Source of the DNA: Erysipelotrichaceae bacterium
Lineage (GTDB): Bacteria; Bacillota_I; Bacilli_A; Erysipelotrichales; Erysipelotrichaceae
Direction: 5' to 3'
Assembly: GCA_017442805.1 (NCBI GenBank)
Contig: JAFRZA010000033.1
Coordinates: 62,001 to 126,000 of the forward strand
Length of the DNA: 64,000 nt
Part shown: piece after piece, positions 1 through 64,000 of the stretch
Layout of the letters: every line of letters begins with the position of its first letter
Numbering within the stretch: position 1 is the first letter of the stretch
The notes under the pieces: model-generated
Database searches by the model: none
Seen by the model: only the letters and a program-made list of their open reading frames with translations
Told to the model about the DNA's origin: nothing
Program-made: the position numbers and the translations under genes

Positions 1-443
1 CTCATAAGCAGTTTCAGGGAATCTCCGGACGGACTGAGCTGAGCGGAGGCGAAGAGGCTGTCGGTATTATCGCGGACAAAGATGACCTCATCGCGCTGCA
101 GACCGGTGAAGTAATAGTAGTGTTCGCCATAGTAGACGATCTGGCAGTAGCTGCCGTAATCCGCAGTCTCGATGTCGAAATCCCGGGTAAGCCAGGTGCC
201 CTGATACTGCATCTGGGCTTCCTCTTCGCTGACAACGGCGTAGGGATGGCCGTAGTTTTCAATGTGGTCATCGATGGCCCTGGCAATCAGGGTCGGATGA
301 TAGAGGTTCAGGGCCGTTACAGCCAGCACCAGCAGAAAGGCCATGACGAAACTGCCGGCATACGGTCTGGCATAACCCAGAAGCCGGCGGAAGAGCCTGC
401 CCTTATAGGAGGTAATGACCTGTTCTTTTTCTATCTTTGCCAT
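1..443 (-). CDS. ABC exporter half-transporter, YheH-like (partial, N-terminal part)
   Basis: About 147 N-terminal codons are present and the gene runs off the left edge. The translated part has a short cytoplasmic start, one membrane segment at about residues 30-50, then a long polar stretch with many Tyr and acidic residues before the next expected helix. A large insert between TM1 and TM2 is typical of the longer subunit of YheH/YheI-type heterodimeric exporters. The ATG at 441-443 lies two bases after the stop of the upstream exporter gene, and its AGGAGG site sits inside that gene's last codons, so the two are translationally coupled. The ATPase domain is outside the window, so the family call rests on the insert and on the partner. 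Confidence 0.8.
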   Translation of the reverse strand, partial: MAKIEKEQVITSYKGRLFRRLLGYARPYAGSFVMAFLLVLAVTALNLYHPTLIARAIDDHIENYGHPYAVVSEEEAQMQYQGTWLTRDFDIETADYGSYCQIVYYGEHYYYFTGLQRDEVIFVRDNTDSLFASAQLSPSGDSLKLLM

Positions 444-445
444 GA

Positions 446-2215
446 TCAGTCCTCCTGATTTGAAGCCAGCTGCTTTTCCAGCTGCTGCTTGCGCTGCAGA
501 CGGGCAAACTGTCCGTCGAGCGCCATCAGCTCGTCGTAGCTACCCAGTTCGGCGACTTTTCCTTCATCGAGGAAAAGAATGTGATCGGCGTTCTGCACCG
601 TGGATACCCGGTGGGCAATGATGATGGTGGTCTTGCCCCGGCGCAGGGAACGCAGATTGTTCAGTATGTTGTCCTCGGTGTCGGTATCAACGGCACTGAG
701 GGAATCGTCCATGATCAGGATCGGGCTGTCCTTAAGCAGGGCCCGGGCGATGGAAATGCGCTGTTTCTGGCCGCCGGAAAGGGTTACGCCTCTTTCGCCG
801 ACCATGGTCTCGTATTTTTCCGGGAAGTCACTGATGTTGCCGTCAACGTCAGCCATCCGGCAGGCTTCGATGATCTCCTCCATGGTGGCGTCCAGCTTGC
901 CGAAGGAAAGGTTCTGCCTGATGGTTTCCGAGAACAGGAAGTTATCCTGGGGTACGTAGGCAATGTTCTGGCGTAAGACAGCCAGCGGGATCTTCCGGAT
1001 GTCGTGGCCGTCAAAGCTGATGGTTCCCCCGCTGACATCAAAGAGCCTGGTCATCAGGTTGACCATGGTGGTCTTGCCGGCACCGGTGCGTCCCATGATC
1101 GCGAAGGTCTCGCCCTTGGCGATCTCAACATTGATGTCGCTCAGAACTTCCGGCAGATCGCTGCCGTAGCGGAAGTGGACGTGGTCAAAGCGGATCCCGC
1201 CTTCCAGCGCACTGACATCATCGGGATGCTCATCGTCCGTGATCTCCGCCTTTTCATTGAAGACCCTGTTGATCCTCTTCATGGCGGCTACGCCCTGGGT
1301 AAAATAGGTCAGACAGTCGCCGAAGGCCAGCATCGGCCAGACCAGGGTTCCCAGATAGCTGGCGAACATGATGAAACGGCCCAGGGTGATCCGGTTGGTG
1401 ATGGTGTAATAGCCGCCAACCAGAACGGTGATCATGTAGGAAACGCCGATGAGCACTTCCATGACCGGCCAGGCGAAGGCCCGCAGTCTGACGAGCTTCA
1501 TGTTGACATCGTAGTTGCTGCGGTTGACGGTCTTGAAGAACTTCAGTTGCTTTTCTTCCTGGGTAAAGGCCTTGATGACTCTTTCCGCGGTGATGCTTTC
1601 CTGCACGACATCCGTCAGCTTGGCAAAGGACTCCTGCTTGGCGGTGAAGTTGCGCTCGAAGGCCTGAATGATGAAATAGCCGAAAACGCCAATTCCGCCC
1701 ATCGGAATCAGGATGTACAGGGTCAGGGAAACCGAGATCCGGGTCATCATCCTGTAGAGAGTCATCAGACTCAGGACAAAGGCGTCCACCGCTGAGATGA
1801 TGGACCAGCCCAGCGCTTCGCGCAGGGCTTCCAGGTCGTTGGTGAAGTAGGCCATCAGGTCTCCGGTCTTGTTTTCGTTGAAGAAGCGCTGCGACAGCGT
1901 CTCCAGCTTGCGGAAGATGTCGTTCTGCAGAGCTCTTTCGATCCGTCTGGCCGTGCCGATGATGAAATAGCGGAAGCCCAGCCGCCCGGCGGAAATGAGC
2001 AGAGCGCAGACTACCATCTTCACCAGCACGCCGTTGACGGCGGTCTTGTCCATGGTGTGGGAAGCCAGACCGTCGGTGATTTCCCCGGTATACTGGGGAA
2101 TGAAAAGGTCCAGATAGTCAATTGCCAGCAGTATCAAAATGCCCGTGACATACATCAGGCTGTATTTCTTCAGGTATTTCATCAGCTGATTGATCTTCTT
2201 TTCCTTCTTTTTCAT
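446..2215 (-). CDS. ABC exporter ATP-binding/permease subunit, YheI/BmrC-like
   Basis: 589 aa, full length for a fused TMD-NBD half-exporter. About six membrane helices occupy residues 15-310. The ATPase domain follows, with Walker A GRTGAGKTT near residue 373, signature LSGGQKQR near 477, Walker B ILIMDD near 500 and an H-loop histidine in IIIAHR. The residue after the Walker B Asp is Asp instead of the catalytic Glu, so this subunit carries the degenerate ATP site, as is common in heterodimeric exporters such as BmrCD or TM287/288. The partner is the gene at 1-443. Substrate is unknown; multidrug or peptide export is likely from family. The ribosome site GGAAAGG precedes the ATG. Confidence 0.9.
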   Translation of the reverse strand: MKKKEKKINQLMKYLKKYSLMYVTGILILLAIDYLDLFIPQYTGEITDGLASHTMDKTAVNGVLVKMVVCALLISAGRLGFRYFIIGTARRIERALQNDIFRKLETLSQRFFNENKTGDLMAYFTNDLEALREALGWSIISAVDAFVLSLMTLYRMMTRISVSLTLYILIPMGGIGVFGYFIIQAFERNFTAKQESFAKLTDVVQESITAERVIKAFTQEEKQLKFFKTVNRSNYDVNMKLVRLRAFAWPVMEVLIGVSYMITVLVGGYYTITNRITLGRFIMFASYLGTLVWPMLAFGDCLTYFTQGVAAMKRINRVFNEKAEITDDEHPDDVSALEGGIRFDHVHFRYGSDLPEVLSDINVEIAKGETFAIMGRTGAGKTTMVNLMTRLFDVSGGTISFDGHDIRKIPLAVLRQNIAYVPQDNFLFSETIRQNLSFGKLDATMEEIIEACRMADVDGNISDFPEKYETMVGERGVTLSGGQKQRISIARALLKDSPILIMDDSLSAVDTDTEDNILNNLRSLRRGKTTIIIAHRVSTVQNADHILFLDEGKVAELGSYDELMALDGQFARLQRKQQLEKQLASNQED

Positions 2216-2331
2216 AACCGCGGCCTTTCCGAAGCCTTTTTCATTTTATAGCACTATCACCTCATTTGCCATATATATGATTAATGTCAGCGTGTTCAGG
2301 AAGACACCGGCCGGCCGGCGTATTATTGGGT

Positions 2332-3168
2332 ATGCTGGAAATAAACAATGTTACGAAAAGATTCAAAAACCGGGAAGTGCTCAGGGGAATCAGCTTTACC
2401 CTGCAGCCCGGAGAAGTGATCTCGCTGATTGGCGGCAACGGTTCGGGAAAGACGACGACTTTCCGGCTGATCCTCGGTCTGCTTGATCCCGACGGCGGCA
2501 GCATCCGCCTTAACGGAAGAGAACTGACCTGCAAAGACGCCGGCTATCTTCCCGAACAGCGCTGCCTCTACCAGGACTGCACGGTATATCAGCAGCTGAA
2601 GCTGACAGCCGGCATCGGCACAGTCAGAAGCGCTGAAGAGAAGATCGATCACTGGCTGCAGGAAATGGGAATGACGGAACTGAAGAGAGAAACGATCGGC
2701 CGGCTTTCCAAGGGCAATCAGCAGAAGATCGCGCTGATCAACTGCCTGATCAAGGACGCGCCGATCGTCATCATGGATGAGCCGTTTACGGCTCTGGACG
2801 GCGGCAACATCAGGATCTTCCTTAAGATCATCAGCCGGTTAAGAGAACAGGGAAAGACCGTGCTGGTTTCTTCGCACATCTATCAGCCGGTCAACGAGAT
2901 CTGTGACCGCTTCCTGTTGCTTAAGGAGGGAAAGATCAGCACCGACATGACCGTAAGTCAGCTCAGGGAAAGCGAAAGAAGAATGGTCACGGTTTCTTCC
3001 AGCTATGAGCCTCAGCGGGATCCGGAAGCGGAAGACCAGCGGCTGGAAGGAGAGAATACCCGTTATGAGTTTTCCGACAGCCTGACTGCCTCGCAGTTTG
3101 CCTGCCACGCCATTCTGGATGATCAGGACGTCGTTTACCGCCATTGCCGGATCGAGGACTGCCGGTGA
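2332..3168 (+). CDS. ABC transporter ATP-binding protein (ABC-2 type system)
   Basis: 278 aa cytoplasmic ATPase: Walker A GGNGSGKTT near residue 37, a signature-like LSKGNQQK, Walker B IVIMDEPF with catalytic Glu, and an H-loop His in SSHIY. It is paired with the membrane protein directly downstream (stop and start overlap), as in NatAB-like or bacteriocin-immunity ABC-2 systems. Start choice: the family N-terminus MLEINNVTKRF begins at 2332. An upstream in-frame start at 2284 would add 16 residues with no family match. No Shine-Dalgarno is visible before 2332, but TATTAT ends six bases before the ATG, so the mRNA may be nearly leaderless. Substrate unknown. Confidence 0.85.
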   Translation: MLEINNVTKRFKNREVLRGISFTLQPGEVISLIGGNGSGKTTTFRLILGLLDPDGGSIRLNGRELTCKDAGYLPEQRCLYQDCTVYQQLKLTAGIGTVRSAEEKIDHWLQEMGMTELKRETIGRLSKGNQQKIALINCLIKDAPIVIMDEPFTALDGGNIRIFLKIISRLREQGKTVLVSSHIYQPVNEICDRFLLLKEGKISTDMTVSQLRESERRMVTVSSSYEPQRDPEAEDQRLEGENTRYEFSDSLTASQFACHAILDDQDVVYRHCRIEDCR

Positions 3169-4286
3169 AGACGCTGATCCTCTTCAATCTGAAGCGCCGC
3201 TTTTTCAACAGGATGACGCTGCTAATCAACGCTGTTCTCTTTCTGGTGATCCTGTTTCTCTTCCACGGCGATTATTTCCTGGGAAATAAGCAGACGGAAC
3301 GGAAGTTCTGCATCGATGACAGCACGAAGGAATACCAGAACGCCTTCATGGCTCTGGAGAGAAAGTATCAGGTCAGCAATCATGAGATCGGCGAGCAGGA
3401 CGTCCTGATCCATTACGACGGCTGCTTCACCATCATCTGCGCTTCGCCGCTGGAGGAAAGCCTTTTGGAAGACATCCGCAGCGACATCCGGCAGGTCGTC
3501 AGAGAAACCTACTGCCGTCAGTACCCGGCGCTCCGTCATCTGGCACAGCAGTACCTTGACATCCAGGTCAGCATCACCCAGAGCGAAAAGCCGGAAAGCG
3601 GTGTCTGGCTGGTCGGAACGGTCGTCTACTTCCTGTTGATGAACTACAGCAGCACGATCGCCTCGGAAGCGGTGTTTGAGAAGTCAAACCACCTGCTGGA
3701 GGGGATCCTCACTTCGCTGCCCGCCCGCAGGCATCTGATTGCCAAGATCATTCAGGGCTATCTGACTGTCCTCATTCAGCTGCTTCTGGTGATCCTGTTT
3801 GCGGCGGTCGGCTTTGCGGCGCGCTGGTTAGAGGACGGCTTCAGCGGGCTAAGGCAGTTCATCGAAACAAACGACCTTTTCCCGGCGTCAGTCAACAGCC
3901 TTAATGTCAGCTGGTCACAGCTGTTGGTGATCGGGGCGATCATGATCAGCGGACTGATGATCGTTCAGACGGCGATGCTGCTGGTGTGCAGCCGGCTTTC
4001 CTCCAGCGAGCAGGCCGGCGGCCTGCAGGGTCTCTTCTACGTCCTGCTTCTGGTTGGCTATTATCTGCTGCTGATGAATGGGGAAAACTGGATAAGCGAA
4101 GGCCGGTACGTCGAATTGCTGGCCTGTCTGCCGGTGGTGTCGGTCTATCTGATGAGCTGCCTGCTGATGCTCAGAAGGGCCACGCTGATTCAGGGCCTTC
4201 TGGCATTGGGAATAAACGTGATTACGCTGCTGCTTTTGGTTGAAACGGGCAGCGGCAGATACCGGCGCAATCTGATGCGCTTCTGA
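3165..4286 (+). CDS. ABC-2 type transporter membrane protein
   Basis: 373 aa with one N-terminal helix (about residues 17-35), an extracytoplasmic region of about 120 residues, then about six further helices to the C-terminus. This is the plan of NatB/ABC-2 family permeases. The start is taken as GTG at 3165, which overlaps the TGA of the ATPase gene as GTGA; an upstream TTG at 3144 would add only seven residues. The pair should form one transporter. A strong terminator follows at 4303. Substrate cannot be told from sequence. Confidence 0.8.
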   Translation: MKTLILFNLKRRFFNRMTLLINAVLFLVILFLFHGDYFLGNKQTERKFCIDDSTKEYQNAFMALERKYQVSNHEIGEQDVLIHYDGCFTIICASPLEESLLEDIRSDIRQVVRETYCRQYPALRHLAQQYLDIQVSITQSEKPESGVWLVGTVVYFLLMNYSSTIASEAVFEKSNHLLEGILTSLPARRHLIAKIIQGYLTVLIQLLLVILFAAVGFAARWLEDGFSGLRQFIETNDLFPASVNSLNVSWSQLLVIGAIMISGLMIVQTAMLLVCSRLSSSEQAGGLQGLFYVLLLVGYYLLLMNGENWISEGRYVELLACLPVVSVYLMSCLLMLRRATLIQGLLALGINVITLLLLVETGSGRYRRNLMRF

Positions 4287-4302
4287 ATTCTGACTGTTTA
4301 AG

Positions 4303-4339
4303 GGGACGATAAGGCTGATGGCTTTATTGTCCCTTTTTT
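4303..4339 (+). terminator. Rho-independent terminator after ABC-2 operon
   Basis: A 13-bp stem (4303-4315 with 4321-4333, two G-U pairs) with a 5-nt loop is followed by a run of six T. Confidence 0.88.
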
Positions 4340-4364
4340 GCTAGAATGAAAGAGAGGCTTAAAA

Positions 4365-4826
4365 ATGAGAGTACTGATTCAGAGAGTTAGAGAGGCGTCG
4401 GTTACGGTTGATGGCAGTCCGGTGGGAAAAACCGGTTACGGCTATCTTCTGCTTGCCGGCTTCAGCGACAGCGACAGCGAGGAAACGGTCAGGCAGATGG
4501 CGGAAAAGACCGTGAACCTGCGGATCTGCGATGACGAAAACCACAAGATGAATCGCAGCCTGCTCGACATTCAGGGCGAGATCCTTTCCATTTCGCAGTT
4601 CACTCTCTATGCCGATACGCGCAAGGGCAGAAGACCGTCCTTTACTCAGGCCGGTGAGCCGGAGCGTTCACGGCAGCTTTACGAATACTTCAACAGCTGT
4701 CTCAGGGAGTACGGACTCAGGGTGGAAACCGGCATATTCGCTGCCGACATGAAGGTAGCTCTGATTAACGACGGACCGGTAACCATCATGCTGGACAGTG
4801 ATATAATATTGAAGAAGCAGGATTGA
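4365..4826 (+). CDS. dtd: D-aminoacyl-tRNA deacylase
   Basis: 153 aa, the usual Dtd length. Dtd hydrolyses D-amino acids, and mischarged glycine, from tRNA in the cytoplasm. The family SQFTLYAD element (about residues 78-86) and the C-terminal NDGPVT motif (about 129-134) are both intact; these line the active site in known structures. It is first in a run with DUF951, ychF, a c-di-AMP receptor and bactofilin. A TAGAAT -10-like hexamer at 4342 and a modest AGAGAGG ribosome site precede it. Confidence 0.95.
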   Translation: MRVLIQRVREASVTVDGSPVGKTGYGYLLLAGFSDSDSEETVRQMAEKTVNLRICDDENHKMNRSLLDIQGEILSISQFTLYADTRKGRRPSFTQAGEPERSRQLYEYFNSCLREYGLRVETGIFAADMKVALINDGPVTIMLDSDIILKKQD

Positions 4827-4828
4827 TC

Positions 4829-5032
4829 ATGGAATATAAACTTGACGATATCGTGGAAATGAAGAAGGAGCACCCCTGCCACAAGAGCAGGCAGTGGCGG
4901 ATCATCAGAATGGGTGCCGACATAAGAATCAAATGCCTGGGATGCGGATCAAGCGTTCTTTTTCCGCGCGCGGAATTCGAAAGAAAAGTAAAGAAGATCA
5001 TCCCGGCTGAAGAAACAGAGGTAAAAGCGTAA
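4829..5032 (+). CDS. DUF951 family small protein
   Basis: 67 aa. It matches the DUF951 pattern: an acidic start, the HPCHKSRQW segment, a CLGCGS knuckle, then a basic C-terminus. The Cys and His residues suggest a small metal- or nucleic-acid-binding fold, but no function is established. The start at 4829 is two bases beyond the dtd stop, and its stop overlaps the ychF ATG by one base (TAATG), so it is probably coupled to ychF. DUF951 next to ychF is a recurring Firmicute arrangement. Confidence 0.85.
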   Translation: MEYKLDDIVEMKKEHPCHKSRQWRIIRMGADIRIKCLGCGSSVLFPRAEFERKVKKIIPAEETEVKA

Positions 5033-6132
5033 TGTCATTAACGGCGGGAATCGTAGGACTGCCAAACGTGGGCAAGTCGACACTGTTTAACGCGATCACC
5101 AAGTCGCAGGTTGAGGCGGCCAACTACCCCTTTGCGACGATTAAGCCGAACGTCAAGACGGTTGAAGTGCCGGATGAGAGAGTCGACCGGCTCTCGGCAA
5201 TGTTCAATCCCCGCAAGACGATCTGGACGACCTTTGAGTTTACCGACATTGCCGGTCTGGTCAAGGGCGCCTCCAAGGGCGAAGGCCTGGGCAACCAGTT
5301 TCTGGGCAACATCAGAGCCTGTGACGCCATCGTTCACGTGGTAAGATGCTTTGACGACAACAACATCGTCCATGTGGAAAACAGCGTCGACCCGATCAGG
5401 GACATCGAGATCGTCAACGTCGAACAGGCGCTGGCCGATCTGGAAACGGTGACTAACCGCATCGCCAAGATTGAAAGAAAGGCGCTGACCAAGGAAAAGG
5501 ACGCCGTCAGGGAATATGAACTGCTGAAAAAACTGAAAGCCGCGCTGGAAGCCGGTCAGGCAGCCCGCAGCGTGGAGACGGATGAGGAAGAGCGTGACAT
5601 GATGAAGTCATACCAGCTGCTCACTGACAAGCCGGTCATCTACGTGGCCAACGTCAGCGACAGCGCCGTCACCGACCTGGAAAACTGCAGGTATTACCAG
5701 GACGTCAAGGCCTATGGCGAAAGGGAGGGCGCGGAAACCGTGGCCATTACCGCCCAGATGGAAGAAGAAATCGCCCAGCTGGATGACGAAGAACGCGACT
5801 TGTTCCTGGCTGATCTGGGGTTGGAGAGAAGCGGTCTGGACGAAATCATCATGAAGACCTACAGCCTGCTGAATCTCTGTACCTTCTTCACGGTCGGAAC
5901 CGATGAGGTCAGAGCCTGGACATTCACCAGAGGCATGAAGGCTCCGGACTGCGCCGGCATCATTCATACCGATTTCAAGAAAGGGTTCATCAGAGCGGAA
6001 GTATACAGTTATGACGATCTGATGGAATACGGCTCAGAAGCCGCGCTGAAGAACGCCGGCAAGCTGAGAGTTGAAGGAAAAGACTACACCGTCAGAGACG
6101 GCGACATCATGTTTATCAGATTCAACGTCTGA
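5032..6132 (+). CDS. ychF: Redox-regulated ATPase YchF (Obg-family)
   Basis: 366 aa, normal for YchF. It has a P-loop GLPNVGKST at residues 9-17, a switch region TIKPNVK, DIAGL for G3, a central coiled insert, and a C-terminal TGS domain ending GDIMFIRFNV. YchF is an Obg-family P-loop protein that prefers ATP because its G4 motif is changed; here the G4 position reads NVSD. It associates with ribosomes and affects translation and stress responses in other bacteria. It overlaps the DUF951 stop by one base. Confidence 0.96.
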   Translation: MSLTAGIVGLPNVGKSTLFNAITKSQVEAANYPFATIKPNVKTVEVPDERVDRLSAMFNPRKTIWTTFEFTDIAGLVKGASKGEGLGNQFLGNIRACDAIVHVVRCFDDNNIVHVENSVDPIRDIEIVNVEQALADLETVTNRIAKIERKALTKEKDAVREYELLKKLKAALEAGQAARSVETDEEERDMMKSYQLLTDKPVIYVANVSDSAVTDLENCRYYQDVKAYGEREGAETVAITAQMEEEIAQLDDEERDLFLADLGLERSGLDEIIMKTYSLLNLCTFFTVGTDEVRAWTFTRGMKAPDCAGIIHTDFKKGFIRAEVYSYDDLMEYGSEAALKNAGKLRVEGKDYTVRDGDIMFIRFNV

Positions 6133-6146
6133 GGAAAGGAAATGAC

Positions 6147-6470
6147 ATGAAATTAATAATTGCGATTGTTTCTAACGACGACAGCACCGCTGTCAACACC
6201 AACCTCACCGAACACGGCTACATGGTTACCCGTCTGGCTACTACCGGCGGATTCTTACGAGCCGGCAACACCACCTTCCTGATCGGAACCGAAGACAAGA
6301 ACGTCGAACAGGTCATTGAGCTGATCAAGGAAGAAAGCAGCCGCCGCACCGAGATCGTACCGGCCACGGCGACCTTCAACATCAACCAGTATGCTGCCTA
6401 TCCGGTCGAAGTACAGGTAGGCGGAGCCACCATCTTCGTATTGGATGTAGAACAGTTCATCAAGGCGTAA
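6147..6470 (+). CDS. Cyclic-di-AMP receptor, PII-like (DarA/PstA)
   Basis: 107 aa. It has the PII-like fold pattern of the DarA/PstA family (DUF970): MKLIIAIV first strand, a TTGGFLRAGN turn at about residues 31-41 that in homologues contacts c-di-AMP, and a C-terminal strand IFVLDVEQF. These proteins are trimers that bind the second messenger c-di-AMP; their downstream targets are not settled. It is 14 nt after ychF. A Met-Thr-stop triplet ORF sits between ribosome site and start; this may be chance. Confidence 0.9.
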   Translation: MKLIIAIVSNDDSTAVNTNLTEHGYMVTRLATTGGFLRAGNTTFLIGTEDKNVEQVIELIKEESSRRTEIVPATATFNINQYAAYPVEVQVGGATIFVLDVEQFIKA

Positions 6471-6473
6471 AGA

Positions 6474-6923
6474 ATGATTGATTTCATTGACTATGACAAC
6501 CCGGCTACGACCAGTATCTATGCCAACATGACCCTCAAGGGCCAGATCGACTGCTATGGCGACATGGAAGTCATCGGCTCTCTTTTCGGTGATGTTGACT
6601 GCGCCAGATACCTGAGGGTCAGCGGCTATGTGGAAGGCATGGTCATCAGCCGCGATCTGATGATCGATACGAACGGCACCATCAAGGGAAAGCTTGACAT
6701 CGGCTGCGACTGCGAGATCAGAGGGATCATGGATGGAGAGATCAACGCGGAGAACGTGGTGGTCAGCGGCACCATCAAGGGCAACGTCCGCGCCCGCAGC
6801 AACGTCCGACTCATGGACGGCGGCCGGGTGATCGGCGATGTTGTCTGCGGCAGTCTGACCGCCGACAAGGGCGGCGTCATCGAAGGCAATCTGTTCTTCG
6901 ATTACAGTTATCTGAATACGTAG
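6474..6923 (+). CDS. Bactofilin family cytoskeletal protein
   Basis: 149 aa with short flanking tails around a repeating right-handed beta-helix: alternating hydrophobic residues with turns GDME, GDVDC, GKLDIG, GEINAE, GNVRA, GDVVC, GVIEGN. Bactofilins polymerise into filaments and position envelope or morphology enzymes. It starts three bases after the c-di-AMP receptor gene, so both are one transcript. No bactofilin-linked M23 peptidase is seen nearby. Confidence 0.9.
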   Translation: MIDFIDYDNPATTSIYANMTLKGQIDCYGDMEVIGSLFGDVDCARYLRVSGYVEGMVISRDLMIDTNGTIKGKLDIGCDCEIRGIMDGEINAENVVVSGTIKGNVRARSNVRLMDGGRVIGDVVCGSLTADKGGVIEGNLFFDYSYLNT

Positions 6924-6929
6924 GGAAGC

Positions 6930-6953
6930 GGACAGGCAGAGCCTGTCCTTTAT
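6930..6953 (+). terminator. Terminator after bactofilin
   Basis: An 8-bp perfect stem GGACAGGC/GCCTGTCC with an AGA loop is followed by TTTAT. It lies only about 20 nt before the nanE start and so may be leaky. Confidence 0.65.
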
Positions 6954-6973
6954 GACAGAAGGGAAATAACGAC

Positions 6974-7696
6974 ATGAAACAGGCAGTGGAAAGATTATTG
7001 GGGGGTCTGATCGTCAGCTGTCAGGCCTATGACGACACCCCGTTTTACGGACCGCAGTACATGCAGAAGTTTGCCCAGTGCGCCCAGATGGGCGGGGCCA
7101 AAGGCATCAGAGCCTGCTGGGGCCGCGACGTGTCCGCGGTCAGAGCGGTGACCGATCTGCCGATCATCGGCATCAACAAGGACATGCTCAATGATCAGGA
7201 TCACGACGCCTTCTTCAAGCGGCTGATCATCACGCCGACGCTGGAGTCGGCTTCCGAAGTAATTGACGCCGGCGCCGACATCGTGGCGGTGGAAAGCGTG
7301 GAGGCTGACTTCTGCAGCTATGAGCAGCTGAGGGATCTGCTCGGATCCATCCGCGACAAGTATCCGGATGTGGCCATCATGGCTGACCTGATAACTCCGG
7401 AAACCGGCATCAAGCTAGCCCGGGACGGCCTGGTCGACATCCTTTCCACGACGCTTTCCGCCTTTGATCCCCGCAAGGCTGACCTGAAGGGCCCGGACTA
7501 CGAAATGATAAGCTATCTGAAGGAACACACCTCGCTGCCGGTCAATGCTGAAGGGCATGTCTGGGAAGCGGACGAATATGTTAGATGCCTGCAGGCCGGC
7601 GCTGACATGGTGACCATCGGTTCGGCCATCACCAGGCCGCATCTGATCACCAAACGGTTTGTCGAAGCCGGAGAAGAGTGGCTGTGCAGCAGATGA
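6974..7696 (+). CDS. nanE: N-acylmannosamine-6-phosphate 2-epimerase
   Basis: 240 aa TIM-barrel. NanE converts ManNAc-6-P to GlcNAc-6-P in sialic acid catabolism. Family marks seen are the GGLIVSCQA start, GINKDM at about residue 71, ITPTLESASEVIDAGADIVAVE (phosphate and metal region, given in full family order over about 85-105), MADLITPETG near 137, and the terminal GSAITRPHLITKRF phosphate loop. The ribosome site AGAAGGGA precedes it. No other nan genes are in the window, so it may act on ManNAc-6-P from elsewhere. Confidence 0.92.
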   Translation: MKQAVERLLGGLIVSCQAYDDTPFYGPQYMQKFAQCAQMGGAKGIRACWGRDVSAVRAVTDLPIIGINKDMLNDQDHDAFFKRLIITPTLESASEVIDAGADIVAVESVEADFCSYEQLRDLLGSIRDKYPDVAIMADLITPETGIKLARDGLVDILSTTLSAFDPRKADLKGPDYEMISYLKEHTSLPVNAEGHVWEADEYVRCLQAGADMVTIGSAITRPHLITKRFVEAGEEWLCSR

Positions 7697-7732
7697 GGCT
7701 GCCGGCTTACTGAAAAAAACAAAATAAAATCA

Positions 7733-7763
7733 GAAAAGTTTTCATAAAGTGCGAAAACTTTTC
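7733..7763. repeat. Inverted repeat between nanE and the met leader promoter
   Basis: Perfect 11-bp arms GAAAAGTTTTC (7733-7743) and GAAAACTTTTC (7753-7763) are separated by 9 nt. The right arm ends at the base before the proposed -35 hexamer. It could be a weak AT-rich terminator for nanE or a protein-binding operator; the sequence does not decide. Confidence 0.5.
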
Positions 7764-7792
7764 TTGCATAAGGGTAGAATAGGTGTTAAAGT
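7764..7792 (+). promoter_or_regulatory. Promoter of the methionine transporter operon
   Basis: -35 TTGCAT (7764-7769), a 17-nt spacer and -10 TAAAGT (7787-7792) with an extended -10 TG at 7784-7785. Predicted transcription start is near 7799, 17 nt before the leader ORF. Confidence 0.65.
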
Positions 7793-7815
7793 AATGGTAA
7801 CAGGAGAGTATCAGT

Positions 7816-7890
7816 ATGATCAGACATTCCGTTATGATGATGGCTATGGCTATGGACATGCGCATGCGCGTGTCATTTGATCATGACTGA
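7816..7890 (+). CDS. Methionine-rich leader peptide of the met transporter operon
   Basis: 24 codons from ATG at 7816 to TGA at 7888-7890, with a good ribosome site (AGGAGAG, 7-nt spacing). Residues 7-17 read MMMAMAMDMRM, so 7 of 11 codons are Met; with the start there are 8 Met in 24. The ORF sits directly before an antiterminator/terminator pair and upstream of metQNI-type genes. Its stop codon overlaps the 5' arm of the antiterminator. The peptide itself probably has no function; the run of Met codons would measure charged Met-tRNA by ribosome stalling, as His, Trp or Leu codons do in classical leaders. Confidence 0.85.
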   Translation: MIRHSVMMMAMAMDMRMRVSFDHD

Positions 7891-7936
7891 TATGTTCTCA
7901 GAAGCATCTTGACTGACAGATAACCGGGAACATATC
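7889..7936 (+). promoter_or_regulatory. Antiterminator hairpin of the met attenuator
   Basis: GATATGTTCTC (7889-7899) pairs with GGGAACATATC (7926-7936): 11 bp with one G-U, enclosing 26 nt. The 3' arm takes bases 7926-7929 from the terminator's 5' arm, its whole loop, and the first two bases of its 3' arm, so the two hairpins exclude each other. A ribosome finishing at the stop codon (7888-7890) would cover the 5' arm; one stalled in the Met run (7834-7866) would leave it free. Confidence 0.8.
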
Positions 7937-7950
7937 CCGGTTTTATTTTT
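7922..7950 (+). terminator. Attenuator terminator of the met operon
   Basis: A perfect 8-bp stem AACCGGGA/TCCCGGTT (7922-7929 with 7935-7942) and 5-nt loop ACATA is followed by TTATTTTT. It lies between the leader peptide and the transporter genes. Confidence 0.9.
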
Positions 7951-7969
7951 GTGAAAGGGGGAAACAACC

Positions 7970-8047
7970 GTGCTTAAGCTGTTAACCAAAGCCAATTACC
8001 ACAACAAGCGAATGTGCCGTCAGGGACAGGAGATATCAGACAGTTGA
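7970..8047 (+). CDS. Possible small ORF between met attenuator and metQ-like gene
   Basis: 25 codons from GTG, with a strong GGGGG-containing ribosome site 8 nt upstream, ending TGA 41 nt before the lipoprotein gene. The product would be basic and polar with one Cys and matches no family I know. It may be a translated spacer, a second control ORF, or chance. Apart from this and the leader, the 7697-8088 gap holds no other gene. Confidence 0.3.
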   Translation: MLKLLTKANYHNKRMCRQGQEISDS

Positions 8048-8088
8048 TCAAGTTAGAAATCATGAAGGAAAGAAAAGGAGAAACAAAC

Positions 8089-8937
8089 ATGAAAAAGACT
8101 TTAAATACCATTCTTGTAATCTTATTAGTACTGCTTACCCTGGCCGGCTGCGGCAACAAGACCAGCCAGATCACCATCGCCATCCCCAATGACACCACCA
8201 ACGAAGCCAGAGCCCTGCTGCTTCTGGAAGCCAAGGGATTCATTGAGGTAGATGACAAGGCCGGCATTCAGGCCACCATCGCCGACATCACTTCCAACCC
8301 CTACAACATCAAGTTCAATGAAGTTGAAGCCGCTCAGATCCCCAACATCCTGCAGGACGTCGACTTCGCCATCATCAATACCAACTACGCCATCGCCGCC
8401 GGCCTGAATCCGGCTCAGGACGCCCTCGCTCAGGAAGGCGCCGGCTCAGCCTATGCCAACATCCTGGCCGTTAAGGAAGGCCGCGAGAACGATCCGCTGG
8501 TTCTGGCTCTGGTCGCTGCTCTGGAAAGCCAGCAGGTCGCTGACTACATTACCAAGACCTATGCCAAGAGCGTTGTCTCAACGGTTGAAAACCCGACAGA
8601 CGGCTACAGCGCCGCCCTCGATTACGCTGCCCTGGCCGGCAAGACCATTACCGTCGCCGCTTCTCCGACTCCGCATGCCGAGATCCTGGCAGTCGTCAAG
8701 GAGATCCTGGCCGCCAAGGACATCAACCTGGTCGTTCAGGAATACACTGACTACGTCATTCCCAACAACGTCGTTGAAGACGGCACGCTCGATGCCAACT
8801 ACTTCCAGCACGTTCCCTATCTGGATGACTTCAATAAGGAAAACGGCACGCACCTGGTTTCCGTAGCCGCCATCCACGTTGAGCCGCTGGGAATCTACGG
8901 AGGCAAGCAGAAGAGCCTGGACGTCATTGGTAAGTAA
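8089..8937 (+). CDS. metQ: Methionine-binding lipoprotein, MetQ/NlpA family, circularly permuted
   Basis: 282 aa. Residues 1-20 are a lipoprotein signal peptide ending LAGC with lipidated Cys21, so it is anchored outside the membrane and delivers methionine to MetNI. Residues 28-165 match what is normally the C-terminal half of MetQ (ITIAIPNDTTNEARALLLLE, VDFAIINTNYA, AGLNPAQDAL, then the final-helix region). Residues 185-278 match the normal N-terminal half (ASPTPHAEIL, EYTDYVIPN, LDANYFQHVPYLDDFN, VEPLGIYGGKQKSLD). Both halves are complete and joined by a linker at about 166-184, so this is a domain-order swap, not a truncation. Start: ATG 8089 after AAAGGAG; the upstream start at 8014 would bury the signal peptide. 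It is first structural gene of the operon, three bases before metN. Confidence 0.9.
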   Translation: MKKTLNTILVILLVLLTLAGCGNKTSQITIAIPNDTTNEARALLLLEAKGFIEVDDKAGIQATIADITSNPYNIKFNEVEAAQIPNILQDVDFAIINTNYAIAAGLNPAQDALAQEGAGSAYANILAVKEGRENDPLVLALVAALESQQVADYITKTYAKSVVSTVENPTDGYSAALDYAALAGKTITVAASPTPHAEILAVVKEILAAKDINLVVQEYTDYVIPNNVVEDGTLDANYFQHVPYLDDFNKENGTHLVSVAAIHVEPLGIYGGKQKSLDVIGK

Positions 8938-8940
8938 GCC

Positions 8941-9945
8941 ATGATCAGACTTGTAGACCTATCGAAGACATTTACATCCGCTCAGGGAACCGTTGAGGCC
9001 CTGAAGAACATCAACATAACCATCGAAGACGGCGACGTTTTCGGTATCATCGGCATGTCCGGCGCCGGCAAGAGCACGCTGATCCGCTGCATCAACATGC
9101 TGGAAAGACCGACGGAGGGAACGGTGTTCATCGACGACACCGACCTCTCCCTGCTCAGCAAGAGAGAACTGCGCAGGGTCAGAAGCCAGATCGCCATGGT
9201 CTTCCAGAACTTCAATCTGCTGATGCAGAAGACGGCTCTGCAGAACGTCTGCTTCCCGCTGGAGATCGCCGGCGCGGCGAAGAAGGACTGTGAGGAAAAG
9301 GCCAGGCAGCTGCTTAGGCTGGTTGGACTGGAGGATAAGGAAAGCGCCTATCCGGCTCAGCTGTCCGGCGGTCAGCAGCAGCGCGTGGCCATTGCCCGCG
9401 CCCTGGCGACTGATCCGAAGGTGCTGCTGTGCGATGAACCGACCAGCGCGCTGGACCCCAACACTACCAATTCGATCCTGGATCTGATCCGGGACATCAA
9501 CAACAAGCTCAACATCACCGTCATCGTCATCACTCACCAGATGAGCGTCGTTGAAAGCATCTGCAAGAACGTCGCCATTCTGGACAACGGCGAAGTCGTG
9601 GAGCAGGGCGCGGTCGGCGAAGTGTTCGCCCAGCCCAAGACCCGGGCGGCAAGAGCCCTGGTCTATCCGGAAAGCAGCCAGGAAAGCGCCATCTCGCTGG
9701 AAGGTCAGAAACTGATAAGAGTTGTCTTTAACGGCGGAGAGGCGACCAGCGAACCGCTGATCGCCACCATGGCATCACGCCACGGCATCCTGGCCAACAT
9801 CGCCTACGCTTCCACCCGGACGATCAACGGCCGGGTATACGGCTCGATGTTATTGGGCATTGAGGAAGACAAGATCGAAAAGGCCCTGGCTTTCCTGACG
9901 GAAAGCGACGGCATCACGGTTCAGGAGGTAAGCGACAATGGTTGA
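8941..9945 (+). CDS. metN: Methionine ABC transporter ATP-binding protein
   Basis: 334 aa. The ATPase domain covers residues 1-235: Walker A GMSGAGKST near 38, Q-loop VFQNFNLL, signature LSGGQQQR near 141, Walker B VLLCDEP with catalytic Glu, H-loop ITHQ. The C-terminal 90 residues form a NIL (ACT-like) domain (IRVVFNGG to the end), which in E. coli MetN binds methionine and inhibits transport. The operon therefore has two likely methionine controls: attenuation and transinhibition. It begins three bases after the binding-protein gene. Confidence 0.95.
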   Translation: MIRLVDLSKTFTSAQGTVEALKNINITIEDGDVFGIIGMSGAGKSTLIRCINMLERPTEGTVFIDDTDLSLLSKRELRRVRSQIAMVFQNFNLLMQKTALQNVCFPLEIAGAAKKDCEEKARQLLRLVGLEDKESAYPAQLSGGQQQRVAIARALATDPKVLLCDEPTSALDPNTTNSILDLIRDINNKLNITVIVITHQMSVVESICKNVAILDNGEVVEQGAVGEVFAQPKTRAARALVYPESSQESAISLEGQKLIRVVFNGGEATSEPLIATMASRHGILANIAYASTRTINGRVYGSMLLGIEEDKIEKALAFLTESDGITVQEVSDNG

Positions 9946-10630
9946 GTACAGTGAATTAAGCGAAGCCTGGGAGATCGTGCGCACGCAGTTCCCCCTGGCC
10001 ATCTGGGAAACCGTCTACGTTACCTTCCTGGCTACCCTGTTTGCGGTGATCATCGGCCTGCCGTTAGGCGTGCTGCTGGTTACCGGCGACAAGGACGGCA
10101 TCAGGCCGCTGCCTTCCTGGCTGATGAAGCTGATCAATGTCGTCATCAACCTGCTGAGGTCGGTGCCCTTTCTGATCGTCATCATCGTCGTCTTCCCGCT
10201 GACCCGCCTGATCATGGGCACGGCGGTCGGAACGGCAGCTTCGATCGTTCCCCTGACCGTAGCTTCCTTCCCGTTCATCGCCCGGCTGGTGGAAAGCAGC
10301 CTGAGGGAAGTCGACCCCAACGTCATCGAAATGGCGCAGAGCGCCGGAGCGGACAGCTGGCAGATCATCACCAAAGTGCTTCTCCCCGAAAGCGTCCCCT
10401 CGCTGGTTGCCAACATCACCATCGCCCTGACCACCATTCTGGGCTATACCGCCACTTCCGGAGCCATCGGCGGCGGCGGACTGGGAAAGATCGCGATCAC
10501 CTACGGCTATTACCGTTACAAGTATCTGATCATGATCTTCGCGGTGATCCTGCTGATCGTGCTGGTGCAGATCATTCAGAGCAGCGGAACCAGACTGGCA
10601 AACGCTCTGGATCACCGGTTAAGAAAGTAA
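9938..10630 (+). CDS. metI: Methionine ABC transporter permease
   Basis: 230 aa with about five to six membrane helices and the EAA-type coupling loop EMAQSAGADSWQIITKVLLPE (about residues 131-151, given as position and order). The GAIGGGGLG stretch after the loop is typical of MetI. It overlaps metN by 8 nt with its ribosome site (AGGAGG) inside metN. Together MetQ, MetN and MetI make a D/L-methionine importer. Operon end is marked by the terminator at 10634. Confidence 0.95.
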   Translation: MVEYSELSEAWEIVRTQFPLAIWETVYVTFLATLFAVIIGLPLGVLLVTGDKDGIRPLPSWLMKLINVVINLLRSVPFLIVIIVVFPLTRLIMGTAVGTAASIVPLTVASFPFIARLVESSLREVDPNVIEMAQSAGADSWQIITKVLLPESVPSLVANITIALTTILGYTATSGAIGGGGLGKIAITYGYYRYKYLIMIFAVILLIVLVQIIQSSGTRLANALDHRLRK

Positions 10631-10633
10631 AAG

Positions 10634-10660
10634 AAAACGTCTCTGTCAGAGACGTTTTTC
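10634..10660. terminator. Bidirectional terminator, metI / DUF4236 gene
   Basis: 12-bp inverted repeat AAAACGTCTCTG/CAGAGACGTTTT around one base, with T-rich ends on both strands. It lies between convergent genes. Confidence 0.9.
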
Positions 10661-10665
10661 GTTTT

Positions 10666-11763
10666 CTAGATGCCGGCAGCCAGCAGCTTCAGCGCTTCCT
10701 TCAGGCATTCATCCGCGCTCGCAAACTCCCTTCCTCTGAGGTGGGGCAGGACGCGGTTGATTTCAGCGGCCTTGTAGCCCAGGGACTTAAGGGCATCCGT
10801 GGTGTCCTGCAGGTAATGGGAAGCCGACTGACTGGTTTCAAAGGCCTGTTGAAGGGTGACGGGCTGGTCGTCCTTCTGGTAGGGCGTGATCTCCTTGAAG
10901 GAGTAGTTGCTGGAGACATTGATGCGGTTGACGAAGCGGTTGAGGAATTCGTAGGGATTGGTGATCTGTGAGAGATCGGTCTTCTCGAATTCTTCCCGCG
11001 TAAACTTGACGGAAAGGATGTAGCGGTCGACGGGATCGCCGTCCTTATTGCGCTTCTGAGTACGGCCGGAGAGCACGATGGTCTTAATGGCCGGTGACAG
11101 GTTGAAGATCTCAGCGGCCAGATAGATCGGCAGGGATTCGACAATGCCGGCGTATTCCTGACGCAGCGTCGTCTGCGTTTTCTTCTTGGTCATGACCTCG
11201 CTGGAAAGCGAGAGTGACGGATAGCTGTCGTCCAGATCCTCGATTTCCGGCAGATCCAGATCGCCGTACAGGGTATCGCCGTCCAGTTCATAGTTCAGCG
11301 AAGCCTCATAGGGCAGCTGCAGGGAGGACAGGAAGCCTTCGATCATGGCGTCCAGCGTCTGGGGATCGCCCTCAATGGACTTCTGCAGCATGTCGTGCAT
11401 GCTGGTATCGGCCAGCTCCTGCAGATGATTTTCAAACTGCGGCTTGGTTGCCACGTTGGAAGCATAGCGGTGCATGTTCAGGGCGATGTCCTGGTTCTTC
11501 TGATAATTCTCCACCGTCGCCCGGTTTTCGGCGATCTGACTGCTGGTCAGCTTCGGATTCAGCGACTTCAGATAGCTGCTGCCCACCAGCTTCTGGCGGT
11601 AGCTCAGTCCGGTCTTGGGAATGGAGGCGGTGCCGTAGACGCCGCTTTTCCCCAGGGTAAAGGACAGCGGGCTCTTGCCCAGGGTCACGGAAACGCCGTG
11701 GGAAGAGACGTTCAGACGCAGGCCCTTCATCAGTTTGATGCTCTTGCGAAATCTTAAACCCAT
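10666..11763 (-). CDS. DUF4236 domain protein
   Basis: 365 aa. The first about 55 residues are the DUF4236 domain (GLRFRKSIKLMKGLRLNVSS and a repeated LGK-type pattern, GVYGTASIPKTGLSYR). The remaining 300 residues are soluble, mixed helical, unassigned, and contain no membrane segment. DUF4236 occurs at the N-terminus of varied proteins and has no known function. It follows prmC by 13 nt with a GAGGTGA ribosome site overlapping the prmC stop, so it is the last gene of the prfA-prmC operon. Confidence 0.75.
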   Translation of the reverse strand: MGLRFRKSIKLMKGLRLNVSSHGVSVTLGKSPLSFTLGKSGVYGTASIPKTGLSYRQKLVGSSYLKSLNPKLTSSQIAENRATVENYQKNQDIALNMHRYASNVATKPQFENHLQELADTSMHDMLQKSIEGDPQTLDAMIEGFLSSLQLPYEASLNYELDGDTLYGDLDLPEIEDLDDSYPSLSLSSEVMTKKKTQTTLRQEYAGIVESLPIYLAAEIFNLSPAIKTIVLSGRTQKRNKDGDPVDRYILSVKFTREEFEKTDLSQITNPYEFLNRFVNRINVSSNYSFKEITPYQKDDQPVTLQQAFETSQSASHYLQDTTDALKSLGYKAAEINRVLPHLRGREFASADECLKEALKLLAAGI

Positions 11764-11776
11764 AAGATCACCTCAT

Positions 11777-12631
11777 TTACAGATTATGGTAGACAAACAG
11801 CATGCGGTTCTTGCCGTTGATGTCCTTGAGAACTTCATACTTGTCGTTGGGGAAATACTGCTTGCATAAGGCCAGTAAGGCGTGCTTTTCGTCGTAGCCG
11901 ATCTCAAAGGCCATGAAACTGTGTTCCTTGATGACCTTGAGAGCATCGTCAAAGATGCGGCGGTAGAAGAACAGACCGTCATCGCCGCCGAACAGGGCGA
12001 CGTGCGGCTCGTATTCCGAGACGCTTTCCTGGACCTGCTGATTGACGGGAATGTAGGGCGGATTGGAAACCAGAATGTCCAGCCTGATGCCCTTATCGAT
12101 CAGCGGCTGCAGCATGTCTCCCTGCAGCAGCGTGATGTCGCATCCGTTCAGCCGGCAATTTTCCGCCGCCAGGTCAAGGGCGTCCTGAGAGATGTCGGTG
12201 GCGTACATGTTGAAGCGGGCTTCTTCCTTCTTCAGGGCGATGGCGATGGCGCCGGAGCCGGTGCCGACATCGGCGATGTCGATGCTGTCCTGATTACCGA
12301 AGAAGAAATCGCTGTCCGCCAAAACGTTGGCGACCAGTTCCTCGGTCTCATAGCGGGGGATCAGGCAGCTTTCGTTGACCTTGATCTCATAGCCGTAGAA
12401 GCGCTGAAAGCCCAGGATGTACTGGAGAGGCTCATTGTTCAGCAGCCGCTCAATGCCGTCGTTAAAGGCGGCCAGAACGTCTTCGCTTACTTCTTGGTCA
12501 TATTTAAGGTAGAGGTCGGTGTTGGACATGCTGCAGAGTTCCAGCAACAGGATCTGCGCTGTCTCGCCCGACAGGTCGTTTTGTTCGATTCGCTCGATGG
12601 CGGAATGCAGGACTTCGCGGTAGGAGCTCAT
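11777..12631 (-). CDS. prmC: Release factor glutamine methyltransferase
   Basis: 284 aa. PrmC methylates the GGQ glutamine of release factors using SAM. It has an N-terminal helical domain, a SAM-binding DVGTGSGAIAIAL motif near residue 116, and the catalytic NPPYIP near 190. The ATG overlaps the prfA stop by one base (TAATG). Its substrate is the product of the gene just upstream. Confidence 0.96.
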   Translation of the reverse strand: MSSYREVLHSAIERIEQNDLSGETAQILLLELCSMSNTDLYLKYDQEVSEDVLAAFNDGIERLLNNEPLQYILGFQRFYGYEIKVNESCLIPRYETEELVANVLADSDFFFGNQDSIDIADVGTGSGAIAIALKKEEARFNMYATDISQDALDLAAENCRLNGCDITLLQGDMLQPLIDKGIRLDILVSNPPYIPVNQQVQESVSEYEPHVALFGGDDGLFFYRRIFDDALKVIKEHSFMAFEIGYDEKHALLALCKQYFPNDKYEVLKDINGKNRMLFVYHNL

Positions 12632-13701
12632 TACACGCTTTCTCCGGCGATCCTGGCCTTCTGGTCAGCTTCCAGAAGGGCGTTTATGATGTCATCCAGC
12701 TTGCCTTCCATGACGCGGTCGAGCTGCTGGATGGTGAAGTTGATGCGGTGGTCGGTGACCCGGTTCTGCGGGTAGTTGTAGGTTCTGATCTTCTCGCTGC
12801 GGTCACCGGTACCGATCTTGGAACGGCGTACTTCACCCTTTTCGGCTTCTTCCTTGCGCTTGTATTCGTCAAAGACGCGGGCGGTCAGGATGCGCATTGC
12901 CTGTTCGCGGTTCTGAATCTGGCTGCGGCCGTCCTGGCAGTTGACGGTGATTCCGGTCGGGACGTGGGTAATGCGGACGGCGGAGTCAGTCTTGTTGATA
13001 TGCTGGCCGCCGGCTCCGGAGGAGCGGTGGGTCTCGATGATGAGGTCTTCCTCGTTGATCTGATAGTCGACGTCATCGACATCGGGAAGAACGAGAACGG
13101 TAGCGGTGGAGGTGTGGATGCGGCCGGCTGATTCGGTCTTCGGGACTCTCTGAACCCGGTGGGCGCCGGACTCGAACTTCATTTCCCGGTAGACTTCCTT
13201 GCCCTTGACGATGAAGGAGATGTTGGAGAAGCCGCCGGCTTCGCATTCCTCGGCGTCGTAGGTTTCGACTTTCCAGCCCTTGCCTTCGGCGTAGCGGACA
13301 TACATGCGGTAGAGGTCACCGGCAAAGATGTTGCCTTCGTCACCGCCGGCGGCGCCGCGGATCTCGAAGATGGCGTTGCACTCGTCGTTGGGGTCCTTTT
13401 CGATCAGCAGGACTTCCAGACGGTCCAGCAGTTCCTGCTCCCTGGGCTGCAGTTCAGCGAGTTCCATTTCCGCCATATCATGGAGTTCATGATCGTGCAG
13501 AAGCTCCCTGGCGTCGGAAATCTGCTGCATGACGCCGAGCAGTTCGCGGTAGGCTTCCACGGGAGCCTGCAGGGAAGACTGTTCCTTGCTCAGTCTGGCA
13601 TATTCGCGGGCATCGGAAAAAGACGGCGTATTGATCAGAATGTCATTAATCTCGTCGTATCTTTCCGACATGGTCTTAAGTCTGGCTAACATCTTGTCCA
13701 T
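12631..13701 (-). CDS. prfA: Peptide chain release factor 1
   Basis: 356 aa. RF1 reads UAA and UAG and releases the peptide. The GGQ motif lies in GAGGQHINKTDSAV near residue 230, with an N-terminal helical domain and the codon-recognition domain between. Start: ATG 13701 is preceded by GGTGAGGTGG at good spacing; longer in-frame openings add nonconserved residues. The promoter (TTGCAT-16 nt-TATAAT, minus strand) lies at 13723-13750. Confidence 0.97.
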   Translation of the reverse strand: MDKMLARLKTMSERYDEINDILINTPSFSDAREYARLSKEQSSLQAPVEAYRELLGVMQQISDARELLHDHELHDMAEMELAELQPREQELLDRLEVLLIEKDPNDECNAIFEIRGAAGGDEGNIFAGDLYRMYVRYAEGKGWKVETYDAEECEAGGFSNISFIVKGKEVYREMKFESGAHRVQRVPKTESAGRIHTSTATVLVLPDVDDVDYQINEEDLIIETHRSSGAGGQHINKTDSAVRITHVPTGITVNCQDGRSQIQNREQAMRILTARVFDEYKRKEEAEKGEVRRSKIGTGDRSEKIRTYNYPQNRVTDHRINFTIQQLDRVMEGKLDDIINALLEADQKARIAGESV

Positions 13702-13722
13702 AATATCCACCTCACCATAAAG

Positions 13723-13750
13723 ATTATACCTTACGTAAGGAAATATGCAA
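13723..13750 (-). promoter_or_regulatory. prfA operon promoter with palindromic spacer
   Basis: On the minus strand the -35 is TTGCAT (13745-13750), the spacer 16 nt and the -10 TATAAT (13723-13728). The spacer holds a perfect 12-bp palindrome CCTTACGTAAGG (13729-13740). Confidence 0.7.
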
Positions 13751-13774
13751 AAACTAAATCGCTGACCACAAGAA

Positions 13775-13797
13775 AGCAAGGCCGCGAGGCCTTGCCT
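13775..13797 (-). terminator. Terminator after DUF4349 gene
   Basis: A GC-rich stem GCAAGGC/GCCTTGC is followed on the minus strand by a short TTTCTT tract. Confidence 0.6.
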
Positions 13798-13819
13798 AAG
13801 GGGGATTAAAGGGACGGTA

Positions 13820-14776
13820 TTATTCCAGAGTATCGGTTTCCTTCTTTTCGGCCTTTTCCTTTCTGCTGCGGAAGACGGGCTTCTTCAGGAAATGATACTT
13901 TCTGTTCAGCGCGCTGACGATCAGAATCACGGCGATGATCAGCAGGATGTACCAGAAGCTGTTGATCAGGGCGAACAGAGCGCTTTCCAGGAAGAACAGG
14001 AACCCGTCAAGGGAATCGCTGAAGGCGTTGCCAAGTCTGGTAAGGAAGGTGTCCCTGGTATCGGTGAACTTGTTTACTTCAGAGATGTCGAAGATGACCG
14101 TGCTGTAGCTGGTCAGCAGGTTGTAGTTCTGCATGACGATCTCCTTGGCAGCGATCTCGCTGTCAATTTCCGACAGACGCTGCTCAACCAGGATCAGTTC
14201 CTCAATGGTCTTGGCCTGCTTGTAGAATTCCAGAACGCGTTCTCTCTGCTGCTTCAGGGATTCCAGACGGGACTGCAGATCGTAGTAACTGGTGGTGATG
14301 TCGTCGGTGGAAGTGCTGACGGACAGAACGTTGCCGTATCCTTCAGCCGCCTTCATGAATTCATCATAGCGGTCAGCGGGAACGCGTACGACGATGTAGG
14401 CGGAATGACAGCTGTAGCTGTCGTCGTTGTAGACGCTGGATTTCTGAACGTAGCCGTTGACCCTGCTGATGGCGTCGGTGATCTGACTCAGGGTTTTATC
14501 CAGATCGCTGCTTTCCATTTCCAGGGAAGTGGTGACGATGATCTTGGAAGGCATGGTAACCAGAGCGCCGGGATCCTGAGCGGTACTGGTGTCTGAAGAA
14601 ACCGAGGGCTCAGCGTCCATGGGAGCCGCATAGTAGTAATCGTCTTTCATGGCAGATTCGCCGCCGTTATATAAGGTCGTGAACGTCTGCTTTCCGGAAT
14701 CGGACATGGACTTGCTGGCGCAGCCGCACAGCAGCAGGACCAGGAGTATTACGATAGTTTTCTTGATGTTTTTCAT
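13820..14776 (-). CDS. DUF4349 lipoprotein
   Basis: 318 aa. The signal peptide ends LLLCGC, so it is probably a lipoprotein. The middle (about residues 80-240) is the DUF4349 domain: a paired beta-alpha region with IIVTTSLEME and VVRVPADRYDEFM, followed by a coiled coil near 185-225. One strong membrane helix lies near 270-295, followed by a basic cytoplasmic tail. The function of DUF4349 is unknown; the anchored coiled-coil layout suggests an envelope role. It is transcribed alone. Confidence 0.8.
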   Translation of the reverse strand: MKNIKKTIVILLVLLLCGCASKSMSDSGKQTFTTLYNGGESAMKDDYYYAAPMDAEPSVSSDTSTAQDPGALVTMPSKIIVTTSLEMESSDLDKTLSQITDAISRVNGYVQKSSVYNDDSYSCHSAYIVVRVPADRYDEFMKAAEGYGNVLSVSTSTDDITTSYYDLQSRLESLKQQRERVLEFYKQAKTIEELILVEQRLSEIDSEIAAKEIVMQNYNLLTSYSTVIFDISEVNKFTDTRDTFLTRLGNAFSDSLDGFLFFLESALFALINSFWYILLIIAVILIVSALNRKYHFLKKPVFRSRKEKAEKKETDTLE

Positions 14777-14840
14777 TGTTCTTACCTCTTCTAACTTAAT
14801 AACGAGCGGAAAACCGGAATTGTCCGAAAGAAAAGAAGAT

Positions 14841-14869
14841 TTTTCAAAGAATGTCTGACCTTATATAAT
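14841..14869 (+). promoter_or_regulatory. Promoter giving an apparently leaderless mRNA
   Basis: -35 TTTTCA (14841-14846), 17-nt spacer, -10 TATAAT (14864-14869). The ATG of the next gene is at 14876, seven bases after the -10, where transcription would start. No Shine-Dalgarno is present. Confidence 0.65.
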
Positions 14870-14875
14870 AGAAGC

Positions 14876-15682
14876 ATGAAATACTGGTTCATTCCGGCGG
14901 CCGTTGCCCTGTTTGCCTTTCTTCTCTACAGCAATCATCACCTGACGGTAAGTCATTTCACGCTGCCCTGCAGCGAAGACATCAGGATCGTTCAGCTTTC
15001 CGACCTCCACTGGGGGCTTTTCGGCAGGGATAACTGCCGGCTGGTGGAAAAGGTCAGGGAACAGAAGCCCGATCTCGTCTGCATCACCGGGGATCTGCTG
15101 GACAAGCGGCTGCCCAACCGCAGAAGAACGCTCAGCCTGCTCAGGCAGCTCGTTGCCATCTGCCCCTGTTACTACGTGAGGGGAAATCACGAAGTCTATC
15201 TGGGTGACCGCGATTACCTGGAAGAAGTCAGAAAGACGGGAACCGTCTATCTGGAAAACGAAATGGTTTCCTTCAGAGGCATAACCGTCATCGGTCTGGA
15301 TGACGCCTCCGTCTGCGGCAGCCGGCAGTTTGACGCTCAGAAGGCTTTCATCGATGAGCAGCTGGACGCTCTGGCGCCGAAAAGAGACGACTACATCGTT
15401 CTGCTTTCCCACCAGCCCCAGCACATTGATTCCTACAGCCGCTATGACATTGAACTGGTATTGTGCGGTCATGTTCATGGCGGTCAGTTCCGTCTGCCCT
15501 GGATCGGCGGTCTTTACGGCCCCCAGCAGGGCATCCTGCCCCGTTATTCGGCGGGAATGCATGAAATGAACGGAACGACCATGATCCTTTCCCGGGGATT
15601 GGGGAATTCGCTGTTTCCCTTCCGGTTGAACAACTTCCCGGAAATCGTGGTGATCGATCTTGAAAAAGAAAAAGAGGCTTAG
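14876..15682 (+). CDS. Metallophosphoesterase, membrane-anchored
   Basis: 268 aa. One N-terminal membrane helix (about residues 3-20) is followed by a calcineurin-like domain with all metal-binding blocks: DLH near residue 43, ITGDLLD near 73, RGNHE near 101, SHQPQ near 179 and CGHVHGGQ near 202. It resembles YkuE/YaeI-type phosphoesterases that act at the membrane face; the substrate is unknown. It appears to be translated from a leaderless mRNA. Confidence 0.88.
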   Translation: MKYWFIPAAVALFAFLLYSNHHLTVSHFTLPCSEDIRIVQLSDLHWGLFGRDNCRLVEKVREQKPDLVCITGDLLDKRLPNRRRTLSLLRQLVAICPCYYVRGNHEVYLGDRDYLEEVRKTGTVYLENEMVSFRGITVIGLDDASVCGSRQFDAQKAFIDEQLDALAPKRDDYIVLLSHQPQHIDSYSRYDIELVLCGHVHGGQFRLPWIGGLYGPQQGILPRYSAGMHEMNGTTMILSRGLGNSLFPFRLNNFPEIVVIDLEKEKEA

Positions 15683-15692
15683 CCTCTTTTAA
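15670..15692. terminator. Bidirectional terminator
   Basis: 10-bp stem AAAAGAGGCT/AGCCTCTTTT around one base. It overlaps the phosphoesterase stop and serves the convergent nucleoside hydrolase operon. Confidence 0.85.
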
Positions 15693-15715
15693 ACTGCTTA
15701 TTGACGAACCGGGTC

Positions 15716-16273
15716 TTAGATAAGTTTTTCCAGGATCCTTTCGTATTCGTCCATGTCAATGTCCTTGACCAGCTGGACGTAGTGGTCAGGGAACTGCCTG
15801 TCGGTGTAGATGTCCGTTACGGTAGCTCCGCGGGTGATCCTTCCCTGGGTCTCCACGAAGACGCCGCACTCTTCGGTATCGAAGATCTCCGGCTTAAGCA
15901 GGTAGACCAGCGGCGCCAGCGCCCGGTTTTCCAGCTGTTCAGTAACATTGAGACCGAACATGACGATGGGAATGCCGGACAGAAAGACGTGCTGAGCGCT
16001 TTGAGGGTCGTCATAGATGTTTCTCTCCGCTCGGACGGTAACGTCGCCATAGGCGTCAGTACCGCCGACCAGCAGGATCTTTTCAATCCTGTTCTTGACG
16101 GTGAAGTCCCGTAACAGCAGGCTGGCCAGCTCAGTCAGCGGTCCGTTGGTGATGACCGTTGTGCCTTCCGGCATGTCGGTGAGTTCCGCCAGTTCAATGT
16201 CCGGCTGTCTCTTGATCAGATTCAGCAACAGGTTGTTGTCATCGGAGTATTTCAGAGATAATGATACCTTCAT
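15716..16273 (-). CDS. Truncated nucleoside hydrolase-like protein
   Basis: 185 aa, a little over half the usual 310. It aligns with the central and C-terminal part of the full-length hydrolase encoded just upstream: TTVITNGPLTELASLLL, then ERNIYDDPQSAQHVFLSGIPIVMFGLNVTE corresponds to the partner's EFNILVDPEAAD and following segment. The N-terminal Asp cluster (DADPGHDD in the partner) that binds catalytic calcium is absent, so activity alone is unlikely. The frame is clean and the ATG sits one base after the partner's stop, so it is maintained as a gene. It could be a regulatory or structural companion. Confidence 0.75.
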   Translation of the reverse strand: MKVSLSLKYSDDNNLLLNLIKRQPDIELAELTDMPEGTTVITNGPLTELASLLLRDFTVKNRIEKILLVGGTDAYGDVTVRAERNIYDDPQSAQHVFLSGIPIVMFGLNVTEQLENRALAPLVYLLKPEIFDTEECGVFVETQGRITRGATVTDIYTDRQFPDHYVQLVKDIDMDEYERILEKLI

Positions 16274-16274
16274 G

Positions 16275-17219
16275 TTACTTCACCTCACTGTAAGTTCTGA
16301 TGTAGTCGATCATCAGGTCGATGAATTTCCGTCTGTCGACGTCCATGAGCGCCCTGGTGTTGGGCTTGCGGTTGTTGAGATTGCGGATGTCGCCGACGGT
16401 CTGTCCGACGGAGTAGTAGCCTTCGGTCTCAACTTCGACGTACATCTCCTCGATCTGGAAGACTTCCGGATGAATGAGAGCCATTACCGCGCAGAGGTCA
16501 TGCATCGGAGCCCCGGGATAGCCCAGGTTGAGATGGAACTTGTAGAAGAATTCCAGCCAGCGCCAGACGATCTCGCTGACCGGGTTACCGATTTCCTTAA
16601 TGGCTTCAACGTCTTCCGGATAGACCAGCGCCTTTTCGGTGACGTCCAGGCCGGCCATGATGACCTGAATGCCGCTGGAGAAGACGATGTCCGCCGCTTC
16701 CGGGTCGACCAGAATGTTGAACTCGGCAGCCGGCGTCCAGTTACCGTACTTGATGCCGCCGCCCATGATGGAAATGGCTTCGATCTTATCCTTCAGTTCA
16801 GGATAACCCAGTAACAGGGTCGCCACATTGGTTAAGGGTCCGGTAGCGACGATGATGACCTTTTCCTCAGATTCTCTCAGAACGTCAGCCATCAGCTGAG
16901 CCGCTGAGCGGCTGTCCAGCTCCCGTTTCGGTTCCGGCAGAGCCGGGCCGTCCAGACCGCTTTCGCCGTGGACGTTGGTCGGAGCCTGAAGTCTCTGACG
17001 GTAGAGAGGGCAGTTTTTGCCGCGGGCTACCGGTACGTCCAGTCCGATCAGCGCCATGATGCGCTGGCTGTTATAGGCGGCCTTATAGACGTTGCAGTTG
17101 CCGTTAACGGCCGTACAGGCCAGGATCTTCAGGTCCTTTGACGCGTTGGCAACGACCCAGGCGATCGCGTCATCGTGCCCGGGGTCGGCATCCAGTATTA
17201 CAGGTATTGGTTTTTTCAT
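16275..17219 (-). CDS. Inosine/uridine-preferring nucleoside hydrolase
   Basis: 314 aa. It cleaves ribonucleosides to base and ribose. The calcium-binding DADPGHDD motif is at about residues 9-16, with the VATGPLTNVA motif near 122 and EFNILVDPEAA near 165. The ATG at 17219 follows a GAGGAA ribosome site; an in-frame TTG at 17225 is less likely. It is followed directly by the truncated paralogue. deoC genes elsewhere in the window fit nucleoside salvage. Confidence 0.92.
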   Translation of the reverse strand: MKKPIPVILDADPGHDDAIAWVVANASKDLKILACTAVNGNCNVYKAAYNSQRIMALIGLDVPVARGKNCPLYRQRLQAPTNVHGESGLDGPALPEPKRELDSRSAAQLMADVLRESEEKVIIVATGPLTNVATLLLGYPELKDKIEAISIMGGGIKYGNWTPAAEFNILVDPEAADIVFSSGIQVIMAGLDVTEKALVYPEDVEAIKEIGNPVSEIVWRWLEFFYKFHLNLGYPGAPMHDLCAVMALIHPEVFQIEEMYVEVETEGYYSVGQTVGDIRNLNNRKPNTRALMDVDRRKFIDLMIDYIRTYSEVK

Positions 17220-17273
17220 TATCAATTCCTCGCTTGCAATTAAATTATAACATCATTCAAGACATCCGGTTTT

Positions 17274-19094
17274 TCAGTTTTCCGCAAAGACGATCACGCT
17301 GTCCGCCGCGCCCAGCTTGACTCTTTCCTTCAGCGGCGGATTCAGGAGGTACTCTCCCTTGCCGTTCATGATACCCAGCATGATGCATCCCTGGTCAAAC
17401 AGCAGCTGACGGAGCTGAGAAACCTCAAAGTCTCCCGTACAGTGCAATTCGGTAGCCTTCTTCATGAACAGCTCATTGCCTTCGTTGGAGAGGATCTCCC
17501 GGAAGGCCGGCAACAGCCGCGGGTTTTCACCCAGTTGAGCCAGCAGAAGAGAAGACATGTTGGAAGCGACAATGAAGTCGGTATGATCTCCGGTTTCAAT
17601 CAGCACCTGATTCTTTTCTCTCCGCATTTCCGCCGTGATGTTGAATTTCAGGCCGTGTTTTTCCCGGACTTCCCGCAGATTGAGCAGAAGGAAGATAGTA
17701 TGCATGTCAGCTTCTTCTTCATCGCCGTAGTTGCTCTGAATGATGACATGTTCGGAATCCTTCACGATTTCATAAAGAACATTTTCATCGCGCTCGTCGC
17801 CGTCGGTCAGTTCAAGTTCAAATTCGCGGGACTTGCAGATCTTCTTAACCTTTTCGTAGTTGAATTTGTCATAGTTCACGAGAGTTACCTTATTTACGGT
17901 GTCAGGAAGCTCTCTTAAGATCACCAGCAGCGAACTCCGGTTACCGAAGATGGTCGTATTGGAAACCCTCTCCGGTCTGCCGCGGACTGCCCGGGGTTTC
18001 GGCGGAGAGGCTGAGGTGTTTTCCGTCAGCAACGCGGAGTCTTCAGTCGGGGCATAAACCAGAAGTTCGTCTCCTTCCTGAAGCGGCTGATCGTCTTCAG
18101 GATTCATCATGATCTTTTCATCGCGGACGATGCCGACCGGTACGCCGCCATCCATCTGTCCGAGAAGGTCACGGAAGGAAAGGCCCGTCATCTGAGAGCG
18201 GCGGATGATGTATAATTCCGATCCTTCAAAGTCGAAGATGTCCCGGAAAACCCGGGAGAGCCCGGCCTGGTTGCAGGAATGGGCAATGAGTTTTCCCCGG
18301 GCGTCGCTGAACTGCAGCGCCGTTATGTTGTGCCTTTCAGCCAGCAACGGAGGGAAGCGGTTTTCGTCCTTGGCGAGAATGGAATTGATGCGCACATCGG
18401 TAAGGCCGCACTTTTCCACCAGATGAGAAAGGGCCAGCAGGATCTTTACGGTCCTGTCATCGTCCGTAGGGCTGACAATGACGGTCCGGCAGCTGGAAAT
18501 GGCCAGCTTTTCCAGGGAAACCGAATCTAGGGGATCCACGGTCCGGCAGACGATCCGGACATTATCCGGTATCTCAAAGTTGTCAGAAATGTTTTCTTCC
18601 AGTTCATCCCGTTCCATTTCGGCGCCGATGACGATGGTGCACGGCTGATCCCGGGCGGCCAGGATCAGCTGGCGGAGAAGCGTATATTCACCGGAATAGA
18701 AGCCGATGAGAACGATGTGATCCTTTTCGATGACCAGGGAATTGCCTTTTCGCAGGCCGACGATCTTTTCCTCGATGGCGCTGCTGAAAATGCCGATCAA
18801 TACGCTGGTTACCAGCAGTCCGGCCAGAGCGGCCAGAGCCATCATGCAGATGTAGCCGATGCTTCCTTCTTCAAAGGAAGGCATCCAGGCGTTGATGATG
18901 GTTGCCAGGCTGTCCCAGAGAACGCCGATGAAGCCCTGGTCTTCGCTGAATCCGCAGGAAAAGATGATGGCCGCTATTAGCAGTACTACTAGAAGAGTAA
19001 AGATCAAAAGGATCCTTACCAGGCCAACGCTGCCCTTTGACATCTGGTTGTCAAACCAGTAGGTGAAGCGGTCTTTAAGAGATGGTTTGTTCAT
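17274..19094 (-). CDS. Castor/Pollux-type ion channel-like protein with RCK domains
   Basis: 606 aa. Two N-terminal membrane regions (about residues 25-50 and 80-105) are followed by two RCK/TrkA-N-like nucleotide-binding units with a hydrophobic strand DHIVLIGFYSGEYTLLRQL near 125, a TrkA-C-like segment near 300, and a second unit with SLLVILRELPDTVNKVTLV near 385. This is the layout of the CASTOR/POLLUX/DMI1 family, cation channels first known from plants with many bacterial homologues. The ion is not proven; K+ or Ca2+ is possible. The ribosome site AGGAGGAAA is strong. A c-di-AMP receptor in the window hints at K+ control in this organism, but no direct link is visible. Confidence 0.8.
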   Translation of the reverse strand: MNKPSLKDRFTYWFDNQMSKGSVGLVRILLIFTLLVVLLIAAIIFSCGFSEDQGFIGVLWDSLATIINAWMPSFEEGSIGYICMMALAALAGLLVTSVLIGIFSSAIEEKIVGLRKGNSLVIEKDHIVLIGFYSGEYTLLRQLILAARDQPCTIVIGAEMERDELEENISDNFEIPDNVRIVCRTVDPLDSVSLEKLAISSCRTVIVSPTDDDRTVKILLALSHLVEKCGLTDVRINSILAKDENRFPPLLAERHNITALQFSDARGKLIAHSCNQAGLSRVFRDIFDFEGSELYIIRRSQMTGLSFRDLLGQMDGGVPVGIVRDEKIMMNPEDDQPLQEGDELLVYAPTEDSALLTENTSASPPKPRAVRGRPERVSNTTIFGNRSSLLVILRELPDTVNKVTLVNYDKFNYEKVKKICKSREFELELTDGDERDENVLYEIVKDSEHVIIQSNYGDEEEADMHTIFLLLNLREVREKHGLKFNITAEMRREKNQVLIETGDHTDFIVASNMSSLLLAQLGENPRLLPAFREILSNEGNELFMKKATELHCTGDFEVSQLRQLLFDQGCIMLGIMNGKGEYLLNPPLKERVKLGAADSVIVFAEN

Positions 19095-19233
19095 GGGGTT
19101 TCCTCCTGAATGGCTGTTTGCCGGTATTTGATGATCTTTGTTTCCTGTTGAAGCAGGACAGGAAGCCTTTTCTCTATTATAATTCAGCAGCCGCCGGAAA
19201 CGCTACCTGCCCGGCAGCGGTTTTCCAAAACAA

Positions 19234-19260
19234 AACCAGGCTTTTGGGCCTGGTTCTGTA
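19234..19260 (-). terminator. rpmE terminator
   Basis: 8-bp stem AACCAGGC/GCCTGGTT, followed on the minus strand by TTTGTTTTG. Confidence 0.8.
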
Positions 19261-19275
19261 TTTCTGCATATTTTC

Positions 19276-19494
19276 TTACTTTTCGTTCTTCTGATCGAAT
19301 CCGTATTTCTTGTTGAACTGATCAATACGGCCTGCAGCCTGCTGGAAACGCTGTCTGCCGGTGTAGAACGGATGGCAGTTTGAGCAGGTATCAACCTTGA
19401 TTTCCTTCTTGGTTGAATGAGTCATGAACTCGTTGCCGCATGATGCGCAGACAACCTTAGTTTCATACATAACAGGGTGGATCTTTTCTTTCAT
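19276..19494 (-). CDS. rpmE: 50S ribosomal protein L31, zinc-binding type
   Basis: 72 aa. Two CxxC pairs (CASC and CSNC) bind zinc, and the [10 protein letters not shown] signature and FNKKYG end are typical of L31. The start MKEKIHP at 19494 follows GGCGGAAGGAGAA; a longer frame is nonconserved. The promoter lies at 19548-19576 on the minus strand. Confidence 0.96.
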
Positions 19495-19547
19495 TTTCTT
19501 CTCCTTCCGCCTTGGATATCCGATCAATCCAAAGTAAGTGCTTTTAA

Positions 19548-19576
19548 ATGTTAACACACTTGAAAGGTCATTTCAA
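19548..19576 (-). promoter_or_regulatory. rpmE promoter
   Basis: Minus strand -35 TTGAAA (19571-19576), 17-nt spacer, -10 TAACAT (19548-19553). Confidence 0.6.
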
Positions 19577-19580
19577 GCAG

Positions 19581-20345
19581 TTATTTATTCATGTTGTAAA
19601 TAATGTCCAGACCTTCCAGCATCAGGTCATTATCCAGGATGATCTTGCTTTCGCAATAGGGGACAATAAGCTTGGCCAGACCTCCGGTCGCGACGACCTT
19701 CATGTCATAGCCCATCTCCTTCTTCATCTTGGCGATCATGCCGTCCAGCAGCGAAGCCTGCCCGTAAACCAGGCCGCTCTGCATGGCTTCGACGGTTCCG
19801 CCGTTGATGACCTTCTTCGGCGCGGCGATGTCGATCATCGGCAGCTTGGACGCGCTGTTGCTCAGGGCGTTAAGGCTGACGACGGCGCCGGGGATGACGG
19901 CTCCGCCCAGGAAGCAGTTTTCCCTGTCTACTACGACCGCGGTCGTGGCCGTGCCCATGTCGATGATGATCAGCGGAGCTCCGTAAAGCTGCATGCCGGC
20001 AACCGAGCCGACAATCAGGTCAGCGCCGACTTCCTTGGGGTCGCCGACCTTTACCTTCAGTCCGGTCTTGACGCCGGGGCCGACGATCAGCGGGGTAATG
20101 CCGGTAACGATCTTGACGGCCTGCTTCAGCGGCGCAGTCAGCGGCGGCACGACGCTGGAAATGATGGCTCCGTCGATTTCGGCGTCTTCGACGCCTCTGA
20201 TCTCCAGAATGGTATGAAGCAGCACCGCGTATTCGGTTGCGGTCTTTTCCAGATCGGTCTTGATCCTTTCACTGAATACCGTCTTGCCTTCCTTAAGCAG
20301 ACCGAATTCAATGTTGGAGTTTCCCATGTCAATGGCAAGTAACAT
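19581..20345 (-). CDS. coaX: Type III pantothenate kinase
   Basis: 254 aa. CoaX phosphorylates pantothenate, the first step of coenzyme A synthesis. It has the ASKHA fold: AIDMGNSNIEFGLL phosphate-1 motif at residues 4-17, GADLIVGSVAG near 105, and IIDMGTATTAVVVD near 123. The start MLLAIDMG at 20345 fits the family. It follows the ECF S-component gene by 10 nt, so uptake and phosphorylation of pantothenate are one operon. Confidence 0.95.
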   Translation of the reverse strand: MLLAIDMGNSNIEFGLLKEGKTVFSERIKTDLEKTATEYAVLLHTILEIRGVEDAEIDGAIISSVVPPLTAPLKQAVKIVTGITPLIVGPGVKTGLKVKVGDPKEVGADLIVGSVAGMQLYGAPLIIIDMGTATTAVVVDRENCFLGGAVIPGAVVSLNALSNSASKLPMIDIAAPKKVINGGTVEAMQSGLVYGQASLLDGMIAKMKKEMGYDMKVVATGGLAKLIVPYCESKIILDNDLMLEGLDIIYNMNK

Positions 20346-20355
20346 AAACAGCCTC

Positions 20356-20943
20356 CTACTTCCTGATGAAGTTGATGATCCTGATGACGATCGGTACCAG
20401 AACGGCATTCAGCAGCAGTTCGAACAGGAAGTTGGTACCGACGATTCCCAGTAAGACGAACTTTCCGGCGTCAGCGAAGCCGAGCATGTCGGAAAACTGC
20501 TGAGTGATCGGCAGAAAGACGGTCATCAGCGCCGCGCAGAAGATGCCGGTGTTGACGATCGGGGCACTGACGGTGGACACGACAGTGGCCAGCAGGTCTC
20601 TCTTGCCGTTAAAGAGCTTGTAAAGCAGACCGGGGATCAGACCGGCCATGGCGCCCTTGACAAGACAGACGCCGACGGTCATGACAGGATTGGTCTGTAA
20701 CATCAGCGTGCTCATCGGCTCGGTACCGCTTAAGACGCCGATGACGACGATGACGCCGAACACCAGGCCCAGGAAGGCTCCGGAAAGCGGTCCGTAGACC
20801 AATGCGCCGATGATGATCGGTATGAGTGAAAGAGTCGGGGTAAAGGTCCCGAACTTAATACCGCTGGCAACAGTCTGCAGCACAACGATGATGGCTGCCA
20901 GCAGGGCTGTTCCCGTCAGTTTCTTTGTATTGGCGTTTCTCAT
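20356..20943 (-). CDS. panT: ECF transporter S component, probably pantothenate (PanT)
   Basis: 195 aa with about six membrane helices. The ATALLAAIIVVLQ-like first helix and GALVYGPLSGAFLGLVFG segment are typical of ECF S components. The substrate is inferred from the operon with coaX. The ATG at 20943 follows GGAGGT. It needs the shared EcfA/A'/T module, which is not in this window. Confidence 0.85.
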   Translation of the reverse strand: MRNANTKKLTGTALLAAIIVVLQTVASGIKFGTFTPTLSLIPIIIGALVYGPLSGAFLGLVFGVIVVIGVLSGTEPMSTLMLQTNPVMTVGVCLVKGAMAGLIPGLLYKLFNGKRDLLATVVSTVSAPIVNTGIFCAALMTVFLPITQQFSDMLGFADAGKFVLLGIVGTNFLFELLLNAVLVPIVIRIINFIRK

Positions 20944-21016
20944 AAATACCTCCGTTTTCATTCCCGTGATCTGCTCCTCGCAGTCCTGATAGGGATATGA
21001 GTACAAAACCAGGAGT

Positions 21017-21044
21017 ATTATAACACCCCCCTGAAAAAGTGCAA
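21017..21044 (-). promoter_or_regulatory. panT-coaX promoter
   Basis: Minus strand -35 TTGCAC (21039-21044), 16-nt spacer, -10 TATAAT (21017-21022) with an upstream TG (extended -10). The 5' leader is about 65 nt. Confidence 0.7.
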
Positions 21045-21045
21045 A

Positions 21046-21071
21046 GAAAAACTCCCATTAGCGGGAGTTCT
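21046..21071 (-). terminator. deoC terminator
   Basis: 7-bp stem AACTCCC/GGGAGTT (21050-21056 with 21063-21069), followed on the minus strand by TTTCTT. It overlaps the upstream end of the panT promoter region. Confidence 0.7.
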
Positions 21072-21077
21072 GTTTCT

Positions 21078-21755
21078 TTACTTAATCATTTCCCGGTACT
21101 GGTCAACGATGACCTTGCCGGCGGAAGTGCCCAGACGGGAAGCCCCGGCTTCGATGAACTTCAGCGCATCAGCAGCGTTGCGGATGCCGCCGGCCGCCTT
21201 GACTTTGACCCTGTCACCGACGCACTCCTTCATTAACCTGACGTCTTCCAGGGTGGCGTTGCCGGTGCCCATGCCGGTCGAGGTCTTGATGAAGTCAATG
21301 CCGGTTTCCACAGCGATCCGGCACAGCGTTCTCTTCTCCTCATCAACCAGGTAGCAGTTCTCGAAAATGACCTTGCAGATGATGCTGTGCTTATGGCAGG
21401 CGGCCACGATCCGCTCCATTTCTTCTCTGACATAGTCCCAGTCCCCGGACTTGACCTTGCCGATGTTGACGACATAGTCGACTTCGCCGGCGCCCTTTTC
21501 AATGGCGTCCTCAGCTTCAAACACCTTGGCTTCAATGGTCATGGCTCCCAGGGGGAAGCCGACGGCGGCGTCGGTGAGGATGTCCGTTCCCTCAAGTTCC
21601 TTATTGCACAGCGGGATGTGGCAGTTGTTGATGGCTACGGTCTTGAAATTGTATTCTCTGGCTGCTTTGCAGAGATTCTTAAGATCCTCATCGGTTGAAT
21701 AGGGCTTAAGCAGGGTATGGTCGATCATCTTGGCTAATTCTTCTGGTTTTAACAT
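21078..21755 (-). CDS. deoC: Deoxyribose-phosphate aldolase
   Basis: 225 aa class I aldolase that splits 2-deoxyribose-5-P into glyceraldehyde-3-P and acetaldehyde. The HTLLKP start, DYVVNIG near residue 102, Schiff-base Lys in FIKTSTG near 156 and second Lys in VKAAGGIR near 186 are all present. It is a single gene with a GGAGACAAAT ribosome region. A second deoC-type gene is at 27390. Confidence 0.95.
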   Translation of the reverse strand: MLKPEELAKMIDHTLLKPYSTDEDLKNLCKAAREYNFKTVAINNCHIPLCNKELEGTDILTDAAVGFPLGAMTIEAKVFEAEDAIEKGAGEVDYVVNIGKVKSGDWDYVREEMERIVAACHKHSIICKVIFENCYLVDEEKRTLCRIAVETGIDFIKTSTGMGTGNATLEDVRLMKECVGDRVKVKAAGGIRNAADALKFIEAGASRLGTSAGKVIVDQYREMIK

Positions 21756-21797
21756 GATTTGTCTCCTTTGTTTTCTGTCCTAATGATAGCACATAAA

Positions 21798-21831
21798 AAG
21801 CCGGCAGGCATGAGAGACGCCTTCCGGCTCA
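21798..21831 (-). terminator. Terminator after P-loop kinase gene
   Basis: Long interrupted stem AGCCGG-AGGC / GCCT-CCGGCT, then TTTTTA on the minus strand. Confidence 0.75.
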
Positions 21832-21836
21832 GAGAT

Positions 21837-22457
21837 TTACTCAGCGAAGAGCTTTCCGATTTCCTCCAGTACTTCATCATAACTGATGGAATTCAGATCA
21901 GTTACATCGATGTCGAACTCCTTACCGAGGTGAATGTGATAGTCCTTGTGTTTGTGGAGATTCCAGAATTCTTCCTTGGTGTAGTCGTAATGCGGGCCGT
22001 TCAGGTACTTGTCGAATTCTTCCAGATGATACCTGTCGCCCAGGTGTCCGGGATGGCGGATGTCGTTTTCGTCACGGCGCTTCTGGCGCTGGTAGATGAC
22101 GTCAAGATCGCCATACAGACAGACGGTCAGGGCTTTGTACCCATTTCTTTCGACTACCTCGGCCAGCGCATCCTTCTGCCGCTGGCAGAAGGGATATTCG
22201 GCTATCAGCGGATCACCGGTCTTCATCTGGCGGTCCAGAAACAGATAGAAGTATTCCAGACTGCGGTCATTGATCGCGACCTTCTCCTCCTGGGAGTCGA
22301 AGCCCAGGATGTCCCAGAAGATCTCCTTGATCTGGTCGTAGGAAACCTCGCGGAACTGCGGGTAGGTTTCCCGGATCTTCCTGGCGGCGTAGCTCTTGCC
22401 GGTTCCCGGCAGGCCGGTAATGAAGACAATGACTTTTCCCGTTTTCTTATTTGTCAT
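21837..22457 (-). CDS. P-loop kinase-like AAA/zeta-type ATPase
   Basis: 206 aa. Walker A GLPGTGKSYAARK is near residues 15-27, with a basic LID-like QRQKRRDE near 123 and a hydrophobic core typical of small-molecule P-loop kinases. I cannot name the substrate; nucleoside, sugar or RNA-end kinases share this outline. The ATG at 22457 follows AAAGGTGA. It stands alone, divergent from the esterase-MazG-dut operon. Confidence 0.65.
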   Translation of the reverse strand: MTNKKTGKVIVFITGLPGTGKSYAARKIRETYPQFREVSYDQIKEIFWDILGFDSQEEKVAINDRSLEYFYLFLDRQMKTGDPLIAEYPFCQRQKDALAEVVERNGYKALTVCLYGDLDVIYQRQKRRDENDIRHPGHLGDRYHLEEFDKYLNGPHYDYTKEEFWNLHKHKDYHIHLGKEFDIDVTDLNSISYDEVLEEIGKLFAE

Positions 22458-22512
22458 CCTGATCACCTTTCTTCTTATATTCATCATACAACAAATGAAA
22501 GCCGGACAGGAA

Positions 22513-22521
22513 TGTTATAAT
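22513..22521 (+). promoter_or_regulatory. Extended -10 promoter of esterase-mazG-dut operon, apparently leaderless
   Basis: TG-T-TATAAT (22513-22521); ATG follows six bases later (22528). There is no clear -35 and no Shine-Dalgarno. Confidence 0.6.
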
Positions 22522-22527
22522 AACAAC

Positions 22528-23154
22528 ATGAAGCATGCGGAACTGATAAACGATCCCGAACTGAACAGAACGGTTTATCTCTTTACTTCTCCGGAGGATA
22601 GCGGACTACTGCCGCATCTGAAAAGCCTGCCGGCCAATTTCGTGCTGCTGGAAGTCGATGACTGGAACGGCGAACTGTCCCCCTGGCCCTTGAAAGCCGG
22701 AAAGATGCAGTTTGCGGGCAGGGGAGAAGAGACGCTCGCGGAGCTGTTAGGGATCAAAGAGATGCATGAATCCCAATACGGCAGCGGAAAGGCCTTCATC
22801 GCCGGCTATTCACTGGCCGGGCTGTTCAGTCTGTATGCTCACCGTTACTTTGACGGAATCGTCAGCTGTTCGTCTTCGCTGTGGTTTCCCGGCTTTACCG
22901 ACCGGCTGAAGGGAAGCGGGATCGACAGGGAAAAGCGCTTCTACCTTTCCCTGGGAGAAAGAGAAGAACAGAGCCGTAATCAGCTTCTGGCCACGGTCGG
23001 CGATCAGACCAGAGGCCTGTATGAATATCTGCGCAATAACGGCAACGACTGCGTGCTGGTCAGTAATCCCGGCGGTCACTTCGATCAGCCGGATGAAAGA
23101 CTTTTGATGGGAATCAGATGGATCCTGGAGGGACAGACAAATGGAAGTAAATGA
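22528..23154 (+). CDS. Alpha/beta-hydrolase, esterase-like
   Basis: 208 aa. The nucleophile elbow GYSLAG is near residue 92, followed by LFSLYAHRYFDG, and a likely catalytic His is in NPGGHFDQ near 184. It resembles the Fes/EstD-like putative esterases often seen as small cytoplasmic proteins. The substrate is unknown. The start is the ATG right after a -10 hexamer. It overlaps the MazG-like gene by 14 nt. Confidence 0.75.
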   Translation: MKHAELINDPELNRTVYLFTSPEDSGLLPHLKSLPANFVLLEVDDWNGELSPWPLKAGKMQFAGRGEETLAELLGIKEMHESQYGSGKAFIAGYSLAGLFSLYAHRYFDGIVSCSSSLWFPGFTDRLKGSGIDREKRFYLSLGEREEQSRNQLLATVGDQTRGLYEYLRNNGNDCVLVSNPGGHFDQPDERLLMGIRWILEGQTNGSK

Positions 23155-23482
23155 ATATCAGAAACTGGCAATGAAGACCTGGAGCAAGCGCCTGCAGGGT
23201 GAAGAGATGCTGATAAACGGGGTGATGGGACTGTGCGGTGAGGCCGGCGAGACCATCGACCTGGTCAAGAAATACCTGCATCAGGGTCATGAACTGAACA
23301 GGGAGAGAGTCATTGAGGAACTGGGAGATGTCTGCTGGTACATTGCCGAACTGGCGACCTACCTGCAGGTCGATTTCTCCGACATTCTGGATTACAATAT
23401 AGAAAAGCTGGCCCGCCGTTATCCCGATGGTTTCAGCGAGCAGCGGTCAGTGCACAGAGAGGAAGAGAAAGATGAAGATTAA
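23141..23482 (+). CDS. MazG-like nucleotide pyrophosphohydrolase
   Basis: 113 aa single MazG/phage-type domain. The metal-binding pattern GLCGEAGETIDLVKK (residues 29-43) and VIEELGDVCWYI (about 59-70) gives the EExxE...EExxD ligand set. Such enzymes hydrolyse (d)NTPs to monophosphates. Overlap with the esterase and dUTPase genes shows one operon, apparently for cleaning the nucleotide pool. Confidence 0.88.
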   Translation: MEVNEYQKLAMKTWSKRLQGEEMLINGVMGLCGEAGETIDLVKKYLHQGHELNRERVIEELGDVCWYIAELATYLQVDFSDILDYNIEKLARRYPDGFSEQRSVHREEEKDED

Positions 23483-23900
23483 CATCCGCAAGCTGAGCGA
23501 GGGCGCCATCATACCTACCCGCGGCTCTTCACAGAGCGCCGGTGTCGACCTCTACAGCAGCGAAAGCGCTGAGGTAGAGGCCGGTCAGACTACCATGATC
23601 AAGACCGGTCTTTCCATCGAGATTCCTGACGGTTATTTCGGTGCGGTCTTCGCCCGCAGCGGTCTGGCTTCCCGGGCCGGATTAAGGCCGGCCAACTGCG
23701 TCGGTGTCATTGACAGTGACTACCGCGGTGAGGTCATCGTTGCCCTCCATAACGATTCCGATGTGACCCGCCAGGTAGAAAAGGGCGAGCGGATCGCCCA
23801 GCTGGTCATCCTTCCCTACCTGAGCGTTGAGTTCAATGAGGTCGAAGAGCTCAGCGAGACGGAAAGACAGGCCGGCGGCTTCGGATCAACCGGCAAATAG
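23472..23900 (+). CDS. dut: dUTP pyrophosphatase
   Basis: 142 aa trimeric-type dUTPase. Motifs in order: SAGVDLYS near residue 22, ARSGLASR near 60, GVIDSDYRGEV near 77 with the catalytic Asp, KGERIAQLV near 99, and the flexible C-terminal arm GGFGSTGK. It prevents uracil incorporation and supplies dUMP. The start ATG 23472 lies within the mazG-like gene end after GAAGAGAAAG. Confidence 0.96.
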   Translation: MKINIRKLSEGAIIPTRGSSQSAGVDLYSSESAEVEAGQTTMIKTGLSIEIPDGYFGAVFARSGLASRAGLRPANCVGVIDSDYRGEVIVALHNDSDVTRQVEKGERIAQLVILPYLSVEFNEVEELSETERQAGGFGSTGK

Positions 23901-23906
23901 GTAAAC

Positions 23907-23941
23907 AAAAGTCATCCCCGCAAAGGAAGGATGACTTTTTG
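23907..23941. terminator. Bidirectional terminator
   Basis: 11-bp stem AAAAGTCATCC/GGATGACTTTT with T run, between convergent dut and the hydrolase gene. Confidence 0.88.
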
Positions 23942-23962
23942 TTAGGGATGATTGAAGGAAAA

Positions 23963-24862
23963 TCAGAGGGTGTTTTCCTTCAGGAACTCGATGACCTTGT
24001 CGGTAACCGGCTTCTGCCAGAAGCTGAAGCGGCCATGGTCGCCGCCGTTCACCAGAACGAAACGGCAGTCGGTACCGCGCTCTTTAAGGGTGTTGTAGAG
24101 TTCAATGCTCTGATCCAGAGAGACCAGGCGGTCCTTGTTGCCGTGAAGAATGATTACCGGCGGCAGCTGTTCCAGCAGCTGAGCGTAACAGGCGAAGTTG
24201 CCCTGGGCGTATTCCTCCTCAGACTGTTCGCCGAAGACCAGCGGCAGCAGCCCTTCGTTGTCCTTCTGGGACAGACCGGTTTCGGTGAAGGCCAGTTTCT
24301 TAACGTTTGTTACACCGTAGTAGTCGATCAGACCCCGCAGTTTCGGCAGCTCATCTTCTTCGTCTTCATTGTCCAGCACCGGTTCGTTCCAGGTGAGGAA
24401 CGCCATGATGGCGGTATGTCCGCCGCTGGAGTCGCCGGAGAGGAAGATGTTGTTGACATCGATCGGGTATTCATCGGCATGGGCCAGGATGTAGCGGGCT
24501 GCGGTCTTGAGGTCCAGGACCTGAGCGGGATACCTGGCAACGTGAGCCGGACGGTACTGGATGATGGCGCAGCCGTAGCCGGCCCGGACATACGGTTCAA
24601 AGTTGCCGATGGAATTATCCAGATTCTGTTCTTCCCAGCCGGATCCCTTAACGTGGATGATCAGCGGGTATTTTCTTTCCAGATCCCGGCCTTCCGGGAA
24701 GACGAAGCGGATGTTCAGGCTGTAATCGTCCTTGACGGCGTACTCAACCAATGGGAGGGTAGTGACGCACAGATTACTGACATCGATCTCCACGGTTTCC
24801 ATTCCTTCGGCCGTGTCCTTCCACATGGGCATGTCGTCATAGGTGTGAATGAAGTTATACAT
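23963..24862 (-). CDS. Alpha/beta-hydrolase (carboxylesterase/lipase-like)
   Basis: 299 aa, no signal peptide. An oxyanion-side IIHVKGSGW segment lies near residue 90, where many relatives have HGGG. The nucleophile GDSSGGH is near 157, a likely acid in HGNKDRLV near 256, and His in GGDHGRF near 285. This is hormone-sensitive-lipase or DLH-like architecture. The ATG at 24862 follows AAGGAGACT. Substrate unknown; possibly deacylation of sugars or xenobiotics. Confidence 0.8.
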   Translation of the reverse strand: MYNFIHTYDDMPMWKDTAEGMETVEIDVSNLCVTTLPLVEYAVKDDYSLNIRFVFPEGRDLERKYPLIIHVKGSGWEEQNLDNSIGNFEPYVRAGYGCAIIQYRPAHVARYPAQVLDLKTAARYILAHADEYPIDVNNIFLSGDSSGGHTAIMAFLTWNEPVLDNEDEEDELPKLRGLIDYYGVTNVKKLAFTETGLSQKDNEGLLPLVFGEQSEEEYAQGNFACYAQLLEQLPPVIILHGNKDRLVSLDQSIELYNTLKERGTDCRFVLVNGGDHGRFSFWQKPVTDKVIEFLKENTL

Positions 24863-24936
24863 GGTAAGTCTCCTTTCGAAGCAGGGGCTTGCTGAAATAA
24901 TTATAACATTGCACCGGCTGTTATCGCCAAAGGAAA

Positions 24937-24956
24937 AGCGCCGGTTAACGGCGCCT
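24937..24956 (-). terminator. Terminator after flavin reductase-like gene
   Basis: 6-bp GC stem GCGCCG/CGGCGC with TTAA loop and a short CTTTTCC on the minus strand. Confidence 0.6.
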
Positions 24957-24963
24957 GACATTC

Positions 24964-25905
24964 CTATTTCTTTCTGGCCTGCTTTTCGGCGTTGCGCTTG
25001 TCGTTGATGATCTTGACTTCCTTATCGGTGATCAGGGTAACGTTGTTTTCCTTGGCCCAGGCCACGCAGCCGTTGAGCACGGTCTTCAGGAAGGGCCGGG
25101 GCACCTTGACGAAGTTCTTCAGAGCGTCGTCAGTGAACTTGACGGTATCATCAACGCGGTTAGCCGCGTAGCGGATGGAAGCCAGGTCAACTTCCTTAGC
25201 CGCCGGAATCGGTTCGGCGACCGGCTTTCTGAACCGCGGGAACGGAGTGTACCAGAAATTGGTGGAATCACGGTAACCGTAGTCCACCGGAACCGGCGGG
25301 AAGCTGTTCTTGTTGACGCCGTTGACGATGGCGTCATAGTATTTCTCCTTCATCAGTATCTTGTCGACATAAAGGATGAAGTGAGCGCCGTACTTGGAGG
25401 TAATGCCGTTGAAGCTGTTGTAGGGGCCGGGATGGCCATCATCGATGTCTTCAGCCCTGAACTTGCCGCCGTCTTCCAGATCAGCGGCCCAGGTGCATTC
25501 GAATACCTGGAAGGCTGAGGAGATGACCTGCGGGCGGTTGGGGTCGGAAGGATCGGCCTGACCGTCTTCCATCGCGAACTTCAGTTCCTTCATTTTCTCT
25601 TCCGACGGTCCGGGGAAACCCAGCCTGACGGCTTCCCTGAAGGTAGCCCGGTCATCGGGGATGAAGTTGAGAGCGCACTTGTGAGTACGCAGCAGGTTCA
25701 TGCAGGTGTTGGAAGTATTGCGGCACTCCAATAACATCGCGTATCTTCCCTTGCCGGCAACATAGTAGGGAAAGCACAGGGAATAGGAGCCGATGTTCAG
25801 GCTGCCGTCCGGATTGACGGTGCTGATGCAGACCGTAGGCATCGGAAAAAAAGAGGAAGTCTGATAAAAGTTATCGACTATCCGCAGGTCTTTGAATGAA
25901 CTCAT
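24964..25905 (-). CDS. Flavin reductase-like protein with PCP_red-like C-terminal domain
   Basis: 313 aa. The first 200 residues look like an FMN-binding split barrel of the flavin reductase/DIM6-NTAB type: FFPMPTVCISTVNPDGSLNIGS opening and later GKGRYAMLLECRNTSNTC. The last about 50 residues (VKFTDDALKNFVKVPRPFL, then a helix and VTLITDKEVKIINDKR) resemble the PCP_red (protochlorophyllide reductase 57-kDa) helical domain that is appended to several redox proteins. Substrate unknown. It is last in a two-gene unit after the PfkB-like gene, 20 nt apart. Confidence 0.65.
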   Translation of the reverse strand: MSSFKDLRIVDNFYQTSSFFPMPTVCISTVNPDGSLNIGSYSLCFPYYVAGKGRYAMLLECRNTSNTCMNLLRTHKCALNFIPDDRATFREAVRLGFPGPSEEKMKELKFAMEDGQADPSDPNRPQVISSAFQVFECTWAADLEDGGKFRAEDIDDGHPGPYNSFNGITSKYGAHFILYVDKILMKEKYYDAIVNGVNKNSFPPVPVDYGYRDSTNFWYTPFPRFRKPVAEPIPAAKEVDLASIRYAANRVDDTVKFTDDALKNFVKVPRPFLKTVLNGCVAWAKENNVTLITDKEVKIINDKRNAEKQARKK

Positions 25906-25925
25906 AATATACCCCTTATCTAATA

Positions 25926-26768
25926 TCAGAAGAATTCCTTCTTGAGGACAACGCTCTCCTGATATGAAAAATCATTGGCAAGATTGAGACCGTGGTTGAC
26001 GGCGGAAATCAGATCATAGCCGTTGGAAAGGCAGGCCGTCAGCATGGCCAGGAAGGCTTCAAAGCAGCCGACGGGATATTCGCCCTGTTCTTCCCGGCGG
26101 TACTGATGGAAGCCGGCATAGTCATAGTGGCTGACGAACTGGCCGTCTTCCACGATGAGGATCCACTTCAGGCCGTGCTTGATCAGCTCCGAGCAGGTGG
26201 CGGGAACGTCTCTTTCGTTGACCGTCTTGATCAGGTAGTCATAGTCAAAGACGATGCCTTCCACCAGGTTGAGGACCTTGCTTTCGGGGATGCTGTTGTA
26301 ACAGATCCACCTGAGGTTGGGGTAGCTGGCAACGGCCTTGAGGAAATAGTTGGTATTGACATATCTGATCAGTCCGTAATCGTCTTCCTCAAAGGAAAGC
26401 ACGGGGAAGCCGTCTTCCACGCCCGGATAGACATTGAAGGAAAAGTCATCAAGAGCGATCGTCTTGTTGTACTTGTCGACCAGATAGACCTTGGACGGGG
26501 TCTTGGGCAGAACGGAGTTGTTGGCGTAGACCATGCCGTTGAGCTTGTCGAGGTTGACGATCATTTCCACGGAAGTGGCGTCATAGGAAAGCCTGGTGAT
26601 CAGATACGAATCGGTGTCCAGCACGGCCAGGTTGTAGGCAATGCTGTAGGCGCCGCCGTAGTGATTGTCGCTGATTCCGGCTGAAAGAGCCTTATTGGCG
26701 GAAAGGGAATCCTTCAGGCGGATTATCTCGGTACGGTAACTGTTTCCAATGACGATAACTCTGTTCAT
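25926..26768 (-). CDS. PfkB/ribokinase-fold protein lacking the catalytic motif
   Basis: 280 aa. The N-terminal VIVIGN strand and GGAYSIAYNLAVL (near residue 38) mimic the first PfkB signature, and the C-terminal region VGCFEAFLAMLTACLSNG (near 233) lies where active kinases have the GAGD motif with the catalytic Asp. That Asp is missing, so it is probably not an ordinary sugar kinase. The ATG at 26768 lies six bases after a -10 hexamer with no ribosome site, so it is apparently leaderless. It is divergent from ispF. Confidence 0.6.
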   Translation of the reverse strand: MNRVIVIGNSYRTEIIRLKDSLSANKALSAGISDNHYGGAYSIAYNLAVLDTDSYLITRLSYDATSVEMIVNLDKLNGMVYANNSVLPKTPSKVYLVDKYNKTIALDDFSFNVYPGVEDGFPVLSFEEDDYGLIRYVNTNYFLKAVASYPNLRWICYNSIPESKVLNLVEGIVFDYDYLIKTVNERDVPATCSELIKHGLKWILIVEDGQFVSHYDYAGFHQYRREEQGEYPVGCFEAFLAMLTACLSNGYDLISAVNHGLNLANDFSYQESVVLKKEFF

Positions 26769-26774
26769 ACGTCT

Positions 26775-26801
26775 ATTCTATCACAATTTTCGTGATACAA
26801 T
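26775..26801. promoter_or_regulatory. Overlapping divergent extended -10 promoters
   Basis: Minus strand TG-A-TAGAAT (26775-26783) serves the PfkB-like gene; plus strand TG-A-TACAAT (26793-26801) serves ispF. The two -10 elements are 15 bp apart, so both promoters cannot be bound at once. TCAC/GTGA arms at 26781-26784 and 26792-26795 form a small dyad between them. Confidence 0.6.
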
Positions 26802-26817
26802 ACTACTGAGGTGGAAT

Positions 26818-27306
26818 ATGAGAATCGGACAGGCAACTGACATCCATAAACTGGTGGAAAACCGTCCCCTTATCCTGGGCGGCGTGGAAATATCATTTGA
26901 AAAAGGTCTTCTGGGACACTCTGACGCGGATGTTCTTACCCACGCCGTGACCGAAAGCATCATCGGTGCTCTGGGCCGGGGCGATCTGGGCAGCCACTTC
27001 CCCGATACCGATCCCGCCTATGAAGGCATCAGCTCGCTGATCTTACTGGAAAGGATCTGGGAGATGATGGATGAAATGGGCTATCAGGTCGGCAACATCG
27101 ACGCCACCGTGATGATTGAAAGACCGAAGCTGGCCCCCTATAAGAAGCAGATGGAGGAAAACCTCGCGGCCGTTCTGCGTTGCGATCCCGAACGGATCAA
27201 CGTCAAGGCGACCAGAGGCGAAGGGCTCGGCTTTGTGGGCCGGGGCGAAGGCGTTCAGGCCTTCAGCGTCTGCCTGCTGGAAGAGAAAAGAGAATCAAAG
27301 GCTTAG
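26818..27306 (+). CDS. ispF: 2-C-methyl-D-erythritol 2,4-cyclodiphosphate synthase
   Basis: 162 aa. IspF cyclises CDP-ME-2-phosphate in the MEP isoprenoid pathway. Zinc ligands are in TDIHKL (D, H near residues 8-10) and LGHSDADVLTHA (near 40), with HFPDTDP near 60 and KATRGEGLGFVGRGEG near 131. The start MRIGQATDIH has a GAGGTGG ribosome site. This shows the organism uses the MEP route. Confidence 0.97.
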   Translation: MRIGQATDIHKLVENRPLILGGVEISFEKGLLGHSDADVLTHAVTESIIGALGRGDLGSHFPDTDPAYEGISSLILLERIWEMMDEMGYQVGNIDATVMIERPKLAPYKKQMEENLAAVLRCDPERINVKATRGEGLGFVGRGEGVQAFSVCLLEEKRESKA

Positions 27307-27317
27307 AGCCTTTTTCT
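27297..27317 (+). terminator. ispF terminator
   Basis: 7-bp stem AAAGGCT/AGCCTTT with TAG loop (the stop codon) and a following T run. Confidence 0.8.
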
Positions 27318-27389
27318 TTCGCCGCTTAACGGGAACGGCATATAATGAATTCAGAAGAATTAATGAAAAGATAATGAGAGGAGAACGAT

Positions 27390-28100
27390 ATGAAACCGGA
27401 AAAGAAGGCAGCAGAAATGACGGTCAGGGAACTGGCAGGCTACATTGACTATTCCGTTCTGAAACCGGAATTTACTGAAGAAGAGATCATTGAGCTGACT
27501 AAGGACGGCGTAAATCTAGGCTGCGCGACCATCTGCATCAACCCCAAATACATCCCGCTGTGCTCGCCGTATGTCGAGGGAAGCGAAACCATGCTCTGCC
27601 CGGTGACTGACTTCCCCTTCGGCGACAGTTCCACCGAAAGCCGTGTCGAACAGGTTAGGCGCGCGGCTCAGTCCGAACTGGTGAAGGAAGTCGACATCGT
27701 CGCCAACTTCGGCCTGCTGAGATCAGGCCGGTATGAGGAAGTCACCGCAGACCTGAAAGCCTGCGCCGACGCTGCTCATGAGCTTGGCCACGAACTGAAG
27801 GTCATTCTGGAAACGGATGCGCTTAACGAAGAACAGATCAGACAGGGCTGTGAGTGCATCATCGCCGCCGGTGCTGATTTCATCAAGACCAGTACGGGTT
27901 TTCTGACTGGTCACGAAAGCGTGGGAGCTTCGCCGGAAGTCATTGCCCTGATCATGGATCAGAACAGGGGCAGAGTAAAGATCAAGGGCAGCGGCTGCAT
28001 CCGCACCCGCGAGCACTTCCTGCAGCTGATCGACATGGGCATTGACCGCATGGGCGTCGGCTACCGTTCCGTGCCCGTCATTCTGGGACTCAAGAGATAA
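27390..28100 (+). CDS. deoC: Deoxyribose-phosphate aldolase-family protein (second copy)
   Basis: 236 aa class I aldolase of the DeoC/LacD fold: DYSVLKPEF start, VDIVANFG near residue 106, Schiff-base Lys in FIKTSTGF near 164, second Lys in VKIKGSGCIR near 194. It is clearly divergent from the 21078 gene. A deoxyribose-phosphate role is likely but another 2-keto aldol is possible. The ribosome site GAGAGGAG is good, and a TATAAT at 27341 is a plausible -10. Confidence 0.85.
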   Translation: MKPEKKAAEMTVRELAGYIDYSVLKPEFTEEEIIELTKDGVNLGCATICINPKYIPLCSPYVEGSETMLCPVTDFPFGDSSTESRVEQVRRAAQSELVKEVDIVANFGLLRSGRYEEVTADLKACADAAHELGHELKVILETDALNEEQIRQGCECIIAAGADFIKTSTGFLTGHESVGASPEVIALIMDQNRGRVKIKGSGCIRTREHFLQLIDMGIDRMGVGYRSVPVILGLKR

Positions 28101-28152
28101 GAAAAGGCTGCTGAGCAGCCTGATCATTAAGCATTAACTGATGGAGGAAGGA

Positions 28153-30408
28153 TCAATCTTCCTCTTTTCTTCTGACAAGCAGATACATCTCCGAGCCGTT
28201 GTCCAGCGGGACGCGGACGTTGGGATTGTAGCCGGCAGCCGTGTAGACGTTGTTGAGCATGATGCCTTCCGCCAGCGCCTTGGCGGTTGCCGTGTAGCTT
28301 TCCTGCGGATTGGACAGTTCACTGACCGGAAGGCCGTACGTTTCATCCGCGAAGCTGCGTTCTGCGGAAACAACGTCATAGCTTCCCGGCGCAAGATTGC
28401 GGACGACTAATTTCTCCAGCCCTGTGGCGGCGCGCAGATGGCGGCGGTAAACGGCCGCGATCGCTTTCTCGCCGTTGCCAACAATGAAGGTCTCGTGCTG
28501 ATCGTCATGGTGGTAACGGCGGAAACAGCCGAACTGGAATAGGGACCGGTTCTTCTTATAGAACCCGATCTGCTTTCTGATCTCCTGTTTTTCTCTGTTG
28601 CTGAGCTTTCGGAAATCCAGCTCATAGCCGAGATCGCCGAAGGCAGCCACGTTGAAGCGCAGGGGCAGGGAAGTATGTCTGAGCGTCTGAGCGGACGGTG
28701 AGGCAGCCACGTGGGCTCCCATCATCGAGAGCGGATAGAGATAGCTGGCATTTTTCTGAATGGTCAGTCTTTCCAGCGGATCGGTGTCATCGGACGTCCA
28801 GATCTGCGGCGAGAAGCAGGCCATGCCCAGATCGAAACGGTTGCCTCCGGAAGAGCAGCTTTCCAGCAGCACTTCAGGATATCTGGAGAAGACGCGCTTG
28901 AGGATGTCATAGAGAGCCAGAATGTAGCGGTGGTTGTAGTTGCGATCAACGCCGGCCAGCTGGCGGTTCATGTCCCACTTGATGTAGGACGCCCCGGTCT
29001 CTTCAATGATCCGGCTGACGTTTTCCACGATGAAATCCTGAACTTCCTTCCGGGTCAGATCCAATAACAGCTGATGGCGCCCATACAGGTCGCTGTGCAG
29101 ACTGTCGTGAATCGCCCAGTCGGGATGTCTGCGGAACAGTTCGCTTTCCACGCTTACCGACTCGGGTTCGACCCATAAGCCGAAGTTGAGCCCAAGTTCT
29201 CTGATCTTATCAGCCAGTCCGGCTAAGCCGCCCGGCAGTTTTCTTTGGTCAGTCTCATAGTTGCCCAGTCCGGAGAGGTCGTTGTCGCGCTCGGTGAACC
29301 AGCCGTCATCGAGCACGAACAGCTCACAGCCCAGATCAGCAGCTTCCTGGGCCAGCTGAAGCAGGCTGTCCTGGGTGAAACTGAAGCCGAAGCCTTCCCA
29401 GCTGTTGATCAGAACGGGACGCTCCTTATACTGCCAGTATTCGGGAACAACATGGCGGTTGATGAAATCGTGGAAATGATGGGAAAGTTCATTAAACCCC
29501 CGGTCACTGAAGGACAGCACGGCTTCCGGAGCCGTCAGGCTTTCCTCCGGTTTCAGGATCCAGTCCAGGTTTTCCGGCTGAATGCCGATCATGGTCCGGC
29601 ACTGACCGTTGTGATTCAGGCAGGTGGAATTGTAGTGGGAACCGCTGTAGATCAGGTTGAAGCCCCATACTTTTCCGCTGTCTTCGGTGGTGTCGGGATG
29701 ACGCAGCAGGTAGCCGGGATTGCAGGAAGAGGAAGAGAAACCCTCACGGGAACCGTTGATCACGGCGCTTTCACTCACCGGAACTTCCACCAGGCCCATT
29801 TCCCGGGCCCAGTGACCGTGGAAACTCATCTCCACCAGGCGGTCTTCCAAGAGGACAACGCAGCTGCTCATCAGTCTCTGAACATGCTGGTTGCGGTCGG
29901 AATGGTTGATGATCCGCACGCTGCGGACAATGACGTCTTCCTGATGGAAGACCTTGAAGAACAGGTGCACTTCGATCTGCCGGAAGAAGTCGCACAGCCG
30001 TACGGTCAACAGCCCGTCCGCCTTCCGGCTGACCGGCAGATCGCCCGGGTAATCGGTATTGTCAAAGCAGATCTCATGAGAGCGGTAGGTCAGATCAAGA
30101 GCGCTGTTGCCTTCCTCATCGGCCAGAATTATCGCAGGCTCGCGGTAATCACCCCGGCCCTGAGTTCCGTAAAGCTGCGGCACTTCGCTGAGGCAGTAGT
30201 GCGGGTCGGTCTCGTCGTAGAGAATGCTGTCGCCGTAGCCGATGGAATAGTTGACGGCCAGGCTGTCGGCGTCTTCAATTTCCACCCGGGAACCGTAATG
30301 AACGTGTTCCAGATGGCCGTGGCTACTGACACGGAAAAGAAAAGATGTATTGGCGGTATTTAACAGGAAGGTGTCGTTGCGGAAGATGATGCAGTCCTTA
30401 TTATTCAT
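28153..30408 (-). CDS. Alpha-galactosidase, GH36
   Basis: 751 aa, normal for clan GH-D family 36 enzymes. It has an N-terminal beta-sandwich domain, then the TIM barrel with LFVLDDGWF near residue 360, KWDMNRQL with the nucleophile Asp near 476, CSSGGNRFD near 517, and WTSDDTDPLER with the acid/base Asp near 541. There is no signal peptide, so it works in the cytoplasm on imported melibiose- or raffinose-type sugars. The ATG follows GGAGGG. No sugar transporter is adjacent. Confidence 0.95.
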   Translation of the reverse strand: MNNKDCIIFRNDTFLLNTANTSFLFRVSSHGHLEHVHYGSRVEIEDADSLAVNYSIGYGDSILYDETDPHYCLSEVPQLYGTQGRGDYREPAIILADEEGNSALDLTYRSHEICFDNTDYPGDLPVSRKADGLLTVRLCDFFRQIEVHLFFKVFHQEDVIVRSVRIINHSDRNQHVQRLMSSCVVLLEDRLVEMSFHGHWAREMGLVEVPVSESAVINGSREGFSSSSCNPGYLLRHPDTTEDSGKVWGFNLIYSGSHYNSTCLNHNGQCRTMIGIQPENLDWILKPEESLTAPEAVLSFSDRGFNELSHHFHDFINRHVVPEYWQYKERPVLINSWEGFGFSFTQDSLLQLAQEAADLGCELFVLDDGWFTERDNDLSGLGNYETDQRKLPGGLAGLADKIRELGLNFGLWVEPESVSVESELFRRHPDWAIHDSLHSDLYGRHQLLLDLTRKEVQDFIVENVSRIIEETGASYIKWDMNRQLAGVDRNYNHRYILALYDILKRVFSRYPEVLLESCSSGGNRFDLGMACFSPQIWTSDDTDPLERLTIQKNASYLYPLSMMGAHVAASPSAQTLRHTSLPLRFNVAAFGDLGYELDFRKLSNREKQEIRKQIGFYKKNRSLFQFGCFRRYHHDDQHETFIVGNGEKAIAAVYRRHLRAATGLEKLVVRNLAPGSYDVVSAERSFADETYGLPVSELSNPQESYTATAKALAEGIMLNNVYTAAGYNPNVRVPLDNGSEMYLLVRRKEED

Positions 30409-30437
30409 ATGTCCCTCCGGAGAAGTTATTGGCTGTT

Positions 30438-30449
30438 TTCATTATAACA
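30438..30449 (-). promoter_or_regulatory. Extended -10 of the alpha-galactosidase gene
   Basis: Minus strand TG-T-TATAAT (TATAAT at 30441-30446), about 33 nt before the start codon. No clear -35. Confidence 0.5.
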
Positions 30450-30516
30450 ATTATTACTTTGGGTTGGCTATGCTATTATAATGGTGAAAAAAGAGCATGA
30501 GACAGGAGATGATATC

Positions 30517-30726
30517 ATGATCAGTTATAAAATTAAAGTCGAAGATCTGAGCAGTCAGGGAGACGGCCGCGTCATCAGAGAAGCTCTCTATGATGCCGGC
30601 GCAGACAATGTCAGCGTTAACGCCGCCAGAAAGGAAGTCGTCATCGACTCGGATCTGTCCGTAGAGGAACTCTACGAAATAATTGAAGATGCCGGCTTTA
30701 CGCCGACCGATCTTGAACTCATTTAG
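30517..30726 (+). CDS. HMA-like small protein lacking the CxxC metal site
   Basis: 69 aa with the alternating strand-helix pattern of heavy-metal-associated (CopZ) domains: KIKVEDL, a helix VIREALYDAG, NVSVNAARKEVVIDS, then EELYEIIEDAGFTP. Where CopZ has MxCxxC it reads LSSQGDG, and there is no Cys in the protein. It cannot bind copper in the usual way. The ATG at 30517 follows AGGAGA. It is 15 nt before copA and probably cotranscribed, so a protein-interaction role with CopA is conceivable. Confidence 0.75.
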   Translation: MISYKIKVEDLSSQGDGRVIREALYDAGADNVSVNAARKEVVIDSDLSVEELYEIIEDAGFTPTDLELI

Positions 30727-30741
30727 TCAGGAAGAGAATTA

Positions 30742-33300
30742 ATGGAACAGTATAACGTTACCGGAATGAGCTGCGCAGCCTGTCAGGTGCGCGTGGAAAA
30801 AGCCGTCAGCGCCCTGGAAGGCGTTACCTCCGCCTCGGTCAGCTTATTGACCAACAGCCTGGCGGTGGAAGGAACAGCCAGCAGCCAGCAGATCATCAAG
30901 GCTGTTGAGGACGCCGGCTATGGCGCCTCGCTGAGGGAAAACGGACAGGAAAGAAAATCCGTTTCCGCCCGGCTGGCTGCCGAAGAAGACATGCTGAAGG
31001 ACAGGGAAACACCCAAGCTGAAGCGCAGACTGATCGCTTCGCTGGTCTTTCTGTTGGTTCTGATGTACTTTTCCATGGGACACATGATGCTGGGTCTGCC
31101 CCTGCCCGCTTTCTTTGAAAACAACCACGTGGCCATGGGCATCGTCCAGATGCTCTTATGCGTCATCGTCATGGTCATTAATCAGAAATTCTTCATTTCC
31201 GGTTTCAGGAGCCTGTGGCACCGGGCTCCCAACAAGGATTCCCTGATCGCTCTGGGCTCGATGGCCGGCTTCATCTATTCCGTGGTCATTCTGCTTCTGA
31301 TGAGCAGAGCCGTCGTTGACGGTGACAATGAAGCGGTGAAACGCTACATGAATGAATTCTACTTTGAGTCATCAGCCATGATCCTGGCACTGATCACCGT
31401 GGGCAAGATGCTGGAAGCCTATTCCAAGGGCAAGACGACCAACGCCCTGAAGAGCCTGATGAAACTGGCTCCCAAGACGGCTACGGTCATCAGAGAAGGA
31501 AAGGAAACGGAAATAAGCATCGATGATGTCAGTAAAGGCGACATCTTCGTCGTTCGTCCCGGGGAAAACATTCCCGTTGACGGCATCGTCATTGAAGGAG
31601 AAAGCGCCGTCAACGAAGCGGCCATTACCGGTGAAAGCATTCCCGTGGACAAGGGTCCGGGCGATGAAGTCACCAGCGCGACCCTGAACCAGTCAGGCTT
31701 CCTGAAGTGCGAAGCCCGCCGGGTCGGCGAGGACACCACGCTGTCACAGATCATTCAGATGGTCTCCGACGCGGCGGCCACCAAGGCACCGGTGGCCAGG
31801 CTGGCCGACACCATTTCCGGATACTTCGTTCCGGCCGTCATTGCGATTGCCGTCATAACGTTCATTACCTGGATACTTCTGGGAAAGGAAATCGGCTACT
31901 GCCTGGCCAGAGCGATTACCGTTCTGGTCGTTTCCTGCCCCTGCGCTCTGGGTTTGGCTACTCCGGTGGCCATCATGGTCGGTAACGGCGTCGGCGCCAA
32001 GAACGGCATCCTGTTCAAGAACGCTGAGGCTCTGCAGGAAACCGGCAACGTGCAGATCGCCGTGCTGGACAAGACGGGAACCATTACCTCCGGTCAGCCG
32101 GTGGTTACCGACATCTGCCCGGCGGACGGCGTGAGCGAAGAAGAACTGCTGAAAACGGCCTATGCATTGGAACAGCGCAGCGAACACCCGCTGGCCAGGG
32201 CCATCGTCAGTTTCGGACAGCAAAGAAGCCTGCCCGAAGGTGATATTGAAAACTTCAGAGCCCTTTCCGGAAACGGACTGACCGGCAGCATTAAAGGCCG
32301 TCAGCTCTACGGCGGCAATTACCGCTTCATCAGCTCTCATGTCCGAGTGAGTGAAGAAGCAAGAAAGCAGGGGGAAAGACTGGCGGAGGAAGGCCGGACA
32401 CCTCTGTATTTCGCCCGTGACGATAAGCTTTTGGGCATCATCGCGGTGGCTGACGCCATCAGGGAAGACAGCCCGCAGGCCATCAGGGAATTGAAGAACA
32501 TGGGCATTCACGTGGTCATGCTGACCGGCGACAATGAGAAGACCGCCCACGCGATCGGCAAACAGGCCGGCGTTGATGAAGTGGTGGCTTCCGTTCTGCC
32601 CGACGGCAAGGAAGCCGTCATCAGAGAACTGCAGCAGCATGGCAAGGTTGCCATGATCGGCGACGGCATCAACGACGCTCCGGCGCTTACCCGGGCTGAC
32701 ATCGGCATCGCGATCGGAGCCGGCACGGACGTGGCCATTGACGCTGCTGACGTGGTGCTGATGAAGAGCAGCCTGAGAGACGCTTCCGCAGCCATCAGGC
32801 TCTCACGTGCCACCTACCGCAACATATTAGAAAATCTGTTCTGGGCGTTGATTTACAACACCCTGCTGATACCGGCAGCAGCCGGACTTTATACGAAACT
32901 GGGCATTACCATGAACCCGATGCTGGGAGCGGCGGCGATGAGCCTGTCCAGCTTCTGCGTCGTCTCCAATGCCCTGCGGCTCAACCTGCTGAAGGTCCAT
33001 GACGGCAGTCATGACAAACCCGGCAGGAAAACCGTGACCCTGAACGAAAAAGGACATTTACTGGAAGAAAAAGAGAAGGAGGAAATGACCATGAATAAAA
33101 CCATGAAGATCGAAGGCATGATGTGCATGCACTGCTCAGGCACCGTCAAGAAGGCACTGGAGGCCATTGAGGGCGTCGTGAGCGCGGAAGTCAGCCATGA
33201 AACCGGCACGGCGGAAGTCGTTCTGGCTCATGAAGTCGATGATGCCGTTCTGGTTAAGGCGGTCGAAGACAAGGACTACAAGGTAACGGAAATCATTTAG
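30742..33300 (+). CDS. copA: Copper-exporting P1B-type ATPase with N- and C-terminal HMA domains
   Basis: 852 aa. N-terminal HMA domain MSCAAC (Cys 11 and 14), eight membrane helices, transport motif CPC in SCPCALGLATP near residue 399, phosphorylated Asp in DKTGTIT near 443, nucleotide-site SEHPLARA, and the hinge GDGINDAPAL. A second HMA domain with MCMHC (Cys 795 and 798) lies at the very C-terminus after an acidic/Lys linker, which is unusual. Within the gene a strong ribosome site precedes ATG codons at 33085 and 33091, so a separate CopZ-like chaperone may also be made. No CsoR or CopY repressor gene is near. Confidence 0.95.
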   Translation: MEQYNVTGMSCAACQVRVEKAVSALEGVTSASVSLLTNSLAVEGTASSQQIIKAVEDAGYGASLRENGQERKSVSARLAAEEDMLKDRETPKLKRRLIASLVFLLVLMYFSMGHMMLGLPLPAFFENNHVAMGIVQMLLCVIVMVINQKFFISGFRSLWHRAPNKDSLIALGSMAGFIYSVVILLLMSRAVVDGDNEAVKRYMNEFYFESSAMILALITVGKMLEAYSKGKTTNALKSLMKLAPKTATVIREGKETEISIDDVSKGDIFVVRPGENIPVDGIVIEGESAVNEAAITGESIPVDKGPGDEVTSATLNQSGFLKCEARRVGEDTTLSQIIQMVSDAAATKAPVARLADTISGYFVPAVIAIAVITFITWILLGKEIGYCLARAITVLVVSCPCALGLATPVAIMVGNGVGAKNGILFKNAEALQETGNVQIAVLDKTGTITSGQPVVTDICPADGVSEEELLKTAYALEQRSEHPLARAIVSFGQQRSLPEGDIENFRALSGNGLTGSIKGRQLYGGNYRFISSHVRVSEEARKQGERLAEEGRTPLYFARDDKLLGIIAVADAIREDSPQAIRELKNMGIHVVMLTGDNEKTAHAIGKQAGVDEVVASVLPDGKEAVIRELQQHGKVAMIGDGINDAPALTRADIGIAIGAGTDVAIDAADVVLMKSSLRDASAAIRLSRATYRNILENLFWALIYNTLLIPAAAGLYTKLGITMNPMLGAAAMSLSSFCVVSNALRLNLLKVHDGSHDKPGRKTVTLNEKGHLLEEKEKEEMTMNKTMKIEGMMCMHCSGTVKKALEAIEGVVSAEVSHETGTAEVVLAHEVDDAVLVKAVEDKDYKVTEII
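33091..33300 (+). CDS. Possible internally initiated CopZ-like chaperone (in frame within copA)
   Basis: AAGGAGG (33076-33082) lies 8 nt before ATG 33091, inside copA and in its frame. Initiation there would give a 69-aa protein that is a complete HMA domain with MMCMHC, the size of free CopZ. Whether it is made is not shown; the alternative is that this is a relic of a copA-copZ fusion. Confidence 0.5.
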   Translation: MNKTMKIEGMMCMHCSGTVKKALEAIEGVVSAEVSHETGTAEVVLAHEVDDAVLVKAVEDKDYKVTEII

Positions 33301-33319
33301 TTTCTGTAAGTCAGCAAAC

Positions 33320-33346
33320 AAAAGAGGCAGGGAATGCCTCTTTTAA
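33320..33346 (+). terminator. copA terminator
   Basis: 10-bp stem AAAAGAGGCA/TGCCTCTTTT, 5-nt loop, T-rich end. Confidence 0.88.
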
Positions 33347-33388
33347 CGGATTTAGTCAGTTTGTGAGAAGAAGGAAGGGCAGAGTAAC

Positions 33389-34045
33389 ATGAAGATCAGG
33401 GAAAGCCTCGTCAAGGCGTATCTCAGATTACCGCGCAATCCCCGTAAGGGGGAGGGAGTCATCAACATCGCCTGCATCGGCGACAGCGTGACCAGAGGTG
33501 CCGGGGTCATGGGAAGGCGCGATCAGACCTGGGAATACTATCTGAACGAAAAACTGGGAGATGACTACCGGGTCATTAACTGCGGCATCAGCGGCTGCAC
33601 CCTGCAGAAACAGGCGGACTGCCCCTATGTTGAAAGTTCCCTTTACCCTTCGACGCTGAAGCTGAAAGCCGACATCTATCTGGTCATGCTGGGATCCAAT
33701 GATACCAAGACGGCGAACTGGAATGAAGAAAGATACGAACGGGAACTCAAGGACTTCCTGAAGGGCTATCTGACGCTGGACAACAGTCCACGGATCATTG
33801 TCATGATCCCTCCGGAATGTTTCCCGTACAATGAGGCCGGCGATGTAGCCTACAGCATCGACAAGCATCTCGTTGATAACGTTCTCCCCGGAATAATCAG
33901 AAAGACAGCCGGAAAACTCGATATCGAACTCATTGATCTTCTGGAACCTACCAGAGGACATGAGGAATGGTACGTTGACGGCGTTCACCCAAACGCTGAA
34001 GGGAACCGTCAGATCGCGGAAGTCATTGCCGCTCATCTCAGGTAA
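33389..34045 (+). CDS. SGNH/GDSL hydrolase
   Basis: 218 aa. Block I GDSVTRGAG (Ser near residue 33), block III MLGSNDT (near 110), and block V DGVHPNAEGN with the catalytic Asp and His near 199. These fit esterases or acylhydrolases of the GDSL family. No signal peptide, so cytoplasmic; it may deacetylate sugars or lipids. The ribosome site GAAGGAAGGG precedes it. Single gene. Confidence 0.85.
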   Translation: MKIRESLVKAYLRLPRNPRKGEGVINIACIGDSVTRGAGVMGRRDQTWEYYLNEKLGDDYRVINCGISGCTLQKQADCPYVESSLYPSTLKLKADIYLVMLGSNDTKTANWNEERYERELKDFLKGYLTLDNSPRIIVMIPPECFPYNEAGDVAYSIDKHLVDNVLPGIIRKTAGKLDIELIDLLEPTRGHEEWYVDGVHPNAEGNRQIAEVIAAHLR

Positions 34046-34071
34046 CCGGCTATCGCTGAAGAAAGCATAAT

Positions 34072-34107
34072 AAAAAGGGCTTGGTTATGAAACCTTACCC
34101 TTTTTAA
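34072..34107. terminator. Bidirectional terminator
   Basis: Stem AAAAAGGG/CCCTTTTT with an inner GGTT/AACC, between convergent SGNH and PTS operons. Confidence 0.85.
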
Positions 34108-34119
34108 TTCGCTTAATTA

Positions 34120-34431
34120 CTACTCCTGTCCGATATGGATTTCGTCGCCTTCAATGGCAAAAGCTTGTTCAAGCTTTTCAGTGAGTTCTACCATGGACAT
34201 GATCTTGTTCAGAACAACGACACGCGGGTAGTCCTTCAGCTGAGGGGCGATATCCCTTCCGACGACGAATAAGTCTGCGCTCTTCACATTGATCTCTGAA
34301 AGAGAAGTGTGATCAGCTTCGACTCCTTCGATTCCGAGATTCTTCAGAGCCTTCTGAATGTTCATCTGAACCATCAGGGAACTGCCTAATCCGGAACCGC
34401 AGCAGCACATAATCTTACGGATATTTGCCAT
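34120..34431 (-). CDS. PTS EIIB, ascorbate/Ula family
   Basis: 103 aa. The phosphorylated Cys lies in CCCGSGLGSS (Cys 11). The protein has the EIIB lactate-fold layout with VVGRDIAP near residue 48. It receives phosphate from EIIA and passes it to the sugar entering through the EIIC gene directly upstream. A ribosome site GAAGGAGGG is present. Last gene of the PTS operon. Confidence 0.9.
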   Translation of the reverse strand: MANIRKIMCCCGSGLGSSLMVQMNIQKALKNLGIEGVEADHTSLSEINVKSADLFVVGRDIAPQLKDYPRVVVLNKIMSMVELTEKLEQAFAIEGDEIHIGQE

Positions 34432-34490
34432 AAATATGCCCTCCTTCTAAATTCTTCTAACAGAATTACTGCTTAATTAATTGGCTGGGA

Positions 34491-35888
34491 TTACTTTTCC
34501 TGGCCATTCTTGAATCCGCTGAGGATCATCGGTAATACGTAGACAGCTACGCAGATGCACAGCAGCGGGATACCATGGACGACCTTGGCGAGGTTGCCGA
34601 ATACTAATGCCATCCATGAGAAGTCAGCATCGGAGAAGGTTGAACCCTTGTCTAATGCATCGAATACAGGCATGCACAGTGCAGGTAAGAAGGTGATGAT
34701 CAGACCATGCACGAATGAGCCTAAGATACAGCCCTTTAAGCCGCCTTCAGCATTGCCGAAGACACCGGCGGAAGCGCCGCAGAAGAAGTGCGGAACAACA
34801 CCCGGGAGAATCAGAGCTAAGCCTAAGCCAGCCTTGTTCAGAGCGATCAGGACGATCAGACCGACAACGCCGCCTAAGAAGGAGACTAAGAAGCCGATCA
34901 GAACAGCGTTCGGAGCATACGGGAAGACAACCGGGCAGTCGATAGCCGGGACAGCACCCGGAACGAGCTTCTCAGCAATACCCTTGAATGCGGGAACGAG
35001 TTCACCAACGATCAGACGGACGCCGGACAGAATGATGTAAACAGCACCTGAGAAGCTTAAGCCAGCCTTCAGAGCCCATACAGCCCAGTGAGTCTTGGTG
35101 TCGCCAGCAACCAGGAAGCCAGCGCAGTTCGGCAGAGTAGCCGGATCTACGTTCATGACGCCCTTGCCAACGGCGATAGCGGTGATGACCAGGAAGAACA
35201 GAACCATGGTGATACCAATGGAAACAGTGGTGTCACGTAAGAAGGTTAAGCGCTGCGGGAAGTTGATGTCCTCAGTTGACTTGCCGCCCTTGAAGAGCTT
35301 GCCGCACTGAGCAGCTACCCAGTAGCCGAAGCCACCGAAGTGACCGAAACCTAATTCATCAGTTTCAACGATCTTTTCCATTGATGAATGCAGGAACCAG
35401 GGTGAGAAGGCTGAGATGAAGGCTAATAAGCATCCACCGGCGATCCACAGCGGGAAGCTCTTTAAGCCGCCGACTGCGCCCAGTAATACTGCTAACATGC
35501 ATGCCATGTATAAGCTGTGGTGACCTGTTAAGAACATGTAATGCATCTTTGAGAAACGAGCCAGGACAATGTTCAGGACTAAGCCGAACACCATGATGTA
35601 AGAAGTATCCAGACCGAACTTGTTTAAGGCCATGGCAACGATGGCTTCGTTGTTCGGAACGGTACCGGTCATGTTGAATGTCCAGTTGAACAGTTCACCG
35701 AAAGCGTTCAGTGAATCAGTCTGAATGAAGGTGGCGCCAGCGCTTAATACCAGGAAGCCAACGATGGTCTTGATGGTGCCCTTGATGACATCTTCAACGG
35801 GTCTCTTCTGGAGGATGAGACCTAGCATAGCTAACAGACCTACTAACATTGCAGGAGTAGCTAAAATGTTAAGAATAAAATCTAGCAT
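34491..35888 (-). CDS. ulaA: PTS EIIC, UlaA (ascorbate) family
   Basis: 465 aa with about 11 membrane helices and UlaA-type features: FLTGHHSLYMACM near residue 119 and the CGASAGVFGNAEGG loop near 370. UlaA carries L-ascorbate in E. coli, but related EIIC proteins may carry pentitols or other sugars. By eye the gene uses more TTA leucine and GCT alanine codons than its neighbours, perhaps reflecting a different expression level or origin. The ribosome site AAAGGAG is strong. Confidence 0.9.
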   Translation of the reverse strand: MLDFILNILATPAMLVGLLAMLGLILQKRPVEDVIKGTIKTIVGFLVLSAGATFIQTDSLNAFGELFNWTFNMTGTVPNNEAIVAMALNKFGLDTSYIMVFGLVLNIVLARFSKMHYMFLTGHHSLYMACMLAVLLGAVGGLKSFPLWIAGGCLLAFISAFSPWFLHSSMEKIVETDELGFGHFGGFGYWVAAQCGKLFKGGKSTEDINFPQRLTFLRDTTVSIGITMVLFFLVITAIAVGKGVMNVDPATLPNCAGFLVAGDTKTHWAVWALKAGLSFSGAVYIILSGVRLIVGELVPAFKGIAEKLVPGAVPAIDCPVVFPYAPNAVLIGFLVSFLGGVVGLIVLIALNKAGLGLALILPGVVPHFFCGASAGVFGNAEGGLKGCILGSFVHGLIITFLPALCMPVFDALDKGSTFSDADFSWMALVFGNLAKVVHGIPLLCICVAVYVLPMILSGFKNGQEK

Positions 35889-35929
35889 AATTTCTCCTTT
35901 CTATTTAACTAAGAACTTTGCTAATTCTA

Positions 35930-36385
35930 TTAATCCACAACCTCGGCATTGGATATAAACAGGTCATATATCTCCTGCGGGGTTGTTGAATCCATAATCT
36001 GTCCTTCCTTGGAATCATCACTGAAGATGTTGGAAACGGCCACGATGCCATCCATGTGGGATGAGTGGTCGACGGCGCACAGGGCGACGAGCACGCGTAC
36101 GTCGTTCTTTTCTTCCGTGAAGGCAACCGGCTGCTTAAGGACGGTGCAGGCCAGCTGGGTCTTGGACACGCCGGCTTCGCTGGAAGCATGGATGAGAGCC
36201 ATGTGATCGGTAAGAACATAGTACGGACCATAGTCTTCCGTCATCTTCAGCACGGCCTGCTCATAAGCATCGGTGCAGCAGCCGTCGGCAACCAGCGGTT
36301 CCAGAGCCGCATGAATGGCTTCCTTCCAATCGGCGACTGACTCTCTGACAACGCAGTTTTCAACTTTGATTAAATCCTGAATCAC
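35930..36385 (-). CDS. PTS EIIA, UlaC/mannitol-fructose type
   Basis: 151 aa. EIIA type 2 fold; the likely phosphoryl-accepting His66 lies in DHMALIHASSEAGV. The start is GTG at 36385 with AAGGAGG nine bases upstream. First gene of the EIIA-EIIC-EIIB operon. No Ula catabolic genes follow; the transaldolase and split transketolase genes nearby suggest the sugar enters the pentose phosphate pathway. Confidence 0.88.
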   Translation of the reverse strand: MIQDLIKVENCVVRESVADWKEAIHAALEPLVADGCCTDAYEQAVLKMTEDYGPYYVLTDHMALIHASSEAGVSKTQLACTVLKQPVAFTEEKNDVRVLVALCAVDHSSHMDGIVAVSNIFSDDSKEGQIMDSTTPQEIYDLFISNAEVVD

Positions 36386-36477
36386 AAAAAAACGCCTCCT
36401 TCTACCATTTGGATTACAAATAGGTTATGAATAAAGATTTTTTACTACTAAAATGACAGTCCATAAATGTATCTATA

Positions 36478-36523
36478 TTGTCGCATAAACGGAAAGCATA
36501 TGCAACAGCGCGTTTTCTGTTGA
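36478..36523 (-). promoter_or_regulatory. PTS operon promoter with upstream dyad
   Basis: Minus strand -35 TTGCAT (36501-36506), 17-nt spacer, -10 GACAAT (36478-36483) with an upstream TG. A dyad CAACAG-N8-CTGTTG (36504-36523) overlaps the -35 and could be a regulator site. The leader to the GTG start is about 86 nt, without a terminator. Confidence 0.5.
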
Positions 36524-36615
36524 CGTTTTACCCCGGTTTATTCAGACAAAAGGTCTCCGTCAGCCTTTTGAATGCGGTTCATTCGTTATATAATATATTG
36601 GTACGAGGTATTGTT

Positions 36616-37269
36616 ATGACAAAAGAATTTGCGGCAACACTGGTCGTTCTGGCCATGATCGCCATCGCCGTGCCGATGTTCATCCGCACGGCCATCTGGA
36701 ACAGATTTCTGAAGAACATCAAGGCGGAAAAGGACCAGGAGGCTCTGAAGATCCTCAACAGCCCGGTTTTCAAGATCATGTTCGGCGAATATAACCGGAA
36801 GTGGAACCTGATGCGCTATTACATATCACGCGAGAAGACCGAAGACGTCAGAAACATGACCAATTCCCTGCTGTATGACAACCTGTCCAAGCAGCAGGCC
36901 TACCAGATCTTCAGCAACGCCTACTTCTACTTCATTTCTCTACATGATCAGGAAATGACCGCCAAGATCCTTGAACGTCTGGAACCGGTCCTTGAGGAAG
37001 ACAGCAGGGAGCAGTATCAGATGCTCTACCGGGTCATGATCGAAAAGAAGAGTGAGGACATCGACCGCGTCAGGGAACTGCTTGAAGAAAAGGAGAAGGA
37101 AAAGGACTCCTACTCCAAGGCTTCCCAGGAGGGCATGCTGCAGTATCTCTTAGGCGTCCAGTACGCCAACATCGGCGATAAGAAGGAAGCGGAAAAGTGG
37201 CTCAAGAAGGCCAAGAACAACGTCAAGGGCACGCCGCTGGAGAAGGAAATCAAAAAATTATTGAAATAA
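36616..37269 (+). CDS. Membrane-anchored TPR-like protein of unknown role
   Basis: 217 aa. An N-terminal membrane helix (about residues 5-25) is followed by a soluble, all-helical region with paired amphipathic helices; the end (EGMLQYLLGVQYANIGDKKEAEKWL, about residues 180-205) is a TPR-type hairpin. It may be a scaffold. A TATAAT lies at 36589. It precedes the transaldolase genes by 18 nt and may be cotranscribed with them. Confidence 0.65.
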   Translation: MTKEFAATLVVLAMIAIAVPMFIRTAIWNRFLKNIKAEKDQEALKILNSPVFKIMFGEYNRKWNLMRYYISREKTEDVRNMTNSLLYDNLSKQQAYQIFSNAYFYFISLHDQEMTAKILERLEPVLEEDSREQYQMLYRVMIEKKSEDIDRVRELLEEKEKEKDSYSKASQEGMLQYLLGVQYANIGDKKEAEKWLKKAKNNVKGTPLEKEIKKLLK

Positions 37270-37287
37270 TGTAAACGGAGGAAACAT

Positions 37288-37977
37288 ATGGAAATACTCG
37301 TTGATACCGCCAAGCTTGAAGACATCAGATGGGCCTGTGACTATTATCCCATTTCCGGTGTTACCTGCAACCCCACGATCATCAAGAACAGCGCTAATCC
37401 CGCCGATCCCTTTGAGCATCTGCGGAAGATGAGAGAGATCGTCGGCTTCGACCGCACGCTGCACGCCCAGGTCGTTTCCCCGGACAGCGACGAAATGATC
37501 AGGGAAGCCCATGAGCTGGTAAACAATGTCGACAGGGACATCTACATCAAGGTCCCGGTGACCCAGGAAGGCTTCCGGACCATTACCCACCTGAAGAGAG
37601 AAGGCTTCCATGTCACGGCCACGACTGTCTACGACACCATGCAGGCCTTCTATGCCCTGGCCGCCGGAGCTGATTACATCGCCATCTACGTCAACCGCAT
37701 GGATACCTTCGCGGAAAAGGCGGAAAACCTTTACATGGCCCTGCAGAACAAGATCGAGCAGGAAAACCTGCCGACCAGGATCATGGCTTCCGGATTCCAC
37801 AGCGCCGGCCAGCTGAAGGCTGCCTTCCGCTGCGGCGTTGAGACCGCCACGGTCACCCCGGACATTCTCAAGGCCTCATTCAACAACCAGAACGTCATTA
37901 ACCACGTCGCCTCCTTCAAGAAGGCCTGGGAGTCGATGTATGGTGAAAGGGCAACCCTGCTTAACGCGAAAAGATGA
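37288..37977 (+). CDS. TalC-type transaldolase / fructose-6-phosphate aldolase (copy 1)
   Basis: 229 aa. Small transaldolase fold with GVTCNPTIIKNS near residue 24, the Schiff-base Lys in YIKVPVTQEG near 89, and TATTVYDTMQA near 111. Either transaldolase or F6P aldolase activity is possible. The ribosome site CGGAGGAAAC is strong. It is a tandem duplicate of the next gene. Confidence 0.9.
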   Translation: MEILVDTAKLEDIRWACDYYPISGVTCNPTIIKNSANPADPFEHLRKMREIVGFDRTLHAQVVSPDSDEMIREAHELVNNVDRDIYIKVPVTQEGFRTITHLKREGFHVTATTVYDTMQAFYALAAGADYIAIYVNRMDTFAEKAENLYMALQNKIEQENLPTRIMASGFHSAGQLKAAFRCGVETATVTPDILKASFNNQNVINHVASFKKAWESMYGERATLLNAKR

Positions 37978-38003
37978 GTTTCCGATGATACAGGAGGAAT
38001 GAT

Positions 38004-38693
38004 ATGGAAATCTTAGTTGATACGTTTAATCTTGATGACATCAGATATGCCTGCGATTACTACCCGCTTTCAGGCGTCACCTGCAACCCGTCCATCGTAA
38101 AGAATTCAGCCAACCCCGATGACTTCTTCGCTCATCTGAAGAAGGTCAGGGAGATCATCGGACACGAAAGGACGCTGCACGCCCAGGTCATTGCCCTGGA
38201 TTCCGAGACCCAGATCAAAGAAGCCCATGAAATGGTAAGACAGATGGGCGAAGACATCTACGTCAAGGTTCCGGTCACTCAGGAAGGCCTGAGAACCATC
38301 ACTCATCTGAAGAAGGAAGGCATCAACGTCACCGCCACGGCGGTCTATGACACCATGCAGGCCTACTACGCTTTGGCCTCCGGTGCCGACTACATCGCCG
38401 CCTACATCAACAGAATGTACAACATGGGCGCCGATCCCAATCAGCTGTTCCTCGATGTTCAGGGCAAGATCGAACAGGAAGGACTGCCCACCAAGCTGCT
38501 GGCTGCCGGCTTCCACAGCGTCGGTCAGTTGAAGGACTGCTTCGCCTGCGGCTGTGAAGCGGCAACCGCTCCGCTGGATCTGCTGAAGGCTTCCTTCAAC
38601 AACCTGAACGTCATCAACCACGTCGCGTCCTTCAAGAAGGACTGGGAATCGATGTACGGCGAAGGCGCCACCCTGCTTAACGCCAGAAAGTAA
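38004..38693 (+). CDS. TalC-type transaldolase / fructose-6-phosphate aldolase (copy 2)
   Basis: 229 aa, same length and motifs as copy 1 (GVTCNPSIVKNS, VKVPVTQEG, TATAVYDTMQA). The two are alike over the whole length but differ at many positions, notably around residues 150-160, so they may differ in substrate. Preceded by CAGGAGGAAT. Confidence 0.9.
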   Translation: MEILVDTFNLDDIRYACDYYPLSGVTCNPSIVKNSANPDDFFAHLKKVREIIGHERTLHAQVIALDSETQIKEAHEMVRQMGEDIYVKVPVTQEGLRTITHLKKEGINVTATAVYDTMQAYYALASGADYIAAYINRMYNMGADPNQLFLDVQGKIEQEGLPTKLLAAGFHSVGQLKDCFACGCEAATAPLDLLKASFNNLNVINHVASFKKDWESMYGEGATLLNARK

Positions 38694-38718
38694 AAATCAT
38701 AATCAGAAACAAAAAGAA

Positions 38719-38748
38719 AACAGGTGAGTTCGTGAACTCACCTGTTTA
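38719..38748. terminator. Bidirectional terminator
   Basis: 13-bp stem AACAGGTGAGTTC/GAACTCACCTGTT, 2-base gap, T-rich ends, between convergent transaldolase and transketolase operons. Confidence 0.9.
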
Positions 38749-38762
38749 TCGTTATGTCGGTC

Positions 38763-39719
38763 TTACAGAAGTCCCTTGACGGTCTCGATCAGATCGTCAG
38801 CGGTCAGTTTGAATTCCTTCTGCAGCCACTCCTGAGAAGCAACCTGTCCGAAGACATCGTTGGCGCCGTGGCGCTTGAACGGAACGGCGATGGCGTGTTC
38901 AGCCAGCACTTCGGCAACGGCTGAGCCCAGACCGCCGATGATGGAATGATTCTCGAAGGTGACGACGGCTTTCTTGCCCTTAACTTCGGAAAGGATGAGG
39001 TCAGCGTCCAGCGGCTTGATGGTGAACATGTCGATGACCTCGGCAGAAATGCCTTCAGCTTCCAGCTTTTCCGCGGCGTCCAGAGCGTCGGAAACGATCT
39101 GGCCGGCAGTGATGATCAGGACGTCCTTGCCTTCCTTCAGGACATTGCCCTTGCCCAGCTCGAAGGTTGAGCCTTCAGCGTAGACGTTTCTGACATCCTT
39201 GCGGTTGGCGCGGAAGTAGTGAATGCCCTGCATGGTCGCGAACTTTCTGACGATCCACTCCAGCTGGACGGCGTCAGCGGCATCGCAAACGACGGCTGTA
39301 GGCATGGCTCTCATCAGAGCGACGTCTTCCCAGGTGGTATGAGTACCGCCGTTGGGGCCGGTGCAGAAGCCGGGGTCGGAACCGTAGACGTTGATGGTGT
39401 TGTGGGCATAGGCGCCGGACAGGTATAACTGGTCGTATACGCGTCTGGTCGCAAACGGACCAAAGGTGTGAACGAAGGGCTTGAAGCCTTCGACGGACAG
39501 ACCGGCAGCAGTGCCGATCATGTTGGCTTCGGCAATGCCTACCTGGATGAATCTGTCGGGATGATCCTTCTGGATGATGGTGGAGCTGCTGGCACCGGCC
39601 AGGTCAGCTTCCAGGAAGACCACCTTGTCATCACTGTTCATGACATCGGAAAGAGTCTGCATTACGACTTTGGCTAAAGGAGTACCCTTCTTGCTGCGAT
39701 CATCTGTTAACTTAAACAT
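38763..39719 (-). CDS. Transketolase C-terminal subunit
   Basis: 318 aa. Pyrimidine-binding and C-terminal domains of transketolase: VVFLEADLAG near residue 33, RFIQVGIAEANMIGTAAGL near 72 with the catalytic Glu that activates thiamine diphosphate, and the transketolase-C domain from about 190. With the N-terminal subunit just upstream it makes the split enzyme. The ATG overlaps the N-subunit stop by one base. Confidence 0.93.
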   Translation of the reverse strand: MFKLTDDRSKKGTPLAKVVMQTLSDVMNSDDKVVFLEADLAGASSSTIIQKDHPDRFIQVGIAEANMIGTAAGLSVEGFKPFVHTFGPFATRRVYDQLYLSGAYAHNTINVYGSDPGFCTGPNGGTHTTWEDVALMRAMPTAVVCDAADAVQLEWIVRKFATMQGIHYFRANRKDVRNVYAEGSTFELGKGNVLKEGKDVLIITAGQIVSDALDAAEKLEAEGISAEVIDMFTIKPLDADLILSEVKGKKAVVTFENHSIIGGLGSAVAEVLAEHAIAVPFKRHGANDVFGQVASQEWLQKEFKLTADDLIETVKGLL

Positions 39720-40576
39720 TATGCTTCCTCCTTTTCAATGAATTCAGCCAGTTCGGCGATGGCGTCATCAGCCGCCTTGTTGATCTCGTCGTTGTTGAAC
39801 TTGACTGAGTGATTGCTCTTTAATTCTTCGAAGTACTTGACGCCGGCTCCCTTGATGCCGTCGAGGATGATGGCGTTGGCGCCGTCCTTGTGGGCCTTGG
39901 CCTTGTCAATGGCGTCGGAAATGGCTTCGATGTCAGTGCCCTTGACCTTCTGAACGAGGTCAAAGCCGAAGGCCTTCATCTTGGCTTCGAAATCAAACGG
40001 ATTCAGGATGTCCTTGGTGTAGCCATCCAGCTGACGCTTGTTGTCGTCAATGATGACGATGCAGTTGTTCAGCTTGCGGGCGGCGATCAGCATGAACGCT
40101 TCCCAGCATTGACCTTCGTTGAGCTCGCCATCACCGACGATCAGGTAGGTATAGCGGTCCTGACCCTTCAGCTTCTGACCGTAGGCAATGCCGGCGGCCG
40201 CGCTGGTGCCCTGTCCCAGGGAACCGGTGGTCATGTCGACGCCCGGAGTCTTAGTTCTGTCCGGATGTGACGGCAGCATCGTGCCGCCATCGTTCAGGGT
40301 CATCAGCTTTTCCTTCGGGAAATAGCCCTTCTCAGCCAGAGCGGAATACCAGGCCGGTCCGGAGTGACCCTTGGATAATACTACCATGTCACGATCTTCC
40401 CACTGCGGGTTGGAAGGATCGATGCGCAGCTGCTTGCCATAAAGAACGGCCATCAGTTCAACGATGGACATGGAACCGCCGAGGTGGCCGTAGCCGCGGT
40501 GCTTCAGCAGTTCAAGTACGTCTTTACGGATCTTCGCTGCCAGAAGAGTTAGTTCTTTCAGTTCAACCTTATCCAT
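39719..40576 (-). CDS. Transketolase N-terminal subunit
   Basis: 285 aa. The ThDP pyrophosphate domain: YGHLGGSMSIVE near residue 29, SKGHSGPAWYSAL near 69, GSLGQGTSAAAG near 117, and the metal-binding GDGELNEGQCWEA near 147. It moves two-carbon units in the pentose phosphate pathway when joined to the C-subunit. The ribosome site ATAGGAGG is strong; a minus-strand TG-T-TATAAT lies about 45 nt upstream. Confidence 0.94.
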   Translation of the reverse strand: MDKVELKELTLLAAKIRKDVLELLKHRGYGHLGGSMSIVELMAVLYGKQLRIDPSNPQWEDRDMVVLSKGHSGPAWYSALAEKGYFPKEKLMTLNDGGTMLPSHPDRTKTPGVDMTTGSLGQGTSAAAGIAYGQKLKGQDRYTYLIVGDGELNEGQCWEAFMLIAARKLNNCIVIIDDNKRQLDGYTKDILNPFDFEAKMKAFGFDLVQKVKGTDIEAISDAIDKAKAHKDGANAIILDGIKGAGVKYFEELKSNHSVKFNNDEINKAADDAIAELAEFIEKEEA

Positions 40577-40681
40577 AAAACCTCCTATTATTTAAAGATA
40601 ATTGTCCTTTTCTTCCTCTATTATAACAAATAACCCCTGAAATATCTCTGCAGATACCGGGGGTCATGTTAAAAATCCATA

Positions 40682-41083
40682 TTACTGTCTGTACTTTCGG
40701 TCTCTTGCCCTGAAGATGATGATCTCGATGAGTCCGACAACCAGCATCAGCAGAGCCAGGGCGGCGATGATCCGGGCGAAGGTAACGCCGGAACCCTGAA
40801 CGTTGAGTAGATTAATGACTTCTCCGGTAGCCCTGTCGGTAAAGACGGTCCTGCCGCTGTCCAGCACGGTCTTGACGTAAGTGCCGTCCTTAACGGCGCC
40901 GGCAAAGGACATGGCATAGACCAGAACGGCGAAGCCGGCAATCAGCAGTCCGGAGAGCATGGTGGCGCGGCCGTGGGTCCAGTCGTTTTCGTCGAAGAAG
41001 CCGTCAAGGCTTTCCTTCCGGTCGCTCAGCCACTCCTTTGTTTTTTCCCGTACGGTTTTCTGGTGGTATTCTCTTTTCTTCAT
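40682..41083 (-). CDS. Small membrane protein, unknown
   Basis: 133 aa. A basic N-terminus (about 45 residues) is followed by a helix at about residues 43-62, an outside loop of about 35 residues, and a second helix at about 98-122 with a basic tail. No family recognised. Start at 41083 after TGAGGT. It stands alone and is divergent from the GNAT leader. Confidence 0.6.
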   Translation of the reverse strand: MKKREYHQKTVREKTKEWLSDRKESLDGFFDENDWTHGRATMLSGLLIAGFAVLVYAMSFAGAVKDGTYVKTVLDSGRTVFTDRATGEVINLLNVQGSGVTFARIIAALALLMLVVGLIEIIIFRARDRKYRQ

Positions 41084-41144
41084 CGCAAGTACCTCAATGA
41101 TCATTACCATTATAGATTATTCCGCGCTTTACACAAAGACCATA

Positions 41145-41153
41145 TGATATAAT
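41145..41153 (+). promoter_or_regulatory. Extended -10 promoter of the GNAT leader RNA
   Basis: TG-A-TATAAT (41145-41153). Transcription is predicted to start near 41160, about 140 nt before the GNAT start codon. No strong -35. Confidence 0.65.
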
Positions 41154-41159
41154 AGCGGT

Positions 41160-41275
41160 GCATCGGAGGACAGTATGCCGTAGCATAGGGGATTGCAGGT
41201 CATGACGCCTGCAGGCCGCCTGTTGGATAAGATGTCGGGTGAGCCCGGTAATGAAATTTTCATGCCGGGCTTTTA
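41160..41275 (+). ncRNA. Structured leader RNA with Met-Pro-stop ORF and terminator
   Basis: The leader opens with GGAGGA and a two-codon ORF ATG CCG TAG (41175-41183), itself inside a small hairpin ATGC-CGTA-GCAT. A hairpin GCAGGT/GCCTGC follows (41195-41212). Next come two competing hairpins: TGTCGGG/CCCGGTA (41233-41250) and the terminator AGCCCGG...CCGGGCT with an inner ATGAAA/TTTCAT (41242-41271), then TTTT. The first consumes the terminator's 5' arm, so this looks like an attenuator. I could not match it to a known riboswitch. Confidence 0.65.
41242..41275 (+). terminator. Terminator in the GNAT leader
   Basis: 7-bp GC stem plus 6-bp inner AT stem, short bulge, followed by TTTT, 27 nt before the GNAT start codon. 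Confidence 0.85.
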
Positions 41276-41301
41276 GTTTCCGGCTAAACAGGAGGTAAGA
41301 C

Positions 41302-41832
41302 ATGATACAGGTATTATTGAAACCGTTGGAACCGGAAGACAGAGAGCAGTTCATCAGGGACAATCAGCGGGCATTCAAATACGGCGCTACCGAGGAGTTC
41401 GGAAAAAGAGACGAACACTTTGAGGAAGAGGGAGAGATCATCTCCCGGCAGACCATTGAAGCATGCATCGATGAAGGAGACGCCTACCGGATCATCGCCG
41501 ACGGCAGGAAAGCCGGAGGCGTCATCGTTCATACACGGGGAAAGAGAGGCGAACTTGATCTTCTGTTCACCCTTCCCGAATGCCACAGCAGAGGCATCGG
41601 CTATGCTGCCTGGTGTCAGATCGAAGAGATGTATCCTGATGTAAAGGTGTGGGAAACGGTAACGCCCTATTTTGAAACCAGAAACATCCATTTCTACGTC
41701 AACAGATGCGGTTTCCACATCGTGGAGTTCTTCAATTCCCATCATCCCGATCCCAACGATCCGGACATGGCTGAAGCAATCGACGACCAGTTTCCCGACG
41801 GGATGTTCAGGTTTGAAAAGCGGATGAAATGA
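41302..41832 (+). CDS. GNAT family N-acetyltransferase
   Basis: 176 aa. Acetyl-CoA binding pattern LPECHSRGIGYAAWCQIE near residues 93-110 (the Q/RxxGxG/A type loop), with FETRNIHFYVNRCGF near 124-138 as the C-terminal GNAT strand-helix. It transfers an acetyl group from acetyl-CoA; the target is unknown (small molecule, antibiotic or protein). The strong ribosome site AGGAGGT is at 41290. Its leader suggests expression under translational or small-molecule control. Confidence 0.88.
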   Translation: MIQVLLKPLEPEDREQFIRDNQRAFKYGATEEFGKRDEHFEEEGEIISRQTIEACIDEGDAYRIIADGRKAGGVIVHTRGKRGELDLLFTLPECHSRGIGYAAWCQIEEMYPDVKVWETVTPYFETRNIHFYVNRCGFHIVEFFNSHHPDPNDPDMAEAIDDQFPDGMFRFEKRMK

Positions 41833-41913
41833 CAGCGGCGGGATGGTAAAACTGCTGAAAAACTGCTGATTATGTCATATAATTAAAACATAAGCAGCTA
41901 GGAGAAACACAAT

Positions 41914-43005
41914 ATGAAAAAGTTAGGATTCGGTCTGATGCGCTTGCCGGCATTGGAAGGCGGCGGCATTGACGTTGAACAGGTAAAGCAGATGGTCGAT
42001 CTGTTTCTGGAAAACGGATTCACCTATTTTGATACCGCCTATATCTATGAGGGCAGCGAGGAAGCCATCCGCCAGGCCCTGGTTGAAAGACATCCCCGCG
42101 ACAGTTATACCCTCGCCAGCAAGATCAACTGCACGGTCGCGGCAACGGAGGAAGAATGCAAGCAGCAGTTTTATACCTCACTGGAAAGAACCGGCGCCGG
42201 ATACTTCGATTACTACCTGGTCCACGCCGTTCAGCTGAGCAACTATCAGAAATATGATGAATTCCACATCTGGGACTTCGTAAAAGGACTTAAGGAACAG
42301 GGCCTTATTAAGAACATGGGCTTCTCCTTCCACGCCACTCCGGAACTATTGGATGAACTGCTTACCAAGCATCCGGAGGTTGATTTCGTGCAGCTGCAGA
42401 TCAACTACGCCGACTGGGAGAACCCGGATGTTCAATCCCGGGCCAACTATGAAGTCGCCCGCAAGCACGGCAAGCCGATCGTGGTCATGGAGCCGATCAA
42501 GGGCGGGACCCTGGCTAACCCGATCCCTCAGGTCAGGGAAGTCTTTGAAGCCGCCAATCACGATGTCTCGCTGGCCAGCTGGTGCATCAGGTATGTCGCA
42601 TCCCACGAAGGCATCATGGTCGTGCTCTCCGGCATGAGCAATCTTGAGCAGATGGAAAACAACATCTCCTACATGAAGGATTTCCAGCCGCTGACCGAAG
42701 AAGAATACGCCGTGATCGACAAGGCCAGGGAAGCGCTGGCTTCCGTGGAGACGATACCCTGCACCAAGTGCCACTACTGCACCCCGGGCTGCCCGATGGG
42801 CATACCCATTCCCGAGATCTTCGAACACGTCAACCGCCGCTGGGTCTACAACGATGCCCGTTCCAAGGTGCGCTATGAAAGAGTGATCGAAGGCAACGGC
42901 AAGGCTTCCGACTGCATCCAGTGCGGTCAGTGCGAAGCTGCCTGCCCCCAGCAGATCAACATCATCGAGCGCCTGCAGCAGGCCGTTGAGATGTTCGGAC
43001 AGTAA
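41914..43005 (+). CDS. Aldo/keto reductase with C-terminal 2x[4Fe-4S] ferredoxin domain
   Basis: 363 aa. The AKR barrel covers about residues 1-280: FDTAYIYEGSEEAIRQAL near 39 with catalytic Asp and Tyr, ASKINC near 68. The last about 80 residues hold two cluster motifs, CTKCHYCTPGC and CIQCGQCEAACP, plus a helical linker. This architecture is common in anaerobes and is thought to reduce or oxidise unknown carbonyl substrates with ferredoxin-type electron transfer. Ribosome site TAGGAGAAA. Confidence 0.92.
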   Translation: MKKLGFGLMRLPALEGGGIDVEQVKQMVDLFLENGFTYFDTAYIYEGSEEAIRQALVERHPRDSYTLASKINCTVAATEEECKQQFYTSLERTGAGYFDYYLVHAVQLSNYQKYDEFHIWDFVKGLKEQGLIKNMGFSFHATPELLDELLTKHPEVDFVQLQINYADWENPDVQSRANYEVARKHGKPIVVMEPIKGGTLANPIPQVREVFEAANHDVSLASWCIRYVASHEGIMVVLSGMSNLEQMENNISYMKDFQPLTEEEYAVIDKAREALASVETIPCTKCHYCTPGCPMGIPIPEIFEHVNRRWVYNDARSKVRYERVIEGNGKASDCIQCGQCEAACPQQINIIERLQQAVEMFGQ

Positions 43006-43052
43006 AATAAGAATAAGGACATTGTCCGCTTACGTCAGAAAGGAGTGAACTG

Positions 43053-43664
43053 ATGTATAAGGAAAGATACGCCGAGGCGCTCAAGGCCATCGATGAACTT
43101 CTGTTAGGCGACAAGGATGTCATCCTGGTCGCCGTGGAAGGCCGCTGTGCCAGCGGCAAGACCACCTTTGCCGATTATCTGCAGCAGCAGTACGGCTGCA
43201 ACCTGTTCCACATGGACGATTTCTTCCCCCAGGCTTATCAGCGGACGGAGGAAAGAATGCACGAGGTGGGTGGAAACGTTGACCGGGAAAGGTTCAAGGA
43301 GGAAGTTCTGGATCCGGTTCTGAAGCACCAGAACGTGGTTTACCGGGCCTTTGACTGTCACACCATGGACTTCAAGGAAGCCGTGCTGAAACCCTTCACC
43401 AGACTGAACGTCGTTGAAGGAGCTTACAGCCAGCACCCCTATTTCGGTGATGTCTATGATCTGAAGATCTTCATGGACATCAGCCCCGAGGAACAGCTTG
43501 ACAACATCCGCAGGCGTGATCCTGAATCCGTGGAAGCCTATGTCAACAGATGGATACCCAAGGAAGAGAACTATTTCCGGATGTTCGACATCATGGAAGG
43601 CAACCTGATCGTCGACTGGGATCAGAATATCCTGCCTGAAGCGGCGCCGTCAGAAGCTGAATGA
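43053..43664 (+). CDS. Uridine kinase-like P-loop kinase
   Basis: 203 aa. Walker A EGRCASGKTTFADYL is near residues 30-44, with HMDDFF near 58, a likely Asp-based substrate site, and RDPES near 155 in the lid. It resembles the uridine kinase/phosphoribulokinase group but the exact substrate is uncertain. Ribosome site GAAAGGAGT. Followed by a strong terminator. Confidence 0.75.
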   Translation: MYKERYAEALKAIDELLLGDKDVILVAVEGRCASGKTTFADYLQQQYGCNLFHMDDFFPQAYQRTEERMHEVGGNVDRERFKEEVLDPVLKHQNVVYRAFDCHTMDFKEAVLKPFTRLNVVEGAYSQHPYFGDVYDLKIFMDISPEEQLDNIRRRDPESVEAYVNRWIPKEENYFRMFDIMEGNLIVDWDQNILPEAAPSEAE

Positions 43665-43668
43665 AATC

Positions 43669-43695
43669 AACCGGGTCAGCTGATCCGGTTTTCTT
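43669..43695 (+). terminator. Terminator after uridine kinase-like gene
   Basis: 11-bp inverted repeat AACCGGGTCAG/CTGATCCGGTT, then TTCTTT. Confidence 0.8.
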
Positions 43696-43732
43696 TCGTC
43701 AGCAACTGCCTGAATCGGAGGTAAGGCAGATG

Positions 43733-43741
43733 TGTTATAAT
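43733..43741 (+). promoter_or_regulatory. Extended -10 promoter of metG
   Basis: TG-T-TATAAT (43733-43741), about 35 nt before metG. No T-box sequence between it and the gene. Confidence 0.6.
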
Positions 43742-43775
43742 AATATATCTGTAAGAATCTGTTGGAGGTGTTTTT

Positions 43776-45758
43776 ATGAACAGACCTGAATTTCCCAAGA
43801 GAGCGGTTATCACCGCCGGAATGCCGTACGGCAACAAGGATCTGCACTTCGGCCACATCGGCGGCGTGTTCGTTCATGCCGACGTCTTTGCCCGTTTTCT
43901 GAGAGACCGCATCGGCAGGGATAACGTCATCTTCGTTTCGGGTACCGACTGTTACGGATCACCGATCGCCGAAGGCTACCGCAAGAAGGTCGAGAACGAA
44001 GGCTTCAAGGGCACGATCGAGGATTACGTCATGGCCAACCACCTGAGCCAGAAGAAGGCTCTGGACGACTATGAGATCTCGCTGAACATCTTCGGCGCCT
44101 CCGGTCTGCTCGACTCCAAGGACATCCACCAGCAGGAAACCAACGAATTCATTACCACCTTATATAAGAACGGATGGCTGGAAAAACTGGTCACCAAGCA
44201 GTTCTATGACACCAAGGCCAACTGCTTCCTCAACGGCCGTCAGGTCATCGGCAAGTGCCCGATCGAAAACTGCCAGTCCGAAAAGGGCTACGCTGACGAG
44301 TGCGACCTGGGCCACCAGTACATGCCCGAGGATCTGATCGATCCCAAGAGCACCATTACCGGTGAGACCCCGGAGATGCGCGATGTCACCAACTGGTACT
44401 TCCGGCTGACCGACTGCCTGGAAGTGCTGGGCGACTATGTCGACGACATCGCCAAAAAGGAAAACGTCAGACGGGTCGTTACCGAAACCATGCGGGAATC
44501 CCTGGCGGCTCCGATCATCTACGTCCGCAAGGAAGGTCTGGAGAGGTATAAGGAGATCAAAGCGCAGCTGCCCGAGCACGAGTGCTCCGATCTGGAAAAC
44601 ATCAAAGGCGGAAGCTTCGAGATCACCTTCAAGACGCTGAAGGAGAGAGAAAAGGCCTGTGAGCTTCTGACTGCCAGCGGACTGCGCTACCGTACCGGCA
44701 AGACGCTGGTACCGTTACGGCTGACCGGCAACATCGAATGGGGCGTCAAGGCTCCCTCCCTGGAAGGCGAAGAAGGCCTGACCGTCTGGGTCTGGCCGGA
44801 AAGCCTGTGGGCGCCGATCAGCTTCACCCGCACCTATCTGAAGAGAAAGGGAATGAGTGATGACGCCTGGAAGGATTACTGGTGCGATCCGGAAGCCGAC
44901 GTCTTCCAGTTCATCGGCCAGGACAACATCTACTTCTACGGCATTGCCCAGATGCCGATGTTCATGGCGCAGAACGGCTCTGAACTCAACATCCACCCGG
45001 GCAAGGGCGATTTGTGTCTGCCGACTCTGGTCGCCAACCACCACATCCTTTTCCTGGACAAGAAGGCCAGCAGCTCCGGCTCGGTAAAGCCGCCGATGGC
45101 TGCCGATCTGCTTGATTACTATACCGCCGAGCAGCTGAGGGCTCACTTCATCTCGCTGGCTCTGGCCAACAAGTCGGTCAGCTTCATGCCCAAGCCGCTC
45201 AATCCCCAGATGAAGGACAGCAGAGAAGCCGACCCGGTTCTGGCTCAGGGCAACCTGTTTACCAATGTGCTGAACCGTCTGGTCAGAAGCTGCTTCTACG
45301 CCAGCCAGAAATACTATGACGGCACCATTCCCTGCGGTGAGGTAAGCAGGGAGATCAGGGAAACCGGCGAAAAGGCCATTCTGGACTTTGAGAGACAGAT
45401 GTACCGCTTTGAGCTGCATCAGCTGATGAACACCCTGGACACCTACATCCGTCAGGCCAACAAGTACTGGGCTAAGTATTCCGTGCAGGCCGATAAGGAA
45501 AACGACGAGCAGCTGAGAAAGCAGACGCTGGTCGACTGCTTCCACATGGTCAGAGTCGCCACGCTGCTGTCCCACGCCATCGTGCCGGCCGGCTGCGAAA
45601 AGACGGTTGAATATCTCAACCTCGACGAGCGCTTCTTTGACTGGGAGCACGTCTTTGAGGACATCTATTACTTCTGCGAAGACAGGGAAAATCATCATAT
45701 TAAGGAACTGAAGGAAAAGGAAGACTTCTTCAGCAAGCATCCCAGTCAGTTCCTGTAG
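43776..45758 (+). CDS. metG: Methionyl-tRNA synthetase, divergent type
   Basis: 660 aa class I synthetase. The HIGH motif is HFGHI at residues 24-28 and the MetRS VSGTDCYGSPIAEGY segment follows. A zinc-ribbon-like CPIENC...ECDLGH lies near 166-186. Two departures from the textbook enzyme: an insert near 265-320, and the KMSKS loop reads KASSS at residues 430-434, losing the second Lys. The helical anticodon-binding domain from about 490 is present and there is no C-terminal EMAP domain. It is cotranscribed with gltX (17 nt). This is probably the working MetRS, but a second copy elsewhere cannot be excluded. Confidence 0.88.
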   Translation: MNRPEFPKRAVITAGMPYGNKDLHFGHIGGVFVHADVFARFLRDRIGRDNVIFVSGTDCYGSPIAEGYRKKVENEGFKGTIEDYVMANHLSQKKALDDYEISLNIFGASGLLDSKDIHQQETNEFITTLYKNGWLEKLVTKQFYDTKANCFLNGRQVIGKCPIENCQSEKGYADECDLGHQYMPEDLIDPKSTITGETPEMRDVTNWYFRLTDCLEVLGDYVDDIAKKENVRRVVTETMRESLAAPIIYVRKEGLERYKEIKAQLPEHECSDLENIKGGSFEITFKTLKEREKACELLTASGLRYRTGKTLVPLRLTGNIEWGVKAPSLEGEEGLTVWVWPESLWAPISFTRTYLKRKGMSDDAWKDYWCDPEADVFQFIGQDNIYFYGIAQMPMFMAQNGSELNIHPGKGDLCLPTLVANHHILFLDKKASSSGSVKPPMAADLLDYYTAEQLRAHFISLALANKSVSFMPKPLNPQMKDSREADPVLAQGNLFTNVLNRLVRSCFYASQKYYDGTIPCGEVSREIRETGEKAILDFERQMYRFELHQLMNTLDTYIRQANKYWAKYSVQADKENDEQLRKQTLVDCFHMVRVATLLSHAIVPAGCEKTVEYLNLDERFFDWEHVFEDIYYFCEDRENHHIKELKEKEDFFSKHPSQFL

Positions 45759-45774
45759 AGAGGGGTAAGGAAAG

Positions 45775-47421
45775 ATGAATTATCAGAAACTGGCAGATCT
45801 GATCTACCCGGATCTGCAGCACGACTGTCAGTATTACGAGGACAAGTACCCGGCCCGGGATCTGCCCGACGGCGCGCAGGTTCTGCGCATGGCACCCTCG
45901 CCGACCGGTTTCATTCACCTGGGCAACCTGTACGGTGCCTTCGCGGATGAAAGGATCGCCCATCAGAGCGGCGGTGTCTTTTATCTGCGCATTGAGGACA
46001 CCGACCTCAAGAGAAAGGTCGACGGCGCCGTTGAGGCGATCATTGACTGCTTCAAATACTTCGGCCTGCACTTCGACGAAGGCGCCCAGCAGCCCGTTGA
46101 AGGCAATTACGGTCCCTATTATCAGAGGCAGCGGGAAGACATCTACAAGACCTTTGCCAAGCGGCTGATTTCTGAAGGAAAGGCCTATCCCTGCTTCTGC
46201 TCGCCGGAAGAGCTTGACGGGATCAGAAGGCAGCAGGAAGAAAACAAGGAAGCCACCGGCTATTACGGCAAGTATGCCCACTGCCGCAACCTGACCATTG
46301 AACAGGTCGAAGAGCACCTGAAAAACGGCGACCCCTTCGTCATCAGATTACGAGCCGAAGGCGACCCGGAGAAGAAGCATCAGTTTCACGATGAGATCAA
46401 GGGCGACATCGTCGTCACCGAAAACAATCAGGACATCGTGCTGATCAAGACCGACGGCATTCCGACCTATCACTTCGCTCATGCCGTCGACGACCATCTG
46501 ATGCATACCACCATCGTCTTAAGAGGCGAGGAGTGGCTGGGCTCCCTGCCCATTCACCTGGAACTCTTTGACAAGCTGGGCTTCAAGCTGCCGAAGTTCG
46601 CCCACACCACCGTGCTGATGAAGATCGACAACGGCGTCAAGAGAAAGCTTTCCAAGCGCAAGGACCCGGAACTCTCCCTGGATTACTACCGCCAGCTGGG
46701 CTATCACCCCTACGCGGTCAAGATCTACCTGCTCACCTTATTGAACTGGAACTTCGAACAGTGGTATCTCGGCCATCCCGACACCGATGTCGATGAATTC
46801 AAATTCTCTCTGGATAAGATGGGCCAGTCCGGAGCGCTGTTTGACCTGGACAAGCTCAACAACATCTCCAAGACCTACCTTTCCAGAATGTCTCTGGAAG
46901 AGATGAAGGACTATCTGCGCACCTACGTCCGCAGCTACTGCCCCGATAAGGAACAGATGTACTTCGGCGATGAAAAATATCTGGATAAGATCCTCTCCCT
47001 GGGCATGGGCATGAATCTCAAGAAGAGAAGGAAGGACTACATCTACGCCAAACAGATCCTGGAATCCATCGATCTGTACTTCGCGGAAGGGTATAAGCGC
47101 GAAGACGAATTCCGCTTTGAACCGCAGCTGACCTCTGAGATCCTCAGACAGTTCGGCGAAAGCTATGACATTGCCGATGATAATGCGGTCTGGTTTGAAA
47201 AGGTCAAGAAGATCGCGTCTGACAACGGCTTTGCGGCTGAGATGAGCGACTACAAGGCCAACCCCGAAAACTACAGGGGCTCGGTCAGCGACATCGCCGA
47301 GACCGTCCGCATCGCCATCACCGGCCATCGCAATTCCCCCGATCTCTGGAGCATCATGCAGATTCTGGGCAAAGAGGAATCAATGCGCCGTCTGGAAGAA
47401 ACACTTAAGGAGCTGGCTTAA
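45775..47421 (+). CDS. gltX: Glutamyl-tRNA synthetase
   Basis: 548 aa. After an N-terminal extension of about 38 residues, the HIGH-type motif is in RMAPSPTGFIHLGN (residues 38-51), RIEDTD follows near 77, and KMSKS reads KLSKR near 288. A C-terminal helical anticodon-binding domain follows. It charges tRNA-Glu and maybe tRNA-Gln (non-discriminating). Pairing with metG in one operon is a notable arrangement. Its stop overlaps the next ATG by one base. Confidence 0.93.
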   Translation: MNYQKLADLIYPDLQHDCQYYEDKYPARDLPDGAQVLRMAPSPTGFIHLGNLYGAFADERIAHQSGGVFYLRIEDTDLKRKVDGAVEAIIDCFKYFGLHFDEGAQQPVEGNYGPYYQRQREDIYKTFAKRLISEGKAYPCFCSPEELDGIRRQQEENKEATGYYGKYAHCRNLTIEQVEEHLKNGDPFVIRLRAEGDPEKKHQFHDEIKGDIVVTENNQDIVLIKTDGIPTYHFAHAVDDHLMHTTIVLRGEEWLGSLPIHLELFDKLGFKLPKFAHTTVLMKIDNGVKRKLSKRKDPELSLDYYRQLGYHPYAVKIYLLTLLNWNFEQWYLGHPDTDVDEFKFSLDKMGQSGALFDLDKLNNISKTYLSRMSLEEMKDYLRTYVRSYCPDKEQMYFGDEKYLDKILSLGMGMNLKKRRKDYIYAKQILESIDLYFAEGYKREDEFRFEPQLTSEILRQFGESYDIADDNAVWFEKVKKIASDNGFAAEMSDYKANPENYRGSVSDIAETVRIAITGHRNSPDLWSIMQILGKEESMRRLEETLKELA

Positions 47422-48440
47422 TGCGTTACCCGGAATTTCTGCCCAAAAAGGGAACCATCGGCGTTGTCGCCCCCAGTTTCGGAGTCAGCGGCTTTCCCTA
47501 TGAAGACCGCTATCACAACGCCAAAAGGAAACTCGAAGCCCTGGGGTACGCGATCAGAGAGTGCGAACATCTCTACGGCATTGAAAAGGCCGCCAGCGCT
47601 GACGGCAGGACCCGGGCTGAAGAGTTCATGCAGATGTATCTGGATGATGAGATCGACTTCATCATCTCCGTCGCCGGCGGCGAGCTGATGATGGAGATGC
47701 TTCCCTACGTGGACTTTGAAAAGATCAGACAGGCCAGGCCGAAGTACTTCATGGGCCTCTCTGACAATACCAATCTGGTCTTTACCCTGCCGGTACTTAC
47801 CGACACAGCAGCCATTTACGGCAGCTGCTTCGGTTCCTTCGGCATGGAGAAGTGGTACCGCTCCCTGAAGGAAGCCCACAAGATCATCGCCGGCCAGCAG
47901 CTCAGTCAGCTCAGCTTCCCCAGATATGAAAAGGAAGGCTGGCCGCCGGAAAACCTTGACCCCTACGCCGGCTTCAACATGCGCAGGAAAGTCGAGTATA
48001 AGTCGCTCGACGGCAAAGATCACAAGCTGACCGGACGATTGATCGGCGGCTGTCTGGACATCCTGGTGATGCTGTGCGGGACCCGGTTCGCTGACATTGA
48101 CCCCTTCCTGGAAAAGTACCGGGAAGACGGCTTCATCTGGTTTCTGGAATCCTGCGACCTGAATGTCGTTTCCCAGCAGCGGGCCTTATGGCAGCTCAGG
48201 GAAAACGGCTGGTTCAAATACTGCAGAGGCATCATCTACGGCCGGCCGATCGATTCGCAGGAATTCTTCGGAGTGAAACTGGAAGACGCACTGGCTGACA
48301 GCGTCGGCTGTCTGGATGTGCCGGTAGTCTACGGCTGCGACTTCGGCCATCTGCCCCCCGGCTGGACTCTGATTGCCGGAAGCGTCGCTACCTTCGAAAA
48401 GGAAGGAACCAAGGGAAAGATCAGTTTTGAGTTAAGATGA
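47421..48440 (+). CDS. LD-carboxypeptidase / S66 peptidase family
   Basis: 339 aa. The N-terminal GVVAPSF segment, nucleophile Ser in GLSDNTN near residue 114, and the likely Glu and His of the S66 Ser-Glu-His triad in the C-terminal half (LESCD near 242, YGCDFGHLPP near 308). Related enzymes include LdcA (cell-wall recycling) and MccF (microcin C resistance). Cytoplasmic. Coupled by overlap to gltX and by a 4-nt overlap to the HAD gene. Confidence 0.88.
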   Translation: MRYPEFLPKKGTIGVVAPSFGVSGFPYEDRYHNAKRKLEALGYAIRECEHLYGIEKAASADGRTRAEEFMQMYLDDEIDFIISVAGGELMMEMLPYVDFEKIRQARPKYFMGLSDNTNLVFTLPVLTDTAAIYGSCFGSFGMEKWYRSLKEAHKIIAGQQLSQLSFPRYEKEGWPPENLDPYAGFNMRRKVEYKSLDGKDHKLTGRLIGGCLDILVMLCGTRFADIDPFLEKYREDGFIWFLESCDLNVVSQQRALWQLRENGWFKYCRGIIYGRPIDSQEFFGVKLEDALADSVGCLDVPVVYGCDFGHLPPGWTLIAGSVATFEKEGTKGKISFELR

Positions 48441-49063
48441 TCAGAAACGTGATATTTGATCTGGACGGTACTCTGCTGGACAGCGAGTACCATGCCACGA
48501 CCATCAAAAGAGAAGTGCTTAAAAGACACGGAGTCGAGCCGACGGAAGAGCTGATGGCCAAGCTGACGGCCGTCAAGTTCCGTAACGTCCTGCCCTCCCT
48601 GATGGAAGACAAGAAGCTGGTAGAGGAACTTATGGACGACTATTACCACACCGCCTACGACAACGTCGACTACAGCAGCTTCATGATACCCGGAAGCACG
48701 CAGCTGCTCAGGCAGCTCAGAGACAGGGGCTACACCATGGCTCTGGCCACCATCTCCGACCGCGAAAAGGTCAGTCTGGTGATCGAGCAGTGCGGCTGGC
48801 AGGGGCTCTTCAGCTACGTGACCACCTTTGACGATGTCGCCAGGCCCAAGCCCGATCCAGAGATCTACCTGACCGTTGTGCAGAAGCTGAATCTGAAAAA
48901 GGAAGAGACCGTCGTGATCGAGGATTCTCCCGTCGGCATTGAAGCGGCAAGAAGAGCCGGACTGATGATCATCTGCCGCCGGGAAGAGCGGCTGCCGCTG
49001 GATCAGAGCGGAGCCGACTGGTACGTTGACGATCTCAGCGAGATCATCGGAATCATTGAATGA
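48437..49063 (+). CDS. HAD-superfamily phosphatase (beta-phosphoglucomutase-like)
   Basis: 208 aa. Motif I FDLDGTLLDSE (Asp 8 and 10), motif II TIS near residue 112, motif III Lys in RPKPDPE near 136, and motif IV VIEDSPVGIEAARRAG near 157. The helical cap at about 15-80 is of the PGMB/phosphatase class. The substrate is a sugar or nucleotide phosphate, unassigned. Last gene of the metG-gltX operon, followed by a terminator. Confidence 0.88.
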   Translation: MIRNVIFDLDGTLLDSEYHATTIKREVLKRHGVEPTEELMAKLTAVKFRNVLPSLMEDKKLVEELMDDYYHTAYDNVDYSSFMIPGSTQLLRQLRDRGYTMALATISDREKVSLVIEQCGWQGLFSYVTTFDDVARPKPDPEIYLTVVQKLNLKKEETVVIEDSPVGIEAARRAGLMIICRREERLPLDQSGADWYVDDLSEIIGIIE

Positions 49064-49070
49064 GAACGCG

Positions 49071-49100
49071 GAAACGGGCGGAAACGTCCGTTTTTGTTTT
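49071..49100 (+). terminator. Terminator of metG operon
   Basis: 9-bp stem AAACGGGCG/CGTCCGTTT with GAAA tetraloop, then TTTTGTTTT. Confidence 0.9.
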
Positions 49101-49141
49101 GCTGGACGATGCGAAACAAACACGATTCCGTGGCAAAAGCC

Positions 49142-49170
49142 TTGCAATTGGGAAACAAATTGCTGAAAAT
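49142..49170 (+). promoter_or_regulatory. Possible promoter of S9 peptidase gene with internal dyad
   Basis: -35-like TTGCAA (49142-49147), 17-nt spacer, weak -10-like GAAAAT (49165-49170). A dyad GCAATT/AATTGC (49144-49149 and 49158-49163) lies over it. The rest of the gap shows nothing recognisable. Confidence 0.35.
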
Positions 49171-49232
49171 ACGGAGTAAGAGAAAACGGCGGCGCTGGCG
49201 CCGGCCGCAATGACAAGAAAGAAGGGGAAAGA

Positions 49233-51146
49233 ATGAAAACGATCGATCTTGAGCTGATGAAGGATTACCGTTACCTGTCCAATCTGTTTTCCGCAGACGG
49301 GAAGCTGTACTACACGGAAACGCTGGCTGATCTGAAGGAAAACGACTATCAGCAGCGGCTGCACGCTCTGGAAACCGACGGAACGGACAGCGTCGTCTAT
49401 GGCCCGCGCAAAAGAGTCGGGTCCTTTGAACTGGACGGCCGGCTGTGCTTGAAGAAAGACGGTGAAGGAGAACTTACCGAAACCGTTTATTCCCGGCTGG
49501 AAGAGGGAGAAGAGAAGGAATTTCTGAGACTGCCGTTATCGGCCGGTGAGCTGAAGATCCTCAGTGACCGCTATTTCCTCACCGAGGCGGAAACGGACCG
49601 CCGCTGCCCGGAATACTACCGGCTTTCCGAAGAGGAAAGGAAAGCCTTCCATGGCAGCCTCAAGGCGGAGGAAGACTATCTGGTGCTCGATGAGTACCCG
49701 TTCAACTATAACGGCGTCGGCTTCATCAACGGCAAGCGCAACTCCGTATTCCTGATCGACCGGCACAGCGGCGAAACTGTCCGGATCACTCCGGAAACGA
49801 TGGACGTTGAAGACGTGCAGATCGCCGGCGGCAAGGTGTACCTGCTGGCCAATGACTATGAGTCGATGAAGAAGATGTTCGCTTCGGTCTACTGTTATGA
49901 TCCGCAAAGCGGCAGGCTTCAGGAACTGTATCATAACGAAGACGCCTTCCTCAGAAGCATCCATTTAGCCGGCGGAAAGCTGTTCGCTGAAGGAGCGCTG
50001 GATACCTGCATTTCCGGCCACAGCTTCTATGAGGTAAAGGACGGCAGCCTGAAACTGGCCTGCAAAAGCGAGTGGATGTTCTACAACAGCATCGGCAGCG
50101 ACTGCCGCTACGGAAAGACCCATGGCCGCATCAGCAGGGACGATAAGGTCTACCTGATCACGGTCGACAACGAGAGATCGATCGTCGTCTGTTTTGACGG
50201 CGAAAAGCTGACGAACGTTACTGACGGGGAAGGCTCGGTCGATGATCTGGCCTTTGTCGGCGACAGGCTTTATGTCATCGCCATGAAGAACATGAAGCTG
50301 CAGGAAGTCTATGAAGCGCCTTGTTTCAGACAGCTGACCGCCGTCAACGAGGAAGTCCTTAAGGACAGATACGTAGCCGTGCCGGAGCGCTTCAGCTGCT
50401 TCAACGTCGATGAGATCGTGGGCTACGCCCTCAAGCCGTTCGGCTATGATCCTAACAAGACCTACCCGGCGATCCTGGACATTCACGGCGGCCCCAAGAC
50501 GGCTTACGGAGAAGTCTTCTACCATGAAATGCAACTCTGGGCTTCCCGGGGCTACTTCGTCCTCTTCTGTAACCCGCACTGCTCGGACGGCCGGGGCGAT
50601 GACTTCGCCAATTACGTAAGGCACTACGGCGTCACCGACTACTACGACATCATGGCCTTCGTCGACAAGGCGCTGGAGCTCTATCCCATTGATCCGCAGC
50701 GTCTGGCCGTGACCGGAGGATCCTATGGCGGCTACATGACCAACTGGATCATCACCCATACTGACCGGTTCAAGGCGGCCGCTTCCCAGCGTTCGATTTC
50801 CAACCGGGTCGCTGATTTCTACTATTCCGATTACGCCTATGACACCACCTATGAGCATGGAATTCCGCTTGACGATAAGGCTCTTGAAATGTTCTGGGAC
50901 CGTTCGCCGCTGAAATACGTCGACAACGCCGTCACGCCGACCCTGTTCATTCAGTCGACGGAAGACTACCGCTGTCCCTTCCCGGAAGCGCTGCAGCTGT
51001 TCTCCGCTCTCAAGTGGAAGGGCGTTGAGACCCGCATCTGCGGTTTCAAGGGCGAAAACCATGAACTGTCCCGCTCCGGCAAGCCGCTGCACCGGCTGAG
51101 AAGACTTAAGGAGATCACCGACTGGCTGATCAGTCATACCGAATAA
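49233..51146 (+). CDS. S9 family peptidase (prolyl oligopeptidase / acylaminoacyl-peptidase type)
   Basis: 637 aa. An N-terminal beta-propeller-like half (about 1-385) is followed by an alpha/beta-hydrolase domain with the nucleophile in GGSYGGYM near residue 496, Asp in STEDYRCP near 578, and His in GENHELSR near 609. It cleaves short peptides, often after Pro or from the N-terminus. No signal peptide, so it acts on imported peptides, fitting the Opp system and M24 genes nearby. Ribosome site GAAGGGGAAAG. Confidence 0.92.
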   Translation: MKTIDLELMKDYRYLSNLFSADGKLYYTETLADLKENDYQQRLHALETDGTDSVVYGPRKRVGSFELDGRLCLKKDGEGELTETVYSRLEEGEEKEFLRLPLSAGELKILSDRYFLTEAETDRRCPEYYRLSEEERKAFHGSLKAEEDYLVLDEYPFNYNGVGFINGKRNSVFLIDRHSGETVRITPETMDVEDVQIAGGKVYLLANDYESMKKMFASVYCYDPQSGRLQELYHNEDAFLRSIHLAGGKLFAEGALDTCISGHSFYEVKDGSLKLACKSEWMFYNSIGSDCRYGKTHGRISRDDKVYLITVDNERSIVVCFDGEKLTNVTDGEGSVDDLAFVGDRLYVIAMKNMKLQEVYEAPCFRQLTAVNEEVLKDRYVAVPERFSCFNVDEIVGYALKPFGYDPNKTYPAILDIHGGPKTAYGEVFYHEMQLWASRGYFVLFCNPHCSDGRGDDFANYVRHYGVTDYYDIMAFVDKALELYPIDPQRLAVTGGSYGGYMTNWIITHTDRFKAAASQRSISNRVADFYYSDYAYDTTYEHGIPLDDKALEMFWDRSPLKYVDNAVTPTLFIQSTEDYRCPFPEALQLFSALKWKGVETRICGFKGENHELSRSGKPLHRLRRLKEITDWLISHTE

Positions 51147-51172
51147 CGTAAACATTAATTAATCATCTTCTG

Positions 51173-51201
51173 AAGGAATGCCCCGCGGCATTCCTTTTTA
51201 A
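51173..51201 (+). terminator. Terminator after S9 peptidase gene
   Basis: 10-bp stem AAGGAATGCC/GGCATTCCTT, CCGC loop, then TTTA. Confidence 0.9.
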
Positions 51202-51210
51202 CAGGCGAAG

Positions 51211-51230
51211 AAAAACGCCGGATTCCGGCA
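51211..51230 (-). terminator. Terminator after M24 gene
   Basis: 5-bp GC stem GCCGG/CCGGC with a following GTTTTTC on the minus strand; short. Confidence 0.5.
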
Positions 51231-51262
51231 TTTAATGGATTTGTTGATCTGATAAGCAACGC

Positions 51263-52408
51263 TCATTCGCCGATCTCAAAGAGATCCCGGGGGAACTTGG
51301 AGAGCGAGACGGCACCGTCTTCGGTAACCAGGACCATGTCTTCGATGCGCATGTACATGATGCCGTAGAAGATCATCTTCGGTTCGCTGCAGAAGATCAT
51401 GCCCGGCTTGAGGACGTAGTCAACGCCGTTGTTGACCAACGGGTGCTCATGGCAGTCGATGCCGATCTGATGGCCCAGGCCGCCGCTGTCGCGGAAGCGC
51501 AGGTAATCCTGATAGCCGAATTCACTGACGCCTTCCAGGACGTAGCCGTACAGCTGGTTGATGTTGGTCTCATAAGGCCTGATCCTGGAAATCATGTTGA
51601 GCTGGCCGTTATGCAGAGCCCGGTAGCCTTCCCTGACGATCTCAGGGGCCTTGCCGTAGTAGAGTGATCTTCCCCAGTCGGAACAGTAGCCCTTGTGCAT
51701 GAAGCCGATGTCAAAGGCGATGCCGGTTCCCTTGGTCAGGGTCTGTTCACGGTCGTAGTCGAAGGGGATCTCCACCGGCATCTGGTTCTTCCTCTTGAAG
51801 CCGATCGTCGGCGGGAAGGAGAAGTCATCGATGCCGTGGGCAAAGCCGTACTGCATCAGACAGTCCTCGGCCTCGCGCATCGTCATGCCTTCGCGGAAAT
51901 TTCTGACCACGTGCATGACCGCTTCGTCGGTGAATTCCGCCAGCCAGGTCATGTGTTTGATTTCCTCAGCGTCCTTGATGCAGCGGATGTCGTTCCAGAT
52001 GTCCTCGGCCAGCTGCGTTTCAATGGCCGGATCAACGGCCTTCAGGGTTTCGACCAGCCACTTGTTCTGGTCAGAACCGACGCCGACCTTCCGCCCCTTG
52101 ACGATGGGCGCCAGGGTGTCTTCCATCTGATCCATGTAGGAAAGCACGACGCGGCAGCCGGGGAAGCAGTCCCGGTTTTTAGGGATGGTGACGATCGTCA
52201 GCTCGCCGTCCCTGTCCAGATAAGCCAGGGATTCGGGAATCTCATAGGCGGTGCAGTAGTCCGGCATGTTCTTCATGCAGGAACGCTGCCAGAACAGGCT
52301 GGTCGTTTCGGCGATATACTGCAGGTTGGCTCCGGTGCCGAACAGCACCGCGTCCAGGCCGCGGTCAATGAGCGCCTGGGTACACTTCTTTCTTCTTTCA
52401 CTGATCAT
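51263..52408 (-). CDS. M24 family aminopeptidase P / Xaa-Pro peptidase
   Basis: 381 aa. An N-terminal creatinase-like domain (about 1-145) is followed by the pita-bread domain with all five metal ligands: Asp in AFDIGF and CSDWG, His in GHQIG, Glu in CSEPK and RIEDM. It removes N-terminal residues before Pro or cleaves Xaa-Pro dipeptides. Ribosome site AAGGAG. A near relative of the gene at 62865. It is divergent from the opp operon. Confidence 0.93.
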   Translation of the reverse strand: MISERRKKCTQALIDRGLDAVLFGTGANLQYIAETTSLFWQRSCMKNMPDYCTAYEIPESLAYLDRDGELTIVTIPKNRDCFPGCRVVLSYMDQMEDTLAPIVKGRKVGVGSDQNKWLVETLKAVDPAIETQLAEDIWNDIRCIKDAEEIKHMTWLAEFTDEAVMHVVRNFREGMTMREAEDCLMQYGFAHGIDDFSFPPTIGFKRKNQMPVEIPFDYDREQTLTKGTGIAFDIGFMHKGYCSDWGRSLYYGKAPEIVREGYRALHNGQLNMISRIRPYETNINQLYGYVLEGVSEFGYQDYLRFRDSGGLGHQIGIDCHEHPLVNNGVDYVLKPGMIFCSEPKMIFYGIMYMRIEDMVLVTEDGAVSLSKFPRDLFEIGE

Positions 52409-52509
52409 ATGAAACGGCTCCTTTTACTATTAAGATAACACAAAAACGGCGCGATAATGAAAAATATTTTCATTTTGTGAAAAAATCAGCATAACTGAAT
52501 GAAAATGTC

Positions 52510-52538
52510 TTGAAAATGTTGTGAAAACACTTTATAAT
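52510..52538 (+). promoter_or_regulatory. Promoter of the opp operon
   Basis: -35 TTGAAA (52510-52515), 17-nt spacer, -10 TATAAT (52533-52538). About 27 nt of leader precede oppB. Confidence 0.8.
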
Positions 52539-52571
52539 TCTGTCTATTAAGAGAGAAAAGGGGAAAAACCG

Positions 52572-53495
52572 ATGTTAAAGTATATCGCCAAAAGACTCAT
52601 CCTGGGATTATTCACGATGTTCGTATTGATTACCATCGTCTTTTTCGGCATGAAGGCCATGCCGGGCAGCCCTTTTTCCCGCGATAACAAGGCCATTGCC
52701 GCGGAAACCCTGCGGGCACTGAATGAGAAGTACGGGCTGGATAAGCCGGTAACCGAGCAGTACGTGATCTACATGAAGAACGTCCTGCGCGGTGATTTCG
52801 GCATTTCCATTTCCAAGAAGGGCCAGCAGGTGTCGGAAATCATCGCCCTGCGTCTGCCGGTGACTGCCAAGCTGGGCGTCATCGCCTTCGTCTTCTCGGT
52901 CACGGTGGGCATCACCCTGGGCGTGCTGTCGGCGCTGACGCGAAAACGATGGATAAATTCGATCATCACGGTATTTACGACCATCGGCGTATCGGTGCCG
53001 GGTTTTCTGCTTTCGCTTTTGATGATGGTCTTACTGGCCGTCAAGCTGCGGCTATTGCCGATAATCGGCCTTAACACCCCGGCCAGCTACATCATGCCGG
53101 TGCTGGCGCTGTCCTTCAGCCCGGTCTCCTCGATCACCCGTCTTACCAGATCATCCCTGCGGGACGTCATGTCCAGCGATTACATAACCCTCGCCCGTTC
53201 CAAGGGCACCAAGGAGTTCCTGGTCGTGCTCAAGCACGGACTCAAGAACGCCCTGTTACCGGTCGTTACCTACGCCGGTCCGCTGTTTGCCGGCATGATC
53301 ACCGGTTCTCTGACCACGGAGACCCTGTTTTCCATCCCCGGCATCGGCCGGGAGTTCACCAACTCCATTTCCAACCGTGACTATACCCTGTGCATGGGTC
53401 TGACCATCCTGCTGGGCGCGCTGGTCATCGTCATGACGCTGGTCTCCGACCTGGTGGCCGCGATCATCGACCCGCGCATCAAGGTGGACAAGTAG
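52572..53495 (+). CDS. oppB: Oligopeptide ABC transporter permease (OppB-type)
   Basis: 307 aa, six membrane helices in DppB/OppB order. First helix near residues 9-29, an extracytoplasmic segment with YGLDKPVTEQYVIYMKNVLRGDFG typical of the family (about 55-80), and the EAA loop near 213-232 (ARSKGTKEFLVVLKHGLKN). First gene of the OppBCDFA operon. Ribosome site AAAAGGGGA. Confidence 0.95.
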   Translation: MLKYIAKRLILGLFTMFVLITIVFFGMKAMPGSPFSRDNKAIAAETLRALNEKYGLDKPVTEQYVIYMKNVLRGDFGISISKKGQQVSEIIALRLPVTAKLGVIAFVFSVTVGITLGVLSALTRKRWINSIITVFTTIGVSVPGFLLSLLMMVLLAVKLRLLPIIGLNTPASYIMPVLALSFSPVSSITRLTRSSLRDVMSSDYITLARSKGTKEFLVVLKHGLKNALLPVVTYAGPLFAGMITGSLTTETLFSIPGIGREFTNSISNRDYTLCMGLTILLGALVIVMTLVSDLVAAIIDPRIKVDK

Positions 53496-53508
53496 GAAGG
53501 AGAAGGAC

Positions 53509-54432
53509 ATGTCAGAGAACGTGAAAATCAAAGACGAAATGTTTGAACTTCTTCCCGAAGAGGAGAAGAACTCCGAATTCATCGCCATGGATGTCAAGAC
53601 CTTCCTGCAGGACGCCTGGGACAGATACCGCCGGAACCGCCTGGCCATGATCGGTCTGGCCTTTCTGATCATCATGATCGTCATGTCGATCGTGGTCCCC
53701 ATGGTCTCCAAGTACGGTTTTGAAACCCAGAACATCGAGATCCGCAACGCCATGCCTTCCCTGGAACATCCGTTCGGAACGGATAAGCTGGGACGCGACA
53801 TCTTCGTAAGAGTCATGTACGGCGGCCGCATCTCGCTGGCGATCGCCTTCTCCAGCGCCTTCATCTGCCTGATCATCGGCATCCTCTATGGCGGCATCTC
53901 CGGCTATGTCGGCGGCAGGGTCGACATGGTAATGATGCGCTTTGTCGACATCCTCGACAGCGTGCCGACGCTGCTTTACGTCATCCTGATCCTGATGATC
54001 TTCGGAAACACGATCCCGGCGATGCTGCTGGCGATCTGCTTCACCTCATGGATCGGCATGGCCAGACAGGTCCGTCAGCAGGTCAGATCCATCAAGGAAA
54101 TGGAATACGCCCTGGCGGCTACCGTCATCGGCGCCAGCCATTCCCGCATTCTTCTCAAGCACCTCGTTGTCAACGCGATCGGACCGATCATCGTCAACCT
54201 GACGACCATGGTTCCGAGCGCGATCTTCACGGAGAGTTTCCTCAGTTTCGTCGGCATCGGTCTGGATCCCTCGATTCCCTCCTGGGGAAAGCTGGCAAAC
54301 GACTGCCGCGACCTCTTCTTCACCTTCCCGATCCAGATCACCTGGGTCATCGCCGCGATTTCGCTGACCTGTCTGTCGCTGAACTTCATCGGTGACGGCA
54401 TCGGCGAAGCGTTCCAGACCAAGAAAAGATAG
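53509..54432 (+). CDS. oppC: Oligopeptide ABC transporter permease (OppC-type)
   Basis: 307 aa. An acidic N-terminus (about 40 residues), then six helices, HPFGTDKLGRDIFVRVMYGGR near residue 85 (OppC signature, given in order), and an EAA-type loop AATVIGASHSRILLKHLVVN near 204. Forms the channel with OppB. Starts 13 nt after oppB with GGAAGGAGA. Confidence 0.95.
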   Translation: MSENVKIKDEMFELLPEEEKNSEFIAMDVKTFLQDAWDRYRRNRLAMIGLAFLIIMIVMSIVVPMVSKYGFETQNIEIRNAMPSLEHPFGTDKLGRDIFVRVMYGGRISLAIAFSSAFICLIIGILYGGISGYVGGRVDMVMMRFVDILDSVPTLLYVILILMIFGNTIPAMLLAICFTSWIGMARQVRQQVRSIKEMEYALAATVIGASHSRILLKHLVVNAIGPIIVNLTTMVPSAIFTESFLSFVGIGLDPSIPSWGKLANDCRDLFFTFPIQITWVIAAISLTCLSLNFIGDGIGEAFQTKKR

Positions 54433-54444
54433 GAGGATGAGAGA

Positions 54445-55452
54445 ATGCCGTTACTTAAAGCTGAACATCTGACAACATCTTTCATTACTCCCCAGGGAAA
54501 GGTCCAGGCTGTCCGCGACGTCTCCTTCGAACTCAACGAAGGCGAAGTGCTGGGCATCGTCGGTGAATCCGGTTCCGGCAAGTCCCAGATGATGTATACC
54601 ATCATGGGTCTGCTAGCGGATAACGGCGTCATCGAGTCCGGCAAGATAACCTTCGACGGTGAAGACATCTCCCTGCTTGACTTCCCCGACCGCAAGAGCT
54701 ACGACCGGAAAATGCTGGAGATCAGAGGAAACAAGATCGCCATGATCTTCCAGGATCCGATGACCTTCCTGAACCCGGTCCTCAAGATCGAAACGCAGCT
54801 GATCGAACCGCTGATGAACCATACGGACATGACCAGAGAACAGGCCCGGGAAAGAGCCCTGGAACTGATGAGACTGGTCGGCATCCCTTCTCCGGAAAAG
54901 CGCATCAAGCAGTACCCGTTTGAATTCTCCGGAGGCATGAGGCAGCGCATCATCATCGCCATCGCCCTCACCTGCAACCCCAAGCTGATCATCGCCGATG
55001 AACCGACGACGGCGCTTGACGTTACCATTCAGGCGCAGGTGCTGGAACTGATCGACAAGCTCAGAAAGGAAACCAACACCGCGGTCATCATGATCACCCA
55101 TGACCTGGGCGTCGTCGCCAAGCTGTGCGACCGGGTGGCGATCATGTACGGCGGCAAGATGGTCGAGGTCGGAACCGACCGGGAGATCTTCTACCAGCCC
55201 GCCCATCCCTATACCAAGGGCCTGCTCAGCTGCATAGCCAAGAGCGGAGCCGATGAGAAGGAAGAGGAACTGAAGCCGATTCCCGGCTCGCCTCCCGATC
55301 TGCTGAACCCGCCGAAGGGCTGTCCGTTTGTGGACCGCTGCTCCAAAGCGATGCGCGTCTGCAAGGATGTGATGCCCGAGGTAACTTCCTATACCGAAAC
55401 CCACCGGGCCAGATGCTGGCTGAACGATCCGCGGGCGAAAGGAGATGAATGA
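54445..55452 (+). CDS. oppD: Oligopeptide ABC transporter ATP-binding protein (OppD-type)
   Basis: 335 aa. Walker A GESGSGKSQ near residue 39, signature FSGGMRQR near 157, Walker B LIIADEPTTALD, H-loop ITHD. The C-terminal oligo_HPY segment (PYTKGLLSCI, GCPFVDRCSKAM) has Cys residues that bind an Fe-S cluster in some relatives. Pairs with OppF. Confidence 0.95.
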   Translation: MPLLKAEHLTTSFITPQGKVQAVRDVSFELNEGEVLGIVGESGSGKSQMMYTIMGLLADNGVIESGKITFDGEDISLLDFPDRKSYDRKMLEIRGNKIAMIFQDPMTFLNPVLKIETQLIEPLMNHTDMTREQARERALELMRLVGIPSPEKRIKQYPFEFSGGMRQRIIIAIALTCNPKLIIADEPTTALDVTIQAQVLELIDKLRKETNTAVIMITHDLGVVAKLCDRVAIMYGGKMVEVGTDREIFYQPAHPYTKGLLSCIAKSGADEKEEELKPIPGSPPDLLNPPKGCPFVDRCSKAMRVCKDVMPEVTSYTETHRARCWLNDPRAKGDE

Positions 55453-55453
55453 C

Positions 55454-56431
55454 ATGGAAAACAAAACCATTCTGAAAGTCTCCCATCTGAAAACCTATTT
55501 CGACGTAACCAAGGGAATCCTTACCCGCAGGCAGATCGTCAAGGCGGTCGATGACGTCAGCTTCGAAGTCAGGGAAGGCGAGACGCTCGGCATCGTCGGC
55601 GAATCCGGCTGCGGTAAGTCCACGCTGGGCCGGACGATCGTCAAGCTCTACGAACCGGAAGCCGGGACGATCGAATTTGAGGGAAAGGACATCTCAAAGC
55701 TGAAAGGCAATGAGCTGAAGGCCTTCCGCAAGAACGTCCAGATGATCTTCCAGGACCCCTACGCCTCACTGAACCCGCGCATGACGGTCGGCGAGATCAT
55801 CATGGAGCCGATGATCATTCACGGCATCTATAAGACGGCTGCCGAAAGAGAAGCCCGGACGGTGGAACTGCTGGAGATCGTCGGTCTGAAACCGGACCAC
55901 ATCCGCAGATACCCCAGCGAGTTCTCCGGAGGCCAGCGGCAGAGGATCGGCATAGCCAGAGCCCTGGCTGTCAACCCGCGCTTCATCGTCTGCGATGAGC
56001 CGATCTCCGCGCTGGACGTCTCGATACAGGCGCAGGTCATCAACCTGCTGGAAAAGATCCAGAAGGAAATGAACCTGTCCTACCTGTTTATTGCCCACGA
56101 TCTGTCGATGGTCAGACACATCTCTGACCGCATCGGCGTCATGTATCTGGGCCACATGATGGAAATAGGACCGGCAAACGACGTCTTCTACCGTCCGCTG
56201 CACCCCTATACCATAGCATTATTGTCAGCGATTCCGATTTCGGATCCAGATACCGCAAAGGCGAAGAACCGCATTATTCTCGAAGGCGAGATCCCGTCAC
56301 CGATCAATCCTCCGGGAGGATGCCCCTTTGCCTCACGTTGCTCCAAGGCAACGGAAAGGTGTTTCCAACAGACACCTGAACCGATCCAGGTCGGAGATCG
56401 ACTGGTCACTTGTTTCTTATACGAGAAATAA
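55454..56431 (+). CDS. oppF: Oligopeptide ABC transporter ATP-binding protein (OppF-type)
   Basis: 325 aa. Walker [10 protein letters not shown] near residue 51, signature FSGGQRQR near 158, Walker [13 protein letters not shown], and the C-terminal [12 protein letters not shown] segment. The ATG at 55454 is favoured over 55445 because the GGAG site then has a 9-nt spacing. Second ATPase of the transporter. Confidence 0.95.
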
Positions 56432-56448
56432 AAGAAAGGAAGGAATCA

Positions 56449-58071
56449 ATGAACATGAAAAAGCTATTCACATTATTGCTTGCAGTACTTATGATGGTTT
56501 CGTTAACTGCATGCGGCGGAAATTCCGGCGGAGAGACCCCCGGGAAGACCGGCAAGGTATTCAAGTATGCCGTAGGTGACTCACCGAACTATCTGGACCC
56601 GGCAATTGCGTCTGACTCCATCGGTTCATACGTCATCAACCAGTTCTATTACCCGCTGTATTACTTCTCACCTGACGGAATCTTACCGGCAGCTGCTGCC
56701 GATACCAAAGTCAGCAAAGACGGACTTGTCTACACGATCACGATCGTCGACAACAAGTGGTCCGACGGCAAAGCGGTGACGGCCGAGGACTTCGTCTACG
56801 GCGTTAAGCACGCTCTGTCTCTGGGCGATGCCGAAGTTGCCTACCTGGCCTGGATCACCGACTACATCGTCAATGCCAAGAACTATGTTGGAGCTAACAC
56901 CGATACCATGACCGATATCGGCGTCAAGGCACTTGATGACAAGACTGTCGAATACACCCTGGTCAAGCCCTGCAGCTTCTTTACCTCACTGCTCTGGGGC
57001 GGCGTCTACTATCCGCTGAGAGCGGACTTCGCACCTTCAGGAGACTACACCTGGGCCAACACCGTCGGTTATCCGACCTGCGGCGCCTTCACCCCGACTT
57101 TCATCGATACTGCCGCAAAGATCGAATCAGTCAAGAATGACAACTGGTTTGACGCTGCCAAGGTCAAGGTTGACGGCCTCGAATGCAAGGTCATCACCGA
57201 CATGGAATCCCAGCTGATGGCTTATCAGACTGAAGAAATCGACTTCGCGACTTCACTGTCCGCCGGCACCGTTTCCAAGCTGTATGACTCATCTGAGCTG
57301 TTTGCCTCAGGCAACGTCAACTACTACATGGAACTGAACATGAGACCGGAGACCGCCACCAACAAGGCACTGCTTGACGTCAACGTCAGAAAGGCCATCC
57401 TGTACGGAATCAACAGACAGGCGATCGTCGACGCCATTGACGCCGGCACGATCTACTATCCGCTGTACGGCTTCGTTCCGCATGGCATCGTTGACCCCGT
57501 CGACGGCGACTTCCGTACCACCGGCGGCGACCTGTGCAAGTATGATCCGGATTTAGCCAAGGAATACCTGGCAAAGGCCGGCTACAGCACCGAAAAGCCG
57601 CTTGAACTGGAGTACTACTACAACCAGAACACCACGCATGACACCGTAGCAGCAGTCCTGAAGGATCAGCTGGCCGCCATCGGCATCAACCTGACCCTGA
57701 AGACCGGCGACGTCCGTACCTTCTTCGATGACCGTGACAATCAGGCTCATTTCGAAGCAGCCAGAGGCGCCATGTCCGCTGACTACAACGACGCGCTGAC
57801 CTACCTGGATATGGCAACCTTCACCTATCAGACCAAGGCTTCCTGGGGCGATACCGTCTATGATGCCCTGATGCTTGAGATCGCCTCAATGTCCGGTCAG
57901 GAAAGAATTGCCAAGCTGCATGAAGCTGAGAAGTACCTGGTTGAAGAACAGGCCATGGTCGTTCCGCTGTTCGGATACGGCTCAGCCTGCCTGCGTCACA
58001 CTTACGTAAGCGGTGACTTCGACAACGGCCAGGGTAACTCCATCTTCTGGTATGTCAGCATCAACAAATAA
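56449..58071 (+). CDS. oppA: Oligopeptide-binding lipoprotein (OppA-type)
   Basis: 540 aa. The signal peptide ends LTAC with lipidated Cys near residue 22. The mature protein has the SBP_bac_5 fold: DPAIASDSIGSYVINQFYYPL near 48, WSDGKAVTAEDFVYG near 104, and VNVRKAILYGINRQAI near 311. It captures peptides outside the cell for OppBCDF. It comes last in the operon. The ATG at 56449 follows AAGGAAGG. Confidence 0.95.
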   Translation: MNMKKLFTLLLAVLMMVSLTACGGNSGGETPGKTGKVFKYAVGDSPNYLDPAIASDSIGSYVINQFYYPLYYFSPDGILPAAAADTKVSKDGLVYTITIVDNKWSDGKAVTAEDFVYGVKHALSLGDAEVAYLAWITDYIVNAKNYVGANTDTMTDIGVKALDDKTVEYTLVKPCSFFTSLLWGGVYYPLRADFAPSGDYTWANTVGYPTCGAFTPTFIDTAAKIESVKNDNWFDAAKVKVDGLECKVITDMESQLMAYQTEEIDFATSLSAGTVSKLYDSSELFASGNVNYYMELNMRPETATNKALLDVNVRKAILYGINRQAIVDAIDAGTIYYPLYGFVPHGIVDPVDGDFRTTGGDLCKYDPDLAKEYLAKAGYSTEKPLELEYYYNQNTTHDTVAAVLKDQLAAIGINLTLKTGDVRTFFDDRDNQAHFEAARGAMSADYNDALTYLDMATFTYQTKASWGDTVYDALMLEIASMSGQERIAKLHEAEKYLVEEQAMVVPLFGYGSACLRHTYVSGDFDNGQGNSIFWYVSINK

Positions 58072-58102
58072 TTAATCCAGACATCACTAAAAGAAAGATC
58101 GG

Positions 58103-58173
58103 ATGATTGCCTGTCACCCGGAAGCTAAAAAGCCGGGTGAAAGTCAGCACTGATTATCAGTGAATCATGACAG
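58103..58173 (+). ncRNA. Structured RNA segment in the oppA 3' region
   Basis: In order: hairpin TCACCCGG/CCGGGTGA (58114-58121 with 58133-58140), hairpin CACTGA-TTA-TCAGTG (58148-58162), and a long-range CTGTCA/TGACAG (58111-58116 with 58168-58173) that competes with the first stem. A 16-codon ORF from ATG 58103 overlaps it but has no good ribosome site. It lies just before the opp terminator. No family recognised. Confidence 0.4.
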
Positions 58174-58203
58174 ACAAGGGATCCTTCGGGGTCCCTTGTC
58201 TTT
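58173..58203 (+). terminator. Terminator of opp operon
   Basis: 12-bp stem (GACAAGGGATCC/GGGTCCCTTGTC, one G-U) capped by a UUCG tetraloop, then TTTA. Very stable. Confidence 0.93.
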
Positions 58204-58264
58204 ATCGCACAAAAGGAAATCTAAGGTGACGAAAGAAAAATAACATCGGAAAGGGGAAATAAGC

Positions 58265-59695
58265 ATGGAGTTTGATTTAGGCAAGAGACACTGTTACTGG
58301 TTCAATGAACTGTGCCGCATTCCGCACGGCTCGCGCAATGAAAAGCAGCTCAGCGATTTCATTGTCCGCTTTGCGGAAGAGCACGGCCTGCCCTGGAAAC
58401 AGGATGAGGTTTACAACGTCATCATTGAAAAAGAAGCTTCTGAGGGATATGAAGACAGCGAACCGCTGATCCTGCAGGCGCACATGGACATGGTCTGCGA
58501 AGCCAACGGCGACTGTCCGCATGACTTTCTGAAGGACGGCCTGCAGCTCTATGTGGAAGACGGTCTTCTCAAGGCCAGAGGCACGACGCTGGGAGCCGAC
58601 GACGGTACCGGCGTGGCCTACATGCTGGCGATACTGGAAGACGACACCCTTTGCCATCCCAGGCTTTCCTGCATCTTCACCACCATGGAGGAGATCGGAC
58701 TGCTGGGAGCTTCGGCGCTTAAGCCCGAAGACATCAAGAGCCACCGCATGGTCTCCCTGGACGGCGGCGGGGAATGCCATACCCTGCTTTCCTCAGCCGG
58801 CGGCGGTACCGCGATCGTTTCCCGCAAGCTCAGCCACGAGTCTAATGATGACCCCTGTCTGCAGCTTCAGGTAAGGGGACTGCTGGGAGGACACTCCGGT
58901 GGCGACATCCATCTGGAGAAGGGCAACGCCAACAAGATCGTCGCCCGGATGATCAGGGAAGCGGAAATGGCCGGATTTGACATCAGGCTGGTCTGCTTCA
59001 ACGGCGGCATGAAGGACAACGCGATACCCAGAGAAGCCGCCGCGGTAGTCTCATTCAGGGCCGATAAAGAGAAACTGACGGAATTCTTCCGGAAAAAGGA
59101 AAAGGAGATCTGGAAGGAACTGGAATTCTCCGATTCCGGCTTCAGCCTGGAGATATCCGAAACAGAGAGCAGCCGGAAGCTGACCGCGGAAGACTCCCGG
59201 TCCTTCATCGATCTGCTGTATCTGTTCCCCAACGGCTTTCGGAACCGCTCGATGGTCATCGAGGGACTGACGACTGCCTCGCTCAATCTCGGCGTCGTAA
59301 GAACGGCCGATGACAGCGCTGAAATCGATGCCCTGATCAGGGCAGCGCTGGATTCCCAGGCTGACGATCTGCTCAACCAGGTGGAGGTGCTCAGCACCCT
59401 GCTGGGCTGGCAGTTCAGGGTCGTAGGAAAGTATCCGGGCTGGTCATACAGCGAAGTCTCGCCGATGCGGGACATCTTCCGGAAGGTCTGCGAGAACAAC
59501 GGCAGACAGCTGGAAATCTCAGCCGCTCACGGCGGCTGCGAATGCGGAGTCTTCAAGGGCCTGGATCCGAAGATCGACATCATCAACTTCGGGCCGATAA
59601 CCCGCTACATTCACACTCCGGATGAGGAACTGGACCTGGCCTCGTTCGACCGATCATACAAACTGCTTTGTGAAATCATCAGAGAGTGCAGATAG
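58265..59695 (+). CDS. pepD: Aminoacyl-histidine dipeptidase / beta-Ala-His type (PepD, M20)
   Basis: 476 aa. M20 metal and catalytic sites: LQAHMDMVCEA near residue 75, TTLGADDGTGVAYMLA near 115, TTMEEIGLLGA near 139, GGHSGGDIHLEKGNANKI near 208, and HGGCECG near 426. It splits Xaa-His and other dipeptides in the cytoplasm. First of a run of coupled genes with gmk-like, M24, MFS and M24. Ribosome site AAAGGGGAA. Confidence 0.94.
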   Translation: MEFDLGKRHCYWFNELCRIPHGSRNEKQLSDFIVRFAEEHGLPWKQDEVYNVIIEKEASEGYEDSEPLILQAHMDMVCEANGDCPHDFLKDGLQLYVEDGLLKARGTTLGADDGTGVAYMLAILEDDTLCHPRLSCIFTTMEEIGLLGASALKPEDIKSHRMVSLDGGGECHTLLSSAGGGTAIVSRKLSHESNDDPCLQLQVRGLLGGHSGGDIHLEKGNANKIVARMIREAEMAGFDIRLVCFNGGMKDNAIPREAAAVVSFRADKEKLTEFFRKKEKEIWKELEFSDSGFSLEISETESSRKLTAEDSRSFIDLLYLFPNGFRNRSMVIEGLTTASLNLGVVRTADDSAEIDALIRAALDSQADDLLNQVEVLSTLLGWQFRVVGKYPGWSYSEVSPMRDIFRKVCENNGRQLEISAAHGGCECGVFKGLDPKIDIINFGPITRYIHTPDEELDLASFDRSYKLLCEIIRECR

Positions 59696-59709
59696 GAGGA
59701 AGCAGGAGA

Positions 59710-60294
59710 ATGAAAAAAGGAATTGTCATCATACTGAGCGGAGCCAGCTCCGTCGGCAAGGGGGAGATCAGGGACCTGCTTCTGCAGGACGAGAATCTCG
59801 GCCTCTTCTACTCCGTGTCGGAGACGACCCGTCCCAAGAAGGAAAACGAGGTCGACGGAAAGGATTATTACTTTGTCTCTCATGAGGCTTTTGCGAACTC
59901 CGTCAAGAACAGAGAACTGCTGGAATATACCGAATTCAACGGCTATTATTACGGAACGCCCAAGGCTCAGGTCGAATACCTGATCAATCTGGGCAAGAAC
60001 GTGCTGATCGAAGTCGAGGCTCAGGGTGTCGGCGGCATCAAGCTGAACATCCCCGAGAGCATCGCCTTCTACGTGATGCCGACCAGCTTTGAAGAACTGG
60101 AAAAGCACATCGTGGAACGCTACCACGATGACGAGGCCTCGATCCAGAGACGTCTGAACAAGGCGAAGATGGACATGGAGATCGCCCCGCTGTTCCGCAA
60201 CGTCGTCTATAACGACGATCCCCAGAAGGCCTATCAGCAGATCAAGGCCAAGGTGCTGAAAGAAATGGAGAAACAGGAAAATGGAAATCTCTAG
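59710..60294 (+). CDS. Guanylate kinase-like protein with altered P-loop
   Basis: 194 aa. The guanylate kinase order is clear: SGASSVGKGEI near residues 9-19, YSVSETTRPKKENEVDGKDYYFVS near 36-59, GYYYGTPKAQVEYL near 79, VLIEVEAQG near 99, and a C-terminal RRLNKAKMDME. In the P-loop the Ser/Thr after GKG is Glu, which would normally bind Mg-ATP, so activity is in doubt. Start ATG 59710 follows AGGAGGAAGCAGGAGA. It lies in a peptidase operon, an odd place for gmk. It may be a variant or a repurposed paralogue. Confidence 0.75.
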   Translation: MKKGIVIILSGASSVGKGEIRDLLLQDENLGLFYSVSETTRPKKENEVDGKDYYFVSHEAFANSVKNRELLEYTEFNGYYYGTPKAQVEYLINLGKNVLIEVEAQGVGGIKLNIPESIAFYVMPTSFEELEKHIVERYHDDEASIQRRLNKAKMDMEIAPLFRNVVYNDDPQKAYQQIKAKVLKEMEKQENGNL

Positions 60295-61642
60295 AGAAAA
60301 CTTTCTGCTCGACGTGCCGAGCGTCGACGAATTAAGACCCAAGATCCTCGATTACCGTCAGCAGGACAGACTGCTGGACAGCTGGCTGGTGAAGAGACTC
60401 GATCAGGTACTGCCGCTGGTCATGAAGAGAAGCGGCATCGACTGCTGGGTCGTCTGTAACAATGAATACAACGAGGAGCCGGTCTTCTGGACCCTCGCTC
60501 CGCGTTCTCTGATAACGGCAAGAAGACTGACGATACTGGTCTTCCATCTCAGGGATGACGGCACGGTGGACAGGATGTCCCTGACCCACCCGGTACCGGT
60601 CATCGGCGATTACTACCGGCCGATGTGGCTCAACCCCAAGGGACAGTCCTGGGGAGAATCGAAGATCCTCAACCCCAACGCTCCGGCCAGTGAGCAGAAG
60701 GGCGAGGGCGAGACCCAGATGGAATGTCTGGCCCGGGTTTTGAAGGAACTCAACCCGAAGGTCATCGGTCTGGACTTCTCCGAGGACTTTGCCTTTGCGG
60801 ACGGCCTGAGCCATACGCTTTATAAGCAGATGATGGAAGTCTTTGACGATGAGCAGAAGGCCAAGATCGTTTCCGCCGAGAAAGTCGTCGTCGGCTGGAT
60901 GGAAACGAGGATCGACGAGGAAATGGATGCCTATTTCGGCATCATGCAGATCGCTCACGCGATGATCGCGGAAGCCTTCTCCTCCAAGGTCATTCTGCCG
61001 GGGGTCACGACTAACGAAGACGTCAAGTACTGGATGATGCAGAAGACGGTGGACCTGGGATTCCGTCCCTGGTTCGATTACGAAGTGTCGGTCAGAAGGG
61101 CCGGCGTCGGTGAGGTCAGCGGCGAGACCGTGATCCGCCCGGGAGACATCCTGCACTGCGATGTCGGCTTCCGCTATCTGAATCTGTGCACCGATACCCA
61201 GGAAAACGCCTACGTTCTGAAGCCCGATGAAACCGACGCTCCGGAGGAACTGAAACAGGTCATGGCCACGGTCAACCGTTTCCAGGACATTACCATCGGC
61301 GAATTCCGGATCGGACGCACCGGTAACGAGATCCTGGCGGCTTCCCTTAAAAAGGCCAGGGAAGAGGGCATCGTTCCCTGTCTGTATACTCATCCGATCG
61401 GCTTCAACGGCCACGCAGCCGGACCGACCATCGGTCTGTGGGACAAGCAGGGCGGCGTTGAGGGAAACGGCGATTACCCGATGTATGACAACACGGCCTA
61501 CTCTCTGGAACTCAACGTCAAATGCCCGGTCGAAAGCTGGGGCGTGGAACTGACCTTCGGAGCGGAGACCGATGTCCTGGTCAGAGGCGGGAAAGTCTAT
61601 TTCCTGGCCGGAAGACAGGACCGCTTCCATCTCGTAAAGTAG
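60281..61642 (+). CDS. M24 family peptidase (Xaa-Pro aminopeptidase-like)
   Basis: 453 aa, longer than the other two M24 proteins by a different N-terminal domain of about 220 residues. The catalytic domain has HCDVGFRYLNLCTDTQENAYVL (two Asp near 285-300), His in FNGHAAGPTIG near 372, and Glu in LELNV near 408 and AETDVL near 428. The second Asp context (CTDTQ) is unusual. Overlaps the gmk-like gene by 14 nt and is 3 nt before the MFS gene. Confidence 0.85.
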   Translation: MEISRENFLLDVPSVDELRPKILDYRQQDRLLDSWLVKRLDQVLPLVMKRSGIDCWVVCNNEYNEEPVFWTLAPRSLITARRLTILVFHLRDDGTVDRMSLTHPVPVIGDYYRPMWLNPKGQSWGESKILNPNAPASEQKGEGETQMECLARVLKELNPKVIGLDFSEDFAFADGLSHTLYKQMMEVFDDEQKAKIVSAEKVVVGWMETRIDEEMDAYFGIMQIAHAMIAEAFSSKVILPGVTTNEDVKYWMMQKTVDLGFRPWFDYEVSVRRAGVGEVSGETVIRPGDILHCDVGFRYLNLCTDTQENAYVLKPDETDAPEELKQVMATVNRFQDITIGEFRIGRTGNEILAASLKKAREEGIVPCLYTHPIGFNGHAAGPTIGLWDKQGGVEGNGDYPMYDNTAYSLELNVKCPVESWGVELTFGAETDVLVRGGKVYFLAGRQDRFHLVK

Positions 61643-61645
61643 AAA

Positions 61646-62836
61646 ATGAAAAGGAATCCGATACTGCGTCTGCTGATCATGAACGCCATTTACTCCCTGG
61701 TGGCGAATTTCGCCCACCCGGTAGAGCCGACGTTCTATCAGCAGCTGGGCCTTCCCGATTACATTTTCGGCGTCGCCTTTGCCTCGATGGCTACTGCGAT
61801 CTTTCTGTTCTCGCCGTTCTGGAACAAGGTGGCGGACAGGATCGGTCCCAACCGGGTGCTGACGCTTTCCTATATCGGCTACGGCTTCGGTCAGCTGTAT
61901 TTCTTCTTCTTTTCCGACAGCGTTGCGGATGTCGTGGTGGCCAGGCTGTTTGCCGGCGCCTTCATCGGCGGCATCAGCGTCTCCCACATTCTCTACATCC
62001 TGGAAAACGCGGAAAACGAAAACAAGGGGTCCGCGCTGGCGGCGATGGCAACGGTCAACGCCATCTTCAGCGCCTTCGGCTACCTGGTCGGAGGACTGCT
62101 GGGCGATGTTTCGCTGAAGCTCTGCCTGGGAATTGAAGTCGCCGGTCTGTGGCTGCTTTCTCCGCTGCACTTTCTTCTTCTGAAGGACGTTCCGCGCAGC
62201 GGCGAAGAGACGCGGCCGGGCCAGCTGCTCAGAGACGCCAACCCCCTGAAGGCCTTCATTCTGCCGAAGAAGGACCTCAGCCGGGCCTTCGTATTATTCC
62301 TGATGGTCTGCATGCTGACCAGCTTCGCTTCGGTCTGTTATGAGCAGTGCTTCAATTACTTCATCAAGGACCAGTACGGCTTTCCGCCCTCCTATAACGG
62401 CTATCTCAAGGGCGGCGTGGGCATCATAACGCTGATCGCCAATTCGACGATCTGCCGCTATCTGCTCAACCGGACTGACATCAGCCGCTCGACCATCTAC
62501 GTTCTGTGCATCTGCGTGGTGATGATGACCGGCATCGTTCTGATCAACGCCGTGGTGCCTTTCATCATTCTCAACGTCGTCTTCTTCGGCTTTAACGCGG
62601 TCTACAAGCCGCTGCTGCAGTCGATGCTTAACGGTTTTTCCCGGAAATCAGAGAGTCCGGTGGTAGGAGTGTACAACTCCATTTCCAACATCGGAACCAT
62701 TGTCGGTTCTCTGGTTTCAGGCTTTGTCTATGAAGTCTCACCGCGCGGCTCCTTCGTCTACTCGACGGTCGCCTTCATCCTGGCGGCGGGCTGCAGCAGC
62801 GCTCTGGCCAAGACCGGGGAAACAAACACACGGTAG
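61646..62836 (+). CDS. MFS transporter
   Basis: 396 aa with 12 predicted membrane helices in two halves of six. The loop 2-3 motif reads NKVADRIGPNRVL near residue 60, a version of the MFS A-motif. The central loop near 185-215 is charged. Substrate unknown; position between two M24 peptidases suggests peptide or amino acid movement, but drug efflux is equally possible by sequence. Confidence 0.85.
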   Translation: MKRNPILRLLIMNAIYSLVANFAHPVEPTFYQQLGLPDYIFGVAFASMATAIFLFSPFWNKVADRIGPNRVLTLSYIGYGFGQLYFFFFSDSVADVVVARLFAGAFIGGISVSHILYILENAENENKGSALAAMATVNAIFSAFGYLVGGLLGDVSLKLCLGIEVAGLWLLSPLHFLLLKDVPRSGEETRPGQLLRDANPLKAFILPKKDLSRAFVLFLMVCMLTSFASVCYEQCFNYFIKDQYGFPPSYNGYLKGGVGIITLIANSTICRYLLNRTDISRSTIYVLCICVVMMTGIVLINAVVPFIILNVVFFGFNAVYKPLLQSMLNGFSRKSESPVVGVYNSISNIGTIVGSLVSGFVYEVSPRGSFVYSTVAFILAAGCSSALAKTGETNTR

Positions 62837-62864
62837 GCAGCAGGCTTACCGGAAAGGGGAAACT

Positions 62865-64000
62865 ATGATTATCAGCGAGAGAAGAAAGAAGTGTTTTGCG
62901 GAATTTCAGAAAACCGGCCTGGACGGCATCCTGTTTGCCGGAGGAGCCAATTTCCAGTATCTGGCGGAGTGCACGTCCTATTTCTGGCAGCGCTACTGCT
63001 TCAACCTGGATGTTCCGGTGGCCGGATCGCACATCATTCCGGAAGTCATGATCTACATGAACCGGGAAGGAAAGACGACCATTCTGACCATTCCCTCAAA
63101 GAAGGATCACTTTGATACAACTAAAAATGACGTTGTCGTCAGCTACATGGACCAGTTTGAAGACGAACTGCGCCACATCGTCGACGACAGGCGCATCGGC
63201 ATCGGCCGGGACTGCGACGAATGGTTTGTCCGCACATTGAAGGAAGTCGATCCCGAGATTCAGACCTGCAGTGTTGAAACCATCTTTGACGGTATCCGCC
63301 GCATCAAGGACGAAAAGGAAATCGAGCAGATGAGAAAACTCGGCAGGTTCACCGATGATGCCGTCATGTACGTAGTCAGACACATGCATGAGGGAATGAC
63401 GATGTTTGAATGCGAAAGAGGGATCATCGATTATGGTCTGACCCATGGCATTCAGGACCTGTCCTTCCCGCCGACCTGCGGTTTCAAGACCAGAGGCACG
63501 AAGAACGCCGAAAACATCGAACCCTTTGAACCGGAAAGAAAGCTGGTCGAGGGAACGATGGTAGCCTTTGACATCGGCTACATGGATCAGGGCTACTGTT
63601 CCGACTGGGGCCGGTCCGTCTACTGGGGCAAGGCTCCGGAACTGGTCAGAAAGGGCTATGAAGCGCTTCAGGCCGCGGAATGTTACATGGTCTCCCAGAT
63701 CAGACCGGGCGTTACCAGCTTCGGCGATCTCTACGATCTGATCTGCGACAAGGCTGAACAACTGGGCTATTACGATTACCTGCGCTTCAAGCGCGATGAA
63801 CCGGGCGGAAACGGCCACCACATCGGATCGGAAGTACACGAAGTACCCTTCCTGATTCCGGGAACGGACCTGATTCTGCAGCCGGGGATGATCTTCTGCA
63901 GCGAACCGAAGATGTTCTTCCCCAATGAGGGATACATGCGGGTCGAGGACATGATCCTGGTCACCGATACCGGGGCGGAATTCCTCACCAATTTCCCGCG
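62865..64000 (+). CDS. M24 family aminopeptidase P / Xaa-Pro peptidase (3' end cut off)
   Basis: 378 codons present and the frame is open at the window edge; by comparison with the 381-aa paralogue at 51263 only a few residues are missing. The ligand set matches: Asp in AFDIGYM and CSDWG, His in GHHIG, Glu in CSEPK and RVEDM. The N-terminus MIISERRKKC is like the paralogue's MISERRKKC, so the two arose by duplication. Ribosome site GGAAAGGGGA. Confidence 0.92.
   Translation, partial: MIISERRKKCFAEFQKTGLDGILFAGGANFQYLAECTSYFWQRYCFNLDVPVAGSHIIPEVMIYMNREGKTTILTIPSKKDHFDTTKNDVVVSYMDQFEDELRHIVDDRRIGIGRDCDEWFVRTLKEVDPEIQTCSVETIFDGIRRIKDEKEIEQMRKLGRFTDDAVMYVVRHMHEGMTMFECERGIIDYGLTHGIQDLSFPPTCGFKTRGTKNAENIEPFEPERKLVEGTMVAFDIGYMDQGYCSDWGRSVYWGKAPELVRKGYEALQAAECYMVSQIRPGVTSFGDLYDLICDKAEQLGYYDYLRFKRDEPGGNGHHIGSEVHEVPFLIPGTDLILQPGMIFCSEPKMFFPNEGYMRVEDMILVTDTGAEFLTNFP

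Follow-up and report, generated by a model that had tools for sequence, protein, structure and literature searches.

The window analysed here, a stretch of 64,000 nucleotides from an Erysipelotrichaceae bacterium, carries the methionine import genes metQ, metN and metI on its forward strand at 8089–10630, preceded by a short methionine-rich open reading frame (ORF) and an intrinsic terminator. An earlier note made from the sequence alone had placed a MetQNI-type operon here, as is found, and had read the region upstream as a ribosome-mediated methionine attenuator. The features of the locus are as follows.

7764–7792, + strand: candidate promoter (TTGCAT, 17 nt, TAAAGT), read from the sequence, missed by a stricter consensus scan and tentative
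7802–7806, + strand: Shine–Dalgarno sequence (AGGAG) of the leader ORF
7804–7899, + strand: predicted anti-antiterminator hairpin (7804–7822 region with 7878–7899), from the predicted fold and own-versus-foreign pairing (z = 5.8, 32 loci)
7816–7890, + strand: Met-rich leader ORF, MIRHSVMMMAMAMDMRMRVSFDHD and a stop codon, with the top Met density among the short ORFs of the window and kept in 7/7 genus genomes
7834–7866, + strand: Met run, predicted stall site, in which Met columns persist and intervening residues drift
7855–7874, + strand: 8-bp hairpin in the Met run, candidate pause hairpin of the predicted fold only
7889–7899, + strand: antiterminator 5′ arm, pairing with 7926–7936, with coevolution (32 loci) and a constant spacing from the Met/Cys run
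7922–7951, + strand: intrinsic terminator, stem 7922–7942 plus T tract (terminator scan; −12.4 kcal/mol)
7926–7936, + strand: antiterminator 3′ arm, common to the terminator (pairing, terminator scan, coevolution)
7970–8047, + strand: second leader-like ORF (GTG start), MLKLLTKANYHNKRMCRQGQEISDS, with homologues (short ORFs) upstream of metQ, of metY and of a cysteine synthase
8089–8937, + strand: metQ, circularly permuted methionine-binding lipoprotein (structure match, AlphaFold model)
8941–9945, + strand: metN, ATPase
9938–10630, + strand: metI, permease

The leader is a translatable short ORF of 24 codons with a ribosome site, and base for base it is the one that the earlier note had described. 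Seven Met fall within the eleven residues MMMAMAMDMRM, the highest Met density among 1034 short ORFs on both strands of the window (the runner-up has five in eleven), and none of ten Markov surrogates of the window exceeded four. The 157-nt leader RNA folds more stably than 200 of 200 shuffles (z = −4.0). Neither this leader peptide nor its relatives described below matched a Pfam or NCBIfam family.

Downstream of the leader, two mutually exclusive structures are available to the transcript. The antiterminator pairs GATATGTTCTC (7889–7899) with GGGAACATATC (7926–7936) in 11 pairs including one G–U, and its 5′ arm overlaps the final two bases of the leader stop codon at 7888–7890. The terminator, located by scan between the leader ORF and the first gene, is AACCGGGA-ACATA-TCCCGGTT at 7922–7942 followed by a T tract, and bases 7926–7936 belong to both structures; each of these points agrees with what had been claimed from the letters alone. 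The earlier note had proposed folding both states, and the predicted energies are −11.9 kcal/mol for the antiterminator and −12.4 kcal/mol for the terminator. Because the two are nearly isoenergetic the outcome would rest on kinetics, and the antiterminator is complete 6 nt before the terminator. In a third predicted pairing (−38.5 kcal/mol) the 7804–7822 region binds 7878–7899, so that both the leader's start codon and the antiterminator arm are sequestered as long as the leader goes untranslated, and this predicted anti-antiterminator completes the classical three-state design. The palindrome noted earlier within the Met run appears in the predicted fold as a hairpin of 7855–7862 with 7867–7874.

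Conservation of these parts was examined by locating metQ in each of the seven genus genomes and comparing the upstream regions. A Met-rich leader and a terminator precede metQ in 7/7, one leader being cut by a contig end, and the run of Met codons ahead of metQNI is retained in each. The aligned runs (MMMAMAMDMRM, MMMDMMMDMRM, MMMDMMMNMGM, MMMDMMMDMGM and MMMAAMDMPM) keep their Met columns while the residues between change, which is the pattern of conserved Met codons amid drifting sequence that the earlier note had expected of relatives. The antiterminator arms vary jointly, GATATGTTCTC/GGGAACATATC of the window standing as GTCTGATAATC/GGTTATTGGAC in another locus of the comparison (L004). 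The pattern ATGATGATGNNNATGNNNATG, run over 196 genomes of the family, mostly matched other DNA, and the 30 loci examined held no further leader with a terminator; a second match in the window's own genome overlies an mgtE-like gene and was rejected as another leader. A second pattern, CGAATGYG, was dropped as too short to inform.

Outside the genus, a Met-rich leader with a terminator and no T-box was found in three relatives: before canonical metQ at L061 and at L062, and directly upstream of a canonical metN-metI-metQ at L087. A reversed-sequence control of this comparison gave no match of a Met leader with a terminator. A scan of the genus MetQ alignment against one genome per species yielded 80 loci, mostly from Clostridia metagenome-assembled genomes, and of the 72 clostridial loci offering 350 nt or more of upstream sequence, 27 have metQ preceded by a leader ORF enriched in Met or in both Met and Cys; an example, L131, reads MKKFDLTANTMMEMCMCMCCMCMDFCVQNSDKFSISEIA. 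An intrinsic terminator was detected downstream of nearly all 27. Two more leaders (L208 and L211) lie upstream of metY, whose product, from its sequence, we take to be an O-acetylhomoserine sulfhydrylase. In the loci examined the leaders precede methionine import or synthesis genes only, and their peptides are unalignable beyond Met/Cys content. By sequence the window leader is no lone oddity: related leaders recur in many gut Firmicutes, across Erysipelotrichia and Clostridia, and in Clostridia most combine Met with Cys.

Two observations stand beside this survey. A weaker Met-containing leader (beginning MTRAMMKYYSMCNCKQ) with a terminator-like hairpin and T tract precedes a canonical metQ without a T-box at L063 (genome G061), and it was left out of the leader count. 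A TGCTT stretch immediately 5′ of the terminator stem recurs at the clostridial loci L128, L131, L145, L150, L157 and L185.

Whether the arms coevolve was assessed over 32 loci by pairing each arm with its own and with foreign terminators, every combination being given equal search freedom. Own-arm/own-terminator pairing came to 820 as against 690.6 for foreign combinations (sd 17.0; z = 7.6, 0/20000 permutations), a figure that kinship among loci may inflate, as it may the z of 5.2 for clostridial loci alone. The Met-run segment, taken as a control arm, gave z = −0.6, and the start-region pairing of the anti-antiterminator gave z = 5.8, again possibly inflated by kinship. Duplex energies set against dinucleotide shuffles (median z about −0.8) were too blunt, since long internal loops allow any arm to pair, and were replaced by this test, which also superseded a first stricter pairing score that was weak as well. 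An outer helix showed both-side changes in 18 cells versus 5.5 in shuffles; this 5-bp helix was hand-picked, is biased to pairing and is secondary, and weight is placed on the automatic tests of pairing and spacing. The compensatory changes that the earlier note had looked for in relatives are thus present, both in own-versus-foreign pairing and as both-side changes.

The spacing of the parts is informative as well. Between the last Met/Cys codon of the run and the start of the automatically found arm lies a median of 18 nt (IQR 14–24). The position of that arm relative to the stop codon varies widely, with starts between 56 nt upstream and 10 nt downstream of it; in nearly all loci the arm lies at the stop or before it. 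From the stop to the start of the terminator the distance is 27.5 nt (IQR 24–31). These run–arm and stop–terminator distances, read from the sequences, are what a switch governed by a stalled ribosome should show: a stall at the run would free the arm, and a ribosome that has come to the end of the leader, or close to it, would cover the arm.

Known methionine sensors offer a point of comparison at the same operon. Among 60 further genomes of the family and order whose metQ upstream regions were scanned, 48 carry a T-box scoring above the gathering threshold at the metQ operon. All seven T-box alignments inspected (six relatives and one clostridial locus) have AUG at the specifier position, set within GAAnAUGG, so that sensing of methionyl-tRNA is to be expected at metQNI. 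Only 2 of 40 scanned loci of the clostridial MetQ set carry a T-box. Genomes of the genus hold 9–13 T-box matches each, and those of the window's genome sit elsewhere, with no match to RF00230 in the window. SAM riboswitches occur in six of the seven genus genomes and one (RF00162) precedes metK in the window's genome; none matched by Rfam lies in the window or at metQNI. As judged from these sequences, one tRNA-charging sensor, the leader peptide or the T-box, replaces the other at the metQNI operon within the same order.

The operon itself has an unusual first gene. Residues 29–163 of MetQ match 111–249 of structure 4ib2 and residues 184–281 match 10–107, such that the C-terminal half of an ordinary MetQ comes first, and a sequential fold search aligns MetQ structures over about one half only. 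The AlphaFold model built from 49 sequences is confident, with a pLDDT of 91 as against 52 from six. This permuted MetQ is common to the genus, to G008, to L120 and to the 80 mostly clostridial loci (L121–L200), and it occurs with the leader, with a T-box (L120, L160 and L170) or with neither.

The gap of 146 nt between terminator and metQ contains the second short ORF. Its family (7970–8047 of the window and L201–L215) shares the consensus LVRANFRFGRM(C). Each aligned copy encodes the Arg-Met pair as CGA-ATG, and in nine of ten clostridial genomes searched the family lies before metQ, O-acetylhomoserine sulfhydrylase or cysteine synthase. No Pfam or NCBIfam family matched it, and on sequence it looks like a sulfur-regulon leader peptide. 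Three loci with a canonical metQ and neither T-box nor Met-run leader (L065, L066 and L069, in G064, G069 and G063) have a tiny ORF just upstream of metQ with a (CGA)ATG-TGY/CGA-like motif (MTRMRMPSWGN.., MKRMRMPVGG.., MSKGDMCI), which may be the second leader on its own. Inverted motifs of CCTAC/GTAGG type repeat near the −35 and the start at L202, L203, L205, L209, L210, L211 and L214 (for example ACCTACTAAAGAAGTAGGC at L202), and at these clostridial sulfur-gene promoters they are likely a repressor operator acting on top of the leader.

There is good reason to think that the window leader is a ribosome-mediated transcription attenuator that senses the charging of elongator methionyl-tRNA, joined in its clostridial relatives by cysteinyl-tRNA; we put the probability at roughly 0.87. 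From the parts, their conservation, mutual exclusivity and spacing we infer stalling at the Met codons, antitermination and induction of metQNI. When charged Met-tRNA is scarce the ribosome would stall in the Met run at 7834–7866 without its 3′ edge reaching 7889, which would leave 7889–7899 free to pair with 7926–7936 before the terminator completes and let RNA polymerase continue into metQNI. When Met-tRNA is plentiful the ribosome would reach the stop at 7888–7890 and cover the 5′ arm, and the terminator would form; at loci where the arm lies deep in the coding part, it would presumably be covered en route to the stop and not at the stop. With no ribosome on the leader, the 5′ arm would be taken up by pairing with the start region, again leaving the terminator to form. 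This is the attenuator that the earlier note had proposed, now supported by conservation, coevolution and geometry, with methionine as the signal to which it would respond. Attenuation needs close coupling of transcription and translation, which is disputed for some Firmicutes (B. subtilis). Induction may also fail in severe starvation, because a lack of methionine should make initiation slower too, and a leader that goes untranslated is predicted to end in termination. A more tentative reading, somewhat doubtful on present evidence, is of a two-input regulon in which Met-plus-Cys leaders, stalled by either uncharged tRNA, stand over metQNI and metY in Clostridia and Erysipelotrichia, are evolutionarily interchangeable with the Met T-box, and are stacked on the second conserved leader peptide (RANFRFGRM type), which would read another sulfur signal.

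The same RNA switch could be driven by an arrest peptide, the nascent Met/Cys-rich chain stalling the ribosome, perhaps together with methionine or SAM, such that tRNA charging is not the signal. Arrest peptides are known from antibiotic-resistance leaders, and the RNA geometry is compatible with any stall at the run. They usually require specific residues, however, whereas the residues between the Met drift freely and nothing aligns beyond Met/Cys content; moreover, Cys substitutes for Met across the clostridial leaders, as tRNA sensing of sulfur amino acids predicts, and we regard an arrest peptide as unlikely. Alternatively the Met-rich peptide might itself be functional, for example in metal binding, with a constitutive or incidental terminator. 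Met-rich and Met/Cys-rich peptides can bind copper, but such a role leaves the coevolving antiterminator, the two fixed spacings and the placement before methionine genes unexplained, and it seems highly improbable.

Repeated AUGs and a sequestered start might instead report initiator fMet-tRNA or folate status and not elongator Met-tRNA. The start region does belong to the anti-antiterminator hairpin, and a methionine-linked initiation model has been suggested for the streptococcal fthC uORF (PMC11109978). Reduced initiation should nevertheless favour the terminator, which is the wrong sign for an importer; the fixed distance of the arm from the end of the Met/Cys run would be needless, and Cys is mixed into many leaders, which together make initiation sensing very unlikely. 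A degenerate T-box, SAM riboswitch or other metabolite-binding RNA beside a chance short ORF might be imagined, given the T-boxes at the same position in most relatives. Neither the window nor most of the leader loci scanned match an Rfam family, though, and relatives keep the leader as an ORF that codes for Met; this explanation is barely credible.

Attenuators of his, trp, leu, ilv and phe are classical in enterobacteria. Like the window leader they have three states with an anti-antiterminator, a stall at a codon run and release at the stop; they differ from the window family in amino acid, in that the stall codon AUG is here a start codon too, and in that the antiterminator arm is often in the coding part, spaced from the run. 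Predictions of His leader-peptide attenuators exist for Erysipelotrichales, for Peptostreptococcaceae and for the Bacillus cereus group (PMC9413887), and one for a His leader ahead of hisS/hisZ in bacilli (PMC2965389). These share with the window leader a Firmicutes host, a codon run, a terminator, an antiterminator and exchange with T-boxes at the same genes, but they use 3–5 consecutive His, where the window family uses Met or Met plus Cys before import and metY genes. Branched-chain attenuators of Listeria, Staphylococcus and Corynebacterium (PMC5864092, PMC5794164, PMC10272879) are likewise Gram-positive leader-peptide attenuators, of other amino acids and operons.

Nearer in chemistry is the cysteine uORF before cysS in Rhodobacterales, uORFC-8-2 (PMC8632094), which resembles the window leader in its sulfur amino acid, stall codons and terminator and differs in having tandem Cys only, in an alpha-proteobacterial host and before a tRNA synthetase gene. 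The Met T-box (RF00230) before metNIQ shares the operon, the presumed signal (Met-tRNA charging) and control of termination, but its RNA binds tRNA directly without translation, and it is absent from the window. The Streptococcus fthC uORF, with its terminator, is proposed to respond indirectly to methionine (PMC11109978); it is similar in uORF, terminator and methionine link and differs in acting via initiator tRNA or initiation rate and in serving a folate gene, and in the excerpts available no Met run is described. Actinobacterial attenuators have been reported with no methionine case among them (PMC1262725). A full-text search of open-licence papers found no description of a methionine leader-peptide attenuator, in keeping with the earlier note, which knew of no well-established example. 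The design itself is that of a ribosome-mediated attenuator by the features tested, and the novelty is the specificity for Met or for Met plus Cys.

The leader provides a conserved, many-species example of the leader-peptide design serving methionine, and methionine with cysteine in Clostridia; such attenuators may have been overlooked because the stall codon doubles as the start codon. It also indicates that T-box and leader-peptide sensors substitute for each other at one operon. In Erysipelotrichia and Clostridia transcription and translation are probably closely coupled, a point still debated for Firmicutes, and the leader makes it testable how a cell distinguishes a shortage of elongator from one of initiator Met-tRNA.
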